In this document: in pieces, positions 1 through 64,000 of the stretch
Numbering within the stretch: position 1 is the stretch's first letter
How the letters are laid out: every line of letters starts with the position of its first letter
Assembly (NCBI RefSeq): GCF_000379765.1
Contig: NZ_KB903436.1
Coordinates: forward strand, 664 to 64,663
Direction: 5' to 3'
Origin: Flexithrix dorotheae DSM 6795
GTDB taxonomy: Bacteria > Bacteroidota > Bacteroidia > Cytophagales > Flammeovirgaceae
DNA length: 64,000 nt
Translations under genes and position numbers: made by a program
Notes under the pieces: generated by a model
What the model saw: only the letters and a program-made list of their open reading frames with translations
Database searches by the model: none
Told to the model about the DNA's origin: nothing

Positions 1-387
1 GATCTGTATTTTAAGGAAATGCCCACCATCCCGGTTTATAAAGTCCCTTTTCGACAATTGATTCAGAATCTTGTTGCAAATGGAATGAAATACCACCGGA
101 AGGATATAAACCCTAAAATCTCCATTTCCTTTACAGAACAGTGTGATCATTACGAATTTCGAGTGTGTGACAATGGAATTGGGATTGAGCAGTGCGATTT
201 TAATAAAATATTTGTTCCATTTTCCAGACTTTCCAATGGGACAGATACAGATGGAAATGGATTAGGGCTGGCCAATTGTAAAAGGATAGTAGAACTTCAT
301 GGAGGTAAAATCTGGTTAGAAAGTAAAGTTAACCAGGGAAGTACTTTTTTATTTACCCTAAAAAAATCGGTTGAAAATCAAAATTAA
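1..387 (+). CDS. Sensor histidine kinase, C-terminal ATPase domain (5' end outside window)
   Basis: The reading frame is open from base 1, so this is the 3' end of a longer gene. The visible ~128 residues are an HATPase_c (GHKL) domain. They show an N-box (QNLVANGMKYH), a G1 box (DNGIGI), an F-box-like stretch (IFVPFSRLS) and a G2 box (GNGLGLANCKRIVELHGG). The 'YHRKD' after the N-box resembles phytochrome/PAS-type kinases whose ATPase domain ends the protein. The H-box and sensor domains are not visible, so the signal and partner regulator are unknown. The stop codon lies inside a strong dyad shared with the convergent GH9 gene. Confidence 0.9.
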   Translation, partial: DLYFKEMPTIPVYKVPFRQLIQNLVANGMKYHRKDINPKISISFTEQCDHYEFRVCDNGIGIEQCDFNKIFVPFSRLSNGTDTDGNGLGLANCKRIVELHGGKIWLESKVNQGSTFLFTLKKSVENQN

Positions 388-418
388 TCCATTTTTTGTC
401 TCAAAAAATGGATTAATT
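382..418. terminator. Bidirectional intrinsic terminator-like hairpin
   Basis: A perfect 16-bp stem (382-397 with 403-418) encloses a 5-nt loop (GTCTC). The arm ends in six A or T bases, so transcripts from either side carry a U-rich run. It overlaps the kinase stop codon and precedes the end of the convergent GH9 gene. Confidence 0.65.
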
Positions 419-487
419 CCTGAATAGTTTTTTTGCTGTTGTTTACCGCCTCCAGTCAAATTGTTTGGGTGGAAAAAGCAATCTTCA

Positions 488-2995
488 TCAATCAGGCTTT
501 AACCGAAGCAATTCTGGGAGTGAGACAAATTCATATCCTTTTTTCTGAATAGACTGAATCATTTGGTCAAGTTTGAGGTAAAACTTGTCTTTCCTATCCG
601 GATTTGTTCCTATATGGCTTAGCAGCATAAATCCATTAAGCCCTTCCTTTTCTTCAAGTTCGAAAATGGATTGCAGAATTACTTCACTACCCTTATAATT
701 TTCCATTTCCGGAGTGGTATAATCTGCATGTGAAATTGTTCCTGGTGAATAATTGATCAATTGTAGATCTAACTGTGCAGTCCACTGGGTAATCATTTCA
801 TCATTCCATTCATAGGGAGGCAGGAAGTATGGGGCATTCTCTTTTAGTATTCCAAATCTTTCCATTTCCTTATAATTATTCAGTAAATCCAGGGTAAATT
901 CATCATGGGAAACCAATCGTTTTTTTTCTTTAGTCCAGTCATTATAAAGCAAATGTTTGTCGGAATGAGCACCCAGGTAATGGCCATCTTTTTGCGCCTT
1001 TTGAATAAAATCATGGAATACTTCATTGCGGTAAAAATTGCCAGTAAGGAAAAATGAACCCTGAATATTATATTTTTTGAGTGTGTTTAAAATAACCTCT
1101 GCCCCATCTCCAAATTGGTCTCCTGTAAACACCAGATTGATTTGCTTTTTGCTTTTATCTCCCCTGATAATTGCCCCGCTTCCATCGTAGGTATATGCCT
1201 TTTTCACATGGCCTTTTTCCAAACTTTCTTTTTCCATAGCGGAAAGATAATATACCAGACTTGCGGTACCATCCATAGTGGGTTCATTGGTAGAATAATC
1301 TCCCGCATCATCATGGTAAACCACAAAATCAGATTGAAATTCAGCATAACTGTCTTCTTCATAAAGCTCAAGCCCAATCAGTTTTTTGAAAATCGAACCA
1401 TAAACAGGCCCATCTACCAGCCCGCCATAAGTCTGATAGCCATTGAGAATAAGTAAAGATGAATGTGGTTTTACAGGAGAATCTGCGTAATTAGGCAAAC
1501 CTACAATCATAGTGGTTCCCCATGGATTACATCCAAAAAGCCAGTCCCGCAATGCGGCTTCCATTTCCAAATATTGGTTGTCATTTGTAATTTCTCTGTA
1601 CAATTTTGCCTGAGTCATTCCAGCCGAGACAAAATGGTTAGAGCACCAGACCAATGGAGTTCCGATAAAAAATGGATTTTCCTTTCCCCTTTGGTATAAA
1701 GTCTCCAATCCCTCTTTGTAGTAGGAAATCACCTGGGCTTTATCCATATTTTTTGTGGACTGGGCAAATTCAAAATGTCCTACATTTAAAAAAGGATAGT
1801 ATTGATAGTGACTCACGGAATCACGCCCAATCCATGGAGTAAGTTTTTCCGCTGATGCAAATTTTAAACCTTCTTTTTTATAGAATTCTTTGCCGGTCAC
1901 TTTAAATAACTGACTCGCTGCAAGTTCCATATCATCCAACCAATTATCTTCCTCATAAAAATAGGGGCCTTTACACGGAGCGGTTTGACTTACTCCCGGG
2001 TTAGCCATTCCATATTTGAATGCATCTTCTGCCCTTTTCTGTAGATCTTCGGAGTATTCCGGAAAAAAATCGGGCAATATGGCTGCACCCAAAGCAAATG
2101 CAGAGGCAAATTTTCCCGCAGTAGAAGCAACTCCTGTGGATCTGTTTTGGTACTTTTTTAAGCCTTGTTTCTCTGCAGAGGCCAGGTACACAGGCCTTCC
2201 CTTATAATTTTCATTGTAAACAACGGAGTCCTTATTGGGCAATCGAAATCCTGCATGATCTCTGTCATCAGCAATTTGATTGTAATATTCTGTTGGGGAA
2301 GGATTCATTCTTTTCAGCCAATCCATCCCGAATTTGGCTTCATCAATTACATCTGGAATGCCATTTGGTCCGGGTAATCCGTTTGCCTGATAGGCATCCC
2401 CAAATACCTCCGGATTTTCCTGATAAGCAAATAAAAGTTGAAAAACAGCATTGGCTGAGGTAGCGGTGTATTGTAGATAATCGGTGGCATCATGCCAGCC
2501 TCCGGTCACATCAATTCTTTCTCCGGTTTTGGTAGGATGGTAGATAATGTATCCGTCATCCAAATGACAGGAATCTGTTAAAAAAGGGTTATATCCGCAC
2601 CTTTGCTGACGCATGTATTTCAAAAGAAAATCAGCAGTGTGGTCATAAACTTGCTTATGAATTCTAATTTCAGGTGAAATAACCTGTCCTACCTTAATGT
2701 AATATTTCCCTTTTTGCCTGAAATCGGAAAAATTGAGCCGATAGCCAGTCTTAAATGGCCCAAACGCTCCTTTGGATTCTATTTTTTGGGAAGTGAATAC
2801 TTGCTCATCAGTAAACACATCATGCAAAGAAAAAGTGGTAGGATTCAGTACTGTTTTTGAGACCAAAACGGCTACTTTAGTGGAGCCTGGGAGATACCCC
2901 AGGTTATTTATCCTAATCCAGGAAGCTTGTTCTGTAGTTAAATTGGTTGCTGAAAAGTTTAGTAAAAAAATTGAGATTAATAAGATGTTTTTCAT
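488..2995 (-). CDS. Secreted GH9 glycosidase fused to a CE4 polysaccharide deacetylase domain
   Basis: An 835-residue exported enzyme with a signal peptide (~1-20), an N-terminal Ig-like cellulase domain (~25-113), a GH9 (alpha/alpha)6 barrel (~115-595) and a C-terminal NodB/CE4 domain (~617-835). GH9 signatures are GGWHDATDY (165-173, candidate catalytic Asp) and STNEPTMDG (568-576, candidate acid Glu571). CE4 motifs are VFTGDQFGDG (motif 1, Asp retained), HSDKH (677-681, metal histidines) and FLPPY (near 724). GH9 contains endoglucanases and also exo-beta-glucosaminidases. The attached deacetylase makes an N- or O-acetylated, possibly amino-sugar, polymer a reasonable substrate (inference). 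It is convergent with the upstream kinase. Confidence 0.88.
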   Translation of the reverse strand: MKNILLISIFLLNFSATNLTTEQASWIRINNLGYLPGSTKVAVLVSKTVLNPTTFSLHDVFTDEQVFTSQKIESKGAFGPFKTGYRLNFSDFRQKGKYYIKVGQVISPEIRIHKQVYDHTADFLLKYMRQQRCGYNPFLTDSCHLDDGYIIYHPTKTGERIDVTGGWHDATDYLQYTATSANAVFQLLFAYQENPEVFGDAYQANGLPGPNGIPDVIDEAKFGMDWLKRMNPSPTEYYNQIADDRDHAGFRLPNKDSVVYNENYKGRPVYLASAEKQGLKKYQNRSTGVASTAGKFASAFALGAAILPDFFPEYSEDLQKRAEDAFKYGMANPGVSQTAPCKGPYFYEEDNWLDDMELAASQLFKVTGKEFYKKEGLKFASAEKLTPWIGRDSVSHYQYYPFLNVGHFEFAQSTKNMDKAQVISYYKEGLETLYQRGKENPFFIGTPLVWCSNHFVSAGMTQAKLYREITNDNQYLEMEAALRDWLFGCNPWGTTMIVGLPNYADSPVKPHSSLLILNGYQTYGGLVDGPVYGSIFKKLIGLELYEEDSYAEFQSDFVVYHDDAGDYSTNEPTMDGTASLVYYLSAMEKESLEKGHVKKAYTYDGSGAIIRGDKSKKQINLVFTGDQFGDGAEVILNTLKKYNIQGSFFLTGNFYRNEVFHDFIQKAQKDGHYLGAHSDKHLLYNDWTKEKKRLVSHDEFTLDLLNNYKEMERFGILKENAPYFLPPYEWNDEMITQWTAQLDLQLINYSPGTISHADYTTPEMENYKGSEVILQSIFELEEKEGLNGFMLLSHIGTNPDRKDKFYLKLDQMIQSIQKKGYEFVSLPELLRLKPD

Positions 2996-3094
2996 TCTAA
3001 ATGTTGACTATATGGTTAAACTAATAGTGTAGTAGACATTAAGAAGCAAATTAATACAATTTTTTGTGCTTTCAGGTGGTGATACAATGTGTAA

Positions 3095-3448
3095 TTATGA
3101 ACGGTTGATATTCTTGGCTTTTAATCTTTGTTTCAGTACTTCATACTCCAGATCATGAAGTGAAGAATTTTGTTCCAATGTTAATACCGCTTCAGTGGCT
3201 GCAGATTGTCAAAGTACTTTAAAAATAAGTTCCATTTGTATAGAGTCAAATGCAATATGGAATGCCCTTAGGCATACGGGTACGAATAAATTACTACATT
3301 CTTCCTGTTTTGGAATAATTGATCGGTAAATTATAAAAAATGGAGTTGAAACATAGGCTCCCACATTTCCTTCATTGCGTGCAAACCCCTCTGCTGTGAC
3401 ATAACGCTGCACCTTACGGGAGTCCATTCCATAAGCTGCCAAACCATA
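3095..3448 (-). pseudogene. 3' fragment of an FAD-dependent oxidoreductase (FAD_oxidored family)
   Basis: The minus strand encodes a recognisable C-terminus with GMDSRKVQRYVTAEGF, then PKQEECSNLFVPVCLRAFHI, then FKVL. The family normally continues VLGQSAAT. Here a TGA at 3209-3211 replaces the Gly codon, after which the frame resumes with QSAATEAVLTLEQ and runs to TAA at 3095-3097. An in-frame TAA at 3449-3451 and the absence of an FAD-binding N-terminus show that the 5' part is gone. The only start-like codon is a TTG at 3442. It lies 18 bp from the aldolase stop, so the deletion probably joined the fragment to the aldolase gene's downstream edge. Confidence 0.75.
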
Positions 3449-3466
3449 TTATCTTCTACTTTATTT

Positions 3467-4297
3467 TTACAAGAAATTTTTCCCACTAACTACCTGTAAT
3501 TTATGGTTAACTAAATCAGAGACCGCAAGCATGGCTGGGGGAAAAACCTTTCTGAGGTCAATTTCCGAGTTTTTTTGCAAAAGACCACTTAAACTTTGCA
3601 TAAACATATTTTTAATTTCGGTGGCCAAATTGATTTTGCAAATTCCCCTTTTAACAGCCTCTCTCAAGGCAACATCTGGTATCCCAGAACCCCCATGCAA
3701 TACAAGGCATGCATTTGTTTCCTTCCTAATGGCGCTTAATCTTTCAAAATCTAATTTGGGTTCTCCCTGATAAAATCCATGTGCGGATCCTATAGCTACA
3801 GCAAGGGCATTAATGCCAGTTTCCTCAATAAACAGCCTGGCTTCTTCTGGGTCTGTGAAGCCAACTTTCTGATGTGACTCACCTAATTTGGCAATGTAAC
3901 CAAGTTCTGCTTCCACATTGGCACCATAATTTTTGGCGATCAAAACTGCTTTTCTTGTGGTTTTGATATTCTCCTTAAATTCTTTTTCACTCGCATCAAT
4001 CATTACTGAATCAAAACCTGCTTTCAGGCATTCTTCCACTAATTCAATAGATCCTCCATGATCCAGGTGTATCCAGCCTTCAACCTGGAATTGTTTCAAC
4101 CCGGTACGTGCCATCTCTACAGCTACTGACATTCCCATATAATCTATAGAGCTTTTTGTCAACTGCAAAATCACAGGCATTTCCGTTTCTCTGGCAGCAG
4201 TCAGTATACTTCGTAAGGTTTCGTAATTGTAAAAATTACAAGCCAGGAGTGCTTCCTGGTTTTCCTGACATTCTCTTAATTTATCCTGTAAGTTCAT
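3467..4297 (-). CDS. Class II ketose-bisphosphate aldolase (tagatose/fructose-1,6-bisphosphate type)
   Basis: This 276-residue TIM-barrel aldolase matches the Fba/GatY/KbaY family in length and motifs. It has IHLDHGG (77-82, catalytic Asp79 and Zn ligand His80), EAELG (129-133), the Zn-ligand SAHG (171-174), HGGSG (201-205, Zn ligand His201) and KINLAT (221-226). It splits a ketohexose bisphosphate to glyceraldehyde-3-P and dihydroxyacetone-P. Fructose versus tagatose specificity cannot be told from motifs. The nearby PfkB kinase, DeoR regulator and AgaS isomerase favour the tagatose (Aga/Gat) role. It is divergent from the EamA transporter, with a well-formed promoter and putative operator between them. 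Confidence 0.88.
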   Translation of the reverse strand: MNLQDKLRECQENQEALLACNFYNYETLRSILTAARETEMPVILQLTKSSIDYMGMSVAVEMARTGLKQFQVEGWIHLDHGGSIELVEECLKAGFDSVMIDASEKEFKENIKTTRKAVLIAKNYGANVEAELGYIAKLGESHQKVGFTDPEEARLFIEETGINALAVAIGSAHGFYQGEPKLDFERLSAIRKETNACLVLHGGSGIPDVALREAVKRGICKINLATEIKNMFMQSLSGLLQKNSEIDLRKVFPPAMLAVSDLVNHKLQVVSGKNFL

Positions 4298-4470
4298 GTA
4301 TTAATTTTTTAAGCTGTTATTTCAAAAAGACTTTTCTAAAGGTCAGTTTCATCTGCTTTTCCAGTTTTATGAGACCGTGAGCCCAGTTTTTTGGCCAATA
4401 ATCCTAATGGTTCAGGCAAACGAGTCATCCTATTTCCTTAGGATTTATAAAAACAAAACCTTTTATTAAA

Positions 4471-4489
4471 CTTTCGTTTTATTTTTAAT
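4471..4489 (+). promoter_or_regulatory. Putative DeoR/AgaR-like operator between aldolase and transporter genes
   Basis: CTTTCGTTTTATTTTTAAT fits the core of the E. coli AgaR operator as I recall it (TTTCRTTTYRTTT). It sits where the transcription start of the aldolase promoter would be, a natural repressor position. Similar sites occur near 6557, 12547 and 22638. Confidence 0.5.
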
Positions 4490-4491
4490 AG

Positions 4492-4521
4492 CAAATATAT
4501 ATCTTTCAAAATATTTTACAA
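4492..4521 (-). promoter_or_regulatory. Bacteroidota-type promoter for the aldolase gene
   Basis: Read on the minus strand, TTG (4521-4519) is followed by exactly 19 bases and TATATTTG (4499-4492), a perfect fit to the -33/-7 consensus. It implies a leader of about 190 nt for the aldolase mRNA. Confidence 0.6.
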
Positions 4522-4588
4522 TAGTAATCATTAAGTTTATTTAAGAGTAATTTCTTATTTACACTTTCAAAACATTATTAATATCATA

Positions 4589-5449
4589 ATGAAATCGACA
4601 CCTTGGTTAGCTTACGCAATCACTACCACTATTTTTTGGGGAGCTTGGGGAGCATTAATTGAAATACCTGAAAAAAGAGGGTTTCCGGAAACCTTAAGTT
4701 ATTGTGTATGGGCATTTACGATGCTAATACCTACATTTTTTGCATTAAAGAACATCAAATGGAAAATAGAAAAAAACAGAAAATCGATACTCCAAGGAGT
4801 CCTTATAGGGCTTTTAGGAGCATTGGGGCAACTGGTATTATTTAAAGCACTTAGTTTGGGGCCTGCTTATCTTATTTTCCCTTTTATCTCCCTTTCTCCT
4901 GTTGTTACCATCTTATTTTCCTTTATTTTTTTAAAGGAAAGAACTTCACTCAAAACCTGGATTGGAATTGGCTTAGCTTTAGTGGCCATACCTATGCTAT
5001 CCTATCAACCCCCGGAAAATGGCTCATACGGGCACCTATGGATTTTTTTGGCCCTTTTTGTTTTTTTAGCCTGGGGGATTCAGGCTTTTTTCATGAAACT
5101 TGCCAATCAGTCCATGTCCGCAGAAAGTATCTTTTTTTACATGGCCATTTCGAGTATTGCCTTACTACCCATTCCTATTTTGATGACCGATTTTGATCAA
5201 CCTATCAATTGGGGTTGGGATGGACCACTGCTGGCTGGGGGCATTCAGGTCATGAATTCTATAGGGGCTTTGAGTCTGGTGTATGCATTCAGATATGGTA
5301 AAGCTATTATTGTCAGTCCATTAACCAATGCAGGCGGGCCAGTAATCACCATTATTTTATCACTCATTATTTACGCAGTATTTCCCCATTGGATTATTTT
5401 AATTGGGATGATCCTGGCCGTTGTAGCTATATTTTTAATGGCAGAGTAA
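4589..5449 (+). CDS. EamA/DMT-family membrane transporter
   Basis: This 286-residue protein has about ten hydrophobic segments arranged as two five-helix EamA repeats (~1-140 and ~148-286). Typical motifs are FWGAWGALIE in the first helix and LKERTSLKTWIGIGLALVAI at the end of repeat one. The family moves small metabolites such as sugars, amino acids and nucleosides by exchange or proton coupling. The position beside an aldolase and PfkB kinase suggests sugar or amino-sugar import across the inner membrane (inference). The end of the gene is part of a 13-bp dyad. Confidence 0.8.
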   Translation: MKSTPWLAYAITTTIFWGAWGALIEIPEKRGFPETLSYCVWAFTMLIPTFFALKNIKWKIEKNRKSILQGVLIGLLGALGQLVLFKALSLGPAYLIFPFISLSPVVTILFSFIFLKERTSLKTWIGIGLALVAIPMLSYQPPENGSYGHLWIFLALFVFLAWGIQAFFMKLANQSMSAESIFFYMAISSIALLPIPILMTDFDQPINWGWDGPLLAGGIQVMNSIGALSLVYAFRYGKAIIVSPLTNAGGPVITIILSLIIYAVFPHWIILIGMILAVVAIFLMAE

Positions 5450-5470
5450 CTTTACTTTGCCATTAAAAAT
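5431..5470. terminator. Bidirectional hairpin between convergent transporter and kinase genes
   Basis: ATTTTTAATGGCA (5431-5443) is perfectly complementary to TGCCATTAAAAAT (5458-5470). The transporter stop codon lies in the 14-nt loop. The A/T-rich arm ends give U-rich tails for both transcripts. Confidence 0.6.
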
Positions 5471-5484
5471 TTGAAAGAGCCTTT

Positions 5485-6432
5485 TTAGAGACTTTCACCG
5501 AATTTTTCCAGGGCAATTTGTTTAAAAACTTCCATATTTTTAAAAGCTGTTGTGCCTCCGGGATAGGTTGTTGAAACAGCACCTGTCAGGTTACCAAACC
5601 GCTGGCATTCCTCCACTGGAGATTGATTAATATATTTCCAGACAAAACCTGCATTAAAGCTATCTCCAGCACCGATTGAGTCCACCACTTTCTCATTTAA
5701 AAACGGGGGCATATCCCTGGATTTACCATTATAAAATACCAATGACCCTTTTCTTCCCCTTTTTATCACCAGGACCTTGCACCATTTTTTTACCTTCTCA
5801 ATTGCTTCCTCTAGAAGCGTACTTTTTGTAGCCAAAAGCAATTCGGTTTGGTTGGGCAGAAATATATCCACATGAGGTAAAATTCCAGGGAGGTCAAGTT
5901 CCCATTTTTCATTTGGGTCCCATTGCATATCAAAAGAAGTAGTAAGTCCAAGTTGTTTGGCCAATTTAAATAACCTTCCCACATCTTTTTGCAGTCCATT
6001 TTGTAGAAAAACAGAGGAAAGGTGCAAATGCCTTGCTCTTTGTAATTGTTCAATACCAATATCTTCAAATACCAAATGGTCCATGGCTCCCGGATGGGTA
6101 AGATTTGCTCTGTCTTCATCCACATTCAACACCACCGTAGCCCCTGTGGTCAGAAATGCATCTTCTATTATTAAAGAAACATCAACCCCGCTTTCCTGAA
6201 GACTTGAAATAATTAACTTTCCGAAAAGGTCTTTTCCTACCTTACCAATTATAGCTGTTTTTGCACCCAGTTTGCTAATATTTGAGGCAAATATAGCTGA
6301 TGAGCTCCCAAGGGTAAGGTCCATATTTTTGGCAATTATTTCTTTCCCTACCACGGGAAATCCCTGGATACTGTTAAGAATCAAATCTACATTTAATTCC
6401 CCAACTACGATTACGTCTAAATCTTTCTCCAT
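5485..6432 (-). CDS. PfkB-family carbohydrate kinase
   Basis: This 315-residue ribokinase-fold enzyme has the N-terminal signature region GELNVDLI (11-18) and the C-terminal ATP/anion-hole motif DSIGAGDSFNAG (251-262), with catalytic base Asp257. Length and motif spacing are normal. It phosphorylates a sugar or sugar phosphate. With a DeoR regulator, a class II bisphosphate aldolase and an AgaS isomerase nearby, the simplest role is tagatose-6-phosphate kinase (inference; fructose-1-P or 2-keto-3-deoxygluconate kinases look alike). It is divergent from the DeoR gene across a 375-bp regulatory gap. Confidence 0.85.
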   Translation of the reverse strand: MEKDLDVIVVGELNVDLILNSIQGFPVVGKEIIAKNMDLTLGSSSAIFASNISKLGAKTAIIGKVGKDLFGKLIISSLQESGVDVSLIIEDAFLTTGATVVLNVDEDRANLTHPGAMDHLVFEDIGIEQLQRARHLHLSSVFLQNGLQKDVGRLFKLAKQLGLTTSFDMQWDPNEKWELDLPGILPHVDIFLPNQTELLLATKSTLLEEAIEKVKKWCKVLVIKRGRKGSLVFYNGKSRDMPPFLNEKVVDSIGAGDSFNAGFVWKYINQSPVEECQRFGNLTGAVSTTYPGGTTAFKNMEVFKQIALEKFGESL

Positions 6433-6510
6433 TTTAGCATTTTTTTATATTTTAGAGGACCTTTCCATAATTCGCACCCACCAATGTAAGGTTTAAAAAC
6501 CATGGTTTTG

Positions 6511-6541
6511 CTAAATTATAATTACATTTCTTTTATAACAA
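6511..6541 (-). promoter_or_regulatory. Candidate promoter for the PfkB gene
   Basis: On the minus strand, TTG (6541-6539) is separated by 20 bases from TAATTTAG (6518-6511), one mismatch from the TAnnTTTG -7 box. It lies in the pfkB/deoR divergent gap. Confidence 0.35.
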
Positions 6542-6542
6542 G

Positions 6543-6570
6543 TATATTTGCATTATCTTTCGATATATTT
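6543..6570 (+). promoter_or_regulatory. Candidate deoR promoter -7 box overlapped by a TTTCG operator
   Basis: TATATTTG (6543-6550) matches the -7 consensus on the plus strand and is followed six bases later by CTTTCGATATATTT (6557-6570), a member of the shared operator set. This suggests autoregulation. No TTG is found at the expected -33 position, and the leader would be about 250 nt, so the start site is uncertain. Confidence 0.35.
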
Positions 6571-6807
6571 AAATAAAGAAAGGTTTTGAAGACATTAAAA
6601 ATTTTTTTCCTGGATGTAGAAAGAAAGATTAAAAACCTGGCAATTTACAAACAAAAGAAAACTCAATGAATACACAGAATTTACTTATGTAATTTTTTAC
6701 TATAACCCGGAATAAACTATAATATATGTATCAAAGTGTTATTTTTGACTTTTGATTCATTCCGAAAAATCATTTTTATACAAAACAAAGTTTAACAAGG
6801 CAGTCAA

Positions 6808-7590
6808 ATGGATGGTGAAAATAAATCAACAGTAAGTCGAAGAATTGCAATTCTGGACAAGCTTAATAAAAATGGGCAAGTGACCGTGAGCGAATTAAGC
6901 ACAGCCCTGGGTGTTAGTGAGGTCACCATTAGAAATGACCTGACGAATCTTGAAAAAAAGAATATGCTGATTAGGGCACGAGGGGGCGCAATGAAAATAA
7001 AGCAAAATTATGTTGGTCTTGATCACCCATTATCCGACAAACAAAAAAAGCACCTGCAGGAAAAAAAGGAAATTGGGAAAAAAGCCATTGAATTCATCGA
7101 AGAAGGGAATACTATCATCCTGGACTCTGGCTCAACCACCTATGAAGTAGCTAAAAATTTTAGCAAGTTTGAACAGCTTACGGTTATTACCAATGCGCTA
7201 AATGTGGCTACTTATTTAGCTGAAATCAAGAATATTAATGTCATAATTCCCGGTGGGACCCTGCGGCCGGATTCACTTTCCCTTACAGGGATTCTTGCTG
7301 AGAAAGGCTTCAGAAACTACTTTTGTGATAAGTTATTTCTAGGGGTTGATGGCTTTGATATTGACCACGGGATTTCTACTCCTAACATTGAAGAGGCGCA
7401 TTTAAACCAGATTATGATAGAAGTTTCAAAAGAAGTGATTGTAGTGGCAGATTCCAGTAAATTTGAAAGAAGAGGATTTGCTTTTATAGCTCCTGTGAAT
7501 AAAATAGATACCGTTATTACTGATAAAGGAATTTCTCTGGAAAAGAAGGAGAAAATGGAAAGCCTGGGTATAAAGGTTGTCATTGCCTGA
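6808..7590 (+). CDS. DeoR/GlpR-family sugar-phosphate-responsive transcriptional regulator
   Basis: A 260-residue regulator with an N-terminal DeoR-type winged helix (~10-62, including VTVSELSTALGVSEVTIRND) followed by the RARGGA linker. The C-terminal DeoRC effector domain (~78-240) is of the phosphosugar-isomerase-like fold, with the phosphate-binding loop DSGSTTYEVA (108-117) and the conserved GVDGFD and ADSSK stretches. The family usually represses sugar catabolic operons and is released by a phosphorylated intermediate. Its place between the PfkB kinase and the GH20 region, and the recurrence of AgaR-like sites in this locus, make it the likely local repressor. A strong terminator follows the stop. 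Confidence 0.9.
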   Translation: MDGENKSTVSRRIAILDKLNKNGQVTVSELSTALGVSEVTIRNDLTNLEKKNMLIRARGGAMKIKQNYVGLDHPLSDKQKKHLQEKKEIGKKAIEFIEEGNTIILDSGSTTYEVAKNFSKFEQLTVITNALNVATYLAEIKNINVIIPGGTLRPDSLSLTGILAEKGFRNYFCDKLFLGVDGFDIDHGISTPNIEEAHLNQIMIEVSKEVIVVADSSKFERRGFAFIAPVNKIDTVITDKGISLEKKEKMESLGIKVVIA

Positions 7591-7617
7591 AAGACGTTAT
7601 TTCACATTAGCCCAAAT

Positions 7618-7649
7618 AAAAAACACCAGAGAAATCCCTGGTGTTTTTT
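7618..7649 (+). terminator. Rho-independent terminator of the deoR gene
   Basis: A 12-bp stem is formed by AAAAAACACCAG (7618-7629) and CTGGTGTTTTTT (7638-7649), with an 8-nt loop and a following T-rich run. Confidence 0.85.
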
Positions 7650-7820
7650 ATTTTTCTCACTTAGTTATTGGTTAAGGTGGAGTTTTTAGTTTTCATGGTC
7701 GGTGGCTACCGTTCTTATGAATTGGGTTAAAAGGATAAGGTGAAAACATAGTAATCTGTATACTAAACACAATTCAACATGAATTAACCTTTGATATCTT
7801 AAAAACCTTACGGTATATTA

Positions 7821-8771
7821 TTATTTCATCTCCTTTATTTTCAATCTCGCTTTTATAGTTGTTAAATCTTTTTTCATGGTGGCTTTAGCCAACAGCTCTT
7901 TTTCCTGTTTATTGGTAATCCCCTTATAGGTTAGGTAAGGCAGGTGCAAAGAAATAGGACCAGCTAAATCCATAGCCTTGTACAAGTCAAAGTATTGATC
8001 AAAATTGACCATACCTTCCTCCAGGGGTACATTTTTTATTTCCCATTCCCTTTTGTTTGTTTGGGTCCAGTGGAAGTCTTTAACTGCACTGCATTTGATA
8101 AACTTTTGGATCAATTTTAAATCATTGGGCCAGGAGGAACTCCCTTCAACAATTGCATGTCTGATATCAAACTGTACCCCTATCCATTTCGGGTCCAGGT
8201 CTTTTATGAGGTACCACAAATCCCAAATTGAAGCCCCTATCCTTCCCACTCCATCATGGTTTTGATAAGCTCCATGAATCCCATACTTTTCGTTTAGTTC
8301 CGAAAGCTTTTTGAATTTATCCTTATAGATTTCCAGATTTTCCTCTATGCTTATATTTTTATCAAAATAGGAATACTCAATGCGGTAAATTTTAATACCA
8401 CATTGGCTTGCGGTTTTCAATACCCGCTCTGTATAAGGTTCATCAGCATTATGGATATCAGTAGCTATCATTGGAACTGCCACACCTGATTTGGTAATTT
8501 CTTCAATGGCTTTTGGCAATTGCTCTTCTACCTCATAAGGAAGGACATGGCCTTTTTTTCTTACGGTGAGGTCCACTCCATCAAATCCTAGTTTTTTGGC
8601 AAATGCACCCAATTCCCTAAAATCCATCCAATCCAGATGTTTGGAAAAGATACAAATGGGGTTGGCATTCTTTTCACTTTCAACAGACAGGAAATTATTT
8701 TTCCAATTTTCTCCCATGGTAATTCCCAAGCCTGAGACAGCCGAAAATTTGATAAAATCCCTTCTTTTCAT
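7821..8771 (-). CDS. Exported sugar phosphate isomerase/epimerase-like TIM-barrel protein
   Basis: The AP_endonuc_2/xylose-isomerase-like barrel (~45-310) shows GFDGVDLTVRK near the start, then MIATDIHNA, YQNHDGVG, GVQFDIRHA and VKDFHW, which carry the usual Glu/Asp/His metal-site residues. I place the start at 8771 because MKRRDFIKFSAV is a twin-arginine-like leader. An upstream Met at 8840 would add 23 residues with no signal character. Secreted members of this family are common in Bacteroidota glycan loci beside Gfo/Idh proteins, as here, and are thought to act on keto-sugars. The specific reaction is unknown. Confidence 0.85.
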   Translation of the reverse strand: MKRRDFIKFSAVSGLGITMGENWKNNFLSVESEKNANPICIFSKHLDWMDFRELGAFAKKLGFDGVDLTVRKKGHVLPYEVEEQLPKAIEEITKSGVAVPMIATDIHNADEPYTERVLKTASQCGIKIYRIEYSYFDKNISIEENLEIYKDKFKKLSELNEKYGIHGAYQNHDGVGRIGASIWDLWYLIKDLDPKWIGVQFDIRHAIVEGSSSWPNDLKLIQKFIKCSAVKDFHWTQTNKREWEIKNVPLEEGMVNFDQYFDLYKAMDLAGPISLHLPYLTYKGITNKQEKELLAKATMKKDLTTIKARLKIKEMK

Positions 8772-8853
8772 TTTGAATAAATGATGGATTATAGATGATT
8801 GATTAAAACCGTTTTTCTGAATTAAAATACACTTTCTCAATAAGTAGTAATGC

Positions 8854-11022
8854 TTATTTGAGGTAAGTATCAGCGTAATACTTCATATATTCTTTCAACT
8901 TGTTTTGGTATCCTTCCAAATCCAGTAACTGTTCATCATAAATCATGTAGGACATATCTGCTGTTCTTTGTGCAAAATGTCTTGCCCGGTCCTGCTGAAA
9001 GAAATATTTTTGATTTGCTGTAGAATACCCTTTGGGCAAACGAGATTTCTCCCAGGTTTTCACTAAATCACCATAAACCTGAGCTCTCCTTTCAATACTT
9101 TTTGTGATCAGTAAAGAGGCTTCTTCCATATAGTTATACGCAATTTTATGATCTATAAAATGACTTCTGTGTGCCTTGGTGATCAGGTTTTCCAAACTTT
9201 CAAGATCTTTATATGTCTGGGTGGTATGTGTTATCATTCGGGCGATACTCCGGAAGATTTCAAAGTCATATTTATTTTTAACAGGCAGATTCAGGTTGTT
9301 TTCCGTAATCTGAATAGCCCGCTTCATTTTCTCATTTATTTTTGAAGATTTGAGAAGCATTTCCCGGTATTCCCTGATCCAATAAGGATCATATTCCAAG
9401 GCATCACCCCTTGGGAGGTCAGGTAAATGGGTTTTACCCACATCTCCCCAGGCCCAAACCTTTCGCTCAAATGTGTTCATATAATAAAAAGCCCCCTCAT
9501 TCAAGAGCTCAAACAACTCTTGCATATCTGTAGCATCTTCACCATAGTAATTATTAAAAAAACTGTGGGTAAATTCTTCCAGACCAGGTTTTTTGCCATT
9601 CCATGAAAAAGCTGCTGAGGTGACAAAGCTTAACATCCATACCTGGTTATGCAACCCGGAATCATCCCATGAAGTGTTGATCATACCATCAAATACTCCT
9701 GAAATGGCCGTAGAAGTCAGAAATTTATAAGAACCTTCGAGGCTTCCTTCTTTCCTCCCCTGCTTTGATTCCCTGAAAAAATACGGAAGAAACATTTGCT
9801 CAATACCCGGGTTAGGATCATAAGCAAAAACTTCATGTCCTAATGCTTTTGCTTCTTTGGCATATTTGAAACCTGGTTTTTCATATTCGTAACTTTCCGT
9901 AAGTACCAGGTCCCGGTCAGGCTCAATTCCTACAGCGGGTGATTGGCTCATTTTCCAACCCATTGGTCTTTCCCAGGCCATTACTTTCCTACCCTTTGAT
10001 TTGAGGTACTTTGTCGCTTTATTCACAAATAAATGATACACACCACTTGCCCCTATCTCGCTGGCCTTAGCTTTACATTGTTGGCAATGCGCCAACTCAT
10101 AAGTTTCATCACTACCAATATGGATATATTCAGATCCTGGGGTCGCTTCTATGGCATCATCCCATAGCCTGAAGAGTAAGTCGTAGCTTCCTTCTTTTAA
10201 AGGGCAAAATTCCCAGTTAGAATTGGCAATTTCCCTCAGATGTGCATGCTGGGGCCATTTTAATATAAAACTCACATGACCAAGGCCTTGTACCAGGGGA
10301 ACCAACTCAATATGATATTTTTTAGCATAAGCCGTAAATTCCTGCATTTCAGCCATGGTAAACGCTCCGGGTGCACCAATTTCAGGTTGAGAGGGATAAG
10401 CTAATTTATCTTCCCATTCCCATACCAGCATATTGATTTTGTATTTGGCCATATCCCGGATAAAACTTTCCACATAGGCCTTTTTATCCTGATGATGTTT
10501 GGTATCGTAATGGACTGCTCTTTCTTTAATATCCGGCCAATCGGTAATCTGCATGCCATAAATAAAAGGCACTGACTTTCCTTTTTTTATTAATTGAAGC
10601 AAAGTTTGGGCACCATAAAAAAGACCAGTAGAAGATTCTGCTTTTATGGTAAGTAATTTATGATCCACAAAAAGATGGTAACCCTCCACGCCTACCTTTC
10701 TTGAAATCCCTTTTTTAGTCAGGATAATTGAATTTCCGGATGGATTGGAAGCTATTTTGGCTGTGATCCCAAACTCCTCCTTTAATTCGGTTATTAATAC
10801 ATCTGCAGTAAACTTATCATCTTCAGAGGCATTTGGGTCAAGAACTATGGAAATTGGAGATTCAAAATAAAAATTGTCACCATCAACAATTACTTCTTGT
10901 GGGTAAGGTATTACATTTAATCCAAGCTGGTATAAATCAGTGGCTTTTGCTTTAAAGGTCAACAGGAATACCAGGGAGAGGGAAAAGGCAAAAAAAGATG
11001 AAATTATCTTGAAAGATTTCAT
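8854..11022 (-). CDS. Secreted GH20-family beta-N-acetylhexosaminidase-like enzyme
   Basis: 722 residues with a signal peptide (~1-27), a GH20b accessory domain (~37-160) and a GH20 (beta/alpha)8 catalytic domain (~165-500), followed by a helical C-terminal region. The catalytic pair of the substrate-assisted mechanism is visible in HIGSDETYE (Asp305-Glu306). GLFYGAQTLLQL in the accessory domain and LVPLVQGLGH in the barrel are family-typical. The enzyme would release terminal GlcNAc or GalNAc from glycans in the periplasm. With the Aga-type genes here, GalNAc is the more likely product (inference). It lies in tandem with the Gfo/Idh gene upstream and 83 bp from the epimerase gene downstream. 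Confidence 0.85.
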   Translation of the reverse strand: MKSFKIISSFFAFSLSLVFLLTFKAKATDLYQLGLNVIPYPQEVIVDGDNFYFESPISIVLDPNASEDDKFTADVLITELKEEFGITAKIASNPSGNSIILTKKGISRKVGVEGYHLFVDHKLLTIKAESSTGLFYGAQTLLQLIKKGKSVPFIYGMQITDWPDIKERAVHYDTKHHQDKKAYVESFIRDMAKYKINMLVWEWEDKLAYPSQPEIGAPGAFTMAEMQEFTAYAKKYHIELVPLVQGLGHVSFILKWPQHAHLREIANSNWEFCPLKEGSYDLLFRLWDDAIEATPGSEYIHIGSDETYELAHCQQCKAKASEIGASGVYHLFVNKATKYLKSKGRKVMAWERPMGWKMSQSPAVGIEPDRDLVLTESYEYEKPGFKYAKEAKALGHEVFAYDPNPGIEQMFLPYFFRESKQGRKEGSLEGSYKFLTSTAISGVFDGMINTSWDDSGLHNQVWMLSFVTSAAFSWNGKKPGLEEFTHSFFNNYYGEDATDMQELFELLNEGAFYYMNTFERKVWAWGDVGKTHLPDLPRGDALEYDPYWIREYREMLLKSSKINEKMKRAIQITENNLNLPVKNKYDFEIFRSIARMITHTTQTYKDLESLENLITKAHRSHFIDHKIAYNYMEEASLLITKSIERRAQVYGDLVKTWEKSRLPKGYSTANQKYFFQQDRARHFAQRTADMSYMIYDEQLLDLEGYQNKLKEYMKYYADTYLK

Positions 11023-11107
11023 TTATTTAGTAGTTAAGTTTTTAAAAATTATTAAAGCTGGGAGATTTCCAACAAAGCAAGTTTTAACAATAGATAAGGC
11101 AAAAGCA

Positions 11108-11129
11108 CCCCTTCATTCAGATGAAGGGT
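11108..11129 (-). terminator. Small hairpin between Gfo/Idh and GH20 genes
   Basis: CCCTTCAT and ATGAAGGG form an 8-bp stem with a TCAG loop, followed on the minus strand by a short CTTTT run. It may weakly terminate or process the Gfo/Idh transcript before the GH20 gene. Confidence 0.4.
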
Positions 11130-11170
11130 TTATGATGGAAAATCGTAAAAAAATATGGGCTTTACCTCAA

Positions 11171-12484
11171 TTAATACACTTTAGATATACCTGGTTTAGG
11201 TACAGGGTAAATGCCATTTTCATCTGGTAAAATTGGGGCTGTAGTATCCCAGTCCATGTTATCCGGGGAAAGCTTTACCTCAGAGTTCAGGCAATCTTCC
11301 CAGGTAACCACCTGACCCGAGTGACAGGCCATTCTACCCATTATTGCAGCCAGTGAGCTTTTAGCTCCAAATTCGGTATCATTAATCGGAGTATCATTTA
11401 CGATGGCTTCAAATAATTTATCGTGTTCAATCTGGTAAGGGTTAAGGTTTTCCTTGTCCCTGTATTTCCAGATTTTATTACCACTCAAATCTTTGATGCC
11501 CTTATTTACATTGGCTGTACCTTTGGAACCAATGAAAAAAGTCCCGTTTTTATTCCAGGTATTATCCATCACCCGAATCTGACTATGCATGGTAGTACCA
11601 TCGGCATACAGATATTCAATGTAAAAGTGATCGAATACCTCTCCTGTATCGGGGCCATCCAAAACAGCTCTTCCCCCCATGCCCTGAGCACTAACCGGAT
11701 AGGCTCCCTTTGCCCAATGTACAATATCTGTATTATGAATCTGAAGTCCTGCGGGTGCAGCGCCCCACAACCAATTGAAGAAATGCCAGTTTTTTATTTG
11801 AAAAGCCAACTCGGAATTTACAGAAGACCTTGGAACGACCTTATAACTGCCCTTCATATAGTAGCAGGTTGAAGAGAGTATCTCTCCGATCTTTCCTTCT
11901 TTGATCTGCTCCACCATTTGAGTATAGCCTGGATCATATCTGTTTTGTAGTCCCACCACTACTTTCAGGTTTTTTTGAGTAGCTTTTTTACCAGTAGCCA
12001 ATACCTTTCTTAAACCCGGCCCGTCACAAGCCAAAGGCTTTTCCATAAATACATGCTTTCCTGCATCTACGGATGCTTCAAAATGCGCTGGACGAAAGCC
12101 GGGAGGTGTCGCTAATAGGACAACATCTGATTCCTGGATGACTTTCAGGTATCCATCAAAGCCTACAAACTTATTTTTTTCTGGTACTTCCACCTGTCCT
12201 TTAATTTCTTCCATTGCCATGATATGGGTGTAGCTTTTATCTAATTGCTCCTTAAATACATCAGCCATAGCCACAAGCTTTATATTAGCTCCCGCTTTTA
12301 ATGCCTGAACAGCAGCACCAGTTCCCCTGCCCCCACAACCCACGAGTCCAACCTTTATTTGGTCTGTTCCTGAAGCAAAAACACTTTTTGAAAAAGACAA
12401 CGAACTCAAGGCTACTCCCCCTCCTATCGCTAAGGAACTCTTTTTCATAAAGTCCCTTCTTTTAATATTTTTGGTTATTTTCAT
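11171..12484 (-). CDS. Exported Gfo/Idh/MocA-family oxidoreductase
   Basis: 437 residues beginning with a twin-arginine-like leader (NIKRRDFMKKS, then a hydrophobic stretch to ~38). It then has a Rossmann NAD(P) motif GLVGCGGRGTG (~46-56), the family signature MEKPLACD (~146) and a C-terminal GFO/IDH beta-sheet domain. Export with a bound nicotinamide cofactor is typical of Bacteroidota periplasmic relatives, including GH109-like alpha-N-acetylgalactosaminidases that use NAD for an oxidative glycosidase mechanism. Whether this one is a GH109-type glycosidase or a sugar dehydrogenase cannot be decided from motifs. It is divergent from the Nramp-like gene. Confidence 0.85.
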   Translation of the reverse strand: MKITKNIKRRDFMKKSSLAIGGGVALSSLSFSKSVFASGTDQIKVGLVGCGGRGTGAAVQALKAGANIKLVAMADVFKEQLDKSYTHIMAMEEIKGQVEVPEKNKFVGFDGYLKVIQESDVVLLATPPGFRPAHFEASVDAGKHVFMEKPLACDGPGLRKVLATGKKATQKNLKVVVGLQNRYDPGYTQMVEQIKEGKIGEILSSTCYYMKGSYKVVPRSSVNSELAFQIKNWHFFNWLWGAAPAGLQIHNTDIVHWAKGAYPVSAQGMGGRAVLDGPDTGEVFDHFYIEYLYADGTTMHSQIRVMDNTWNKNGTFFIGSKGTANVNKGIKDLSGNKIWKYRDKENLNPYQIEHDKLFEAIVNDTPINDTEFGAKSSLAAIMGRMACHSGQVVTWEDCLNSEVKLSPDNMDWDTTAPILPDENGIYPVPKPGISKVY

Positions 12485-12507
12485 AGTGAGAGATTTTATT
12501 TTCTTAG

Positions 12508-12631
12508 CAAAGATACCATTTTTTATTTTATTTCATTATTTTTGAGAAATAAAATTTACGAAACCTTTCTTTTTTAAGGAATTCATTACTTTTGCTTTAT
12601 TATTATATCCTTCAATATTTCATTATTTTTA
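12508..12631. promoter_or_regulatory. Divergent promoter/operator region between Gfo/Idh and Nramp-like genes
   Basis: A minus-strand -7 box TATCTTTG (12515-12508) faces the Gfo/Idh gene, and a plus-strand -7 box TACTTTTG (12587-12594) faces the Nramp-like gene. Neither has a clean -33 TTG. The 14-mer ATTTCATTATTTTT occurs twice (12530-12543 and 12617-12630). Between them, the minus strand of 12547-12565 reads GGTTTCGTAAATTTTATTT, a member of the TTTCG operator set. Confidence 0.4.
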
Positions 12632-12686
12632 GAAGGGGGCTCATGAAAGTTATCGGCTCTGATCAATAAACCTTGTTTGGATTTTT

Positions 12687-13907
12687 ATGCAAAAAAACAA
12701 TACTATAGTATCTATAAAAAAGCGATTGGTTTCTGTTGGTCCTGGAATAATCACTGCTGCTTTGGTTTTTGGTCCGGGAAGTTTAACGATTACCTCTAAG
12801 ATGGGAGCCATGTATGGCTTCAATATGATTTGGGTAGTTGCCTTATCAGTTTTTTTTATGATGAGCTATACTGAAATGGGTGCCAGAATTGGTATGGTTT
12901 CCAAAAACTCCCTCCTTGGGGAAATAAGAGGAAGATGGGGGAAAGGCACAGCAATTATTATAGGCTTAGGCATATTCCTGATTACTTCCTCTTTTCAGGC
13001 GGGAAATACCATTGGAGCTGGACTGGCTTTCGCAGAATTGACAGAAACTTCCACCATTCCCTGGGTTATCGGTTTTACCGCCTTGGGAATTTCATTACTT
13101 TTTTTTAAATCATTTTATAAAGTGCTGGAGCGGATCATGCTGGCCATGGTTGGATTGATGTTAGCCTCATTTTTCATCACCCTTGTGCTGGCTCAACCAA
13201 ACCTGGCAGATGTTTTACAGGGATTCGTGCCTACCCTTCCGAAAGGAGCTGAAATTTTAACCATAGCACTGATCGCATCGAGCTTTTCCATTGTAGGAGT
13301 ATTTTACCAGGCTTACCTTGTCAAGGAAAAAGGCTGGAAAAAGGAGGAGCTCAAACAGGGCAAGCGCGAAAGCTTAACAGGGATATTCATATTAGGCTTA
13401 ATATCCGCATTTATCATGATAAACGCGGCTGCTGTATTGCATCCCAAAGGAGTGGAAGTTAAATCAGCACTGGATATGGGGCTGGCACTGGAGCCTTTAT
13501 TTGGAAAGATCACAGCATTGATTTTTATGCTGGGTCTGTTTGGGGCTTCTTTCTCTTCTCTGGTTGGAAATGCAACCATTGGAGGGGCATTATTTGCAGA
13601 TGCTTTTTCCCTTGGAAACAGACTTGACAACAAAAATGTGAAATTGCTGATCATGCTTGTCATGGTGGTGGGGGCTGTCATTGCATTGTCATTTGGCAAA
13701 CTGCCCCTGGAACTTATCATTTTTGCTCAGGCCATCACCATTGTACTTGCTCCTATGATCGCAGTAGCACTACTATTAATTGCCAATGACCAAAATATTA
13801 TGGGTGAGCAAAAAAATAATATCACTCAGAACATCACCTGTTCCTTAGGCCTGCTTCTATTACTTTTTTTAGCGGGCAATCATATCTATTTTTTATTTAT
13901 TAAATAA
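12687..13907 (+). CDS. Nramp-fold transporter lacking the canonical metal-binding motif
   Basis: A 406-residue polytopic protein with about eleven hydrophobic segments. It matches the Nramp family by VGPGIITAALVFGPGS in TM1 and by its overall layout. In metal-transporting Nramps TM1 carries DPGN and TM6 a metal-binding Met. Here TM1 reads GPGS (29-32) and TM6 reads SIVGVFYQAYLV (~202-213), so the Asp, Asn and Met ligands are absent. It is therefore unlikely to move Mn2+ or Fe2+ by the usual site. It starts a run of same-strand catabolic genes (11 bp to the SDR gene), so an organic substrate of the pathway is possible (inference). Confidence 0.8.
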   Translation: MQKNNTIVSIKKRLVSVGPGIITAALVFGPGSLTITSKMGAMYGFNMIWVVALSVFFMMSYTEMGARIGMVSKNSLLGEIRGRWGKGTAIIIGLGIFLITSSFQAGNTIGAGLAFAELTETSTIPWVIGFTALGISLLFFKSFYKVLERIMLAMVGLMLASFFITLVLAQPNLADVLQGFVPTLPKGAEILTIALIASSFSIVGVFYQAYLVKEKGWKKEELKQGKRESLTGIFILGLISAFIMINAAAVLHPKGVEVKSALDMGLALEPLFGKITALIFMLGLFGASFSSLVGNATIGGALFADAFSLGNRLDNKNVKLLIMLVMVVGAVIALSFGKLPLELIIFAQAITIVLAPMIAVALLLIANDQNIMGEQKNNITQNITCSLGLLLLLFLAGNHIYFLFIK

Positions 13908-13918
13908 ACAAACAAAGT

Positions 13919-14935
13919 ATGGGAGACCTGAAAAAATTAGAAGATTTACTTTTGCAGCCCTCTGCAGACTTAATCGAAGACTTGAAAAACCTGGAGGATG
14001 ATATTTTAATATTGGGTGTGGGGGGGAAAATGGGACCAAGCCTTGCTTTGCTGGCAAAACAGGCATTACAAAAAGCAGGAAAGACAAATCGAGTGATAGG
14101 AGTTTCCCGTTTTTCTTCCGAAAATCTGGAGCAGGATCTCAATAAGAAAGGAATTGAAACCATCAAAGCGGATCTTTTGAATGAAAAAGACCTGGAAGCG
14201 TTACCAGATGTTCGAAATGTCATTTATATGGCCGGGACAAAATTTGGTACGCAGGGAAATGAATCTTTCACCTGGGCAATGAATGCTTACCTTCCCGGCA
14301 GGATCGCAAGTAAATTTAAGCATTCTAATATTGTGGTATTTTCCACAGGAAATGTATATCCCCTGGTTCCACTGGTTTCTGGAGGTGCAACTGAGTCTGT
14401 CCAGCCGGGTCCGGTAGGAGAATATGCCCAATCATGCCTTGGCCGGGAAAGGGTATTTGAACATTTTTCAAAAATAAACAAAACACCAATGTTGATTTAC
14501 CGGCTCAATTATGCGGTAGATTTCAGGTATGGTGTTTTGGTTGAAATTGCCAAATCTGTAAGGAATGAAGAACCAATTGATCTCTCTACCGGTCATGTAA
14601 ATGTAATTTGGCAAAGTGATGCAAATGAATATGCCCTGCGTTCGCTAAAGCATTGCAAAAACCCAATGGAAATTTTAAATATCACGGGGCCAGAAACGGT
14701 TTCAATTCGTTGGCTTGCCAATGAATTTGGACTCAGGTTTGGGAAAAAACCTCATTTTATCAAAGAAGAACAATCCACTGCACTTCTTAATAATGCTTCT
14801 CAGGCGCATAAGCTATTTGGATATCCAAAAGTGTCCCTCCAAACCATTATTGACGCTACGGCCATGTGGCTGGAAGAAGGTGGGGCACTGATAAATAAAC
14901 CAACACATTTTCAGGAAAGAAAAGGAAATTACTAA
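13919..14935 (+). CDS. NAD-dependent epimerase/dehydratase-like extended SDR
   Basis: 338 residues with a Rossmann dinucleotide motif ILGVGGKMG (31-39) and the extended-SDR active-site region FSTGNVYP (141-148) with GEYAQSCLGRE (167-177). The usual catalytic YxxxK is replaced by Y169-AQS-C173, so the Lys is missing and classical epimerase chemistry is questionable. It is separated by 11 bp from the Nramp-like gene and by 1 bp from the DapA-like gene, pointing to one operon and a joint reaction sequence. It may dehydrogenate or bind a sugar or sugar-acid intermediate. Confidence 0.8.
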   Translation: MGDLKKLEDLLLQPSADLIEDLKNLEDDILILGVGGKMGPSLALLAKQALQKAGKTNRVIGVSRFSSENLEQDLNKKGIETIKADLLNEKDLEALPDVRNVIYMAGTKFGTQGNESFTWAMNAYLPGRIASKFKHSNIVVFSTGNVYPLVPLVSGGATESVQPGPVGEYAQSCLGRERVFEHFSKINKTPMLIYRLNYAVDFRYGVLVEIAKSVRNEEPIDLSTGHVNVIWQSDANEYALRSLKHCKNPMEILNITGPETVSIRWLANEFGLRFGKKPHFIKEEQSTALLNNASQAHKLFGYPKVSLQTIIDATAMWLEEGGALINKPTHFQERKGNY

Positions 14936-14936
14936 A

Positions 14937-15995
14937 ATGGCTACATTAAAAAGAGAAATCAGAGAACTCCTTCATGAGGGAACCGTTATTCCTGCACATC
15001 CCTTGGCACTTAATGCTAACCGAAAACTAGATGAAAGGAGACAAAGGGGCTTAAGTAGATATTACCTGGCAAGTGGTGCTGGAGGAATTGCTGTGGGTGT
15101 CCATAGCACACAGTTTGAGATTCGGGATAAACAACACAACCTATTTAAACCGGTATTGCAATTGGCTGCAGAGGAGGTAGACAAGGCTAATTTAAACAGA
15201 CCTTTTATCAAAATAGCAGGGATAACCGGACCCACTGAACAGGCTATTGAGGAAGCTGAAACAGCCGTAGAACTGGGATACGATATGGGTTTACTTAGCA
15301 TGGGAGGGTTGAATGACTGGACGGAAGAAGCTTTAATTGAAAGGGCAAAAAAAATAGCGAAAATTATCCCTGTTTTTGGTTTTTACCTTCAACCAGCCGT
15401 GGGGGGAAAGGTATTTACCTATGAGTTTTGGAAAGCCTTTGCTGAAATACCGAATGTACAGGCCATCAAAATGGCACCCTTTAACCGGTACCAGACACTG
15501 GATGTAGTGAGGGCAGTTTGCAACTCCTCGAGATATAAGGAAATCGCCCTTTATACAGGTAATGATGACAATATTGTGGTTGACTTATTGAGCAATTATG
15601 CCTTCAAAGTAAATGGCGAACTTCGGGAAAAATCTATTGTGGGTGGCTTATTAGGTCATTGGGCAGTATGGACACAAAAAGCAGTTGAGCTCCTCTGGGA
15701 AATTAAGCAAATTAAAAAAGAAAACAAGGGCATCTCCCAGGAAATATTGACCAGGGCAATTGCCGTGACTGACACCAATGCCGTTTTTTTTGATGCCGCA
15801 AATAATTTCAAAGGATGTATTGCCGGACTGCATGAAGTTTTGAGAAGACAAGGGTTGCTGGAGGGCATTTGGTGTCTGAATCCTGATGAAGATTTATCCC
15901 CTGGGCAGTATGAAGAAATATCAAGGTTGTACAAAGAATACCCGGAATTAAATGATGATGCTTTTGTAAAAGAAAATTTAAACAAATGGATTTAA
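14937..15995 (+). CDS. Dihydrodipicolinate synthase (DapA)-superfamily aldolase/lyase
   Basis: A 352-residue TIM barrel, longer than DapA (~290). The Schiff-base lysine is at QAIKMAPFN (Lys178) and the conserved Tyr at FGFYLQPAVGG (Tyr150). The DapA GTTGE loop is replaced by GVHSTQFE (54-61), so it is a distinct subfamily and probably not lysine biosynthesis. Such enzymes cleave or dehydrate 2-keto acids such as 2-keto-3-deoxy-sugar acids or N-acetylneuraminate. It directly follows the SDR gene, and its 3' end abuts the next lipoprotein gene, supporting cotranscription. Confidence 0.82.
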   Translation: MATLKREIRELLHEGTVIPAHPLALNANRKLDERRQRGLSRYYLASGAGGIAVGVHSTQFEIRDKQHNLFKPVLQLAAEEVDKANLNRPFIKIAGITGPTEQAIEEAETAVELGYDMGLLSMGGLNDWTEEALIERAKKIAKIIPVFGFYLQPAVGGKVFTYEFWKAFAEIPNVQAIKMAPFNRYQTLDVVRAVCNSSRYKEIALYTGNDDNIVVDLLSNYAFKVNGELREKSIVGGLLGHWAVWTQKAVELLWEIKQIKKENKGISQEILTRAIAVTDTNAVFFDAANNFKGCIAGLHEVLRRQGLLEGIWCLNPDEDLSPGQYEEISRLYKEYPELNDDAFVKENLNKWI

Positions 15996-16015
15996 ATCAA
16001 TCCGGAATTTTTGAA

Positions 16016-17008
16016 ATGGAAATATTTATAACTAAAAACTTTACGACAATCAAAAAGAATAAATATTGGGCAATAGCGGTGCTCTTCCTGGGACTATTTG
16101 CCTGTCAGCACAATGAAAAGGGAAATACCGATAAAGAAAATTCTCCTCAGGAAAACCTTCAATTCCCAAAGGAAATGGTTGCCTTTAGTCCCTATCAAAA
16201 GAATCCTTTATTTTCTGGCACTGAAAGGGATACCTGGGACAAAAAAATAAGGGAAAGAGGATTTATCCTTCAGGAAGATGGGAATTACAAAATGTGGTAT
16301 TCCGGGTACAAGGGTAATAATCAGGATCCAAAATATTTAGGTTATGCTACTTCCACCGATGGAATCAATTGGGAGCGATATGCAGAACAACCAATCTTTG
16401 AGGAAAAATGGTGTGAGGATATGATGGTAACTAAGCACCAGGGCAAGTATTATATGTTTGCAGAAGGGGCAAATGACATCGCCCATGTGCTTGTATCCGT
16501 AGATGGAATTTCCTGGGAAGAATTAGGTGATTTGGAAATTTCCCAGACAAATGGAGAGCCTATTGCTCCAGGACCTTTTGGGACACCGACAGTATGGATT
16601 GAAAATGAACAGTGGTACCTTTTTTATGAAAGGGATGATGAAGCTATTTGGCTGGCCACTTCCGCGGGTGATCCAAGAATCTGGAAAAATTTACAGGATG
16701 AACCGGTTTTAAAAAAAGGGCCGGGAGATTATGATAAAGGGGCTGTAGCTACCAATCAAATAGTGAAATTTCAGGACAAATATTTTATGTATTATCATGC
16801 TTCTTCATACCCTGACTGGCAATCCACTAATGCAAAATGGTCCTCAAACGTGGCCATGTCAACCGATTTGATCCATTGGGTAAAATATCCTCATAATCCT
16901 ATAATTGAAGGGGATTACTCCAGTCCGATCCTTGTCCCGGACCAAAAGGGAAATTTCCATCTGTATACCATGCATGACCAGGTCCGATTGTATTTGCCTA
17001 CTGAATAA
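16016..17008 (+). CDS. Beta-propeller glycoside-hydrolase-like lipoprotein
   Basis: About 330 residues with a lipoprotein signal peptide (LGLFACQ). They form a five-bladed beta-propeller of the GH32/43/62/68/117 type, built from repeated blocks such as YLGYATSTDGINWERY, VLVSVDGISWEEL and NVAMSTDLIHWVKY. The start at 16016 is preferred to an in-frame ATG at 15986, which overlaps the DapA-like gene and would put ten extra residues before the signal. Probable catalytic acids cannot be assigned confidently. The periplasmic location and neighbours suggest processing of an oligosaccharide before import. Confidence 0.75.
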   Translation: MEIFITKNFTTIKKNKYWAIAVLFLGLFACQHNEKGNTDKENSPQENLQFPKEMVAFSPYQKNPLFSGTERDTWDKKIRERGFILQEDGNYKMWYSGYKGNNQDPKYLGYATSTDGINWERYAEQPIFEEKWCEDMMVTKHQGKYYMFAEGANDIAHVLVSVDGISWEELGDLEISQTNGEPIAPGPFGTPTVWIENEQWYLFYERDDEAIWLATSAGDPRIWKNLQDEPVLKKGPGDYDKGAVATNQIVKFQDKYFMYYHASSYPDWQSTNAKWSSNVAMSTDLIHWVKYPHNPIIEGDYSSPILVPDQKGNFHLYTMHDQVRLYLPTE

Positions 17009-17071
17009 ACCTGAGGAATTTTAAAAGGAGCCTGAGGGTAAACTGATCACAAAAATTATAACTCTAATGCA

Positions 17072-18148
17072 ATGAAAAATTTTATTTCTTCTGTTTTGCT
17101 CATTTTTCTTATTTCTTCCTGCAATGAGGAAGCATCATATTACAAGATAAGTGATTTTGAAAAAGTGACGAAAACAGATGTACATGTTCATATTCATACC
17201 GAACGTCTGGCTTTCTACGATCAGGCCAAAAATGATAATTTTAAATTACTGACTATTGGATTGGATTCCCATAACAAAGAAAAAAAGGTAAGAGAGCAAT
17301 ATGCCTATTCTGTTTATCAGGTAAGCAAACACCCTGAGGAAATTCAATTTGCTACCGCCTTCACCATGGAGGGTTGGGATGAACCTAACTGGCTGGAAAG
17401 ACAGCTTCAAATGCTAGATTCTGCCATAAACAACGGTGCCAGGGCCGTGAAGGTCTGGAAAAATATTGGTATGGTTTACCGGGACAAAGATGGAGAGCTT
17501 ATCATGGTAGACAACCCAAAACTTGACCCCATCTTTCAAATGCTTGCCGATAGGAAAATACCAGTTATCGGGCACCTTGGTGAACCTAAAAACTGCTGGT
17601 TGCCTCTCAATGAAATGACGACTAATAACGATAGCACATACTATGCTTCACATCCTCAGTACCATATGTTCCTTCACCCGGAATTACCTTCTTATGAAGA
17701 CCAGATTGTTGCCAGGGACAAAATGCTGGAGAAAAATCCCAACCTGATATTCATAGGAGCACATTTAGGAAGCATGGAATGGGATGTGGATGAAATTGCT
17801 AAAAGATTGGATAAATTTCCCAATATGGCAGTGGAAACCGCAGCCAGAATGGGGCAGGTATTTTATCAAACTCACCATGACAGGGAAAAAGTAAGGGATT
17901 TTTTCATCAAATACCACGACAGGGTATTGTACGCCACTGATTTAGGAGATTCAGGCAAAAGAGAAGTCAATGACTTACATGAGTATTTACACAACACATG
18001 GTTGAGGGACTGGCGCTTTTTTGTAACAGATGAAGAGATGACAAGTGATTTGGTAGATGAGCCATTTCAAGGCTTGAAATTGCCTAAAGAAATTGTGGAT
18101 GATATTTATCTCCATAATGCCCAAAAGTGGTTTAAGATATTCAATTAA
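17072..18148 (+). CDS. Amidohydrolase-family (PF04909-like) lipoprotein
   Basis: 358 residues with a lipobox (LISSC, Cys17) and an amidohydrolase_2 TIM barrel. Metal-site motifs are DVHVHIH (36-42), GHLGEPKNCWLP (~168), IGAHLGSMEWD (~228) and the C-terminal ATDLGDS (~290). It is closely similar throughout to the protein encoded at 20587-21603, which lacks a signal peptide, so the pair are periplasmic and cytosolic paralogs. This family includes lactonases, decarboxylases and hydrolases of cyclic compounds; the substrate is unknown. It ends 1 bp before the ATG at 18150. Confidence 0.82.
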   Translation: MKNFISSVLLIFLISSCNEEASYYKISDFEKVTKTDVHVHIHTERLAFYDQAKNDNFKLLTIGLDSHNKEKKVREQYAYSVYQVSKHPEEIQFATAFTMEGWDEPNWLERQLQMLDSAINNGARAVKVWKNIGMVYRDKDGELIMVDNPKLDPIFQMLADRKIPVIGHLGEPKNCWLPLNEMTTNNDSTYYASHPQYHMFLHPELPSYEDQIVARDKMLEKNPNLIFIGAHLGSMEWDVDEIAKRLDKFPNMAVETAARMGQVFYQTHHDREKVRDFFIKYHDRVLYATDLGDSGKREVNDLHEYLHNTWLRDWRFFVTDEEMTSDLVDEPFQGLKLPKEIVDDIYLHNAQKWFKIFN

Positions 18149-18186
18149 AATGCTCATTCGAATTTGTAAAAATAAAATTTATAGCA

Positions 18187-19098
18187 TTGATTAGTACATT
18201 AATTTTATTGGCTTTATTTCTAGCTTCTGCTTGTAATCATACCACTCAAAAAAAAGATGTTCCCCCTACCTCCTATTGCCTTTCTTGTACCGAAGAAATA
18301 GAGGGTATCATTTTTTGTGATGATTTTGAGTCGGACGATCCTTTAAGCAATCGTTATTTTGAATACCATGATGATAACGGGGATTTTGTTAGACTTGATG
18401 GGGTTGGGAGAGATGGCAGTGCTGGTATGAGAGCTATTTGGCAAAAGGGAGAAGTGGATGCCGGTGCCTTGAGAAAATCTTTTGGGAAAACTCCTGGTGA
18501 ATATATCAGTAAACACGCAAGTTTTCCACAACAACAATTTAATGAAATTTATTGGAAATTAGAGGTAAAAAACCAGATCGGATGGGAAGGTGGTGGGGCT
18601 GCTAAACTTACCAGGGTCACCACAATGGTCAATGATGACTGGGCACAAGGAATGATTGGGCATATCTGGAGTGGTGGTCCTGAAAATAATTATCTGGTAT
18701 TGGATCCCGCAAGTGGCATAAGTGAAGGGGGAGAGCTTGTTTCTCAAAAATATAATGACTTCGATCATTTAAGGTGGCTCGGTAATATCACAGGAACAAC
18801 CGATCTTTTTAATGATAGTAATGTAGGAAAATGGTATTGTGTCGTAGGGCATGTAAAATTGAATACCCCAGGTCAGGCAAATGGAGTTTTCGAGTTTTGG
18901 ATAGATGATACCCTTCAGGCAGCACGATATGACCTCAATTGGCATTCTGATTGGAATACGAACCCCGAAAATATGATGATCAATGCCGTATTTTTTGAAA
19001 ACTACTGGAATAGTGGTTCTCCAAAGCAGCAGGAACGCTACTTTGATAATATTTTAGTTTCTACCAATCCAATTACCTGCAATTGCAAGGAAGAATAA
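18187..19098 (+). CDS. Jelly-roll (concanavalin-like) lipoprotein, possible polysaccharide lyase or binding protein
   Basis: About 303 residues with a lipobox (LASAC) and a mostly beta domain. It has paired cysteines near both ends and motifs such as FCDDFES, GWEGGGAAKLTR, GKWYCVVGHVKLN and FEFWIDDTLQAARYD, resembling PL14/PL20 or LamG-like sandwiches. The only in-frame start is TTG at 18187, which lacks a positive N-region. If one A is removed from the five-A run at 18168-18172, the ATG at 18150 joins this frame and gives a better signal peptide starting MLIRICKIKF. A frameshift or assembly error is therefore possible. Function is inferred from fold only. Confidence 0.65.
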   Translation: MISTLILLALFLASACNHTTQKKDVPPTSYCLSCTEEIEGIIFCDDFESDDPLSNRYFEYHDDNGDFVRLDGVGRDGSAGMRAIWQKGEVDAGALRKSFGKTPGEYISKHASFPQQQFNEIYWKLEVKNQIGWEGGGAAKLTRVTTMVNDDWAQGMIGHIWSGGPENNYLVLDPASGISEGGELVSQKYNDFDHLRWLGNITGTTDLFNDSNVGKWYCVVGHVKLNTPGQANGVFEFWIDDTLQAARYDLNWHSDWNTNPENMMINAVFFENYWNSGSPKQQERYFDNILVSTNPITCNCKEE

Positions 19099-19316
19099 CA
19101 GACTAATTTGACTCTCCTAATTCTAAATTACAACATATTGAAAAGAAAATACTAAGGTGATGGTAACTCCTTCAATTCAATGCAAAACTGGGCTTTACTC
19201 CAAATTTCTACTTTCTTTTCCAAAAAGAGTCATATTTTTTTAAAATTTATAAAAGAAAAGGTTTCGAAAATAAAAAAATAATGATATGTTTATATCATGA
19301 ATCAAAACAAAATAAA

Positions 19317-20519
19317 ATGGAAGAAATATATCTAGGTTTCTCCGAAAGGGAATTACAAGAATTTGATGGATTAAATACTGCAAGAGAAATTTGTGGACAA
19401 CCAGATTTATGGCTGAAAACTTTTGAACATTTAAATGAAAACAAAACCCATACTTTAAGCTTTCTTCAAAGGGCTTATTCAAATAAAAACTTACAGATTA
19501 TCCTTACCGGAGCAGGTTCATCTGCATTTATCGGTGATATTTTGGAAGGACTTTTTCAAAAAAATACCAATCATAATGCAAGGGCAGTAGCAACTACTAA
19601 CCTGGTTACGCATCCAGAAAATTACCTCAATAAACATACCCCAACATTAATGGTATCATTTGCGAGGTCGGGTAACAGTCCTGAAAGCCTGGCAACCATA
19701 AGGTTAGCGGATAGCATTTGTGAAAAAATCTACCATATTGTTATCACCTGCAATAAAGATGGGGATATTATCGATGAAATTTCCCCTGAAAACAGTTTAC
19801 TTCTTTTATTACCTCCAAAGGCTAATGACAAGGGATTGGCTATGACAGGCAGTTTTACCTCCATGGTTTTGACTGGTTATCTAATTTCTAAAATTGAGGA
19901 AATAAGCTTCCTTGAGGAACAAATAGAACACCTGGCGGAAAGTGCTCAAAAGGTATTGAATGAATATAGTAAGGTTTTGCTTGATGTGGCAAAAATGGAT
20001 TTTACCAGGGCAATTTTTCTGGGATCAGGTCCTTTATTGGGTTCTGCCAGGGAAGCCCATTTGAAGCTTCAGGAACTTACAAGTGGTATGGTCATCTGTA
20101 AGCATGATTCTTTTCTTGGTTTAAGACATGGGCCCAAAGCAGTTATTGATAACAAATCATTACTCATTTATATGTGCTCGAATGAACCTTACATTGAACA
20201 ATATGAAGCTGATTTTATCCAGGAAATAGACAATGGAGAAAAAGGGATGTGCAGAATTGGAATTGGAGAGCATTTGGCTACCCCCCATCTTTATAATATT
20301 GCAATAGAGCTTGGTCAAAAAAACAGTCCTAAAATTGACCAGGATTTATTACCGATAATCAATGTGCTACCTGCCCAAATGCTTGCATTTTTTAAATCAT
20401 ACTTATTAGGACTTTCACCGGACTCCCCTTCTTTAAATGGTGCCATTTCAAGAGTGGTAAAAGGGGTGAACTTATACCCTTATAAACAAAACAGTTACAA
20501 GGAGGCAACTTCAGAATAA
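19317..20519 (+). CDS. agaS: SIS-domain sugar isomerase/deaminase, AgaS-like
   Basis: About 400 residues with two SIS domains. The first (~45-190) has ILTGAGSSAFIGD and MVSFARSGNSPES, the second (~215-370) has AIFLGSGPLLGSAREAHLKL and LGLRHGPKAVI. This order, and the retained Ser/Thr phosphate loops and RHGP stretch, match AgaS, which converts galactosamine-6-P to tagatose-6-P with release of ammonia. The start at 19317 (MEEIYLG) matches the usual family N-terminus better than the in-frame ATG at 19281. Its product would feed the PfkB kinase and class II aldolase encoded at 3.5-6.4 kb. Confidence 0.82.
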   Translation: MEEIYLGFSERELQEFDGLNTAREICGQPDLWLKTFEHLNENKTHTLSFLQRAYSNKNLQIILTGAGSSAFIGDILEGLFQKNTNHNARAVATTNLVTHPENYLNKHTPTLMVSFARSGNSPESLATIRLADSICEKIYHIVITCNKDGDIIDEISPENSLLLLLPPKANDKGLAMTGSFTSMVLTGYLISKIEEISFLEEQIEHLAESAQKVLNEYSKVLLDVAKMDFTRAIFLGSGPLLGSAREAHLKLQELTSGMVICKHDSFLGLRHGPKAVIDNKSLLIYMCSNEPYIEQYEADFIQEIDNGEKGMCRIGIGEHLATPHLYNIAIELGQKNSPKIDQDLLPIINVLPAQMLAFFKSYLLGLSPDSPSLNGAISRVVKGVNLYPYKQNSYKEATSE

Positions 20520-20586
20520 CCTGATAATCGTATTAATTTTATTTCTTTGGCAATATACTTAAACTGAAACCACAATTATTAAAAGG

Positions 20587-21603
20587 ATGCATTACAACTT
20601 GGAAGACTTCTACACGGTAAAAAAAATTGATGCACATGTTCATATAAATGGTCATTTCACTTCATTTATGAACCAGGCAAGGCGTGACCAATTTTATTTG
20701 TTGAGTATAAATACAGAAGTACCAGGATATCCTGTCTTAGCCAAACAACAATCACATATTCACCAGCTTTCGAAAGACTTTCAGGGTCAAGTGGGCTATT
20801 TAACTTCATTTTCAACAGAGCACCTTCATTCGGACAATTGGGAAGAAAAAGCTTTAGCATACCTCAAAGCTTCTTTTGAACAAAGTGCAGCCGGAATGAA
20901 AGTATGGAAAAATATTGGAATGACCCTCCAGGACAATAATGGGAAATTCATCATGATAGACGACCCATTATTTGACCCAATATTTGATTTTGTGGAAGAC
21001 AATAACATCACAGTCTTAGGACATATAGGGGAGCCCAAAAACTGCTGGCTTCCTTTGGAAGAAATGACTGTCAACAATGACCGAAATTATTATAAGGAAC
21101 ATCCTGAATACCACATGTACCTTCATCCACAATATCCTACTTATGAAGAGTTGATTCAGTCCAGAGATAATTTACTTGTAAAACGCCCCGGGCTAAAATA
21201 CATTGGAGCACATTTGGGTAGTATGGAATGGTGTATAGATGAGGTGGCCAAACGGTTAGAAAAATTTCCAAACATGGCTGTTGATCTCACAGACAGGATA
21301 TGCCACTTACAATATCAGTCCATTACCAATTGGCAAAAAGTATATGATTTTTTCGTCAGATATCAGGACAGGATTATTTATGGAACGGATCTGGAGCCGC
21401 AAACCAACCTGGCTCCTCAGGAAGTGATGAACAGAGCCCATGAAGTCTGGATGATGGATTGGCAATATTTTGCGACTAATGAAACTATGAGTACGCCTGC
21501 TGTTAATGGCTCTTTTGCGGGATTGAATTTACCAAAAGAGGTTATTGACAAAATCTATTATTCGAATGCCAAATCCTGGTACCAACTTAAAATTGACTTT
21601 TAA
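20587..21603 (+). CDS. Cytosolic amidohydrolase-family protein
   Basis: A 338-residue paralog of the lipoprotein at 17072, without signal peptide. The same metal-site motifs are present: DAHVHING (15-22), GHIGEPKNCWLPLEEMT (~147), YIGAHLGSMEWCIDE (~205) and YGTDLEP (~267). It follows agaS by 67 bp and precedes the PIG-L gene by 32 bp, so all three are probably cotranscribed. The parallel pair in two compartments suggests the same bond is hydrolysed before and after uptake (inference). Lactone or amide hydrolysis are both possible. Confidence 0.82.
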   Translation: MHYNLEDFYTVKKIDAHVHINGHFTSFMNQARRDQFYLLSINTEVPGYPVLAKQQSHIHQLSKDFQGQVGYLTSFSTEHLHSDNWEEKALAYLKASFEQSAAGMKVWKNIGMTLQDNNGKFIMIDDPLFDPIFDFVEDNNITVLGHIGEPKNCWLPLEEMTVNNDRNYYKEHPEYHMYLHPQYPTYEELIQSRDNLLVKRPGLKYIGAHLGSMEWCIDEVAKRLEKFPNMAVDLTDRICHLQYQSITNWQKVYDFFVRYQDRIIYGTDLEPQTNLAPQEVMNRAHEVWMMDWQYFATNETMSTPAVNGSFAGLNLPKEVIDKIYYSNAKSWYQLKIDF

Positions 21604-21635
21604 TATTTTATTTGTCCATTTAATTGCTAAAAACC

Positions 21636-22475
21636 ATGAAAAATGTCATTCCGCTTATTTTAAGGAAAACAGCTATTTCTACATCATTTCTTAAGGCGAT
21701 CTTCATATCAGGTTTGTTTTTATTTACCCAGTGCACACCCCAGTCCCAAGCTGTGGAGGAAAAAGTATTAATGGCTGTTTTTGCACATCCTGATGATGAA
21801 ATTTCAGTTGGGCCGTTGCTTGCAAAATACGCCAACGAAGGAGTTAAAGTTTATCTTGTGATTGTTACTGACGGGCGACTGGGTACAGGACGCTCAGGTC
21901 TTCCCTCGGGGGAAGGGCTGGTTGAACTTAGAAAAGAGGAAGCAAAATGTGCTGCCGAAAGATTTGGTATCGAACCACCAATCCATCTTGGTTTTCATGA
22001 TCAATTGGATTTAGACAAGGGCTTTTTTGGGCACACTCCGGTAGCACAGGAGCTTATCCGGAAAATGGATACTCTATTTAGTGAAATACAACCTGATGCA
22101 ATTATTACCTGGGGGCCAGATGGAGGTTCCAATCATGTTGACCACCGGTTGGTAGGGGCTACCGTCACTCATGTTTTTCTAAGCAAAAAAAGGTCAAAAC
22201 AACAATTTTTATATTACTACGGGCAACCTGCTTCTATTTTTAAGGATCAACCGGAACAAATACTCCGAAGCATTGATGATCAGTACCTTACCACCAAAAT
22301 TAATTACAACAAAGAGGATCTTTCAAAAACCTTGGAAGCGCTGTCTTGTTACCAAAGCCAATTTGGTCCTGAGGTGATGGAACAAAAGGCTTTAAAGTTT
22401 AAAAAGTTTAATTACTCAGTCTACTTGAGGCCTTTTATGGCTCCAACTACCTCATCAGAAGATATCTTTCATTAA
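21636..22475 (+). CDS. PIG-L (LmbE-like) deacetylase, probable lipoprotein
   Basis: About 279 residues with an N-terminal hydrophobic segment ending in FLFTQC and a PIG-L zinc deacetylase domain. The zinc motif AHPDDE (50-55), TDGRLGTGR and the distal NHVDHRLVG histidines are intact. The family removes N-acetyl groups from GlcNAc-containing compounds. In this locus it may deacetylate a GalNAc/GlcNAc-derived substrate in the periplasm (inference). ATG at 21636 is chosen over the upstream TTG at 21624, which only adds four residues. Confidence 0.82.
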   Translation: MKNVIPLILRKTAISTSFLKAIFISGLFLFTQCTPQSQAVEEKVLMAVFAHPDDEISVGPLLAKYANEGVKVYLVIVTDGRLGTGRSGLPSGEGLVELRKEEAKCAAERFGIEPPIHLGFHDQLDLDKGFFGHTPVAQELIRKMDTLFSEIQPDAIITWGPDGGSNHVDHRLVGATVTHVFLSKKRSKQQFLYYYGQPASIFKDQPEQILRSIDDQYLTTKINYNKEDLSKTLEALSCYQSQFGPEVMEQKALKFKKFNYSVYLRPFMAPTTSSEDIFH

Positions 22476-22817
22476 AAAGCTTTCCCTTTTCCTTTCACTC
22501 TTTATCCTAAATGCCAATACCGTGATGAACAAGTTCATTTTTCCAACCTGAACTAAGTAGTAGGTTATTGAATTTTCACCAAAAATTAACACAATTTCCT
22601 TTCACCTTACACACTAAAGTAAAACTGCATAAATAATTTAACGAAAATATAACGAAAGGTTATAAAAGACTTGTTATTTATCTTATCTTTCTATAGATTT
22701 ACATATACTGAAATATATTTCATTTTTACTGTTAATAATTTTCAAAAACTTATTAAAAATGTTATGAAACATTTCTAAGTAATTATTCCTTCCCGTATAT
22801 CTCTAATCAAAATTATT
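22476..22817. other. 342-bp regulatory gap upstream of susC
   Basis: AT-rich, no coding potential seen. It contains the operator-like and promoter-like sites listed at 22638-22701 and a leader of about 110 nt before the SusC start. I saw no terminator after the PIG-L gene. Confidence 0.6.
22638..22701 (+). promoter_or_regulatory. Candidate susC promoter with upstream TTTCG operator
   Basis: TTG (22671-22673), 20 bases, then TAGATTTA (22694-22701, one mismatch to TAnnTTTG). Just upstream, the minus strand of 22638-22660 contains CCTTTCGTTATATTTTCGTT, which matches the AgaR-like site between the aldolase and transporter genes and links susC to that regulon. Confidence 0.45.
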
Positions 22818-25800
22818 ATGAAATTTAAAAATTACACTTTTCATGTTTTGCAATGCCTTAAAATACATTTTGGCATTAACTTTTGGATTTTTATTTTAAG
22901 CATTTTTTTACATCAAATGGCTTATGCTCAAAGCAGAATAGTCACTGGTACAGTTACCGCTGATCAGGGTAAGGATCCCTTACCGGGGGTGAATGTATTA
23001 ATAAAAGGTACAGCAACAGGGACTGTAACTGATATAAACGGAAAGTTTTCTATTGATGCTCCACCTGATGGTATTTTGGTGTTTTCATTTATTGGCTACC
23101 AAACCTTGGAGGAAGGGATCATGAACAGGTCTGTAGTGGATATTACTCTGGAGGCAGATGTACAGCAACTTTCGGAAGTTGTAGTAACGGCCTTTGGAAT
23201 CGAAAGGGAAAAAAAGGCAATAGGTTATTCTGCACAGGAAGTTAAAGGGGAAGATCTTTCAATTGCAAGGGAAACTAACGTAATGAATGGACTAAAGGGA
23301 AAGGTAGCTGGTGTACATGTGAACTCATCTTCTGCAGGTGTAGGCGGATCTTCTTTTGTTTCCATAAGAGGTAATAGTTCTTTAAGTGGAAACAACCAGC
23401 CCTTATATGTGGTGGATGGAGTGCCTATTAATAATGATAACCTGGGAGCAGCGGGTATTTGGGGAGGAAGAGATTACGGAGATGGCATTCAAAATATCAA
23501 CCCCGATGACATTGAATCTTTATCTGTTTTAAAAGGGCCTAATGCTGCAGCACTTTACGGTTCTAGAGGATCAAACGGGGTAATCTTAATTACCACCAAA
23601 ACCTCCGCTAAAAAAGGTATTGGTGTTTCGTTTAATTCTAATGCCACTTTTGAAGAACCTAATGTTCTTCCAACCTTTCAGAATAAATATGCAGGTGGCT
23701 ATGATGATGATTTTAGTGCCTGGAATACCCAAACAATTGATGGGGTCGAATATCCGGTTTATCCAGGCTGGTTGCTGGACCAATGGGGGCCAAAAATGGA
23801 AGGTCAACTGGTGGGTATTCAAACATTGCCTGAATTAGGTCTTGTTCCACTTGTAGGACAGCCGGAAGATAACATCAGAAACTTTTACAGAACTGGAAAA
23901 ACCTTTACCAATACACTTGCAGTAACTACAGGGTCTGATAAAATTAACTTCAGGTTATCAGTTTCCAATCTCACAAATGAAGGAATTCTTCCCAATAGTT
24001 CATTTGACAGGAATACCGTGAACATGAATATAGGCGCAAATGTTACTGATAAGCTTAGGGTGGAAGCCAAGGCCAATTATGTAAATCAAAAAGGGAAAAA
24101 CAGACCGGTAATCGGGCAGTCATCAAGTGAATCGGTGGCCCCCAGCTTAAATTTAATGGGCCGTCATGTAGATTTAGACTGGCTCAAAGAATATAAAACC
24201 GAAGATGGAGCTTACCGAAACTGGAAGAATAATTCTCCTACAAACCCTTATTGGATTGTAAACGAATTCCTTACTGAAGATCAAAGGGACAGAGTAATCG
24301 GTTTTGTTTCTGCCAATTATGAATTCACGGATTGGTTGAGTCTTATGGCCAGGGTTGGTAGTGATTTTTACACGGATATCAGGTCAGAAAGGGTGGGACA
24401 AGGCACCCCGGGAAGTGCAAGAAGGGACGGTATTGTTAAAGAAAACATGTATAATGTGAAAGAACTGAATACCGATATCATCCTGACAGCCAAAAAGGAT
24501 TTCTCTGAGAACTTTACAGGATCTCTTAACCTTGGATTAAACAAGTACAATTATAAGCTTGAAAGAGTGGGATATACCGGAACGAAACTGGATATTCCAG
24601 ACCTGTATCAAATCACAAATACATTAAATTTGGTGGCAACTCCAGCTTACATCAGAAAAGAAACACACTCTGTATTTTTCAATGGGCAATTAGGTTATAA
24701 GAACTTTTTATTCCTTGATGTTACAGGTAGAAATGACTGGTCTTCTACCTTGGGAGTTAATAATTATTCATTCTTTTATCCGTCAAGCAGCCTTAGTTTC
24801 GTATTTACAGATGCCCTGCAGGTTGACTCCAACATCCTAACTTTTGGTAAACTAAGAGTTTCTTATGCAGAAGCAGGTAATGATGCAACTCCCTATCAAA
24901 CCATTACTGGTTATGCCATTTCCCAAAATACTTTTAAGGGTCAAAGATATGCCAGTGTGACCAGTAATGTAAAAAATGCGGATCTCAAAAATGAGCTCAC
25001 CTCTTCATTTGAGGCGGGTACCGACATTCGCTTTTTTAATAATCGCCTAAGTGTGGATTTTACTTATTATAATTCTTCTACCATCAATCAAATTCTCCCT
25101 GCAGAAATTTCAGCTTCAACCGGCTACTCTACTTTATTGGTGAATGCAGGAGAGATAAAAAATGAGGGGATTGAGTTGTTATTGTCAGGAACACCTATTT
25201 CGATGAGTAACACGTTCAAATGGGATTTATCTGTCAATTTCTCTAAAAACAAATCGAAAGTTGTGTCTCTTATTGAGGACATAGATTCTTATACACTAAT
25301 CAGTACAAGTAATGCCAGTATTGAAGCCAGACCTGGTGAATCTTTCGGTAATATTGTGGGGTTCCCTTATAAGAGAAATGAAGAAGGAAGATTCATCATT
25401 ACTGAACTAGGATCCTATCAGCGCGATAACGAAAGGGTTGTATTAGGTAACATTCAGCCAGACTGGTTAGCAGGGATTACCAACACCTTTTCTTTTAAAG
25501 GGTTTAGTTTAAGTGGCTTGCTTGATGTTAGAAAAGGTGGGCAGATTTATTCCTTCAGCAAGTATGACCAGACTGCAAAGGGAACCGGAAAATTTACTGA
25601 AAACAGGGATAATCTTGTTGCTGATGGTGTAGTGGAAAATGAAGATGGCTCCTTTTCCGAGAATACCCAGGTGGTAGCCGCACAAGCCTATTATGCCCAA
25701 AAAGCATGGGGAAATATTGGAGAAGAATTTGTCATGAATGCTGATTATGTCTCTTTGAGAGAAGCCAGCTTCAGTTATAATTTTAACTCTTCCATGTTAT

Positions 25801-25997
25801 CAAAAACTCCTTTTAGAACAGCTCAATTATCCATTGTTGGCAGGAATTTATTATACCTCTACCGCGATCCGCAGGCAAAATTGATGGGGATTAGTCCGGA
25901 AAACGCCTTTGCTCCTACAGCGGCTGCACAAGGCTACGAATTTGCCTCCATTCCTACGACAAGAAGTATTGGATTTAATCTATCGCTTACATTCTAA
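22818..25997 (+). CDS. SusC/RagA-family TonB-dependent outer-membrane transporter
   Basis: 1059 residues with a signal peptide (ends near AYAQS, ~38), a CarboxypepD_reg-like domain (~42-125, GTVTADQG through FIGYQ), a TonB plug (~130-260, with YVVDGVPI and VLKGPNAAALYGSRGSNGVI) and a 22-strand barrel ending in Phe (FNLSLTF). There is no STN domain, so it is a transporter without ECF-sigma signalling. It pairs with the SusD gene 18 bp downstream to import an oligosaccharide, probably that processed by the preceding enzymes. Confidence 0.93.
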   Translation: MKFKNYTFHVLQCLKIHFGINFWIFILSIFLHQMAYAQSRIVTGTVTADQGKDPLPGVNVLIKGTATGTVTDINGKFSIDAPPDGILVFSFIGYQTLEEGIMNRSVVDITLEADVQQLSEVVVTAFGIEREKKAIGYSAQEVKGEDLSIARETNVMNGLKGKVAGVHVNSSSAGVGGSSFVSIRGNSSLSGNNQPLYVVDGVPINNDNLGAAGIWGGRDYGDGIQNINPDDIESLSVLKGPNAAALYGSRGSNGVILITTKTSAKKGIGVSFNSNATFEEPNVLPTFQNKYAGGYDDDFSAWNTQTIDGVEYPVYPGWLLDQWGPKMEGQLVGIQTLPELGLVPLVGQPEDNIRNFYRTGKTFTNTLAVTTGSDKINFRLSVSNLTNEGILPNSSFDRNTVNMNIGANVTDKLRVEAKANYVNQKGKNRPVIGQSSSESVAPSLNLMGRHVDLDWLKEYKTEDGAYRNWKNNSPTNPYWIVNEFLTEDQRDRVIGFVSANYEFTDWLSLMARVGSDFYTDIRSERVGQGTPGSARRDGIVKENMYNVKELNTDIILTAKKDFSENFTGSLNLGLNKYNYKLERVGYTGTKLDIPDLYQITNTLNLVATPAYIRKETHSVFFNGQLGYKNFLFLDVTGRNDWSSTLGVNNYSFFYPSSSLSFVFTDALQVDSNILTFGKLRVSYAEAGNDATPYQTITGYAISQNTFKGQRYASVTSNVKNADLKNELTSSFEAGTDIRFFNNRLSVDFTYYNSSTINQILPAEISASTGYSTLLVNAGEIKNEGIELLLSGTPISMSNTFKWDLSVNFSKNKSKVVSLIEDIDSYTLISTSNASIEARPGESFGNIVGFPYKRNEEGRFIITELGSYQRDNERVVLGNIQPDWLAGITNTFSFKGFSLSGLLDVRKGGQIYSFSKYDQTAKGTGKFTENRDNLVADGVVENEDGSFSENTQVVAAQAYYAQKAWGNIGEEFVMNADYVSLREASFSYNFNSSMLSKTPFRTAQLSIVGRNLLYLYRDPQAKLMGISPENAFAPTAAAQGYEFASIPTTRSIGFNLSLTF

Positions 25998-26015
25998 TTT
26001 AAACGCTTAAGGACA

Positions 26016-27521
26016 ATGAAATTTAAAGATATAAAAACAGCTTTTTTGTGGGCACTCCTCATCGCTGTAACTGGTGCATGTACTGATGATTTTGAGGAAA
26101 TTAACACCGACCCAAATCTGGTTACAAAGGATAAAGTAAACCCTGATGCCATCTTAACTTATGTTTTAAAAGAGTCAATTTTTGATATTATTGATTTTGG
26201 CAGAATCGGAGAATATGCTGGTTATGTGAGTAATCCTTCTTCTGGATTTCCTCTTCAAAATGTAATAGGAAGTTTTGATGATTACAGGGCTAAAATCGTA
26301 AATGTTACTGAGCTTGAACGCCTAACGGCTGAGGACCCCACCTTTTCCAATAAAAATGCAATAGCCAAAATCTGGAAAGCATGGTTATTTTACCGAATGA
26401 CCGATAATTTAGGTGATGTCCCTTATACTGAAGCCGCTCTTGCTTTTGAAGAAATTATCACAAAACCTAAGTATGATGAACAAGAATTCATTTACAAGGA
26501 TTTATTGAATACATTAAAAGAGGCTGCTGCACAATTAAGGGATGAAGAAAACCAAAAGTCTTATGGCACTGCAGATATTTTATTTCAGGGAGATATTTAC
26601 GCATGGGAGCGCTTTGCCAATTCCTTACGGTTCAGGTTGGCTATGAGGGTAAGATATGTGGATGCCGGGCTGGCCCAACAACATATCAGTGAGGTAATCA
26701 ACAGCCCTTTAATTGACAGCAATGATCAAAATGCGGAGCTTACTGCTGAGGGTGATGATGCCGTCCTCAATGAAAACAGAGGCCCATTTTATAACTATGT
26801 TGCTAATAATAATGTAAACCCCTTACATCCATCCATGACTGTAAGTGAAAACCTGCTTCAAAGGAATGATCCAAGGCTGAGCATTTATCTCACAGAATCA
26901 GAATTTGCAGGGTACCGATCAAGGCCATTTAATATGGTATCTGAGACACAAAAACCAAGGTATTCAGGAGACAGTATCACCAAAGTAGGCGAAACTTTCT
27001 TGGTATCTGATTATACTTTCAAAGTCTTTACTGCAGCGGAAGTAAAATTCTTAAAGGCAGAAGCTGCTTTAGCAGGGATAATTTCAGGGGATCAGGAAGA
27101 CCTTTTCCAACAGGGGATTCAGGATGCGATGGCGCTTTATAGCGTAAGTCAGGACAGTATTGATGCGTATCTGGCCAGCCCATATGGTTCGCTAAGTGGG
27201 ACTGAGGAGGAACAATTGGAGGAAATTATAGTACAAAAATACCTGGCCAATTATTACCAGACTCACGAAGCCTGGGCCGAATACAGAAGGACAGGTTATC
27301 CAAAAATTTGGATTGGTGATGGACCTTCTGATACAGGAGGGCAATTGCCAAGGCGTCAGATGTACCCACTGGATGAACATGCTAAAAACCTGGACAATAT
27401 GACTACCGCAGCAAAAAGACTGGCAAACGGAGATGATCCAATGAGCAAAGTTTGGTGGGATGCCAAACCCGGGCTTCCTTATGCCCATCCCAAACAGGGT
27501 CAATTTCCTCCGGAAGAATAA
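26016..27521 (+). CDS. SusD/RagB-family glycan-binding lipoprotein
   Basis: 501 residues with a lipobox (VTGACTDDF) followed by FEEINTDPNLVTKD, typical of SusD-like_2 proteins. TPR-like helices in the middle include FYRMTDNLGDVPYTEA and RFANSLRFRLAMRVRY, and the C-terminus has EAWAEYRRTGYP. It is the surface lid of the SusC channel encoded immediately upstream and decides glycan capture. A large terminator follows. Confidence 0.92.
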   Translation: MKFKDIKTAFLWALLIAVTGACTDDFEEINTDPNLVTKDKVNPDAILTYVLKESIFDIIDFGRIGEYAGYVSNPSSGFPLQNVIGSFDDYRAKIVNVTELERLTAEDPTFSNKNAIAKIWKAWLFYRMTDNLGDVPYTEAALAFEEIITKPKYDEQEFIYKDLLNTLKEAAAQLRDEENQKSYGTADILFQGDIYAWERFANSLRFRLAMRVRYVDAGLAQQHISEVINSPLIDSNDQNAELTAEGDDAVLNENRGPFYNYVANNNVNPLHPSMTVSENLLQRNDPRLSIYLTESEFAGYRSRPFNMVSETQKPRYSGDSITKVGETFLVSDYTFKVFTAAEVKFLKAEAALAGIISGDQEDLFQQGIQDAMALYSVSQDSIDAYLASPYGSLSGTEEEQLEEIIVQKYLANYYQTHEAWAEYRRTGYPKIWIGDGPSDTGGQLPRRQMYPLDEHAKNLDNMTTAAKRLANGDDPMSKVWWDAKPGLPYAHPKQGQFPPEE

Positions 27522-27548
27522 TTTCAACACCAGCTATAAATAAAAAGG

Positions 27549-27663
27549 AGCAGGGTTTTGGGTAACCACAAAAAATTATCACAGTTTATAAGCCAACATC
27601 TATGGCTATGGAATAAAAATTTTTCAGAATTTAACCATAGGTGTTGGCCTGCTCTTTTTTTTT
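27549..27663 (+). terminator. Extended terminator of the susCD unit
   Basis: GCCAACATCTATGG (27592-27605) pairs with CCATAGGTGTTGGC (27635-27648; one G-U), and AGCAGG (27549-27554) can pair with CCTGCT. A run of nine T's follows. Confidence 0.8.
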
Positions 27664-27699
27664 CATGAAATTGAAATGAGATAAGGAGGAATATTAATA

Positions 27700-29760
27700 A
27701 TGATAAAATTTTATAATTGCATGCAGGCTAAAATAATTATAGGTTTAATTTTTTGGCTAATGACTACTTTATGCTTTGCCCAAATACCCTTTGGAAATAG
27801 CCAGCCCAATAATATACGATACTATCTAAACCGTACTGCCTGTGAAATCACTCAAAATTCTCTATCAGGGGTGAATTCCCTTGGAGATTGGGAAGGCATT
27901 AAAAAACAACGATACAGAGAATTAGTAGAAATGTTAGGGCTTTATGACAACCCTCTGGAAGGGGAACGCCCTCCCTTAAATATTAAAAAAACAGGAACTG
28001 TCAGGCAAAAAGGCTATAGGATTGAAAAAATTTATTATGAGTCTTTACCCAGTTTATATGTGCCTGCGAACCTCTATATTCCCGATGGTATAAAAAAACC
28101 TGTTCCAGCAATATTATATGTTTGCGGTCATGCACCCACTCAAAAAGAAAGATACCAGGAACATGCCCAGAAATTTGCAAAGCTAGGTTTTGTTTGTCTG
28201 GTTATCGAGACCATTCAATTTGGGGAAGTTCGGGGAATGCATCGGGGCCAGGAATCATATGGTCAGTTCCACTGGTATAGTCGTGGTTACAATGCGGCTG
28301 GTGTAGAAACATGGAATGGAATCAGGGGAATTGATTTGTTATCTCAGTTGCCAGAAGTTGACCCAGAAAAGATTGGGGTTACTGGTATCTCAGGGGGAGG
28401 TTCACAAAGTTGGTACTTACCAGCCATTGACCAACGGATTAAGGCAGCTGCTGCAGTAGCCGGGGCTGGTTCTTTGGAAGGACAAATTTACCACCGCACA
28501 ATCGATGAGCACTGCGATTGTATGATGCCCAACAACACCTATCTCCAGGATTTTGCTGATTTCGGAGCCCTCATTGCACCTCGTCCTTTTATGATTGCCC
28601 AAACCAATAGGGATGGGTATTATTCCTTCGAAAGCGTGCAGACTTTATATAACAAAATTAAAAAAATATACACTTTTTATGAGGAGGAGGAAAACCTCAT
28701 TTTGGCCGAAGGATCTGGCAAACATGGCTATGGGGAAACTTTTGAACTAAGAAAAGATATCCTGGCTTTTTTCCTTAAAGAACTGATGGACAAAGACATT
28801 TCTGAAAAAGAAATAGAAGCTTTTGATCAGGAAATATTGCCCCGACTTTCTGTAGAAGAACTTCGGGTGTATGTGGATGGCATTCCTGAGGATGATCGTA
28901 CCTCAACTATTCAGGATTCCTTTGTGAAACTGGCAAGTCCCCCCGAAATTTCCAATAAAAAAGAATTTGAAAATTATCGAACAACTGTTATCGATTTCCT
29001 AAAAAAACAGACCTTTCATGCTTTCCCCAAAAAAGAAACGCCTTTGGATGTCCATTTGGAATTTCAGGATAAAAATTTCGGAAAATATGGAAGAGAGGTT
29101 TATAGGTTCACCTCAGAAAAAGACTGGAAATTAGAATTATCCTTAAAAAGAACCCTTCCAAAAGATAGCCTTCAGCCGGTTTTATTAGTATTGAGAAACC
29201 CGGAAGAAAAAAGATATGCTTCTGAAGGTTTTGTTTCAGGAGCGGGGAAAAACATGAATATTGTTTTTTTCGAAGCTAGGGGAATTGGGAATACGGGCTG
29301 GTCCCAGCAATTACAATGGCACATTAGAAGAGCATCCAACTGGACCGGTCGTACAATTGCCTCTATGAGGGTATATGATGTACTTCGATGTGTTCAGGTT
29401 CTAAGAAATACTTCAGGTATAGACCCCGAAAATATAAGTATTGCCGCACAAGGTGAAATGGCAACGGTTGCCCTTTATGCTGCCCTATTGGATGGAAATA
29501 TCAAAAACCTGGTCATTAAAAACCCACCAGCTACTCAGAATATAGCCAGTAGTCCTGATGGAACCGGGGATGCGATTGAAATGCTTAATTGTTTGCGTAT
29601 TACTGACTTGCCACAGGTAGCAGGGTTACTTTTCCCAAACAATTTTATAGCAGTTAAGGACTTGCCTCCCTCCTATCAATGGGCAGAAAAACTGTATACC
29701 AACCTTGGTACTTCAAATCATTGGATAAAAGTGGAAAAAGTATCGGAATGGAAACCCTAG
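27700..29760 (+). CDS. Secreted double alpha/beta-hydrolase, acetyl-xylan-esterase-like, with degenerate second domain
   Basis: 686 residues, signal peptide (~8-28). The N-terminal alpha/beta-hydrolase (~70-390) has a nucleophile elbow GVTGISGGGS (Ser231), an acid at QTNRDGYY and a His at GSGKHGYG, as in AXE1/family-7 esterases. The C-terminal half (~430-686) repeats a hydrolase-like layout, but its elbow reads IAAQGEMATVA, so the nucleophile Ser is absent. It probably removes acetyl or other esters from the glycan imported by SusCD. Unusually for this group, an AAGGAGGA Shine-Dalgarno sequence (27683-27690) lies 9 nt before the ATG. Confidence 0.75.
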   Translation: MIKFYNCMQAKIIIGLIFWLMTTLCFAQIPFGNSQPNNIRYYLNRTACEITQNSLSGVNSLGDWEGIKKQRYRELVEMLGLYDNPLEGERPPLNIKKTGTVRQKGYRIEKIYYESLPSLYVPANLYIPDGIKKPVPAILYVCGHAPTQKERYQEHAQKFAKLGFVCLVIETIQFGEVRGMHRGQESYGQFHWYSRGYNAAGVETWNGIRGIDLLSQLPEVDPEKIGVTGISGGGSQSWYLPAIDQRIKAAAAVAGAGSLEGQIYHRTIDEHCDCMMPNNTYLQDFADFGALIAPRPFMIAQTNRDGYYSFESVQTLYNKIKKIYTFYEEEENLILAEGSGKHGYGETFELRKDILAFFLKELMDKDISEKEIEAFDQEILPRLSVEELRVYVDGIPEDDRTSTIQDSFVKLASPPEISNKKEFENYRTTVIDFLKKQTFHAFPKKETPLDVHLEFQDKNFGKYGREVYRFTSEKDWKLELSLKRTLPKDSLQPVLLVLRNPEEKRYASEGFVSGAGKNMNIVFFEARGIGNTGWSQQLQWHIRRASNWTGRTIASMRVYDVLRCVQVLRNTSGIDPENISIAAQGEMATVALYAALLDGNIKNLVIKNPPATQNIASSPDGTGDAIEMLNCLRITDLPQVAGLLFPNNFIAVKDLPPSYQWAEKLYTNLGTSNHWIKVEKVSEWKP

Positions 29761-29840
29761 TAAAAATATAAATTCCTCATTAGTTAATTAGCTTAGAGTA
29801 AACAACAACCTCAGTTTAAAAGAATTTAATCCTGAATTAA

Positions 29841-31094
29841 GTGAATAATAAATCAGATGTTTTAATTGTTGGAGGTGGAGTAGTCGGTCTTTTCATTGCC
29901 TATTATTTGAACAAAAAGGGATATGAAGTAACCATTGTGGACGAAGGCCCTATGAAAAAAGCCGCTTCCTATGGTAATTGTGGTTTGGTAAGCCCCAGTC
30001 ATGCTTTGCCATTAAATAGCCCGAAACTCATGTGGAAAGCAACAAAATGGCTGATGAAGCCCGACTCCCCTTTTTATATCAAACCGCAATTAAACTTTTC
30101 CATGATGCAATGGCTGACTCAATTTGCACTGAATTCCAGCAAAGCATCCATTGAGCGGGCAATGCACGGCCGGCATAATATTTTACAAAGCTCCCGACAA
30201 CTTTATGACCAGTTTTTGGCGGAAGAAAAAATCAATTGCGACTGGAATGATAAAGGAATATTATTCTTATTTAAGCATGAAAAAACTTTTTATGACTATG
30301 AAAAGGTAAATGAAAAACTTATATCTGAAATAGGACTGGCCGCTAAACCATTTGCTGAAAAAAAACTGATTGATTTTGAACCTGCTATCAGGGAAGATGT
30401 TTTTGGTGGCTTTCTTTATGAGAATGATGCCTCTTTAAAACCGGATAAATTAATTACAAGCCTGAATACCCTGCTCAAGGAGAGAGGAGTTAATTTTAAA
30501 GATGGGGTAAAGGTAAACACTTTCAATACACAAAAGGACCAGGTAAGTGAGGTAATTACCAGCAATGGAGAAAAACTTAAAGCCCATCATTATATCCTGG
30601 CTGGGGGCGCACTGTCTCCCCTCTTCCAATCTCAATTGGGTATTAAGATCCCGGTAAAACCCGGGAAAGGTTACAGCATTACTATGCAAAGTCCTAAATA
30701 CTCCCCAAAGGTACCCTGTATTTTTGAGGAAAGAAAAGTGGTGGCGACACCCTGGGGTAATTCTTATCGGTTAGGTGGAACCATGGAGTTCAGCAATTAT
30801 AGTACTGTTTTAAACAATAAGCGGCTAAATGCCCTCAAAAAAGGAGCTGCTGAATATCTAAAAGAACCTTTTTCTGAAAGTGAATATGAAGAATGGACTG
30901 GTTGGAGACCCATGACTTCGGATGAACTTCCAATTATTGATTTTTCAACCGGGCATAAGAATTTGCTAGTTGCTACTGGTCATGGTATGTTAGGTGTGAG
31001 TATGGCCCCGGGCACAGGCCAGTTAATTGCTGAATTACTTTCAAACCAAAAAACACACATCAATCCTGCATTTTATTCTTTAAAAAGATTCTAA
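29841..31094 (+). CDS. DAO-family FAD oxidoreductase (D-amino acid dehydrogenase-like)
   Basis: 417 residues beginning with the FAD motif VLIVGGGVVGLFIAYYLNKKGYEVTIVD, here quoted only in part as GGGVVG (10-15), and a C-terminal ATGHGMLGVSMAPGTGQL stretch that closes the FAD site. Length and SYGNCGLVSPSHALP match DadA/glycine-oxidase relatives that deaminate D-amino acids or oxidise hydroxyproline-type substrates. The start is GTG at 29841; no better ATG lies upstream in frame. It is 80 bp after the esterase gene and may be independent of the glycan locus. Confidence 0.8.
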   Translation: MNNKSDVLIVGGGVVGLFIAYYLNKKGYEVTIVDEGPMKKAASYGNCGLVSPSHALPLNSPKLMWKATKWLMKPDSPFYIKPQLNFSMMQWLTQFALNSSKASIERAMHGRHNILQSSRQLYDQFLAEEKINCDWNDKGILFLFKHEKTFYDYEKVNEKLISEIGLAAKPFAEKKLIDFEPAIREDVFGGFLYENDASLKPDKLITSLNTLLKERGVNFKDGVKVNTFNTQKDQVSEVITSNGEKLKAHHYILAGGALSPLFQSQLGIKIPVKPGKGYSITMQSPKYSPKVPCIFEERKVVATPWGNSYRLGGTMEFSNYSTVLNNKRLNALKKGAAEYLKEPFSESEYEEWTGWRPMTSDELPIIDFSTGHKNLLVATGHGMLGVSMAPGTGQLIAELLSNQKTHINPAFYSLKRF

Positions 31095-31644
31095 AAAATG
31101 TTTTTCCAAGGGTTAATATAACCCGGCAATTAGCCTTGAATATTGAAAATTAATCAAACGTATGGTTTCCACACTAAACTACTTCAATAAAGGATGAAAC
31201 ATTTTTGGCTAATCAATTACTAAAAACTCATTTTATTATAATGCTGTACATAAGCAAGACCGCCTTCAAAATTAGTGTGGGAAAGACTACCAGATACGGG
31301 AGATTTTTTTCAAGTCCCAAGTGGGAAAATATTGCAAATACCTTCCTTACTTGCTCGGAAGACCTTTTTGAAGGCAAGATTTTTTCGTCTATTTTTCATC
31401 GACTGGAAAAATAGACAAAAGCTAATTCATAATGCTTTGCTTATAATTTAGTATTGAAATTTTGGGTGAAAGGTCATTAATAAAATTAAAAAAGTTGCGA
31501 AAACTCCCAAAAATTTGCTTTCGCAACTTTTTTAAATTTTTAATATTCTACCCTATATGCCGGGTTATACAGGATTGAAAAGTTTGAGGGTGGGGGTGTC
31601 TACATAAAAAAGTATACTACCCGAATAAAGTCGGCCTCTGGAAA
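31095..31644. other. 550-bp intergenic region between convergent genes
   Basis: No convincing gene. It holds an 11-bp stem hairpin (31387-31397 with 31406-31416), the terminator at 31488-31533, and a 12-bp inverted repeat TATAACCCGGCA at 31117-31128 and 31558-31569 bracketing most of the gap. Confidence 0.6.
31488..31533. terminator. Bidirectional terminator between DAO-family and BNR genes
   Basis: A 15-bp perfect stem AAAAAAGTTGCGAAA (31488-31502) / TTTCGCAACTTTTTT (31519-31533) with a 16-nt loop. U-tracts form in both directions. Confidence 0.8.
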
Positions 31645-32721
31645 TTACTCTGGCCAGTTTCCATCTTTTATTGGTTTTTTGATAAGTTGATCAGGATCCA
31701 CCACAACATGTTTCACTTTGTCCCGCTTCCAGGTGTAAACAATATGAACTTTACCATCTTTTGCCTGAATCACAGAAGGGTAAGAGTATTCCCCAGGCTC
31801 ATCTTCCAGAACAAGTGCGGCATCCCACTGCTTACCATCGGAGGACACAGCAACATTTAAAGGCGATCTTTTCCCTCCCCACTTGTTAGGATTTTTGCCA
31901 ATATGGTTATACACAAGCAAAAAGCTTCCATCTTTCAGGGTTTCTGCATCTGTTCCGGAATTGGGATTTGGCAGTCCAGAAGGCTCCAAATCGCTCCATT
32001 GAATGCCACTATCCTCAGACCAGGAAGTCAGTACACTTACCTCTTTACTTCTTGCCATAATCTGAAGCTTTCCGTCCTTATGAATGAGTACACTTGGCTG
32101 AATGGCATTGTATTTTTTACCATCGTTGATGGGCTCCCCTTTTGTCCAGGTCTTGCCGAGGTCCATGGAATACTCAAAATGCACACGCCAGCCATCATGT
32201 TCTGTACTCGTTGGACTGATCAACATGCCATTGCTCAATAAAACAGGCTTGTTTTTGATAGGACCAAGTACACCCTCCGGAAGCATCACAGGCTCGCTCC
32301 ATGATTGGCCGTTATCATGAGACTCTATGATTAATCCCCACCATTCCCTGGGGTTGGGACCAACTTTGTAATAGAGTTGCAATGGTCCATCAGGGACCTG
32401 GTACAGTACAGGATTCCAACAAGGATACCTTAAGTCTTCGTTTTGAATTCCGTTTGCCACAGATACCGGATCACTCCATTTACCATTTATTTTTCTACTT
32501 ACCCAAATTTCTACATCCTTATTTTTCTCTTTAGTCCCTCCAAACCAGGAGGCTACCAAGCCACCCTCGGTTTCAGCAATGGTTGAGGCATGACATTCTT
32601 TAAAGGGAGCCTTTTCGTAAATAAACTCTTCCACTAAAATACCTTGTTTTTGGCCAAAGGATAGAGAAATTGATAACAGTAATAGATTGGTTATTATTAA
32701 AAAATGATATCGCAGATTCAT
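31645..32721 (-). CDS. Secreted BNR-repeat sialidase-fold protein
   Basis: About 358 residues with a signal peptide (MNLRYHFLII to SFGQ). The six-bladed propeller carries four Asp boxes: SHDNGQSWSEP, SMDLGKTWTKG, SEDSGIQWSDL and SSDGKQWDA. The exo-alpha-sialidase Arg triad is not clearly placed. In Bacteroidota this BNR_2 subgroup includes rhamnose-releasing enzymes as well as sialidases. It is divergent from the GH105 gene, and that pairing favours uronic-acid/rhamnose glycans (inference). The Met at 32760 adds 13 residues without signal character, so 32721 is chosen. Confidence 0.78.
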   Translation of the reverse strand: MNLRYHFLIITNLLLLSISLSFGQKQGILVEEFIYEKAPFKECHASTIAETEGGLVASWFGGTKEKNKDVEIWVSRKINGKWSDPVSVANGIQNEDLRYPCWNPVLYQVPDGPLQLYYKVGPNPREWWGLIIESHDNGQSWSEPVMLPEGVLGPIKNKPVLLSNGMLISPTSTEHDGWRVHFEYSMDLGKTWTKGEPINDGKKYNAIQPSVLIHKDGKLQIMARSKEVSVLTSWSEDSGIQWSDLEPSGLPNPNSGTDAETLKDGSFLLVYNHIGKNPNKWGGKRSPLNVAVSSDGKQWDAALVLEDEPGEYSYPSVIQAKDGKVHIVYTWKRDKVKHVVVDPDQLIKKPIKDGNWPE

Positions 32722-32856
32722 ATTTATTAGTTTTGTTTTATTTAATATACTCCGGGACAATGAAAAGTTACCCTTTAGAATTCATCTTTTTTGCAACAAT
32801 GAAATATCACTGAACAACTGAGTTAAAGATAATGGTGAAAACTATGGGTGGACGCC

Positions 32857-32864
32857 CAAATATA
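32857..32864 (-). promoter_or_regulatory. -7 box candidate for the BNR gene
   Basis: The minus strand reads TATATTTG, a perfect TAnnTTTG match, but no TTG is present at the -33 position. The leader would be about 130 nt. Confidence 0.3.
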
Positions 32865-33088
32865 TTGTCTTTTAAAATCTTTTTTTGTTTTTTGAAATAA
32901 ATTACACTAAACACCGGATTACCAATCGTATTCTATAATTATTTTATAATATTAAGGGCTGTTTTAAGCTACAATTCTGATTTCATGAAATGAAAATTAT
33001 TTATTCCAGGCGTGCATAGTATGCGTAATGGATACAAAATTACTGCACTCGGAAAATATTACCGGATTGAATATTCAATGATAAATTT

Positions 33089-34150
33089 ATGAAGAAGAAA
33101 ATAACATTATTTTTGAGTTTTTTCCTGTTGGGATGGACTGCTAAGGCACAGGTTAATGTAGGTAAGAAAATTGAAGTTGTAAATGATCCGGCAATTATTG
33201 GAAAAAAAGTAGCAGAAAATGTCATCCACAGGAGATTTGGCTGGCGGTATCAACGTGTCTGTGCTTACTATGGCAGTTTGATTTTTTCCGATGTGACTCA
33301 TGATCCGGCAATACTTGAGAAAGTGAAGAAAGGGTATCACAGTTTTTCAAAGGGGCTTAAATTCAATTTGAAGGGACATGTAGATTATAATGTATTTGGT
33401 ATTTGGCCTTTTGAGATCTATCGCCAAACGGGTGATGCACACTATCTGGAAAAACCAAAATTTCTTGCAGATCATGAATTTGAAAAGCTTCAGGAAGATG
33501 GCCTATCAAGTTTTACCCGTTTCTGGATCGATGACATGTATATGGTAGGTTCCCTGCAGGTTCAGGCTTACAAATCCTTAAAAGATACGGTTTACCTCAA
33601 TCGGGCTGCTAAAACAATTAAAGTTTATTGTGAGAAATTGCAAAGGCCTAACGGAATGTTTTACCACAGAGCAGATGCACCTTTCTACTGGGGGCGTGGC
33701 AATGGTTGGGCTGCCGCAGCTTTTGCGGAAATCATTCCGGTATTGCCACAAGATCATATCTATTACCAGGATATAAAATCGGCTTTTCAAAAAATGATGA
33801 AGACCATTGCAACTCACCAGGATGAAGAGGGCATGTGGCATCAATTATTGGATGATCCGGATAGCTATCCGGAAACTTCATGCACAGGTATGTTCCTTTA
33901 TGCCCTGGCCACAGGTATAGATTATGGTTGGCTGGATGTTGATGATTATGGGCCAAAAGTTTCAAAAGGCTGGGATGCCCTTGCAGGATATGTCAATGAC
34001 AAAGGGGAAACCGAAAATGTCTGCATCGGAACTAACGCCAAAGATTCCAGGAAACATTACCTGACAAGACCTACAAGTACTGGAAATTTCCATGGGCAGG
34101 CTGCTGTACTTTGGTCAGCCACAGCCATACTTAGATTAAAGCAGGATTAG
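33089..34150 (+). CDS. Secreted GH105/GH88-type unsaturated uronyl hydrolase
   Basis: 353 residues, signal peptide (ends TAKAQ, ~21), (alpha/alpha)6 barrel. Catalytic Asp candidates are in HVDYNVFG (Asp99) and FWIDDMYM (148-149). The substrate-binding stretches GMFYHRADAPFYWGRGNGW and ETSCTGMFLYA are typical of YteR-like GH105 enzymes. These hydrolyse the unsaturated uronic acid left at the end of oligosaccharides by polysaccharide lyases. No lyase gene is adjacent, so its partner lyase must be elsewhere or in the locus to the left. Confidence 0.85.
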   Translation: MKKKITLFLSFFLLGWTAKAQVNVGKKIEVVNDPAIIGKKVAENVIHRRFGWRYQRVCAYYGSLIFSDVTHDPAILEKVKKGYHSFSKGLKFNLKGHVDYNVFGIWPFEIYRQTGDAHYLEKPKFLADHEFEKLQEDGLSSFTRFWIDDMYMVGSLQVQAYKSLKDTVYLNRAAKTIKVYCEKLQRPNGMFYHRADAPFYWGRGNGWAAAAFAEIIPVLPQDHIYYQDIKSAFQKMMKTIATHQDEEGMWHQLLDDPDSYPETSCTGMFLYALATGIDYGWLDVDDYGPKVSKGWDALAGYVNDKGETENVCIGTNAKDSRKHYLTRPTSTGNFHGQAAVLWSATAILRLKQD

Positions 34151-34207
34151 CGTTACCAAGATTTTATCCACTAATTTTTCACTTCATTTTCTTTAAGGTA
34201 AGGGCTT

Positions 34208-34852
34208 TTATTCCTTCTTCCCCCTTAGTAGCATCCATTTGGGAACATGCAATTTCCAGTGAATAGCTGCTGCCCGGAATAAGAAAGTGAGCACTGCGCA
34301 TCCAATACCAACCAATGACATGTGGTTTGGAAAAACATTTAAAAGTACCGTATAAAGGAATGCCCCAAGGGTTAAAGGAACCGCATACAATTCTTTCTTC
34401 ATGAACAGGGTGGTATTCCCGGCAAGTACATCACGGATAACCCCACCACCAATGGCTGTGGTTAATCCTAATAACACGGGTCCTGCCGGCATGGCAAATT
34501 CCAAAGCTCTTGTCTTTTCAGCCCCCTGAATGACAAACATGGCTACACCCAACCCATCTAAATAAAGCATGGTGGAATATACATATCTGCGTTCCATCAG
34601 TCTATTCCCATAAAAGGCTACAATACTGGAAACCAGTGCCACCCAGATATAATTGAGGTCATTTCCCCAAAAAATAGGTTGATCAAGAAGGATGTCCCGA
34701 ATAGTGCCCCCTCCTACTGAGGTGACGATACCCATTACACATGCTCCAAAAAGGTCAATATCTTTTGGAATAACAGCAAGGACTGCTGTCACAGCAAAGG
34801 CGACAGTACCAGCCATTCCAAGTGCATAGTAATAAAATTCAGGTACGTACAT
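34208..34852 (-). CDS. TRIC-type (UPF0126) cation channel family membrane protein
   Basis: 214 residues with about seven hydrophobic segments arranged as two repeats. Each repeat has a hallmark GGG-x-x-RD turn: SVGGGTIRDILL (~46) and AIGGGVIRDVLAG (~132). Prokaryotic TRIC channels conduct K+/Na+. The gene appears monocistronic and convergent with GH105; nothing ties it to glycan use. Confidence 0.88.
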   Translation of the reverse strand: MYVPEFYYYALGMAGTVAFAVTAVLAVIPKDIDLFGACVMGIVTSVGGGTIRDILLDQPIFWGNDLNYIWVALVSSIVAFYGNRLMERRYVYSTMLYLDGLGVAMFVIQGAEKTRALEFAMPAGPVLLGLTTAIGGGVIRDVLAGNTTLFMKKELYAVPLTLGAFLYTVLLNVFPNHMSLVGIGCAVLTFLFRAAAIHWKLHVPKWMLLRGKKE

Positions 34853-35160
34853 AGGTATTCAATTCACTGTTCTCTTTCTATTAACTACAAAAAACTATCT
34901 CAGGCAATCCTTCGCAGCAGAAGCTTATTGATTGCTGACATTTTTTGCTGCTCCACTTGAAAAGAAGCATTCGGCAAAGCTATCTACAAGTGCAATTAAA
35001 TCCATACTTGAATTCTGTTATTTTTTATTACCTGACTACAAAATTTACCACAGGATGTCCGACTTCACCCCTCGGTAAAATAGAGGATTATTTCCTCGGT
35101 AAAATTCCATTTTTAAATGATTCCCGGTTTTGAACCTATACAAGCATTTATGAAATCTTC
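34853..35160. other. 308-bp intergenic region, no gene seen
   Basis: Between the TRIC gene start and the end of the IMPase gene, both on the minus strand. A direct repeat of CCTCGGTAAAAT (near 35081 and 35096) is visible; I see no coding sequence. Confidence 0.4.
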
Positions 35161-35994
35161 TTATTTATTTCCCAAAATCATATTAGCATAAAATACACCC
35201 TGATGATTCATAAAAGTGCTGTCTTTTCTATTCAAGTCTAACTTTCCGCCCTCAAAATTTGTGGCAGGCAACCCTAATTCCTGGTAAATACAGGCTGTAG
35301 CGGCAAAATCCCAAATACTCCCCCCTCCACTTTCTTTTTTCGGAAATTTTAACATACATGCAGGGCCATTTTCCAATACAAGAATAGCGTTCAATACAGA
35401 ACCCGAACCGGCAATTTCTTTTATCCCATTTAAATTGAACTTCTCTGCATTTTGGTTTAGCAATGTTGTTATTTTACCTGCCTGAGGGGTATCCTTTAAC
35501 TTGCGATCTGTCACATAAGTTAGATAGTCATTTTTATGCTTAATTTCCCAGCGGCTATCATTCTTATATGCTCCATCTCCCTTAATGGCATGGTACAATG
35601 TCCCTGTGCTGGGATCAAAGACTACTCCAATATATGGTATCCCATCTTTTGCAATTAAAGCAATGGATACGGAAAACCCTGGTTGCTTATTAATAAAAGG
35701 CAGCGTTCCATCCATCGGGTCGATACACCAGAAAAAATCTTTATCAAACCGGCTTTCATCATCTTCAGTCTCTTCTGATAAAAGCGCTAAATCAAAGGCT
35801 TCACAAGTGGGACGCAAATGGGAAAGGATTGCTGCTTCACATGCCCTGTCCACTACAGTGACCACTTGTGAAGCATAACTTGATCCTCCCTGTTTGCTTT
35901 CCACCACAACTTCCTCATTCATGTATTGCTGAATGATTTTTCCTGCGGAAAGTGCTGCCTTGACGGCAATATTTTTAAGTTGTAAGAAATCCAT
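35161..35994 (-). CDS. Inositol monophosphatase-family phosphatase (CysQ-like)
   Basis: 277 residues of the Li+-sensitive Mg2+-dependent phosphatase fold. It has the first metal motif LLSEETEDDE (~71-80), the signature WCIDPMDGTLPF (~92-103) and the C-terminal GGSIWDFAATACIYQELG, in which Asp coordinates metal. Substrates in the family include inositol-P, 3'-phosphoadenosine 5'-phosphate and fructose-1,6-bisP. The next gene upstream encodes an APH-fold kinase only 2 bp away, so the two may act on the same small molecule in opposite senses (inference). Confidence 0.83.
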   Translation of the reverse strand: MDFLQLKNIAVKAALSAGKIIQQYMNEEVVVESKQGGSSYASQVVTVVDRACEAAILSHLRPTCEAFDLALLSEETEDDESRFDKDFFWCIDPMDGTLPFINKQPGFSVSIALIAKDGIPYIGVVFDPSTGTLYHAIKGDGAYKNDSRWEIKHKNDYLTYVTDRKLKDTPQAGKITTLLNQNAEKFNLNGIKEIAGSGSVLNAILVLENGPACMLKFPKKESGGGSIWDFAATACIYQELGLPATNFEGGKLDLNRKDSTFMNHQGVFYANMILGNK

Positions 35995-35996
35995 TT

Positions 35997-36944
35997 TTAA
36001 AGACTATTGATTACTTCTGCTGTTACTTGTTCGCTATATCCATTTATTTTCCAGTGCCCGGGACTCCACCCTTTTAAAAAACGATGAAAGTCTGCCCAGG
36101 CTACTCTGTATAAGGAACGCCATTCAGCTTCTAAGGCTTCATTTTTTGCGCCAAGTTCATTTTGTAAATGTTCGAAATAGGTATCCAGTATTTTTATTTC
36201 CAACCGTTCACATGCCCTTTCATCCAGACAACTTCCTATAAAATAGGCCACATCTTTCATCCCACATCCACCACCAACATATTGAAAATCTACCCCTGCA
36301 ACCTGTCCATCCAGAGCAAAACAGAAATTGGCCAGCTTGGCATCCCCATGTACAAATGTTTTGTATGCACTGGCATTCAGTTTTTCATCTATAAATGGAG
36401 CTGCCGCTTTCAATTGAGGATCATCCAATACCGCTAATTCCTGTGGTCTGGTCTCCAAATGCCAATAGGTTCCCACTTCCCAAAGCCCATCAGGAACCTT
36501 ACCCAGAAAGCTCGCATGAAACTTGGCTAACCATGCCAAACACTTTTCAATTTCTTCCCACACGATAGACCGTTTGCGTAAGGGGAAACCTGCTGCATCC
36601 AAGTCTTCCAGTAACATCATTACCTCATTGTTCCGTCTTGCTATGGCAAAACATTGTGGCAGACGAGCTATGCTGTCCTGACTGTATTTGTCATACCAGG
36701 TAGTTTCAACTTCATATGATTTTAACTTCCGCTGATGACTGATATCTGTATTCCAACCACGTGGATGCCTATTATTTTTGGGCAACTGCACATGCTTTAC
36801 TACCACACTTTCCAAAGGAGCATCTTCCAGTTCAACTCGTATGATTTTTCCGTACCCACTCCATAATTCCTGAATCACTTCTTTTTCAGTTATTGAGGAA
36901 GCTTCTGTACTTTGCAGGATTATCGACTTAAAATGTTCATTCAT
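35997..36944 (-). CDS. APH/ecdysteroid-kinase-like phosphotransferase
   Basis: 315 residues with an aminoglycoside-phosphotransferase/choline-kinase-like fold. The catalytic loop is [13 protein letters not shown] (~200-212) with the HGD-x4-N pattern, and the metal Asp is in [12 protein letters not shown] (~220-231, IDW/IDF position). [13 protein letters not shown] marks the hinge. The phosphorylated substrate is unknown; there is no resistance-island context, so antibiotic modification is not implied. Forms a two-gene unit with the IMPase-family gene. Confidence 0.8.
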
Positions 36945-37324
36945 AGGGCATCAAAGATAATAAATTGTCTAATGTTAAGTCCCTGATTCTTCTTTTAAGG
37001 CTTGGGGTATGCAAATAGGGTTAAAAATTTTTACAGCGATATATTTTAATTGAATGAGGCTTAATAATTTTTAGATTGCTCTAAATAATTTGGGAAAGTT
37101 ATAATGAGGTATATTTTTCGACTGGTTGTAAACAAAAAGTTTAGCACATATTTTTTTTACACTAAACCATTAAATGGTCCTGTCCCAAAATTGATTTATG
37201 CCTTGGTAAACAAGGTCCATCCTCCTGTTTGGAATAGTGAGATTAAATTTTTACTTTTAGTTATAGCCAACAATATGTTCATCAAATTCTTACCTTATAA
37301 CCAAATTGTAAAATTTGAAATTTA
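36945..37324. other. 380-bp divergent gap between APH-like and sigma-factor genes
   Basis: AT-rich. The minus strand of 36952-36959 reads TATCTTTG, a perfect -7 box only 8 bp before the APH-like start codon, which would give a nearly leaderless mRNA. I found no clear sigma-70 promoter facing the ECF sigma gene and no convincing coding sequence. Confidence 0.4.
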
Positions 37325-37912
37325 ATGTTTAACAGACCTTCAATAAAAAATTACCAGAATATTCCTGATGATAAATTGCTTTTTCTAATACAAAAGGATG
37401 ATGAGGATGCATTCCTGGAAATTTATCAGCGATATTGGTCGAAACTTTATAATTACGCATTTAATGTAATCCGAAAGACTCAGGTTTGTGAAGATATTAT
37501 CCAGGAAATATTTGTTGACCTATGGTTGAAAAAAAAGGAAGTTTTAATTTCAAACCTTTCTGCTTATTTATTTAAATCCGTAAAATTTCAGATTTTTAAA
37601 TTCCTTCGTCATCAGGAAGTGGAACAACGCCATTTGCAGACTATTAATAAAATAAAATTAGTGAATGAAACAGAAAATTTAATCAATCTGCAGGACCTTG
37701 AAATTATATTAAATGAGTCAATCACCAACCTTCCAAACAAGTGCAGAGAAATTTTTTACCTGAGCAGATTCGAACAAAAATCCCATCAGGAGATTGCTGA
37801 CCAGCTTGGTATTTCTGTGCAAACGGTTAAAAATCAGATAAGTAAAGCCCTCAAATTACTCAAAGCTTCCATCCCAAGTCTGGCTGTTTTCCTCATTTTG
37901 TGCTTCAGTTAA
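37325..37912 (+). CDS. ECF RNA polymerase sigma factor (FecI-like, Bacteroidota expansion)
   Basis: 195 residues. Region 2 is YQRYWSKLYNYAFNVIRKT through CEDIIQEIFVDLWLKK (~37-80). Region 4 has LPNKCREIFYLSRFEQKSHQEIADQLGIS followed by the recognition helix VQTVKNQISKALKLLK (~155-172). A hydrophobic tail (SLAVFLILCF) is common in this group. It is followed by a FecR anti-sigma gene and an STN-containing SusC, the standard trans-envelope signalling set. Glycan (or other ligand) binding at SusC releases the sigma to transcribe its own import operon. Confidence 0.93.
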   Translation: MFNRPSIKNYQNIPDDKLLFLIQKDDEDAFLEIYQRYWSKLYNYAFNVIRKTQVCEDIIQEIFVDLWLKKKEVLISNLSAYLFKSVKFQIFKFLRHQEVEQRHLQTINKIKLVNETENLINLQDLEIILNESITNLPNKCREIFYLSRFEQKSHQEIADQLGISVQTVKNQISKALKLLKASIPSLAVFLILCFS

Positions 37913-37938
37913 AAAAAAAGTAATTTTTTTTTTAACTG
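37906..37938 (+). terminator. Long A/T hairpin between sigma and anti-sigma genes
   Basis: CAGTT plus nine A's (37906-37919) pairs with a run of T's plus AACTG (to 37938), about 14 bp with a 4-nt loop. The sigma stop codon lies inside the stem. Its long T-run makes partial termination before fecR likely. Confidence 0.55.
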
Positions 37939-38003
37939 GCATAGTACCATTCCTTTTGCTAAGGTACTTCAAGTTAGAACCATCATAAAATGAAACTTCC
38001 CCT

Positions 38004-38969
38004 ATGGATAAAAAGGAAATAAGTAATTTATATGAGAAATACCTCAGAGGGGATTGTACCTTAAAGGAGGAAAAACTTCTTGAGGATTTTCTGGAATCTT
38101 TTCAACATCAAAAAATAAAGTTTGAAGAAGAAAATGAGGAGTATAAAAATAACAGGGGCTTAAGAATTCTCAATAATATAAAATTTGAAATTCAGGATAG
38201 AGAATACAAATCAGTTTGGAAAAGAAGGGTTTTAAAATATGCAGCAATGCTTACCATTCTGCTTGTGTCAGGTTGGATTATTTATCAAACTAATCTGCCT
38301 CAACCGGAAAACAAGAAAGCTGAAATTGCCTATATAACAAAGAGTACACAAAAAGGACAGCGTCTGGAGCTGGTGCTTGGAGATGGTACTTCCATTAAAA
38401 TAAATTCGGAAAGTGAATTGACTTTTCCAGAGAAATTTATTGGAAATAAACGAGAAGTTTTCTTAAAAGGTGAAGCATTTTTTGAGGTAAAAAGAGATGA
38501 AAAAAGACCATTTATTATTCGTACAGAAAATGTGACTACCCGGGTATTGGGTACTTCTTTTAATATCAATTCTTATCCGGGAGAAAATGAAATTCAGGTA
38601 GCTGTGGTTTCGGGAAAAGTACAGGTGGTATCTGATGAAAATAGGAAAACTGATGCTGTAATTCTTACTGCTGAAGAAATGGCAACCTACCATAAAGGCA
38701 AAAAAGATATCACCAAAAGTCGTCATGATAGTGACCTTACTGCATGGAGAGATGGGATTTTGCTTATAAAAGGGGAGAATTTCACAGAAATTATAGCCAT
38801 CCTTGAAAGATGGTATGGAGTAGAATTTCAATTAAAAAAACCTGTTGTACTGGAGTCTGAATTTTATGGCAGATACAACAATGAAAACCTGGACAACATA
38901 TTGAAAACGCTAAGTTATGCAGGCGGTTTTAAATATAAACTTAAGAATAAGCGGGTAATCATTTATTGA
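38004..38969 (+). CDS. FecR-family anti-sigma factor
   Basis: 321 residues: cytoplasmic N-terminal helical domain (~1-75) with YLRGDCTLKEEKLLEDFLE, one TM helix (~77-95, YAAMLTILLVSGWIIYQ), a periplasmic FecR domain (~118-210, including FPEKFIGNKREVFLKGEAFF and VLGTSFNINSY) and a C-terminal DUF4974/secretin-like domain (~245-321). It would hold the ECF sigma inactive and receive the signal from the STN domain of the SusC encoded next. Confidence 0.92.
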   Translation: MDKKEISNLYEKYLRGDCTLKEEKLLEDFLESFQHQKIKFEEENEEYKNNRGLRILNNIKFEIQDREYKSVWKRRVLKYAAMLTILLVSGWIIYQTNLPQPENKKAEIAYITKSTQKGQRLELVLGDGTSIKINSESELTFPEKFIGNKREVFLKGEAFFEVKRDEKRPFIIRTENVTTRVLGTSFNINSYPGENEIQVAVVSGKVQVVSDENRKTDAVILTAEEMATYHKGKKDITKSRHDSDLTAWRDGILLIKGENFTEIIAILERWYGVEFQLKKPVVLESEFYGRYNNENLDNILKTLSYAGGFKYKLKNKRVIIY

Positions 38970-39070
38970 CCTCCTGTAGCCGAAAGGAAAATATTTTTAA
39001 CTAAAATAAAATGAAAATGAAAACACGAATCAAGCCTAGTTCCCCCAATTCCAGCTAAAGGCCGGGTAAA

Positions 39071-39164
39071 ATAAAAGCCAGTCCTTCCTAAGAATTACCG
39101 GCTTTTATCTTTCATCCTTATTTCCAGAAAAGTTTTGGCGAACACAGACTGGAAAAATAAGGAT
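39071..39164 (+). other. Two tandem hairpins between fecR and susC (possible attenuator)
   Basis: Hairpin 1: ATAAAAGCC (39071-39079) with GGCTTTTAT (39100-39108), followed by a T-rich stretch. Hairpin 2: ATCCTTATTTCCAG (39114-39127) with CTGGAAAAATAAGGAT (39149-39164, one bulged base). They sit 35 bp before the SusC start. Terminator, attenuator or mRNA-processing roles are all possible. Confidence 0.5.
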
Positions 39165-39198
39165 CTCATTGACTTTATTCATCAATAACATTAAAAGT

Positions 39199-42100
39199 AT
39201 GAAATTGAAATTAATACAACAAGTAATTTTTATGTCTAAATTAGCATTATTTGGACTTTTAATTCAGTCTCTTTTATTTACAGTTCTTATTGCAAGAGAT
39301 GGAAAGGCTCAGAAAAGTATAGAAGAAATTTATGTTGACATCGGATTTTCCAATGCCAATATAGGTGAAATTATCAAAGGGCTGGAGTCCAAGACAGAAT
39401 TCTCTTTTATATATGAGAAAAGGAATATTTCTAAAATTGACATGATTTTCAATTATCAATTTGAAAATGAATCATTGGGAAATATTCTCAGGAAAGTTGC
39501 CGAAGAATCCGGGTTAGCCTTCAAAAGGATTAATAACAATATTACGATAAAGGAATGGAGAGTTAAAATGGAGCCTTTGGAAGAAGCCTTTGAAGGAATT
39601 ACGTATCAACAGAAGATTTCCGGGAAAATTACCTCAGATGAAGACGGAGAGCCCTTACCAGGCGTGAGTATTTTAGTGAAAGGGACTACCAATGGAACAA
39701 CCAGTGATTTAGATGGTAATTATTCCCTTATGGTTCCGGAAGGAAGTTCCCTTCAATTTAGCTATATAGGTTATAATACTCAGGAAATCGTAGTAGGAAA
39801 TCAAACAGAAATTAATATAGTACTGGAACAAGATCTGGAACAACTTGATGAGGTAGTAGTGGTAGGTTATGGCACACAGAAAAAAGTGAATGTAATTGGT
39901 TCTGTTTCACAAATTGACTCTAAGGATATTGAAAACAGGCCGGTTTCTCAACTTTCAAATGCTTTGGTTGGCCAAATGGCTGGAGTTACGGTTATTCAAC
40001 GATCTGGAAAACCTGGAAGCAGTTCTGAAATTAGGGTCCGGGGTGTAGGTTCATTTGGGGCTACTCCAAGTGCATTAGTGCTTGTGGATGGAATCCCGGG
40101 TTCGCTCAATGAAATTAACCCGGATGACATTAAATCAATTTCGGTTTTAAAAGATGCTTCCTCTGCTGCCATTTATGGAGCTCGTTCTGCTAATGGTGTA
40201 ATTCTTATTACCACAAAAAATGGACAGAAGGGCAAGATGTCTGTGAGTTATAATGGATATGTAGGGATTACTTCTCCCACAGAATATCCGGATTTGGCTG
40301 AATCCTGGGAATATGCGGAAATGTTTAATATTGCTTCCGGTTCCAACAGTTATACAGCAGATGATATTGCCAAATTTAAATCAGGTGAAGACCCTGATAA
40401 TTATCCTAACACCAACTTCCTTGATGAAGTTTTTTCGAGAAATGGCGTTCAAACCAGTCATAATGTATCCCTATCCGGAGGACTGAATTCTCACAAATAT
40501 TTTCTTTCAGTGGGTTACTTAAATCAGCAGGGTCTGGTAGAAAAAAATGATTATGAAAGATTTAATGTTAGGCTAAACCTGGAAAGTGAACTTACAAAAA
40601 ACCTTACACTTACTACTCGGGTAGCCCTTTCCACTGAAGAAAGGAATGAACCACAGGCCACAGCAAATAAGGGCGGAAACTTTGAAGACCAGCTTATTCA
40701 AAATGCGGTGAGATATCCTTCTGTTTTCCTTGGTCAGGCTTCCAATGGCGATTTTGGCATTGGGCCAGAAAGTGGAGGAACACCTGTAGCCTGGTTACAA
40801 TCAGCTTCTTACCGATACAGGCCTACCAGTAAAGCCGGAATTAATGGTCGGTTAGACTGGAAACCAATAGAGGGTTTAACCCTTTCTGCAATCGGAGGAT
40901 ATAATTTCACTTTAGATGAGGATGAATCCTATCATGCCTCCATGGTACTCAATCCTCAGGTAAATTTAGCTTTATCTGATAAAACTCAGTCAAGGAATAA
41001 AAATTTATTTAAAACCATGCAGTACCTGGCTGAATATGGTAAGGATATAAATGGGCATTCATTCAAAATATTAGCCGGTTATTCATTTGAAAATGCAGTA
41101 ACAAGTTATTTTGATGGTTTTCGTCAAAATTTTCCAAGTAATGACTATACCAGTCTGACAATGGGAGGAATTGACAATCAACAGGTAAATGGATTTGATG
41201 AAGAATGGGCAATTCAATCCTTGTTTGGCCGATTGGTATATCAGTATAATGATAAATTTTTATTTGAAACCACAGTCAGAAGAGATGGTTCTTCGAGATT
41301 TCCAGAAAACCAGAAATATGCTACTTTCCCCTCAATGGCGCTTGGATGGAGAGTTATTGAGGAAGATTTCATGCAAAATATTACCTGGCTTTCCAACTTG
41401 AAACTTAAGGCTTCATGGGGAATTCTTGGTAACCAGAATATTGGTAATTATCCTTATCAGGCCACACTTGCCTCTGGTAGAGATTATCCTATTGGGACAA
41501 GTGTTTCAACCGGAGCTGCCTATGCTACCTACAAAGACCCAAATATTCACTGGGAATCAACAGAAACTTATGATTTAGGTTTTGAATCAGGTTTTTTTGA
41601 CGACAGATTAAGGTTTAATGCCACTTATTTTAACAGAAATACCTATGATGTTTTATATACGCCATCTTCAAGCGTTTCAGCTGTTTTAGGAGTAGGAATT
41701 GGGGAAACCAATACCGGAAAAGTGAAAAATGCTGGTTGGGAATTTGAATTAGCACATGAAAATAACCTGGGAGATTTTAGATATAACATTCAGGGTAACT
41801 TAACCATCATTCAGAATGAAGTGGTAACCCTTGGATTGGGAAATGTAAATCAACCAAATGGGTTGGTCGGTAATGGCAGTGATTTGTTTATTGGTTATCC
41901 TATGCAAATGTATTATGGTTATTTATCTGATGGGGTATTTTTAGGTGAGGATGATATCAATGCGTGGGCAGATCAAACTAAAGTAACTCCGAATGCACAG
42001 GCAGGAGACATTAGATATAAAGATATCAGTGGACCTGATGGAGTTCCTGATGGTGTAGTTGATCCCACCTATGACAGAACTTACCTAGGTAGCAGAATTC

Positions 42101-42585
42101 CAAAATATACATTCTCCATGAACATGGGGATGCAATATAAAAACTTCGATTTTTCTGCCTTTTTACAGGGAGTTGCCGGGGTAAAAGGCAGGATGGAAGG
42201 TTATGCAGGATATGCATTTTTTAATCTGGGAAGTATTCAGCAATGGCAAATGGATGGGAGATTTAATCCGGATAGCCCTGAAAGATACCCTGAATATCCA
42301 AGGCTCGAGGTACTAACCAATAGTGGATCTCCCAACACGCAATTATCTGATTTTTGGGTAATTAGTTCTTCATATCTCAGGATAAAAAATCTACAAATAG
42401 GATATACTATTCCTAATTTAGTTTTGGAGCCTGCTGGCATTCAGAGCATACGGGTGTATGCAAGTGGAGAAAATTTATTCACTTTTAATTCTTATCGGGA
42501 AGGATGGGATCCGGAAATTAATTCTGGTGGTGCGTATTACCCCATTTTGGCCACTTACACTTTGGGTGTAAATGCCAGATTTTAA
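39199..42585 (+). CDS. SusC/RagA TonB-dependent transducer with STN domain
   Basis: About 1128 residues: signal peptide, an STN (secretin/TonB short N-terminal) domain (~40-110, with ANIGEIIKGLESKTEFSFIY), a CarboxypepD_reg-like domain (~140-220, GKITSDEDGEPLPGVSILVK in part), a plug (~230-340, with ALVLVDGIPG and SVLKDASSAAIYGARSANG) and a barrel ending LGVNARF. The STN domain is what contacts FecR, which the upstream genes confirm. The ATG at 39199 is chosen over TTG at 39169. Ligand unknown; the operon's PhoD-like enzyme hints at a phosphorylated polymer. Confidence 0.93.
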   Translation: MKLKLIQQVIFMSKLALFGLLIQSLLFTVLIARDGKAQKSIEEIYVDIGFSNANIGEIIKGLESKTEFSFIYEKRNISKIDMIFNYQFENESLGNILRKVAEESGLAFKRINNNITIKEWRVKMEPLEEAFEGITYQQKISGKITSDEDGEPLPGVSILVKGTTNGTTSDLDGNYSLMVPEGSSLQFSYIGYNTQEIVVGNQTEINIVLEQDLEQLDEVVVVGYGTQKKVNVIGSVSQIDSKDIENRPVSQLSNALVGQMAGVTVIQRSGKPGSSSEIRVRGVGSFGATPSALVLVDGIPGSLNEINPDDIKSISVLKDASSAAIYGARSANGVILITTKNGQKGKMSVSYNGYVGITSPTEYPDLAESWEYAEMFNIASGSNSYTADDIAKFKSGEDPDNYPNTNFLDEVFSRNGVQTSHNVSLSGGLNSHKYFLSVGYLNQQGLVEKNDYERFNVRLNLESELTKNLTLTTRVALSTEERNEPQATANKGGNFEDQLIQNAVRYPSVFLGQASNGDFGIGPESGGTPVAWLQSASYRYRPTSKAGINGRLDWKPIEGLTLSAIGGYNFTLDEDESYHASMVLNPQVNLALSDKTQSRNKNLFKTMQYLAEYGKDINGHSFKILAGYSFENAVTSYFDGFRQNFPSNDYTSLTMGGIDNQQVNGFDEEWAIQSLFGRLVYQYNDKFLFETTVRRDGSSRFPENQKYATFPSMALGWRVIEEDFMQNITWLSNLKLKASWGILGNQNIGNYPYQATLASGRDYPIGTSVSTGAAYATYKDPNIHWESTETYDLGFESGFFDDRLRFNATYFNRNTYDVLYTPSSSVSAVLGVGIGETNTGKVKNAGWEFELAHENNLGDFRYNIQGNLTIIQNEVVTLGLGNVNQPNGLVGNGSDLFIGYPMQMYYGYLSDGVFLGEDDINAWADQTKVTPNAQAGDIRYKDISGPDGVPDGVVDPTYDRTYLGSRIPKYTFSMNMGMQYKNFDFSAFLQGVAGVKGRMEGYAGYAFFNLGSIQQWQMDGRFNPDSPERYPEYPRLEVLTNSGSPNTQLSDFWVISSSYLRIKNLQIGYTIPNLVLEPAGIQSIRVYASGENLFTFNSYREGWDPEINSGGAYYPILATYTLGVNARF

Positions 42586-42620
42586 ATCCATATTTCCAAA
42601 ATTCAAAAAAGATAAAATCG

Positions 42621-44273
42621 ATGAAAATGAATAGCATAAATAGATATATAATATTAAGCGTGTTTTTCTTTAGTTTGACAGGAATCATGACTTCCTGTGA
42701 GGATAAACTGGAACAATATCCCGAAAACCAATTTGCTTCCGGAAGTTTCTGGACCAATGAAACAAATGCCTTAATTGCTTTAACCGGAGTATATCGCGGT
42801 GCAATTGAATATGGCACTAGTGTAAATCCGCCAGATTGGTGGACCTATAGTGGTATTGTTTTCTTGGAGCATGCCACAGATAACGCTTATGACAGAAGAG
42901 GTGACAATGCCAACCAAAACAGACTAACTGATGGTACTTTATTACCCAATAATGGCGTACTTTCGTCCTATTGGGGGGGATCGTATAAACGAATTGCCAT
43001 TAGTAATGACTTTTTGGAAAATGTGGTAAATGTACCAATGGAAGAAGCCAAAATAAACAGGATGGCGGCTGAAGCCAGGTTTATCAGAGCAACTCAATAT
43101 TTTTATTTGTCACAGTTTTGGGGAGGAGTTCCTTTAGTGACAACCACCTTAACTCCTGATGAAGCAAATGTGGTCAACAAGGCTCCAAAATCAGAAGTTG
43201 TACAATTTATTATCGGTGAATTCTCCGAAATAGTAGATGACCTGCCAAGGTTTTCCGAATTAACTGATGCGGAGCAAGGCAGAGCCAGTAAGCAGGCGGC
43301 ATTAGCTTTCTTAGGTAGAATCTACCTGGCGGAAAAGCAATTTGCGCAGGCTGCAGCAACTTATAAACAAATCATAGATTTTGGAGATAATATGATTGAT
43401 CCTGACTACCAGTCAATTTTTCTCCCTTCCAAAGAAAATAGTGCTGAAAATATTTTTAGCTCATTGTATTATGATGGAATAGCCGGGAATGCTTTACCTC
43501 AGCATACTTTACCGGCCTCTTCCGGTGGGTGGCATATTGTAAATCCATTAGGAAGTCTGGCAGATGCTTATGACTGGGATGACGGTACTCCTTTTTCCTA
43601 TGATGACCCAAGGTATAATTCAAGGGATATGGGTGCTAACAGGGACCCTCGTTTCAGGTACACCCTTACCTGGGATGGATGTGATTTTCAGGGACGTACT
43701 TTAGTGGTTCATCCAGATTCCACCAATTCCCTTGATCAACTTACTTATTCAAAACAAGCCACCAGAACAGGATATGGCCTCAGAAAATACTTAGATGAAT
43801 CGTATAATGGAGGATTAAGGCTTTATGGAGGGAATCTTCCGGTTATCCGTTATGCAGAAGTCTTATTAAGCTATTTGGAAGCTGAACTTGAAGCAGGATC
43901 AGTAATTACTCAGGATTTATTAGACAATTCCATCAACCTGGTGAGGGGAAGAGAATCTGTAAATATGCCGCCAATTACGGAAACCGACCCGGCAAAACTC
44001 CGGGAGATTATCAGGAAAGAGAGAAGGGTTGAAATGGCTATGGAAGGCACACGACTTTGGGATTTATTGCGATGGGAAATTGCAGGAGATGTTTTGCAGG
44101 GGGACTTTTGGGGAGCTCCTTTTCCAGATTCTGAACTATATGAATCTACCTCTAAAAAACTCGATCCGAACTTCAGGTGGTATGTAACTACAAAAAACTT
44201 CAGGAAGGGAATAGATGAGGTTTGGCCTATACCTGAATCCGAAACCAATATTAATCCAAACCTGACAAATTAA
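42621..44273 (+). CDS. SusD/RagB-family binding lipoprotein
   Basis: 550 residues with a lipobox (IMTSCEDKL) and RagB/SusD domains. An N-terminal TPR region includes AEARFIRATQYFYLSQFWGGVPLV, and the C-terminal RagB domain has RYAEVLLSYLEAELEAG and IRKERRVEMAMEGTRLWDLLRW. These are classic SusD landmarks. It is the surface partner of the SusC gene 36 bp upstream. Confidence 0.93.
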   Translation: MKMNSINRYIILSVFFFSLTGIMTSCEDKLEQYPENQFASGSFWTNETNALIALTGVYRGAIEYGTSVNPPDWWTYSGIVFLEHATDNAYDRRGDNANQNRLTDGTLLPNNGVLSSYWGGSYKRIAISNDFLENVVNVPMEEAKINRMAAEARFIRATQYFYLSQFWGGVPLVTTTLTPDEANVVNKAPKSEVVQFIIGEFSEIVDDLPRFSELTDAEQGRASKQAALAFLGRIYLAEKQFAQAAATYKQIIDFGDNMIDPDYQSIFLPSKENSAENIFSSLYYDGIAGNALPQHTLPASSGGWHIVNPLGSLADAYDWDDGTPFSYDDPRYNSRDMGANRDPRFRYTLTWDGCDFQGRTLVVHPDSTNSLDQLTYSKQATRTGYGLRKYLDESYNGGLRLYGGNLPVIRYAEVLLSYLEAELEAGSVITQDLLDNSINLVRGRESVNMPPITETDPAKLREIIRKERRVEMAMEGTRLWDLLRWEIAGDVLQGDFWGAPFPDSELYESTSKKLDPNFRWYVTTKNFRKGIDEVWPIPESETNINPNLTN

Positions 44274-44317
44274 ACACCTACACTCCATATCAGGAACTGG
44301 TATGAGTCTTTAATAAC

Positions 44318-44427
44318 AACCTCTAAATCGTGTATTTATATGATTAAATACACGATGAGGTTAATCTTCAATATACTACTTTATCAGTGTTTGGAACATA
44401 AGGGTATGCCCTTCGCAGGGCTACCTT
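44318..44427 (+). other. Two strong intercistronic hairpins before the PhoD-like gene
   Basis: Hairpin 1: ATCGTGTATTTA (44327-44338) pairs perfectly with TAAATACACGAT (44345-44356) and is extended by AACCTC/GAGGTT outside a 3-nt bulge. Hairpin 2: 44400-44412 pairs with 44417-44427 (one bulge, TCGC loop). Neither has a T-run, so processing or mRNA stabilisation is more likely than termination. Confidence 0.5.
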
Positions 44428-44461
44428 ATTCTAATACTGGACAAACTTTTACCATCAATTT

Positions 44462-46087
44462 ATGAAAAAATACTTTGCTATATTAATCTTTGTGATAATC
44501 TCTATCAATGGATGTCAATCCCCAACTACTGAAACGGCCATGGAGCCTCCTGTTTTAGCTCCTTTTTCGGGATTGGATACATTGGCTACTAACGACTGGT
44601 GGAACAGAGGAAAAAGTAAAATAGTGGATATAGATGTTCCCAGAGAGGAAGTGGTTGCTTTCGGAATGTATTCTGTGGCAAATCATGTTTTAAAACTTTC
44701 TGCTCAGCTTTTCCCCCTATATCCTGATGAAACCCGGGAAGTCAGATTAGAAATAAAAGAAGGAAACAGTTGGAAAGAAATACAAAAGCAAACCGTAAAC
44801 GATATTGGCTGGTCTGCCTTATTCAGAATAGAAAACTGGGACGATTCGAAAAATATACCCTATAGAATTCTACATGGTGAAAAAGCTTCTTTTGAAGGGA
44901 CAATCCGAAAGGATCCAAAGGACAAAAAGGAAATTGTACTGGCAGCCATGTCTTGTAATTCCAATCAGGACAGAGGAATGAGGGAAAATTATATCCGAAA
45001 TATCAACTTTCAGGACCCTGATCTTGTCTTTTTTGCAGGAGATCAATCCTACGATCATCATGAACATACCGCAGCCTGGTTAAAATTCGGATTGCAATTC
45101 AGAGATATATTTAGGAATCGACCATGCGTCAGTATTCCGGATGATCACGATGTAGGTCAGCCAAATCTTTGGGGTGAAAATGGAAAAAAGTCAGTGGCCA
45201 AAGGAGCCAGCGATGGAGGTTATACGTATCATCCGGAATATGTGAAAATGGTAGAAAGATGTCAGACTGCCCATCTTCCTGATCCTTATGATCCCACCCC
45301 AATAGAACAGGGAATTGGTGTTTATTACACTAATTTAATCATTGGAGGAGTTGATTTCGCCATTGTGGAAGATCGAAAATTTAAATCCGGACCAATGGGT
45401 AAAATTCCCCAGCAAGGCCCCCGACCCGATCATATCAATGATCCTAATTATGACCCAAAAACTGTGGATGTGGAAGGTTTGAAATTATTGGGTGATCGCC
45501 AACTGAATTTCCTGGAAGACTGGGGTAGAAATAAGGAAAATTCTCTTATGAAAGTAGTTTTATCGCAGACAGGGTTCTCCTGTGCCTCTCATTTACACGG
45601 TTCAAAGGAAAACAGGCTACATGCAGATATGGATTCAAACGGCTGGCCTCAAACCGGTAGGAATAGAGCGCTTGAAGAGATAAAAAAAGCTAATGCCGTC
45701 CATATTGGAGGTGACCAACATTTGGCGACTGTAATCAAACATGGTATTAATGAGTTTGGAGATGGCCCCTGGTCGTTTGTGGTTCCGGCTATTGTGAACA
45801 ATTATTACAGCAGATGGTGGTGGCCTGCAAATGAAAAAGAAGGATTAAACCATAATCCTAAAAATCCTTTGCCATGGACTGGAGATTATCTTGATGGATT
45901 TGCGAATAAAATATCAATGTATGCCTATGCCAACCCTGATTCTGATTCTAATGGAGCTGGCTACGGTCTGATCCGTTTTCACAAAAATGAAAATAAAGTA
46001 ACTTTCGAATGTTGGCCCAGAAACGTTGATGTTAGGGAAAGTAATGCTTCACAATTTGTGGGCTGGCCAATTACCGTAGAACTTTAG
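44462..46087 (+). CDS. PhoD-like metallophosphatase/phosphodiesterase lipoprotein
   Basis: 541 residues with a lipobox (ISINGC, Cys18), an N-terminal Fn3-like PhoD domain and a calcineurin-like metallophosphatase core. Metal motifs are LAAMSCNSNQDRG, LVFFAGDQSYDHHEH, IPDDHDVGQPN and HIGGDQHLATV. PhoD relatives hydrolyse phosphomono- and diesters, including teichoic acids and phospholipids. As last gene of the ECF/FecR/SusCD operon, it suggests that the imported ligand carries phosphate esters or that phosphate is cleaved at the cell surface (inference). Confidence 0.85.
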   Translation: MKKYFAILIFVIISINGCQSPTTETAMEPPVLAPFSGLDTLATNDWWNRGKSKIVDIDVPREEVVAFGMYSVANHVLKLSAQLFPLYPDETREVRLEIKEGNSWKEIQKQTVNDIGWSALFRIENWDDSKNIPYRILHGEKASFEGTIRKDPKDKKEIVLAAMSCNSNQDRGMRENYIRNINFQDPDLVFFAGDQSYDHHEHTAAWLKFGLQFRDIFRNRPCVSIPDDHDVGQPNLWGENGKKSVAKGASDGGYTYHPEYVKMVERCQTAHLPDPYDPTPIEQGIGVYYTNLIIGGVDFAIVEDRKFKSGPMGKIPQQGPRPDHINDPNYDPKTVDVEGLKLLGDRQLNFLEDWGRNKENSLMKVVLSQTGFSCASHLHGSKENRLHADMDSNGWPQTGRNRALEEIKKANAVHIGGDQHLATVIKHGINEFGDGPWSFVVPAIVNNYYSRWWWPANEKEGLNHNPKNPLPWTGDYLDGFANKISMYAYANPDSDSNGAGYGLIRFHKNENKVTFECWPRNVDVRESNASQFVGWPITVEL

Positions 46088-46124
46088 TATTAAAGTTTTT
46101 TACTAATTGAGGCGAATTTTGTAA

Positions 46125-46171
46125 ACGTAGGCTTTTTTCATTGGAAATTTTAACCGTGAAAAAGCCTACGT
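46125..46171. terminator. Bidirectional terminator after the PhoD-like gene
   Basis: ACGTAGGCTTTTTTCA (46125-46140) pairs with TGAAAAAGCCTACGT (46157-46171) with one bulged T. It separates the plus-strand operon from the convergent arsenic-type gene. Confidence 0.7.
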
Positions 46172-46193
46172 CTATTTAATCATTTTCCCAAAA

Positions 46194-46808
46194 TCACACT
46201 TTGGAAAATACATACAACATTTCCCTGGCAATGTCTCTGCATCTTTCATCATATTTTTCCTCCTGCTGAGGGGTTCCATCATAAGCTTTGGGATCATCAA
46301 AAGGAAGAGAAATCCTTTTAGCTGCGGTAGGAATAAAAGGACAATTGGCATCTGCATGAGAGCAGGTCATCACCGCAGCAAAGCCATTTTGTATGTTAAA
46401 ACTGTCATCATAGGTTTTTGAAAATCCAATGACAGCTGGTTCGTCTGGGTGGTATTTGATCGCATAAACAGGATTACTGGCATCTGAAAGCTTTTTGATT
46501 TCCAACCCGGCTTTTTCAAGTGCATGAGCAGCCATATGATACATAGCTGTGGCTTCGGTACCCCCTGAATAGGCCTGAACGTTTTTAATCCCATAATGAA
46601 AAGCAGCTACCTGTGCCCAAACCTGGGACAAGTGACTTCTTCTGGAATTATGGGTACAAATTAAAATCAGGTCAGCATTTCCCTTTTCCTGCACAGCAGT
46701 CTGAATAAAAGCAGTCAACTGTTCCAGTACGTTTTTTCTTTCCTGAGAAATCTGGTCAAATTCTAATTTAACTTCTTTAATATATTGTTCTAATTTTTGA
46801 ATATCCAT
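46194..46808 (-). CDS. Low-molecular-weight tyrosine-phosphatase-fold protein, arsenate-reductase-like
   Basis: 204 residues with an LMW-PTP core. The P-loop CTHNSRRS (Cys51 to Arg57, C-x5-R) is intact, and SLPFDDP provides the distal Asp of the family. MTCSHADANCPFIP holds additional Cys residues that could take part in arsenate reduction. It lies two genes downstream of ArsM on the same strand, so arsenate reductase (ArsC, thioredoxin-dependent) is the best guess, but phosphatase activity on proteins is not excluded. Confidence 0.78.
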   Translation of the reverse strand: MDIQKLEQYIKEVKLEFDQISQERKNVLEQLTAFIQTAVQEKGNADLILICTHNSRRSHLSQVWAQVAAFHYGIKNVQAYSGGTEATAMYHMAAHALEKAGLEIKKLSDASNPVYAIKYHPDEPAVIGFSKTYDDSFNIQNGFAAVMTCSHADANCPFIPTAAKRISLPFDDPKAYDGTPQQEEKYDERCRDIAREMLYVFSKV

Positions 46809-46812
46809 AATT

Positions 46813-47040
46813 TTATTCTGAGAGGAACATGGCTATTTCCTCAGTTTTTTGATAATCATTTGTTTTATATAACATATTACCATCAGTATCTGTAATCACG
46901 AAGAATGGTAACCCTACTTTTAACTCCAGGAAGCGGGAATCTTCCTTGTACTTTTCAAATACTTATGAAAGGTCGTAAGTTTTAAATTTAATATAGCACC
47001 ACTTACTATTAGACTCATGAAGTTGCGGATGTTCTTTCAT
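46813..47040 (-). pseudogene. Truncated thioredoxin-fold gene with internal stop
   Basis: The minus strand reads MKEHPQLHESNSKWCYIKF, then TAA at 46965-46963, then VFEKYKEDSRFLELKVGLPF and FVITDTDGNMLYKT to a TAA at 46815-46813. The second part has the thioredoxin cis-Pro region (GLPFFV), beta-hairpin and final helix, but the CxxC-bearing N-terminus is missing. The fragment is in frame with the ArsM stop codon 15 bp upstream. It lies between arsM and the ArsC-like gene, where a redox partner would be expected, so an accessory reductase has probably been lost. Confidence 0.65.
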
Positions 47041-47055
47041 TAGCAGCCTAAAAAA

Positions 47056-47946
47056 TTAACAACATCCCGATCCTGGTGCACAGGAATTTTCAGGGCTTTG
47101 AAGCGCTGAAAGTTTGATTTTGGATTTTGTTGATTGACCTCCGGGTTTCTCTGCATAGACAGTTATACTAAAAATGCCTGTCTCCCCTTTATTAAAATCT
47201 GATATTTTCTGGTCAGATAGGTACTTGCTTAATATGTCCTCTGGAATACTGATAGGTTTTTCTTTTTGTATAACAATATGCTGAAATCCCATTTCCTTAA
47301 TATAATTCAGGTATTCTTCTTTTTGAATCGCCCCCGCCACACAACCCGCATACATTTCTGCATCAGCACGCAAAGCTTCTGGTAATTCCCCAACCAAAAC
47401 AATGTCCGAAATACTAAAGTGGCCACCAGGTTTTAAAACTCTGAAAATTTCCCCAATCACCTTTTGCTTATCGGGTACAAGGTTAAGCACACAATTACTT
47501 ACAATTACATCTGCCACATCCTCATTTACAGGCATATTGTCTATGTCACCTTCCCTAAATTCTACATTATTAAAGCCTAGTTTTTCTGCATTTGCCCGGG
47601 CTTTTTGAATCATAGCCGGAGTAAAATCTATCCCGATAACTTTTCCTTCAACTCCTGTTTCGTGACGTGCCACAAAACAATCATTACCTGCACCTGAGCC
47701 TAAATCAATTACTGTATCTCCTCTTTGAATTTTGGCAAATTGAGTAGGCAGCCCGCAACCTAATCCCAAATCCGCTTCTTCTACATAGCCTTCTGTTCCT
47801 GTATAATCATCCATCATGATATTATATACCTTATTGGATGAAGGGGTAGCCCCACAGCAGGAGGAAGCATTTTCTGCTTTTTCCTGGTTAGCTATTTCAC
47901 TATACTTTTCTTTGACTACATTTTTTAATTTTTGCTCAGTATTCAT
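47056..47946 (-). CDS. arsM: Arsenite S-adenosylmethionine methyltransferase ArsM
   Basis: 296 residues. The SAM-binding motif I is VIDLGSGAGNDC (79-90) and the post-I acid is in GIDFTP. The conserved arsenic-binding cysteines of the family are accounted for by the SCC at 29-31, the Cys in SNCVLN (152) and in AGCVAGA (202). The tail GSGCC may add a metal site. It methylates As(III) to volatile or extruded species. No arsR or arsB is present in the window. A perfect 38-bp palindrome and a related half-motif lie upstream. Confidence 0.9.
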   Translation of the reverse strand: MNTEQKLKNVVKEKYSEIANQEKAENASSCCGATPSSNKVYNIMMDDYTGTEGYVEEADLGLGCGLPTQFAKIQRGDTVIDLGSGAGNDCFVARHETGVEGKVIGIDFTPAMIQKARANAEKLGFNNVEFREGDIDNMPVNEDVADVIVSNCVLNLVPDKQKVIGEIFRVLKPGGHFSISDIVLVGELPEALRADAEMYAGCVAGAIQKEEYLNYIKEMGFQHIVIQKEKPISIPEDILSKYLSDQKISDFNKGETGIFSITVYAEKPGGQSTKSKIKLSALQSPENSCAPGSGCC

Positions 47947-48056
47947 AATTTTATGTTATTGCAATATAACGATAATATTAAATAAATTTTTTTACCAGCA
48001 TTCACCTGATAAACTTATGTTGCTTCAATTTGATAAAAATTATTATCCAGTAAAAG

Positions 48057-48094
48057 AACATTATTTCATTGCAATATTGCAATGAAATAATGTT
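48057..48094. repeat. 38-bp perfect palindrome upstream of arsM
   Basis: The two 19-base halves (48057-48075 and 48076-48094) are exactly complementary around the core ATTGCAATATTGCAAT. The 10-mer ATTGCAATAT recurs at 47958-47967, 11 bp before the arsM start codon. This supports an operator role. On the minus strand the stem is followed by CTTTT, so a terminator for the preceding small gene is the alternative. Confidence 0.6.
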
Positions 48095-48174
48095 TAAAAC
48101 AAATTTTCGAACAATTAATTTTTCCATTGGTTTTAAATCACTTTTTCAGGTGAAAAGATTTATGGGTTTGGGGA

Positions 48175-48387
48175 TTACTCCAATATGTTAATTTGAATTC
48201 CCATCTTTTCAGAAATAGCCTCAATTTCAGTTTTGTTTAGCTCATTTTCATAGACTATCCTGAATATTTTGTCACAATCTTCCAGGTCAAAATTAATCTG
48301 CAAATCGGGAAAGTGGGACAAAATAGTTTTTTCAAGCTCTTTAGCCCGATGAGTACTCGATAAATTTGTGCGGTATACTTCAACCAT
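48175..48387 (-). CDS. Small conserved hypothetical protein (HMA-like size)
   Basis: 70 residues, MVEVYRTNLS start, soluble, one Cys (LEDCDKIFRI), predicted beta-alpha-beta-beta-alpha-beta pattern of a ferredoxin-like/HMA fold without a CxxC. The codon use and spacing (15 bp after the NTF2-like gene) look like a real gene in the small stress cluster. No function can be assigned. Confidence 0.6.
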   Translation of the reverse strand: MVEVYRTNLSSTHRAKELEKTILSHFPDLQINFDLEDCDKIFRIVYENELNKTEIEAISEKMGIQINILE

Positions 48388-48402
48388 TTTTAATTACACA
48401 CG

Positions 48403-48780
48403 TCAAATTTTGATTACGAAAGATTTTATTTCATTCAAAACTTTTGAGCCGGCACTTTGGAATTTATAGATATCGCAAAAGGCATATGTTCCTCCTTCCA
48501 TCACTATCCATCCATTTGCCGCACCTTCATTTCCATGAGTGATGATCGAATCAATTATCAACTCTTTAGCTTTTGGATATTCCTGCATTTCCTTAATTTT
48601 TTCTTTAAAGGCTGCTTTGCCATTCAAATCAAAATCTCCATAAACACACCATTTTATATTTTCTCCGGCATGGTCTATTAGAAAGGAAGCATTGCCTTCA
48701 GCAAATGCAATATTGAAATCCCTTATAAAGGCTTTTTTAGGGGAATTTCCGCAATCTGGTTTTATGTTGATTTTAGTCAT
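48403..48780 (-). CDS. NTF2-like/SnoaL-like small protein
   Basis: 125 residues with the cone-shaped NTF2 pattern: an N-terminal helix (FIRDFNIAFAEGNASFLIDHA), then WCVYGDFDLNGKAAFKEKIKEM, and beta strands ending in YAFCDIYKFQ and IKSFVIKI. The pocket may bind a small hydrophobic ligand. It lies in a minus-strand run with VOC and DoxX-like genes, a common detoxification-type grouping in Bacteroidota. Confidence 0.75.
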   Translation of the reverse strand: MTKINIKPDCGNSPKKAFIRDFNIAFAEGNASFLIDHAGENIKWCVYGDFDLNGKAAFKEKIKEMQEYPKAKELIIDSIITHGNEGAANGWIVMEGGTYAFCDIYKFQSAGSKVLNEIKSFVIKI

Positions 48781-48795
48781 AATTATATTTTAGGT

Positions 48796-48921
48796 TCAAT
48801 CATGCTGAATTTTACTTACTCCAATTACTGCAGCGTAGGACTGATCCAGCTTATCATCTTTTACCAGAAGCAGCCCACCGTTTATTGAAGCAGTGGGTGC
48901 TCCGGGTTCATACTGATTCAT
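48796..48921 (-). CDS. 41-residue hypothetical protein
   Basis: An open frame starts at the ATG immediately after the stop of the VOC gene (TAAATG) and ends 15 bp before the NTF2-like gene. It encodes MNQYEPGAPTASINGGLLLV and a tail rich in Asp/Lys. The tight packing supports translation, but it could also be the remnant of a longer gene. No relatives recognised. Confidence 0.35.
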   Translation of the reverse strand: MNQYEPGAPTASINGGLLLVKDDKLDQSYAAVIGVSKIQHD

Positions 48922-49374
48922 TTAATTTTGGTAAGCTTCTTCTAATTCAGCCACAATAATTTTACTCATTTTCATCATTGCATTCACCACCTTTTTGGCT
49001 TTTTCAGCATTTGGGTCGTTGGATAGCCTAATCAGGATTTCTGGAATGATCTGCCAACGCACTCCGTATTTGTCCTGTAACCATCCACACATGGAGGCTT
49101 TACCACCGTCATTGATAAAAGTATTCCAGTAGTAATCTACCTCTTCCTGATCTTTACAGTCTACATAAAAGGAAATTGCATCATTGAAAGCATCATGTGG
49201 TCCGGCTTCCAGAATAGAAAAGCGTTGATTACATAACTCAAATGTGGTGACCATTGGCACTTGAGAGATAATTCTGGAATCAGGGAAAATATTAGTGTAG
49301 TATTCAGCTCCCTCTCGTCCATTGGTTTCAAACCAAAGAAAAGGGGTAATTTTGGGGTGATTAATTTTAGCCAT
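48922..49374 (-). CDS. PhnB-like VOC-superfamily protein
   Basis: About 150 residues with the glyoxalase/bleomycin-resistance (VOC) fold in the PhnB/3-demethylubiquinone-like subgroup: PFLWFETNGREGAEYYTNIF, FSILEAGPHDAFNDAISFYV and GWLQDKYGVRWQIIPE. Metal ligands typical of true glyoxalases are not all present. The start at 49374 (MAKINHP) leaves 2 bp after the preceding VOC gene; the longer start at 49395 would overlap it. Confidence 0.83.
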   Translation of the reverse strand: MAKINHPKITPFLWFETNGREGAEYYTNIFPDSRIISQVPMVTTFELCNQRFSILEAGPHDAFNDAISFYVDCKDQEEVDYYWNTFINDGGKASMCGWLQDKYGVRWQIIPEILIRLSNDPNAEKAKKVVNAMMKMSKIIVAELEEAYQN

Positions 49375-49376
49375 GA

Positions 49377-49814
49377 TTAGATTTTTTCTTCGCAATTAAA
49401 CATCCATTGAACACCATATTTATCTGTACAGGAACCAAAATAATCTCCCCAAAACATTTCAGCGAGTTCCATTGTAATCACTCCACCTTCAGAAAGTTCC
49501 TCAAAGAGTCTTTTTGTTTCTTTTCTGGTATCTGGCTGAAGATTGATACTCATATTATTTCCGAAATTCAGGTTGAAACCCATAGATTCCGGAGCATCCG
49601 TGCCCATGAGTATATGTCCTCCGGTAATCGGTAACATAATATGCATCACCAGGTTTTTATCTCCCTCTGCCAATGGAGGCATACCTTCTTGTGGTGGAGT
49701 ATCCTTAAATCTGGTGATTTCACCAATCAGATCAGTTTGAAATACCTTTTTATAGAAATTAAATGCTTCCTCTGTGTTTCGTGAAAAATTAAGATACGTA
49801 CTTACGCTTGCCAT
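49377..49814 (-). CDS. PhnB-like VOC-superfamily protein
   Basis: 145 residues, PhnB-type VOC fold: YLNFSRNTEEAFNFYKKVF, HIMLPITGGHILMGTD and MFWGDYFGSCTDKYGVQWM. It is a relative of the next VOC gene, and both share the KYGV-W-W terminal strand. The two may form a heterodimer or be a duplication. The gene follows the DoxX-like gene by 4 bp. Confidence 0.85.
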   Translation of the reverse strand: MASVSTYLNFSRNTEEAFNFYKKVFQTDLIGEITRFKDTPPQEGMPPLAEGDKNLVMHIMLPITGGHILMGTDAPESMGFNLNFGNNMSINLQPDTRKETKRLFEELSEGGVITMELAEMFWGDYFGSCTDKYGVQWMFNCEEKI

Positions 49815-49818
49815 AATA

Positions 49819-50202
49819 TTATTTTTTAAATGTGAAAATGCTTTTAACTTGTGGGTTTCTTAAAAGTAAGCCACCCCATGCCAGTATCCCGATATAGACG
49901 GGAAACAATACATGTGAAAATAAAGGATTGTCTACCCGAAGGTTTGAGGCGATTGCTCCACCAAAAAATCCGGTCATTAATATGGCCCCTAAAATTGCAG
50001 TGCGTGGAATTAAATATAAAATGGTAACCACTAGCGAAAGGAGACCCATGGTAAGAATATGATGTACTGGCCATCCCAACTCAGAAGTGGTGTCTATAAC
50101 TTCTTGCGGGCGGATAAATTTAAATAAGGTATCCATAAGCATAAAGGCTATCACCAAACCACTCATGATCATGCCTAAAGTTGATTTTTTTAGTTTATTC
50201 AT
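49819..50202 (-). CDS. DoxX-like membrane protein
   Basis: 127 residues with four hydrophobic helices: MIMSGLVIAFMLMDTLFKF, the MGLLSLVVTILYLIP region, AILGAILMTGFFGGAIASNL and VLFPVYIGILAWGGLLL. FFGGAIASNLRV is typical of DoxX_2 proteins. It is the first gene of the minus-strand VOC/VOC/NTF2 series and lies opposite the GlxA-type regulator, which probably controls the set. Confidence 0.83.
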   Translation of the reverse strand: MNKLKKSTLGMIMSGLVIAFMLMDTLFKFIRPQEVIDTTSELGWPVHHILTMGLLSLVVTILYLIPRTAILGAILMTGFFGGAIASNLRVDNPLFSHVLFPVYIGILAWGGLLLRNPQVKSIFTFKK

Positions 50203-50231
50203 TTGGTTAGTTTTGAGTAAAATATACTATA

Positions 50232-50239
50232 CAAATATA
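50232..50239 (-). promoter_or_regulatory. -7 promoter box of the DoxX/VOC operon
   Basis: TATATTTG on the minus strand, about 30 bp before the DoxX-like start codon. No TTG at -33, as expected for a promoter needing an activator. Confidence 0.4.
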
Positions 50240-50268
50240 CCTTGGGCCAGCATGAATGATACCTTGCA

Positions 50269-50298
50269 ATTGCGACTAATTAAGGGGTTGATTGCGAC
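50269..50298. promoter_or_regulatory. Direct-repeat operator candidate for the AraC-type regulator
   Basis: ATTGCGAC occurs at 50269-50276 and again at 50291-50298, a 22-bp period (two helical turns), as AraC-family activators prefer. The pair lies 30 bp upstream of the DoxX -7 box and 45 bp before the regulator's start. Confidence 0.5.
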
Positions 50299-50342
50299 AT
50301 TCAGAATTGATATCTTAGCTGACTTATAATTTGACATTCCAT

Positions 50343-51326
50343 ATGAAACACATCTCTATTCTTATCCCAAAAGGTCAATTTAGTATTGTCAATATTGCAG
50401 GGACTTTTCAAATCCTAAACTGGGCAAATGACATGTTTTTTCAACAAGCCAGAAAAAGACTGTTTGAAATTGAATTTGTTGGTCATCACAAACCTTCCAA
50501 TGACTCAAACGGGTTCTTCAGTGTAATGCCTTCCAAAACACTGGACCAGGTAGAAAAGACTGATTTAATTGTTGTTCCTGCAGTTCATGAGGATCATGCC
50601 AAAGCCATTGAAATGAATGAGAAAGTTATCAGTTGGATACGCCAGCAATACACCAATGGAGCTGAAATTGCTGCGTATTGTATCGGTGTATTTCTTTTAG
50701 CCGAAACCGGACTTTTGAATGGCAAAACATGTTCTACCCATTGGGGAGAAGCTGTACATTTGCAGGAAATGTTTCCAGAAATTAAAGTGCAATCTGAGAA
50801 GATCATTACCGAATGTGAAGGATTATACACAAGCGGAGGAGCTTATGCCTTTACCAATCTGGCCATATATCTGATCGAAAAGTACGGGGGAAGAGAACTG
50901 GCAATTCTGACTGCTAAGGCTTTTATGATTGATGTTGATAAAAATGATCAATCTCTCTTTGCCATGTTTATTGGGCAAAAACAACATCAGGATGAAATGG
51001 TGCTTGAGGTTCAGGAAATGATAGAAAAAGATTTTAAAGAACAGCTGAATGTAGAGCAAATAGCGAGAACAAAAGCCACTAACCGCAGAACACTAGAACG
51101 CAGGTTTAGAGCAGCTACAGGCAATTCAGTTATCCAATATCTACAGAGGGTCAGGATAGAATCTGCCAAAAAGTTGTTGGAGCGCGAAAATAGTAATATC
51201 ATGGACACTATGTTTTTAGTGGGCTACAGTGACAGCAAGGCCTTTCGGGAAGTATTCAGGAAACATGTGGGGATTAGCCCCTCCGAGTATCGAAAAAAGT
51301 TTGCGGCTGCGGTTTCACTGGGATAG
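50343..51326 (+). CDS. GlxA-type transcriptional regulator (DJ-1/PfpI domain plus AraC HTH)
   Basis: About 327 residues with an N-terminal class-I-glutamine-amidotransferase-like domain (~5-190), with AAYCIGVFLLAETGLLNG at the nucleophile-elbow position. A C-terminal AraC helix-turn-helix (~235-325) includes VEQIARTKATNRRTLERRF and MFLVGYSDSKAFREVFRKHV. ATG at 50343 is preferred to the TTG at 50331. Divergent from the DoxX/VOC genes, with an apparent two-turn direct repeat in the 140-bp gap. Confidence 0.9.
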   Translation: MKHISILIPKGQFSIVNIAGTFQILNWANDMFFQQARKRLFEIEFVGHHKPSNDSNGFFSVMPSKTLDQVEKTDLIVVPAVHEDHAKAIEMNEKVISWIRQQYTNGAEIAAYCIGVFLLAETGLLNGKTCSTHWGEAVHLQEMFPEIKVQSEKIITECEGLYTSGGAYAFTNLAIYLIEKYGGRELAILTAKAFMIDVDKNDQSLFAMFIGQKQHQDEMVLEVQEMIEKDFKEQLNVEQIARTKATNRRTLERRFRAATGNSVIQYLQRVRIESAKKLLERENSNIMDTMFLVGYSDSKAFREVFRKHVGISPSEYRKKFAAAVSLG

Positions 51327-51720
51327 AATGGACTAGAAAGATTTTACGTTTATTCCGCTGATAAATAACGCAAAACAGGAGCTACTGGATAAAATAGGCA
51401 GGATATACCCAGTAAATTGAATTGTAGATCATTCCCTTCAAATCTGTAGAAAGCTTTCCACAATCATGCTTTCATTGCCCCTGCTAATAAACTGTAAGCC
51501 CCTCATTTACAACCTTCTGGCAAATATCGATTGGGATTCCCGGCCATGGCATATTCTTTTCTTCAGTAATTGTAAATGATGATTTTAAATCATTTGACCC
51601 AAATTATTGGAACAGGAGCAAAATTGATGGAGATTTTTTTGAACTGACTTTTCCAGGTAGCTATTTTTTGAATTTGCGCATTCAATAAGTGAAGAATTCA
51701 ATCTCCAGGTTTGGGTATAA
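51327..51720. other. 394-bp intergenic region, no gene seen
   Basis: Between the GlxA-type gene and the first BON gene. AT-rich, with no convincing coding sequence, terminator or consensus promoter. It presumably carries the stress-module promoter. Confidence 0.4.
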
Positions 51721-53277
51721 ATGTTAAACTTTAAAGCCAAAGTTATGGAACCAGAAGATACATTAAAAAACACATTCAATCATATTATTCAGTTTATAAG
51801 GGAACATCCTCAAATATTTATCTTGTTAGTTTCCCTTTGTTTTGCTTTTTCCAGTGTTGCACAGCAACGGGAAATGGATGACGAACAAATAGTATTGGTT
51901 CTGGAATCTCAATTTGCAAAAAGTCAGGGGATTCCTGAAAACAATATTGATATTATTTCCGAAGACGGTATTGTTTCACTTTCCGGTCATGTCAATAATC
52001 TGCTGGTGAAAAGAGAAGCAAGAGAAGTAACCATGTCTATTCGTGGTGTAGTTGGGGTAATAGATAGAATGGAAGTGAAAAATAAAGTAGTTGCTGATGA
52101 TAAAATAAAGGAGAATATTAAAAGTGCAATTTCCAAGAATCCTGCAACCAAAAATTATAAAGTAAATATCAGTGTGAATGATGGAGTGGTCACCCTGGGG
52201 GGAAAAGTAGATTCATGGCAGGAAAAGGAACTTACTGAAATGTTGGCCGAAAAAGTAATTGGTGTAAGATCAATTGAGAATAACCTCATTTTTACTGCTA
52301 CAGCAGATAGATCAGATTTTGATTTAAAACAAGATATCTGGTATAATTTGAAATGGGATAGAAGAATTGATGAAAACCTTATTGAAATCAAAGTGAATGA
52401 TGGAGTAGTTTTTATTTCGGGTAAAGTTGGAAGTGCCTGGGAGAAAAACTGGGTAGGCCTGAAATCCTGGATCAATGGAGTAGAAAAAGTAGATGTCTCG
52501 GGTCTGAAAGTCCGGGAAAAGTATAGCCAGGATGAAATCAGAGAGGAAGTCATTACCATTGTGCCGGATACTGAAATCCGAAAAGCAGTAGAAAATGTAT
52601 TTCAAATCGATCCAAGAGTGAAACGGGAAAAAATAAAAATCACGGTAAAAAACGGTGAAGTTTTACTAAGTGGAAAGGTAAATAGTCTTCAGGCGAAAAA
52701 TGCCGCAGCAGATGATGCCAATAACATAGTCGGAGTATGGAAAGTGAATAATTTGCTTAAAGTACAGCCATCAATCATTCCCGATAATAAACAATTGGTA
52801 AGCGATGTAGAGTGGGTATTAAATCAAAACCCCTATCTGGAAGACATTGAAGTACACGTTTTTGCCGAAAATGGGAAAATTACTTTGCAGGGGGCAGTGG
52901 ATGCTCAATTTGAAGTTGACTTAGCGGAGGAACTGGCTATGGATGTCGATGGTGTCCTTTCTGTTCAAAATAACCTGATTGTGGATTCCAACCTGATGCC
53001 AAAGGATTTTACCTATCACAATTATTACAGGAGCTATATGCCCGGACCTTACCAGGTTTTAGGCATTAATGACAAAGAAATTAAAGATGACATTGAAGAA
53101 CAAATCTGGTGGTCGCCTTTTATAAATCCTGAAAATATTAAGGTAGAAGTAAACGAAGGTAGGGCTCTGCTTACCGGTAAAGTAAACTCAAGTCAGGAAA
53201 AGCAGTATGCCACCATCAATGCCCTTGAAGCGGGAGCCCTGGCAGTTGACAACAGGCTGAAAGTCAGCAAAAACTGA
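51721..53277 (+). CDS. Exported protein with six BON domains (first copy)
   Basis: 518 residues. A hydrophobic export segment (~31-48, IFILLVSLCFAFSSVAQQ) follows a rather long N-region; the Met at residue 9 is an alternative start. Six BON repeats follow at ~53-120, 126-192, 200-265, 284-348, 355-422 and 451-516, each with the DGVV-L-GKV-S-W strand-turn pattern. BON domains bind phospholipid or stabilise the envelope (OsmY, Kbp). It is paralogous to the protein at 56704. A 60-bp gap leads to the stress-protein gene. Confidence 0.88.
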   Translation: MLNFKAKVMEPEDTLKNTFNHIIQFIREHPQIFILLVSLCFAFSSVAQQREMDDEQIVLVLESQFAKSQGIPENNIDIISEDGIVSLSGHVNNLLVKREAREVTMSIRGVVGVIDRMEVKNKVVADDKIKENIKSAISKNPATKNYKVNISVNDGVVTLGGKVDSWQEKELTEMLAEKVIGVRSIENNLIFTATADRSDFDLKQDIWYNLKWDRRIDENLIEIKVNDGVVFISGKVGSAWEKNWVGLKSWINGVEKVDVSGLKVREKYSQDEIREEVITIVPDTEIRKAVENVFQIDPRVKREKIKITVKNGEVLLSGKVNSLQAKNAAADDANNIVGVWKVNNLLKVQPSIIPDNKQLVSDVEWVLNQNPYLEDIEVHVFAENGKITLQGAVDAQFEVDLAEELAMDVDGVLSVQNNLIVDSNLMPKDFTYHNYYRSYMPGPYQVLGINDKEIKDDIEEQIWWSPFINPENIKVEVNEGRALLTGKVNSSQEKQYATINALEAGALAVDNRLKVSKN

Positions 53278-53337
53278 TGTAAAGCATAACTGACTTTAAA
53301 CCAAAAAATTCAATAAAACCAAAACCTAAAAAAGAAA

Positions 53338-54198
53338 ATGGAAAAAGCAATTGTATATTTCGATCTCACAGATGAATCCAAAAAACTGGTGGAGTATGTG
53401 ATGCACCTGAAAAGGCTCATTCCCTTACAAATTCACCTGGTCTATAATCCCGTAATTTATGATTATGCCTTTTATCCGGTATCACCTGCAGGATTATATG
53501 ATCAATCTACATTTATTCCACCAATAACTGCCGATAAACAAGAACTGGAAGAAAGGATTCATGAATTTATAGATAATTCATCCTGTTGGGGAAAATCCGA
53601 ATTAAAAGAAAATTTAAAAATTGAAACGGGCGAATTGTTCAATGTCATTCAGGATTATAAAGATGAAGTAAATGCAACTTTTGTGATCATTCCTGAAATT
53701 GATGAACGAATCCTTTTGGAAAAGTTTTTCAACAATGAACAGTTTAAAATTATAGAAAAAGTAGATGTCCCTGTAATGGTAGTCCCAAGAGATTTCAAAT
53801 TTCAGCCCTTTAAATCCATAGTTTATGCTACAGATTTTCATAAGCGGGATAAAAAAGCCATACAGTTTTTATCCAGGCTGGCCATCCCTATAAATGCTCC
53901 AATTCATGTGGTGCACATAGCGGAATCTGAAAGTTCAGAAACCACTAAAAACATGGATAAGCTGCACAAAGAAGTTCAGGAACTCTTACAACATGATGCT
54001 AAATCCATAAATTTTGAATGTTTTGTGGGTGATCATGTCACGGCTGCCGTCCACCAGTTTGCACAAGAACGCGAGGCGGGAATAATAGCACTATTACAGC
54101 AGAAGGAAGGGTTTCTGGCCAGAGTACTGGGGCGAAGCACTACCGATAAAATGACGAAAAAAACGAATTTCCCCATTCTTGTTTTTAATAAAGATTAA
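53338..54198 (+). CDS. Tandem universal stress protein
   Basis: 286 residues with two Usp folds. The second (~155-286) is clearer: IVYATDFHKRDKKAIQFLSRL at its start and LLQQKEGFLARVLGRSTTDKM, with a partial ATP-loop G-x9-G-S/T. The first (~1-145) ends in DVPVMVVPRD. It probably senses nucleotide or stress state in the cytosol. It sits between a BON-protein gene and a baeRF gene at ~60-bp spacings, suggesting one operon. Confidence 0.83.
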   Translation: MEKAIVYFDLTDESKKLVEYVMHLKRLIPLQIHLVYNPVIYDYAFYPVSPAGLYDQSTFIPPITADKQELEERIHEFIDNSSCWGKSELKENLKIETGELFNVIQDYKDEVNATFVIIPEIDERILLEKFFNNEQFKIIEKVDVPVMVVPRDFKFQPFKSIVYATDFHKRDKKAIQFLSRLAIPINAPIHVVHIAESESSETTKNMDKLHKEVQELLQHDAKSINFECFVGDHVTAAVHQFAQEREAGIIALLQQKEGFLARVLGRSTTDKMTKKTNFPILVFNKD

Positions 54199-54260
54199 CC
54201 CGATTCAGTAAAATTTTATCCCAAAATTTATTGAATCTAATCAAAAATTATTTTAAAAAA

Positions 54261-55421
54261 ATGAATTTATTTAACAGAGAAGTATTTGAAAAACTTGCTG
54301 AAAAAGAAGAAGAAATTGCAGTCTCCTTATTTATTCCTACTACACGTGGTGGCCATGAAGTGTTAGAAGGAAAGGATGCCATCCATTTAAAAAATGAGCT
54401 GAGACAAGCCAAAAACCAATTGGTAGATATTTTTAAATTGACCGAACCGCAAGCCGAATCATTTTTAAAACCGGCTAGGAATTTAATGCGAAATGATGAA
54501 TTCTGGAGAGAACAAAGTGACGGCCTAGTCCTGTTTATTAGTGATAATGACATGAAGGATTTTTCCGTTCCGGTAAATTTCAGGCCTGAGGTTTATGTAT
54601 CCAACTATTTTTATCTAAGACCCCTGGTACCCATGGTCAACAAAAGAGAGAAATACTTCCTCTTGTTACTTAGCCAGAATCAAATTAAATTCTATGAATG
54701 TACCAAATATGCAATCACGGAGGTCATGATTAAAGATCTGGTTCCGGAGGGAATGCTGGAAGTAGTTGGGGAAGACTACAAGGAAAAAACATTGCAATCT
54801 CGTTCCGGACAGGGAGAATCAGGTGAAGCCATGTACCATGGACATAACGTAGCGAATGACAAGCACAATGAAGAACTGGAAAAATACATGCGTGCCATCG
54901 ATGAAGGATTAAATGAAATGCTCCATGATGAAAATGCCCCACTTGTAGTTTGTGCAGTTGATCATATATTTGCCGATTTCAAAAAGTATAGCAAATACAA
55001 CAATATTTTTCCAGAAAATATAAGTGGTAATCCCGAACACGAATCTATTCTGGAATTACATGAAAAGAGCGTAAATCTGCTAAAACCATTTTTTAATGAA
55101 GCACACCAACAGGCCTGGAAACAATTTGGGGAAAACGTACACCAGGAAAATACCTCCACAAGTATAGAAGAAATTCTGCCAAAGGCCATCAATGGCAGAG
55201 TAGAAACGCTTTTTGTAGGTAGTGGTTCGGACCGATATTTTGGAAAATACAGCCGGAAAAACAATACTATAACAAAGAACAAAATCCAATCTCCGGATAA
55301 TTATGAGTTAATCGACCTGGCTGCCAGAAAAACTATTGCTCAGGGAGGTAATGTGTATATTAAAGAAAAAGCAAACCTTTCTGGCCACGAACAAATCATG
55401 AATGCTTTCCTGCGGTATTAA
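54261..55421 (+). CDS. baeRF-family (bacterial eRF1-like) protein
   Basis: About 386 residues. The layout (SLFIPTTRGGHEVLEG start, DGLVLFISDN, VSNYFYLRPLVPMV, RYFGKY) matches the baeRF families related to archaeo-eukaryotic release factors aRF1/eRF1. Those are proposed to act on stalled ribosomes under stress. A central RSGQGESGEAMYHGHNVA (~181-198) lies where the release factors carry GGQ, but a true GGQ is absent. ATG at 54261 is preferred to the TTG at 54231. A strong terminator follows. The role is inferred from family, not shown by sequence. Confidence 0.75.
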   Translation: MNLFNREVFEKLAEKEEEIAVSLFIPTTRGGHEVLEGKDAIHLKNELRQAKNQLVDIFKLTEPQAESFLKPARNLMRNDEFWREQSDGLVLFISDNDMKDFSVPVNFRPEVYVSNYFYLRPLVPMVNKREKYFLLLLSQNQIKFYECTKYAITEVMIKDLVPEGMLEVVGEDYKEKTLQSRSGQGESGEAMYHGHNVANDKHNEELEKYMRAIDEGLNEMLHDENAPLVVCAVDHIFADFKKYSKYNNIFPENISGNPEHESILELHEKSVNLLKPFFNEAHQQAWKQFGENVHQENTSTSIEEILPKAINGRVETLFVGSGSDRYFGKYSRKNNTITKNKIQSPDNYELIDLAARKTIAQGGNVYIKEKANLSGHEQIMNAFLRY

Positions 55422-55460
55422 TCCGCAGCTTTCATAACCTGAATTTGATCTACATTTTTC

Positions 55461-55495
55461 AAAGGAATACGCATTATTGGGTATTCCTTTTTTTT
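55461..55495 (+). terminator. Intrinsic terminator of the BON-Usp-baeRF unit
   Basis: AAAGGAATAC (55461-55470) / GTATTCCTTT (55481-55490) with a 10-nt loop and a following T-run to 55495. Confidence 0.85.
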
Positions 55496-55861
55496 GTGAT
55501 TTCAAAAAAGCCCCCATTTAAGTTGTAGAATCACTTACATTTTATTGTAGATTTAATTCCTCAGTAAGTAAATAAAAATTATGATTTTATTTATTTTAAT
55601 TAATTGATTTACAGTTAATTACAGCTTTTAAAGCATATGAACCCCTTACGGGCATAGTTCTTCCTTTATTAATAGTAGCAACCTTTAAAAGCTTGACTAA
55701 CAAAAAAATAAAATCAATAAATCTGATTGTGAAATTATGCCTTTTTCCCACGAACAAAGGATTATTTCATATCTGAAAAAAATAATATCGAATAACTCTA
55801 ATACAATTTGAAGTCAGGGTTTCTCCCCACTTCAGTGTATGAAAATAAAACCATAAGCATT
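55496..55861. other. 366-bp intergenic region upstream of the OmpA gene
   Basis: Very AT-rich, no gene seen. It separates two transcription units of the stress module and must hold the promoter of the OmpA-BON unit, but I found no perfect TTG/TAnnTTTG pair. Confidence 0.35.
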
Positions 55862-56626
55862 ATGAAAAAGTCATTAATATTTACCATTGTAACAGGATTT
55901 ACCTTCCTTTTTTCAGGTTGTGTTTCAAAGAAAGTTTATGAAGCACAAGTAACGGAAAGCGTGAGTTTAAAACAGGAAAACAGGCGAATGGCCGAGAGGC
56001 TGGACAGCCTGGATCTGGCAAATCACGGATTACAAACTCAGGTAACCGCACTCACAGAATACGCCAGCAACAAGGCTATTGATCATATGAATGAAAAGCT
56101 TGAAAAGGAAAAAGAAGTAAATCGGCTCAGGTCCATGCTCCTAGAACAAAAAACCAGACTGCAGGGCCTTAAGTGGACAATTTCCACACTTTTATTGCCT
56201 TATCAGGAAATCAGTAACAGCACATTCATAAAAGATGGAATGTTATATATTTCGTTGGATGAAAGGTTACTTTTTCCCTCAAACAAAGCCAATCTGAATG
56301 GCTCTGGTAAAAAAGCACTAGATGCCATTTTGCCAACACTTTTCGCAGCAAATGATTTAAACATCATGGTTGTAGGACACACGGATAATTTACCAGTAAT
56401 TAATGGTCCTTACAAGGATAACTGGGAACTGAGTACGGCAAGAGCCAATGCAGTGGTTAGGTACCTCATGGAAAAAAGTAAAATCAATCCCGGTAGAATT
56501 ACTACAGCCGGTAAAAGCTTCCATGATCCAATCACACAAAATAATACAGTGGAAGGAAGAAGGGCAAACAGAAGAACTGAAATTGTGCTGATGCCCAAAA
56601 TGAATGAGGTACTCGATTTATTGTAG
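55862..56626 (+). CDS. OmpA-domain lipoprotein
   Basis: About 254 residues: lipobox (FLFSGC, Cys20), a coiled-coil region (~30-110, VSLKQENRRMAERLDSLDLA onward) and an OmpA C-terminal peptidoglycan-binding domain (~115-250) with VVGHTDNLPV, LSTARANAVVRYLMEK and the terminal RRANRRTEIVL. It anchors the outer membrane to peptidoglycan. The start at 55862 gives the lipoprotein signal; an upstream frame to 55808 adds only 18 unlikely residues. A 77-bp gap precedes the second BON gene. Confidence 0.88.
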   Translation: MKKSLIFTIVTGFTFLFSGCVSKKVYEAQVTESVSLKQENRRMAERLDSLDLANHGLQTQVTALTEYASNKAIDHMNEKLEKEKEVNRLRSMLLEQKTRLQGLKWTISTLLLPYQEISNSTFIKDGMLYISLDERLLFPSNKANLNGSGKKALDAILPTLFAANDLNIMVVGHTDNLPVINGPYKDNWELSTARANAVVRYLMEKSKINPGRITTAGKSFHDPITQNNTVEGRRANRRTEIVLMPKMNEVLDLL

Positions 56627-56703
56627 TGGAAAGGCCTCTACAACCTCCTCAGGGAATTTCATAGGTAAACTCTAAAAATACCAACACTTAAATAAAAAAA
56701 ATC

Positions 56704-58203
56704 ATGAAAACGATAAATAAAAAAAATTCGAACTTAAAACTGCTGATTGCCGGAATTATGGGATTCATTTTGCTCTCAGGCAGCGTTTTAGCACAGAAAG
56801 CTCAAAGAAAAATTAATGACGAAAATATAAAACTGGTGGTGAAATCAGAATTAATTTCTCACCGTGAAATAACCGGGTTTAACATAGATGTTAAATCTAC
56901 GGAAGGTATAGTCACTCTTGAAGGTAATAGTGATAATCTTTTGGAAAAAGAGCTTGCGGGAAATTATACCAAGTCGATTAAAGGCGTAAGAGGTGTAATT
57001 AACCTGATTGAGGTCAATCCAAAAGTTATTCCTGATACTGAAATTGAAAAAAATATTAATACCGCCTTGCTGAAAAATGCAGCCACTGAGTCTTTTGAAA
57101 TTGATGTTACTGCCGTAAACGGTCTGGTTACTCTGGCCGGTCAGGTAGATAGCTGGCAGGAAAAGAAGCTGGCCGAGAATGTGGCTAAAAGTATAATTGG
57201 TGTCCGTGGTGTATCTAATCATTTGATTTTTACACATCAAAATAAAAGATCCGACCAGGAAATCCTTGCTGATATTAAGGAAGCCCTGAAATGGGATGTC
57301 AGAGTGGATGATGCACTAATTGATGTAGAAGTCATTCAGGGAAATGTGAAGTTGTCTGGTGTAGTAGGAAGTGTGCCTGAAAAAGAATGGGCGGAACTGA
57401 TTTCATGGATTAATGGTGTACAACAAGTGGATGCCTCATCTCTTGAGGTAGATAAATGGTTCGACCGAAAAGCATTAAGAGAGGGGAAGTTTGCCAACGC
57501 CAGTGATGAAGCGATAAAAAAAGCCATTGAAGATGCCTTTGTGTACGACCCAAGAGTAAATTCCTTTGATCCGGGAGTGGTAGTAGAAAATGGGAAGGTG
57601 TTTTTACAGGGAAGTGTACCTAGTATCAGAGCTAAAATAGCCGCTCAGGAAACGGCTCAAAATATAGTTGGTGTATGGTCTGTAAAGAATTATCTAAAAG
57701 TAAGACCAGGTACCATTCCTGAAAACCTCGCGCTTATTTCTGATGTAAGGGACATGTTCGCCTTAGATCCTTTTTTAAGAGATGAAGCCATTGAAGTAAA
57801 AGTGAATTCCGGTATAGTGACCTTAACGGGAAATACATCCACTGAATACCTTAAGTTCAGGGCTTCTGAGAAAGTTTATGATATTAAAGGTGTTGTGACC
57901 GTGAAAAATAAGATTCAGGTGGGTGAAGAACCAAATGAATCGCTAAGCAGTAATAACTCAAATACGCTTGACCAGAAAACGCTGATAAATGATATTGAAA
58001 TTAAGGAGCAAATAGAAGATCAGCTTTGGTGGTCTCCTTTTGTAAATCAGGATGAAGTTCAGGTAGAGGTATTTAACGGCAAAGCCACACTTAAAGGAGT
58101 AGTGGATAGCCAAAGGGAAAAAACTTATGCCGCTATCAATGCATTGGAAGGCGGTGCCACTACGGTAATCAATCAATTGGAAGTGGAAAAAACAAATAAC
58201 TAA
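56704..58203 (+). CDS. Exported protein with six BON domains (second copy)
   Basis: 499 residues with a clear signal peptide (~10-31, ending VLAQKAQ) and six BON repeats in the same order as the protein at 51721. Each repeat begins with an acidic helix (NDENIKLVV, DTEIEKNIN, DQEILADIK, DEAIKKAIE, LALISDVRD, IEIKEQIED) and ends in a strand such as KGVVDSQREK. The last repeats of the two proteins share W-W-S-P-F, so they derive from a duplication of the whole gene. Cotranscribed with the OmpA lipoprotein gene and followed by a terminator. Confidence 0.88.
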   Translation: MKTINKKNSNLKLLIAGIMGFILLSGSVLAQKAQRKINDENIKLVVKSELISHREITGFNIDVKSTEGIVTLEGNSDNLLEKELAGNYTKSIKGVRGVINLIEVNPKVIPDTEIEKNINTALLKNAATESFEIDVTAVNGLVTLAGQVDSWQEKKLAENVAKSIIGVRGVSNHLIFTHQNKRSDQEILADIKEALKWDVRVDDALIDVEVIQGNVKLSGVVGSVPEKEWAELISWINGVQQVDASSLEVDKWFDRKALREGKFANASDEAIKKAIEDAFVYDPRVNSFDPGVVVENGKVFLQGSVPSIRAKIAAQETAQNIVGVWSVKNYLKVRPGTIPENLALISDVRDMFALDPFLRDEAIEVKVNSGIVTLTGNTSTEYLKFRASEKVYDIKGVVTVKNKIQVGEEPNESLSSNNSNTLDQKTLINDIEIKEQIEDQLWWSPFVNQDEVQVEVFNGKATLKGVVDSQREKTYAAINALEGGATTVINQLEVEKTNN

Positions 58204-58278
58204 AAAGCAGAATAGCTTAGTTTAAAAGAACCAAATTCAATGGTATTTGATTTGGGATTTCTAGTTGTAAAGTTGAAT

Positions 58279-58323
58279 GGGATGGGTCATGGCAAATGCT
58301 TTTGGCTCATCCCTCACTTTTTT
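58279..58323 (+). terminator. Intrinsic terminator of the OmpA-BON unit
   Basis: GGGATGGGTC (58279-58288) pairs with GGCTCATCCC (58304-58313) including two G-U pairs, then a T-run. Confidence 0.75.
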
Positions 58324-58718
58324 ATACTGAAGAAGAATTCCAAATATAATTCAGCAAACCCGGAATCATACATGCTTTATTTTAGGTAGTTTTTGATTTT
58401 TTAGGTTTAAAGGATTGCAAATCTCCAGGAGGAATAACTGGGAAAGTGTGGAATAATCACCAAAAAATTGTGGAGAAAAAGAAACAATTTTCTGGCATAG
58501 GGGAAAGTTGAATTTTATTTTATAATTATAAGTAATTGAAAATCAGTATATTACAAAATAATCTGTCTGTTTATAATATAAATTTAGAGTTGGTATAAAT
58601 TTTCTTATTAATAAAGCAACAACCTAAAAATCATCCATTTCTTATTTGAAGATAGAATGGAAAAGGATTTAAAAATTATATAAAAATCAGGATTATAACA
58701 CTAAAAATTTAAAGTAAG
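58324..58718. other. 395-bp intergenic region, no gene seen
   Basis: AT-rich stretch before the coiled-coil lipoprotein gene. No coding sequence recognised; probably a promoter and long leader. Confidence 0.4.
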
Positions 58719-59171
58719 ATGAAAAAGCTAAAATTGTTCAACATCGCCCTTTTGATCTCTGCAGGTTCATTTTTTTACTCATGTAATCAGGGACAAAGAT
58801 CTGAAAACTACGAAGAAAATGTAGAAACCACTGTAGAAGAAATTGATGAAGATTTCGAAAAACAGAAAGAAGCTCTGGAAAGAGATATTGAGAATAAAAT
58901 GGAGGAACTGGATAAGGAAATAAGCACCTGGGATGACAAAATAGAAAACTCAGGTGAAAAAGTCAGTGCCGAAATGAAAGAAGACTGGCAGGAAGTAAAA
59001 GCTGATATGGAGAAAACCAAAAATGATCTTGCCGCTGAACTTGATAAAGTAAAAAATAGCTCAAAAGAGACTTTCAACGATATAGAAAAAGAATTTCAAA
59101 AAACTTCCGAAAATATAGAAACCGAATTTGAAAAGTTCGGAAACAAAGTGGAAGAAGCATTTGAAGGATAA
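58719..59171 (+). CDS. Coiled-coil lipoprotein
   Basis: 150 residues: lipoprotein signal (SFFYSC, Cys22) followed by an almost uninterrupted, strongly acidic amphipathic helix (EEIDEDFEKQKEALERDIEN and onward) with an 11/7-residue periodicity, similar to apolipoprotein- or LEA-like stress proteins. It may scaffold the periplasm or bind membrane under stress. Its place next to BON, OmpA and PRC-barrel genes supports an envelope-stress role. No catalytic motif. Confidence 0.75.
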   Translation: MKKLKLFNIALLISAGSFFYSCNQGQRSENYEENVETTVEEIDEDFEKQKEALERDIENKMEELDKEISTWDDKIENSGEKVSAEMKEDWQEVKADMEKTKNDLAAELDKVKNSSKETFNDIEKEFQKTSENIETEFEKFGNKVEEAFEG

Positions 59172-59506
59172 TTTTGTTTCAGTTTAAGTTAATACAACAA
59201 ATTCTTTCAACCAGTAAAAATTCTTCAACTAGCCAATAAAACAACACATTCGGGCAGGATTCCCGTAAAACCGGAACTGCCTGAAAAACACTGCTAACTT
59301 AACTAGAAAACGTTCAACCAGCTAACTAAAACTAATGCTCCTCACATACTGAAAAATGTATGTTTTTAATACATCATGAAATGACAACTTAAAATCATAA
59401 TTTATCAATTTTCAGTTTGTAAGCATATAAAAGGCAGGTAATTACACATTACTTGCCTTTTTTTTAAAACATTTTTTTTAACCAATATAAATATAAAAAT
59501 AACAAG
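59172..59506 (+). other. Structured 335-bp gap with two terminators
   Basis: No gene seen. A hairpin GGCAG/CTGCC with inner TTCC/GGAA (59253-59281) is followed by a first small terminator (ACATAC/GTATGT plus T-run, 59344-59367) and by the stronger one at 59429-59465. The layout could be a structured 3' UTR or a small RNA. Confidence 0.4.
59429..59465 (+). terminator. Intrinsic terminator 40 bp before the PRC-barrel gene
   Basis: GGCAGGTAAT (59433-59442) / ATTACTTGCC (59448-59457) with flanking AAAA/TTTT pairs, 5-nt loop and T-run. Confidence 0.8.
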
Positions 59507-60010
59507 ATGACACCATATAAATTCACAAAAGCAAATGTGCTAAAAGATACAAAAGTATATTCTCCACAAAACCAGTTATTGGGTACGGTAAATGAGGTAG
59601 TAATCGATAATACCACAGGAAGAATAGCCTATGTGGTTATGGAATATTCCGAAGAAAATTTTAATAAATTATTTGCTATTCCATGGCAGGTATTTGCCTG
59701 GGATATGGTATCAGAAGGAAAAGCTATCCTGGATGTGAGTAAAGAAAAAATTAAAAATGCACCAGGATTTAACAAAACCCAATGGCCGGATTATCCTCAG
59801 GAAGAATTTCTGAATCAGGTGTATGTTTATTACAATAGCGATCCAGCCTTTAATCCGATAAATGATCCCGTTTATAAAACGAAAAATGCAGGCCTCGATA
59901 ACTCAGGAGAAGCTAAAACCATTGAAGAAGCAGGGTTTGATTCGAATAAAATTGAACGAACCGGAATGTCCAGAAATACTGCGAGAGAAAAATGGCTGAG
60001 CACCAATTAA
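59507..60010 (+). CDS. PRC-barrel domain protein
   Basis: 167 residues. An N-terminal PRC barrel (~8-75) has TKVYSPQNQLLGTVNEVVID, IAYVVMEYSE and FAIPWQVF, followed by an extended tail ending in SRNTAREKWLSTN. The family occurs in photosynthetic reaction-centre H subunits and stress proteins in non-phototrophs. It is a cytosolic candidate partner of the envelope-stress genes; promoterless distance (40 bp) from the preceding terminator suggests its own start nearby. Confidence 0.82.
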   Translation: MTPYKFTKANVLKDTKVYSPQNQLLGTVNEVVIDNTTGRIAYVVMEYSEENFNKLFAIPWQVFAWDMVSEGKAILDVSKEKIKNAPGFNKTQWPDYPQEEFLNQVYVYYNSDPAFNPINDPVYKTKNAGLDNSGEAKTIEEAGFDSNKIERTGMSRNTAREKWLSTN

Positions 60011-60134
60011 TCAAAGACATTAAGAGCTTGCTTAAAATTTAGGTTTTCAAGCCAAAACGTCCAGTTTTTCGTGAGGTTGCAAAAATGGGCGTTTGCAGCG
60101 AAACAGTTAAAATTTAAACATGCTCTAAATTAAT

Positions 60135-60160
60135 ATTACGGACCTCATTTGGTCCGTAAT
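60135..60160 (+). terminator. Hairpin after the PRC-barrel gene
   Basis: ATTACGGACC (60135-60144) / GGTCCGTAAT (60151-60160), perfect 10 bp with 6-nt loop, followed by TATTTT. Confidence 0.65.
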
Positions 60161-60407
60161 TATTTTAAGAAAGCAAAAATTCCCACCCGGAAACAATCCC
60201 ATCTACAGCGGTTCCTGCCCACATTCATTCTGTCTGTTCGTAAATTTCTTATCCTGTATAGCTGGTGCTACACTTATCCAGAAGCACCATTCAATTACTC
60301 ATGAAAAAACTTAACTTTATCTTTTCTTTTTTTAAGCTCGCATTTTCCCAGGAAATATCTAAAAGTTTAAAAATTTATTAGATTAGGGGAAAACAAACCC
60401 ACATCAA
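60161..60407. other. 247-bp gap before the sulfatase gene (397 bp counted from the PRC gene)
   Basis: No gene seen. With 60011-60134 it forms a 397-bp non-coding stretch between the PRC-barrel and sulfatase genes that holds the hairpin at 60135-60160. Confidence 0.35.
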
Positions 60408-61934
60408 TTGAAGAATTTTTTAATTACATATTTTTTATTATCCCTTTTAATATTTAGTAACTGTAATGAAAAGGGCACGGATCATAACACCCAGCCGGAA
60501 GAAAAAACAAATATCATTTTATTAATGGGAGATGACCATGGTTGGGATGAAACGGGGTACAACGGACACCCTTTTGTTAAAACACCTGTACTGGATGAAA
60601 TGGCCTCAAATGGTTTGAGATTTGACAGATTTTATTCGGGACATCCAAGCTGTTCTCCAACAAGAGGAAGCTTTATGACTGGAAGGCACCCTAATCGCTA
60701 CGGTACTTTTGCTCCCGGCTGGTCTATCAGGCCGGAGGAAATTACCATTGCCCATTTGGCTAAAAGTATGGGTTATGCCACAGGTCATTTTGGGAAATGG
60801 CATCTTGGGCCGGTAAAAAAAGCCTCCCCTACGAATCCTTCAAAAATGGGTTTTGAGGAATATCTTTCACATGATAACTTCTTTGAACTCAACCCGGTAT
60901 TCTCAAGAAACGGGGAAGATCCTCAAACGTTCGAAGGAGAGAGTTCTGAAGTAATTATTGATGAAACCATTCAGTTTATATCCAAAACAAATCAAAGTGC
61001 GCAACCTTTTATGGCAGTTGTCTGGTTTGGCTCCCCTCATGAACCTTACAGTGGACTGCCCGATGATTTAAAACTTTATGACAACCTTCCCGATAGCCTG
61101 GATAATGTAAAGGTAAAATTGACTTCAAATAAAACCGGAGAGCCCACCGAAAGACCTTTGGGAGAAGTTTTACGGGAACGCTATGCCGAAATCACGGCTA
61201 TGGACCGGGCTATTGGAAAATTACGGATCTATCTGAAAGAAAATAAGCTGGATGAAAATACAATTATATGGTATTGTGGAGATAATGGCACACCTAAAAG
61301 CGCTGCAAGAACTGGGCTGACCGTAAGAGGGGAAAAAGGACTGTTTTATGAAGGAGGGATCTTGGTACCCGGAGTAATGGAATGGCCTGCAATGATTAAA
61401 AAACCTGCTACTTCAAAGTCCATAGCGGTAACAAGTGATTTTTTACCGACCATAAATGAAATATTGGGCACCCAAATGCCAAACCGGCCAATAGACGGAA
61501 CTTCTTTATTACCGGTGATAAAAGCCCCTGAAACAGCCCGAAAGGAGCCGTTGTGCTTTTGGGGAATTAATGCCAATGATTTGGTACAGGATACTACTCC
61601 AGTATACATAGATTCAGAATTACAGGAAGGAACCACACCACTCGTGAAAAAGATGGGAAATCAATATACCCGCTCGTTTAAGAACTTTGTATATAACCAC
61701 ACCACTGAAGCACACTTTGGGGGAACCAGAGCCATTATGCAGGATAATTTTAAACTTATTATAGACGGAACTGAGCAGGATAATCTTACTGCAGAATTAT
61801 TTGATATTGAAAAGGATCGTGCAGAAACAACAAACATTGCCAGTTCCCATCCCGGGAAAGTTCAGGAGCTGAGTAAAGAGCTATTGAAATGGCAAAAATC
61901 TGTTTTAAACAGTCTGAAGGGCAATGATTATTAA
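60408..61934 (+). CDS. FGly-type sulfatase lipoprotein
   Basis: 508 residues: lipobox (LLIFSNC, Cys19), then the alkaline-phosphatase-like sulfatase domain with metal motif LLMGDDHGWDE (38-48) and the signature CSPTRGSFMTGR starting at Cys82. Cys-x-Pro-x-Arg marks maturation to formylglycine by an anaerobic or aerobic FGly-generating enzyme. GHFGKWHLG and YCGDNGTP are also conserved. It would desulfate a sulfated polysaccharide or small molecule in the periplasm, typical of marine Bacteroidota. The start is TTG; no in-frame ATG gives a signal peptide. Confidence 0.9.
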   Translation: MKNFLITYFLLSLLIFSNCNEKGTDHNTQPEEKTNIILLMGDDHGWDETGYNGHPFVKTPVLDEMASNGLRFDRFYSGHPSCSPTRGSFMTGRHPNRYGTFAPGWSIRPEEITIAHLAKSMGYATGHFGKWHLGPVKKASPTNPSKMGFEEYLSHDNFFELNPVFSRNGEDPQTFEGESSEVIIDETIQFISKTNQSAQPFMAVVWFGSPHEPYSGLPDDLKLYDNLPDSLDNVKVKLTSNKTGEPTERPLGEVLRERYAEITAMDRAIGKLRIYLKENKLDENTIIWYCGDNGTPKSAARTGLTVRGEKGLFYEGGILVPGVMEWPAMIKKPATSKSIAVTSDFLPTINEILGTQMPNRPIDGTSLLPVIKAPETARKEPLCFWGINANDLVQDTTPVYIDSELQEGTTPLVKKMGNQYTRSFKNFVYNHTTEAHFGGTRAIMQDNFKLIIDGTEQDNLTAELFDIEKDRAETTNIASSHPGKVQELSKELLKWQKSVLNSLKGNDY

Positions 61935-62002
61935 TACACAAACCCTATCAGACAGATAGAAAATTTTTCATACGTAAACCAAAAATTCTGAATGATAAAA
62001 CC

Positions 62003-62299
62003 ATGATACGGATAATTTATAGCTGGAAAGTGGAGCCGGAAAAATTGGAAACTTTCATCGAAACCTGGAAAAAAACTACTAATAAAATTCATGAGGAAGT
62101 GGAAGGAGCAAGAGGTAGTTTCATGTTACAGCATGAAAAAGATTCTACGGAAATAAAGACTGTTGCCAAATGGGATTCTCTGCAAGACTGGGAAGAATTT
62201 TGGCATGAGGGCAATCATAGCCAAATGGGGAAAATGCATGATTTGGGAAAACGTATCTCCGTAGAAATTTTTAAGGAAATTGAGGATTTCACAAAATGA
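62003..62299 (+). CDS. ABM-fold (antibiotic biosynthesis monooxygenase-like) small protein
   Basis: 98 residues with the ferredoxin-like dimeric alpha+beta pattern: MIRIIYSWKVEPEKLETFIE, the GARGSFMLQHEKD strand pair and WDSLQDWEEFW. The family includes haem-degrading and quinol monooxygenases, but most members are uncharacterised. It follows the sulfatase by 68 bp and is convergent with the next gene. Confidence 0.78.
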   Translation: MIRIIYSWKVEPEKLETFIETWKKTTNKIHEEVEGARGSFMLQHEKDSTEIKTVAKWDSLQDWEEFWHEGNHSQMGKMHDLGKRISVEIFKEIEDFTK

Positions 62300-62332
62300 A
62301 AAATTTGCTCAATCCAGGAAGAAAAAATTAAA

Positions 62333-63376
62333 TTACAGCGCCTCCAGTTTTTCTTCCAGTACTTCAGAATATTTTTCGGATAATCCCGCATAGCTTTGTA
62401 CTTTTTCTTTGCCTGGATTAAACTGCAAACTGGCCAATATGGGAAAGTGATCCGAACCAGTATGGGGAAGTCTCCTGATTCCAGCCAATAGGAAATTATT
62501 AGAATGAAAAATATGATCCAGTGGCCAACGGGCAAAAAAGTAATCCGCATGGAAGGTGTTAAAAAAGCCCCTACCCTTTCGAGGATCCAGAAGCCTGCTG
62601 ATTTTCTGGAACATTCGTGAGGTTTTCGACCAGGCTACATCATTCAAATCCCCGGCAATGATTACCGGATTTTTGGATCTCAATGCTTTTTTTCCAACCA
62701 AAATCAATTCTATATCACGCTCTGTAGACCTGTCATTTTCAGGTGGAATGGGTGGTGTGGGGTGTATCCCATAAAAATCTATCCATTGGCCTGATTGTAA
62801 TTGTATTTGGGCAAATATGGAAGGAATTCCTTTCTCTACTAAAAAATTAACCCTGGCATTTTGAATGGGCAATTTGCTATAAAATAATATCCCGTAAGTA
62901 TTTTCAAGAGGATATTCAATAAAATACGGATAATGGTCTTTCAAACCGGAAAGGGCTTTTTGCCATTTTTTATCTGTTTCGACCAACATCACGACATCAG
63001 GGTTTTCTCTTTCCACCAGATCAAGGGTTTTCTGGAACTTTTTGTTGTGCATATACACATTAAAAATTAAAAGACTGATCTGTTGGTCTTCATGTGATTC
63101 TTTAATCCATTTTGATTCCTTTTTTCCCAAAAAAGTATAGGGAAATATCTTTTTAATTTGGTAAAGCAAAGCAGCTGCAAGAAGCAGCACAAGAAAAACC
63201 ATTAAAGGTGAAATTTCCAAAACCAGGATTACACCTATCAGACATGCTGTTTTTATGAATAACAATTGGGGTCTTGGGAATTCCCATAAACGGAAAAACC
63301 AATGGTCTTTCTTGAAGAATGGTATAAATGTACCTATTCCAAAAATTAAGCTGGGGATGATTACTAACCATTTCAT
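62333..63376 (-). CDS. Membrane-anchored endonuclease/exonuclease/phosphatase-family protein
   Basis: 347 residues with two or three N-terminal hydrophobic segments (~1-75) and an EEP domain (~95-325). Its motifs are LIFNVYMHN, VVMLVETDK (catalytic Glu), GIHPTPP, IIAGDLNDVAW and TGSDHFPIL (terminal Asp-His). Such proteins hydrolyse phosphodiesters in nucleic acids or lipids on the outer face of the inner membrane or in the periplasm; the specific substrate is unknown. It follows the small membrane-protein gene by 61 bp. Confidence 0.85.
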   Translation of the reverse strand: MKWLVIIPSLIFGIGTFIPFFKKDHWFFRLWEFPRPQLLFIKTACLIGVILVLEISPLMVFLVLLLAAALLYQIKKIFPYTFLGKKESKWIKESHEDQQISLLIFNVYMHNKKFQKTLDLVERENPDVVMLVETDKKWQKALSGLKDHYPYFIEYPLENTYGILFYSKLPIQNARVNFLVEKGIPSIFAQIQLQSGQWIDFYGIHPTPPIPPENDRSTERDIELILVGKKALRSKNPVIIAGDLNDVAWSKTSRMFQKISRLLDPRKGRGFFNTFHADYFFARWPLDHIFHSNNFLLAGIRRLPHTGSDHFPILASLQFNPGKEKVQSYAGLSEKYSEVLEEKLEAL

Positions 63377-63437
63377 TTTCCTTACAAATGCTAAGTTTAT
63401 TTACTATTTAAATCGAATCACACGGTTTAAGGCGATG

Positions 63438-63668
63438 CTAAAACCTGTGATTGCGCATAAAATCAACTACCAGGATCATAAATGCAAACATGCTGATTGT
63501 AGCAAAAGTGACCATGTCTGCTTTCCCGGCATTTTGGGCTAATTCAAGGTTATTTTCCAAAACTTCATATTCCAGGTCAGTCCCATAAGCTTTTAGCCCA
63601 AAAACCAGCGTTCCTGTCAGGCCTATAAAAAAGAAGAAGATCGCAAATTTTTTTATTAAATCAAACAT
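63438..63668 (-). CDS. Small two-TM membrane protein
   Basis: 76 residues: TM1 (~7-25, FAIFFFFIGLTGTLVFGLK), a short polar loop (YEVLENNLELAQNAGKAD) and TM2 (~52-69, VTFATISMFAFMILVVDF), with a basic C-terminus. No family recognised. It is probably transcribed with the membrane-anchored EEP gene. Confidence 0.65.
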   Translation of the reverse strand: MFDLIKKFAIFFFFIGLTGTLVFGLKAYGTDLEYEVLENNLELAQNAGKADMVTFATISMFAFMILVVDFMRNHRF

Positions 63669-64000
63669 TGTAGTAATTGTTATAAATGAATCATATGTTA
63701 TTTTTCAAAGTGCTGACCAATGAAAAGTCGGTTTTCAAATTAAAAATTTGAATTTGATTTAGGTGATGCCAGGCAGTAAGCAATCTGGGCTGTCTGGTTG
63801 TTTAAAGATGATTATTACTCAATTAAGCCAAAAGCATAATTATACCAAACTGGCCAGGTAAGACTTTTAAAACATAAGAGTCTTATTTTCAATTAGTTAT
63901 CGATTTAATTACTTCTTCAAATTGTCTGGAAATTTGTGTAATTTTTGAAACAATGAGGTGAATTTTCTACACCTCTATTCTCCTCTAGAGCAGCCCTAAG
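63669..64000. other. Terminal non-coding region, possible gene remnant
   Basis: No complete gene. On the minus strand, near 63889-63963, a short frame encodes KIHLIVSKITQISRQF and ends at TGA 63891-63889. It is preceded by a stop, so it is at most the tail of a broken gene reaching in from beyond the window. Confidence 0.3.

Follow-up and report, generated by a model that had tools for sequence, protein, structure and literature searches.

Balon genes have been found in stress operons together with genes for OsmY (a BON protein), HdeD, Hsp20 and RaiA, according to the available portion of PMC10901736. RsbRST-type modules are on record from Bacteroidetes, and some stressosomes have been described with HisKA/REC modules downstream (available passages of PMC9237108). 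The window analysed here is a 64-kb stretch (64,000 nucleotides) of the genome of Flexithrix dorotheae DSM 6795, in which positions 51721–60010 carry genes for a ribosome factor, a universal stress protein (Usp) and several envelope proteins. To our knowledge, little has been learned so far about general stress control in Bacteroidota or about what switches on Balon-type hibernation beyond a few studied species. The reading preferred here, with a probability of about 0.6, is that of a general stress or growth-arrest island which would combine Balon-like ribosome parking with envelope support, possibly under stressosome control. The original prediction that a ribosome factor, Usp and envelope proteins are brought together in a stress gene group was supported. 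That the core idea is an undescribed system was not supported, Balon genes having already been reported in stress operons (available portion of PMC10901736).

Seven ORFs, all on the forward strand, were confirmed by an ORF check, with Pfam returning the domains first named from the letters alone. The gene for BON6a (51721–53277, 518 aa), the product of which carries six BON domains in tandem and is apparently exported, is followed after 60 nt by that for a tandem Usp (53338–54198, 286 aa) and then by the baeRF gene (54261–55421, 386 aa counted from ATG), with an intrinsic terminator-like hairpin on the same strand behind it (55461–55495, −15.1 kcal/mol, z −6.0, then a U run). The OmpA-domain lipoprotein gene (55862–56626) and, 77 nt past it, the gene for BON6b (56704–58203, 499 aa), a second apparently exported six-BON protein, are closed by another forward-strand hairpin of this kind (58278–58320, with an 81-nt stretch at −26.2 kcal/mol, z −3.6, then a U run). 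A small charged coiled-coil lipoprotein (58719–59171, 150 aa) and a PRC-barrel protein (59507–60010, 167 aa) complete the set; the gap between their genes holds a forward-strand terminator-like hairpin about 40 nt 5' of the PRC start (59429–59466, −16.2 kcal/mol, z −5.6), the stem of which is retained in a congener (G001), and 3' of the PRC gene lies a perfect 10-bp hairpin (60135–60160, z −5.0) that is terminator-like on both strands. Since these four hairpins, scored by folding against background and each followed by U-rich sequence, separate the genes, a division into four transcription units is likely, namely BON6a-Usp-baeRF, OmpA-BON6b, lipoprotein and PRC, and separate expression of the units is for the same reason possible. 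Of the four hairpins, the last alone was recovered by a separate consensus terminator scan, which gave seven sites against 6.6 expected in shuffles. An Rfam search of the window returned no match at gathering scores and a tRNA search of it found none.

As judged from sequence and modelled fold, the third gene encodes a Balon-like ribosome hibernation factor. The protein belongs to baeRF family 7 (PF18849, cut-off 27.2 bits), which it matches with 144 bits and E 4.8e-42, with baeRF families 3, 6, 8 and 11 of Pfam likewise above cut-off, and because of the alignment its start is probably ATG 54261 and not TTG 54231. A sequence profile matched Balon chain 8rd8_B over profile positions 6–385 of 385 (E 6.6e-38), and a single-sequence comparison with Balon (locus tag presumably AOC03_06830) gave E 1.4e-8. 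When the structure model (pLDDT 85) was submitted to Foldseek, ranks 1–6 were all ribosome-bound Balon chains, with VIA Z scores of 27.0–18.7 against 13.0 for the best listed release factor (eRF1), and the full-length three-domain fold could be aligned on 8rdw_B (Z 27.0, 353 residues, rmsd 6.0). Neither a GGQ nor a NIKS string occurs anywhere in the protein, which by this absence and its fold falls within the broad-sense Balon family (three-domain bacterial aeRF1 homologues of at least 300 aa). It lies outside Balon sensu stricto as defined by the NF052287 equivalog (132.3 bits against a cut-off of 330), and no dipeptide corresponding to the HP motif, with which Balon touches the decoding centre, is present in it when HP is taken as His-Pro; in the pairwise alignment the histidine pairs with that of Balon and the proline is lost. 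The available passages on Balon do not state that this motif is retained in all homologues.

It could be argued that this protein is a catalytic or non-catalytic rescue factor freeing stalled ribosomes, with the envelope proteins answering the same insult, as baeRFs have been proposed for both rescue and shutdown (Burroughs and Aravind, available part of PMC6514570) and the fold is shared with Pelota/Dom34. However, the lack of GGQ and the far better match to Balon structures than to Dom34/Pelota (Z 27.0 vs 11.6) make this very unlikely. Since the factor is Balon-like, ribosome parking, probably in the A site, is likelier than the stalled-translation response first proposed, which is corrected in this respect. 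For a member of the broad-sense Balon family, contacts with the ribosomal A site, EF-Tu and bL27 would be predicted.

The two six-BON proteins are 44% identical to each other and each contains six BON stretches (Pfam E 1.3e-77 for BON6a and 1.4e-81 for BON6b), all six domains of either protein being above the PF04972 cut-off in a search of the 9.54-Mb draft genome, in which 12 of the 12 BON domains found belong to this pair. Both begin with a hydrophobic segment resembling an export signal. The long-BON family profile matches OsmY (8rjx, 4.1e-22) and DolP/YraP (7a2d, 1.8e-17), the phospholipid binding of DolP being taken from the title of the PDB entry; with 109.2 and 128.6 bits against a cut-off of 174, the two proteins fall below the OsmY equivalog NF007858. 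An AlphaFold2 model of BON6b from three sequences, of medium quality at pLDDT 69, shows six BON-like units. BON pairs and secretion-ring proteins are among its PDB matches, although whole-model TM values are low (at most 0.14 for the seven matches at E ≤0.001). Our impression is that six-BON proteins form a little-described size class, and a literature search found no paper about them by title.

Seven other long-BON loci were found, five with six BON domains and two with five. A Usp gene adjoins the long-BON gene or lies no more than 1.6 kb downstream at three of them (twice in genome G201, once in G421), a baeRF gene lies 92 nt away at one (locus L045), and neither is nearby at the remaining three; a BON gene is beside or near baeRF at L045, L044 and L047. 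These neighbourhoods, together with the placing of BON6a in one unit with Usp and baeRF, argue against the view that the six-BON pair and the OmpA lipoprotein form a dedicated outer-membrane or periplasmic scaffold to which the cytosolic genes are incidental neighbours. Such a scaffold would agree with OmpA and BON6b sharing a unit across a 77-nt gap, with the confinement of all BON domains found in the genome to this place and with the profile match to DolP, and is considered unlikely overall.

Among the other genes, Usp matches its Pfam family in two stretches (E 8.6e-18) and has paralogues of 39–41% identity elsewhere in the genome. The OmpA-domain lipoprotein (Pfam OmpA, E 6.4e-19), the start of which was refined from the sequence to ATG 55862, is probably peptidoglycan-binding. 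In the 150-aa protein a hydrophobic stretch at the N-terminus, which ends in SC, is followed by a charged helical body, and we read it as a putative lipoprotein; its Pfam matches were to generic coiled-coil models, V-SNARE among them just at its cut-off, and its best NCBIfam match, the sll1863-family stress protein, was slightly under cut-off (32.1 vs 35 bits). Its orthologue in the congener (E 1.1e-78) is accompanied by one of the PRC protein (Pfam PRC, E 6.2e-10) with 74% identity. Further right, on the reverse strand, an endonuclease/exonuclease/phosphatase-fold (EEP) protein with N-terminal hydrophobic stretches is encoded (62333–63376; Exo_endo_phos, E 1.1e-35; orthologue at L180:2828-3871, E 1.6e-194), and is a probable member of the island because its order is kept in the congener.

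In that congener the order lipoprotein-PRC-EEP-membrane protein-M50-MscS-Dps-kinase is preserved, with RsbR-S-T on another contig; this assembly (84% complete) gave no baeRF and no six-BON match. In a different genus of the same family (G004), genes for PRC, Dps, an RsbRD_N-kinase, a lipoprotein (judged by eye, with no sequence match to that of the window), DUF2383, baeRF, MscS, a receiver and Usp lie within 7.5 kb. Here the RsbRD sensor domain forms part of a fusion with a histidine kinase, and only two genes lie between the kinase gene and the Balon-like one. At the thresholds used, this 8-Mb genome has its sole PRC, baeRF and Usp matches in a stretch of 7.4 kb, for which a simple uniform model gives a probability of about 3e-6. 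At the Winogradskyella locus L047 a three-BON gene is found 196 nt 5' of baeRF and Usp 3.75 kb 3', all within 7 kb. Due to these two cases the linkage seems non-random, and the conserved linkage expected of the group held in part, with sub-sets recurring and the full gene set absent from all 70 other baeRF loci examined.

Within 10 kb of baeRF at 34 less redundant loci, BON was found at three, Usp at two, PRC at two, HPF at three, MscS at seven and OmpA at none, some loci ending at contig ends and the profiles of the neighbour genes being built from few sequences, some taken from the counted loci; with so few neighbours, most of these baeRF genes are located elsewhere. The 34 comprise 21 of 57 named loci and 13 others, 36 near-duplicate named loci (mostly Pontibacter) being left out; when all 70 were recounted, L047 was added for both BON and Usp and L038 for HPF, and MscS was near baeRF at 38, mostly in Pontibacter. 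No strong Pfam enrichment was seen at the 34 loci when 133 genes up to two away from baeRF were compared with 117 genes five to six away; among the 25 commonest families, MscS counted four near against at most one far and BON two, while Usp did not rank among those of the near set and counted two in the far set. A contig scan with a single protein as query found no relative.

A rival reading is that the locus is a storage place for horizontally acquired genes, in which independent stress genes, each with its own regulation, accumulated by gene gain and formed no module. This agrees with the four transcription units, with the absence of the full set from the 70 other baeRF loci, with the presence of baeRF in four and of a full-length six-BON gene in one of 37 close relatives, and with a gene order that varies among G000, G004 and G008. 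Evidence against it comes from the second genus, where baeRF, Usp, PRC, MscS and Dps are clustered, from the colinear right half in the congener and from the repeated association of long-BON genes with Usp, or of BON, baeRF and Usp together at L047. We regard it as possible, with well under even odds.

The putative stress or growth-arrest island extends past the window. Genes for MscS, Dps and an M50 protease lie within about 27 kb right of the window, as do a stressosome operon and the genes for a bacteriophytochrome, for heme oxygenase and for a sigma-54 response regulator. One locus there (L188) contains MscS, a Dps-type ferritin, M50-CBS, the stressosome genes, a HATPase-HisKA kinase and a receiver protein, and another (L222) a phytochrome kinase, the sigma-54 response regulator, heme oxygenase and DUF4142. 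The stressosome genes encode, in order, RsbRD_N-STAS, STAS, an RsbT-like HATPase (HATPase_c_2) and HATPase-SpoIIE, followed by the kinase, which is the composition of an RsbRST stressosome, and G011, G021 and G032 have homologues arranged in this order too. The seven window genes probably represent the left arm of this larger island on contig C7, and the likely sensor module sits right of the window.

Two motifs are shared by the regions upstream of the units and both occur 5' of unit 2 (55574–55694, forward strand); as regulatory elements they are suggestive only. Exact copies of AAATNATGATTTTA precede units 1, 2 (at 55576) and 4, and five of 100 window shuffles reached as many matches at one mismatch. 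Two 14-mers with one free position anywhere were common to three of the four upstream regions (none in 200 shuffles), and one with a fixed free position (reached by one of 300 shuffles); at 12 and 10 bases the observed count was reached by 13 and 144 of 300 shuffles, respectively, the motif length having been picked after the sequence was seen. The 16-mer has seven exact places in the genome, two at the island and five away from evident stress genes, and at one mismatch 27 matches vs 18 for a reversed control. The second motif, TTAATA-N-CAACC-N-AAAA, precedes units 2 (at 55669), 3 and 4; three of its 14 distinct genome-wide places are at the island, the other 11 seeming unrelated, and it is as frequent as its reversed control (19 and 19 matches). 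With a stricter 20-mer form, its gap fixed at four bases, the island copies were absent from the genome matches. No sigma-54-like site was detected in 51200–60500 at the score threshold used. Two TGGCAC..TTGC strings, identical in G000 and G001, were rejected as sigma-54 sites by their position within the MscS coding sequence; they are also misspaced, with 11 and not 10 bases between GG and GC.

It is suspected that on sensing a stress signal the cell would make these proteins for its protection. Ribosomes would be parked by the Balon-like factor, which would enter the ribosomal A site, probably jointly with RaiA/HPF encoded elsewhere in the genome, where a profile search gave a single HPF match (contig C80). 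The two secreted six-BON proteins and the OmpA lipoprotein may steady the envelope, with the tandem Usp, the coiled-coil lipoprotein and the PRC protein assisting, while of the proteins encoded right of the window MscS would lower turgor and Dps would protect DNA and iron. Control would most likely be exerted by the RsbR-RsbS-RsbT-SpoIIE-kinase operon and by response regulators, among them a sigma-54 activator, all encoded about 11–31 kb right of the PRC gene. More tentatively, and with the odds against it, a stressosome-gated dormancy in Bacteroidota can be proposed, in which an RsbRST/two-component sensor, possibly with a phytochrome as well, would co-induce ribosome parking and an unusual six-BON/OmpA envelope brace. 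If true, translation arrest and envelope hardening would be induced together from one island. The occurrence of a Balon-like gene as a neighbour of the six-BON pair and of a stressosome in one island makes hibernation control testable.

A literature search, thin in its coverage of subscription papers, found no title or abstract start describing this gene set; the parts are each of a known kind and the arrangement looks new. The Balon-like protein resembles Balon of Psychrobacter urativorans and Msmeg1130/Rv2629 in full-length three-domain similarity of sequence and fold without GGQ/NIKS, and differs in scoring far under the equivalog cut-off (132 vs 330 bits) and in its replaced His-Pro motif. 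As has been reported for other Balon genes (available portion of PMC10901736), its gene shares a stress operon with a neighbouring BON (OsmY-type) gene; its linked genes are those for Usp and a six-BON protein and not that for RaiA. With the baeRF-HPF neighbourhoods (Burroughs and Aravind 2019, available part of PMC6514570) it has the superfamily and the translation-shutdown theme in common, the HPF gene here being on a different contig (C80). BON6a and BON6b carry BON domains on apparently exported proteins as do the periplasmic OsmY and DolP (YraP), but have six in place of two, occur as two paralogous copies and fall below the OsmY equivalog cut-off. The nearby operon shares with the minimal Gram-negative RsbRST(X) stressosome the order RsbR-S-T followed by a SpoIIE-type phosphatase and kinase, and differs from it in having an RsbRD_N sensor instead of a globin, a phosphatase with its own HATPase domain, and a place in an island alongside genes for a Balon-like factor, six-BON proteins, Dps and MscS.

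The region 51721-60010 contains seven genes, all on the plus strand, which were found by ORF reading and Pfam to carry the domains listed in the original prediction: a six-BON protein (BON6a), a tandem Usp protein and a baeRF protein (54261-55421), followed by an OmpA lipoprotein, a second six-BON protein (BON6b), a coiled-coil lipoprotein of 150 aa and a PRC-barrel protein. On folding, the intergenic gaps showed four hairpins with U-rich sequence 3' of each (z of -6.0, -3.6, -5.6 and -5.0), and the genes therefore likely form four transcription units, namely BON6a-Usp-baeRF, OmpA-BON6b, the lipoprotein and PRC (units 1 to 4). The hairpin ahead of the PRC gene ends approximately 40 nt from its start codon with the stem kept in the congener (G001), which would allow partial read-through into PRC from the lipoprotein unit. 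An exact AAATNATGATTTTA was also detected at 51574 (+), 55576 (+) and 59390 (-), upstream of units 1, 2 and 4, a recurrence that is unusual against shuffles; none of its remaining genomic copies lies at an evident stress gene. There was also an AT-rich stretch 3' of the PRC gene (60010-60130) with partial inverted symmetry, AGAGCTTG...CATGCTCT, perhaps a small mobile element or a repeat.

The baeRF protein was assigned by Pfam to baeRF family 7. A profile built from 29 sequences (this protein and 28 relatives) had one convincing match among PDB sequences, over its full length, to 8rd8_B (E 6.6e-38; 1.4e-8 with the single sequence), a chain labeled "Methyl-accepting chemotaxis protein" in an entry whose title gives the hibernation factor Balon. 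The AlphaFold2 model (pLDDT 85) had six Balon-ribosome chains as its best six Foldseek matches, and VIA-align likewise placed six Balon chains on top (Z 27.0 to 18.7), ahead of eRF1 (Z 13.0) and Dom34 (Z 11.6). Neither GGQ nor NIKS was found in the sequence. On the basis of the modeled fold, the protein probably works like Balon. However, its score of 132 lies below the 330-bit cut-off of the NCBIfam equivalog for strict Balon and the HP dipeptide of Balon is not retained; together with the fold matches, this indicates that it is probably a member of the broad Balon/baeRF family, outside Balon sensu stricto. The single RaiA/HPF match in the genome is on another contig and its product is a possible partner of the Balon-like factor.

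All 12 BON domains found in the 9.54-Mb draft genome sit in BON6a and BON6b, paralogues of 44% identity. A long-BON profile of eight proteins, two of them five-BON, matches OsmY, DolP/YraP and BonA. Long-BON matches (at least 390 of 499 query residues covered, E 1e-10 or better in phylum genomes) were present in four of 394 other genomes of the phylum (G201 twice, G237, G421 and G406) and in one of 37 close relatives (G008). With locus L045 these make seven outside loci, five with six BON domains and two (G406, L045) with five. A Usp gene adjoins the long-BON gene or lies within 1.6 kb downstream at three of the seven (G201 twice, G421), baeRF lies 92 nt away at L045, and neither is nearby at G237, G406 and G008.

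Homologues of baeRF were found in 4/37 close relatives and 100/394 other phylum genomes (E 1e-10 or better for the 394). Within 10 kb of baeRF, MscS was found at 38, BON at four, HPF at four, Usp at three and PRC at two of all 70 loci (7, 3, 3, 2 and 2 of 34 chosen loci, respectively), with OmpA at none of either set. From these counts, and from the absence of the complete set at all 70 other loci, it follows that the seven genes are not widely conserved as an operon. The conserved linkage sought around baeRF was borne out in partial sets only; just two of the 70 loci, L047 and L122, have at least two of BON, Usp, PRC and OmpA. In L047 (Winogradskyella), baeRF is preceded at 196 nt by a three-BON gene and followed at 3.75 kb by a Usp gene. 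L122, from another genus within the family (G004), is a stress island encoding a sigma-54 regulator, PRC, Dps, an RsbRD_N-HisKA kinase, a lipoprotein (judged by eye, without sequence match to that of the window), DUF2383, baeRF, MscS, a receiver protein and Usp. The only PRC, baeRF and Usp matches of G004 at the thresholds used all lie within 7,426 bp, for which the chance is approximately 3e-6 under a simple uniform model of independent placement in 8.0 Mb.

It should also be noted that the Winogradskyella contig (L047:9137-15759) has two baeRF loci, L044 and L047, each accompanied by a three-BON gene no more than 1.2 kb away, and a YtxH-like gene (by eye) near the L047 baeRF besides Usp. In Psychroflexus (L039:7294-9706) and G089 (L123:6392-8840), baeRF follows LigD-type DNA end-joining genes, known from domain totals and allotted to these loci by eye, which is a different stress association of baeRF. 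A small protein of the window (48922-49395) has relatives (E 4e-37, 1e-35) just after the baeRF genes of Anaerolineaceae (L060) and Chloroflexi (L059) loci; it is probably 3-demethylubiquinone-9 3-methyltransferase-like, a label carried by two genes that neighbour baeRF. A second stress unit of the same genome (L178, C24:1712-5640) contains a Usp 41% identical to that of the window, two regulator-like genes and one Gre/Rnk-like gene, the latter three labeled by eye.

The stress island extends rightward beyond the window (C7:664-64663): C7:64001-84000 (L188) encodes an M50-CBS protease, MscS, Dps and a formate/nitrite transporter family protein. On its minus strand are RsbRD_N-STAS, STAS, HATPase_c_2, HATPase-SpoIIE and HATPase-HisKA-HATPase kinase genes with a receiver protein upstream, that is, an RsbR-RsbS-RsbT-SpoIIE-kinase stressosome operon and separate receiver protein (L188:7478-11446 and L188:12061-12519; C7 ~71.5-76.5 kb). 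Homologues of this operon occur in identical order in G011, G021 and G032. The congener keeps the order lipoprotein, PRC, endonuclease/exonuclease/phosphatase-fold protein (62333-63376, minus strand, in the window), membrane protein, M50, MscS, Dps and kinase end, with RsbR-S-T and the receiver protein on a separate contig; between PRC and the phosphatase-fold gene, the congener has no evident equivalent of the sulfatase and the small gene at 60408-62299. With 420 bp between the start of its contig and the lipoprotein gene, the BON/Usp/baeRF arm would fall beyond the contig end, and no baeRF or six-BON match was detected in this draft (84% complete). One short contig of a third genus (G008) holds PRC, a sigma-54 regulator, an MscS-like protein (by eye), a receiver, a similar kinase and M50. 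Further right, C7:84001-96000 (L222) encodes a heme oxygenase, a bacteriophytochrome histidine kinase and a sigma-54 response regulator near the stressosome (L222:971-7389, C7 ~85-91 kb), and a DUF4142 protein; light input into the stress island via these genes is possible.

Steadying the envelope is a role ascribed to OsmY, DolP and OmpA-type proteins in other bacteria. In the most likely scheme, the stressosome and kinases would sense stress and, via intermediate steps, induce the four units, whereupon the Balon-like factor would park ribosomes and, by analogy, the six-BON proteins and OmpA lipoprotein may steady the envelope, with Usp, Dps and MscS as the remaining parts of a growth-arrest kit. 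The evidence for this scheme is of anatomy, fold and linkage only. In a V. vulnificus stressosome mutant, a ribosome hibernation protein was raised in stationary phase, according to PMC9237108; this may serve as a distant precedent for a stressosome-hibernation link, with a sign opposite to simple activation.

The literature search found no description of one island combining a stressosome with twin six-BON genes and a Balon-like gene. The seven genes had been proposed as an undescribed system linking stalled translation with envelope support, a claim of novelty that finds no support as to its core idea, since Balon genes within stress operons, OsmY among the members, are already reported in PMC10901736. 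Linkage of baeRF and HPF (PMC6514570) and RsbRSTX modules in Bacteroidetes (PMC9237108) have likewise been published.
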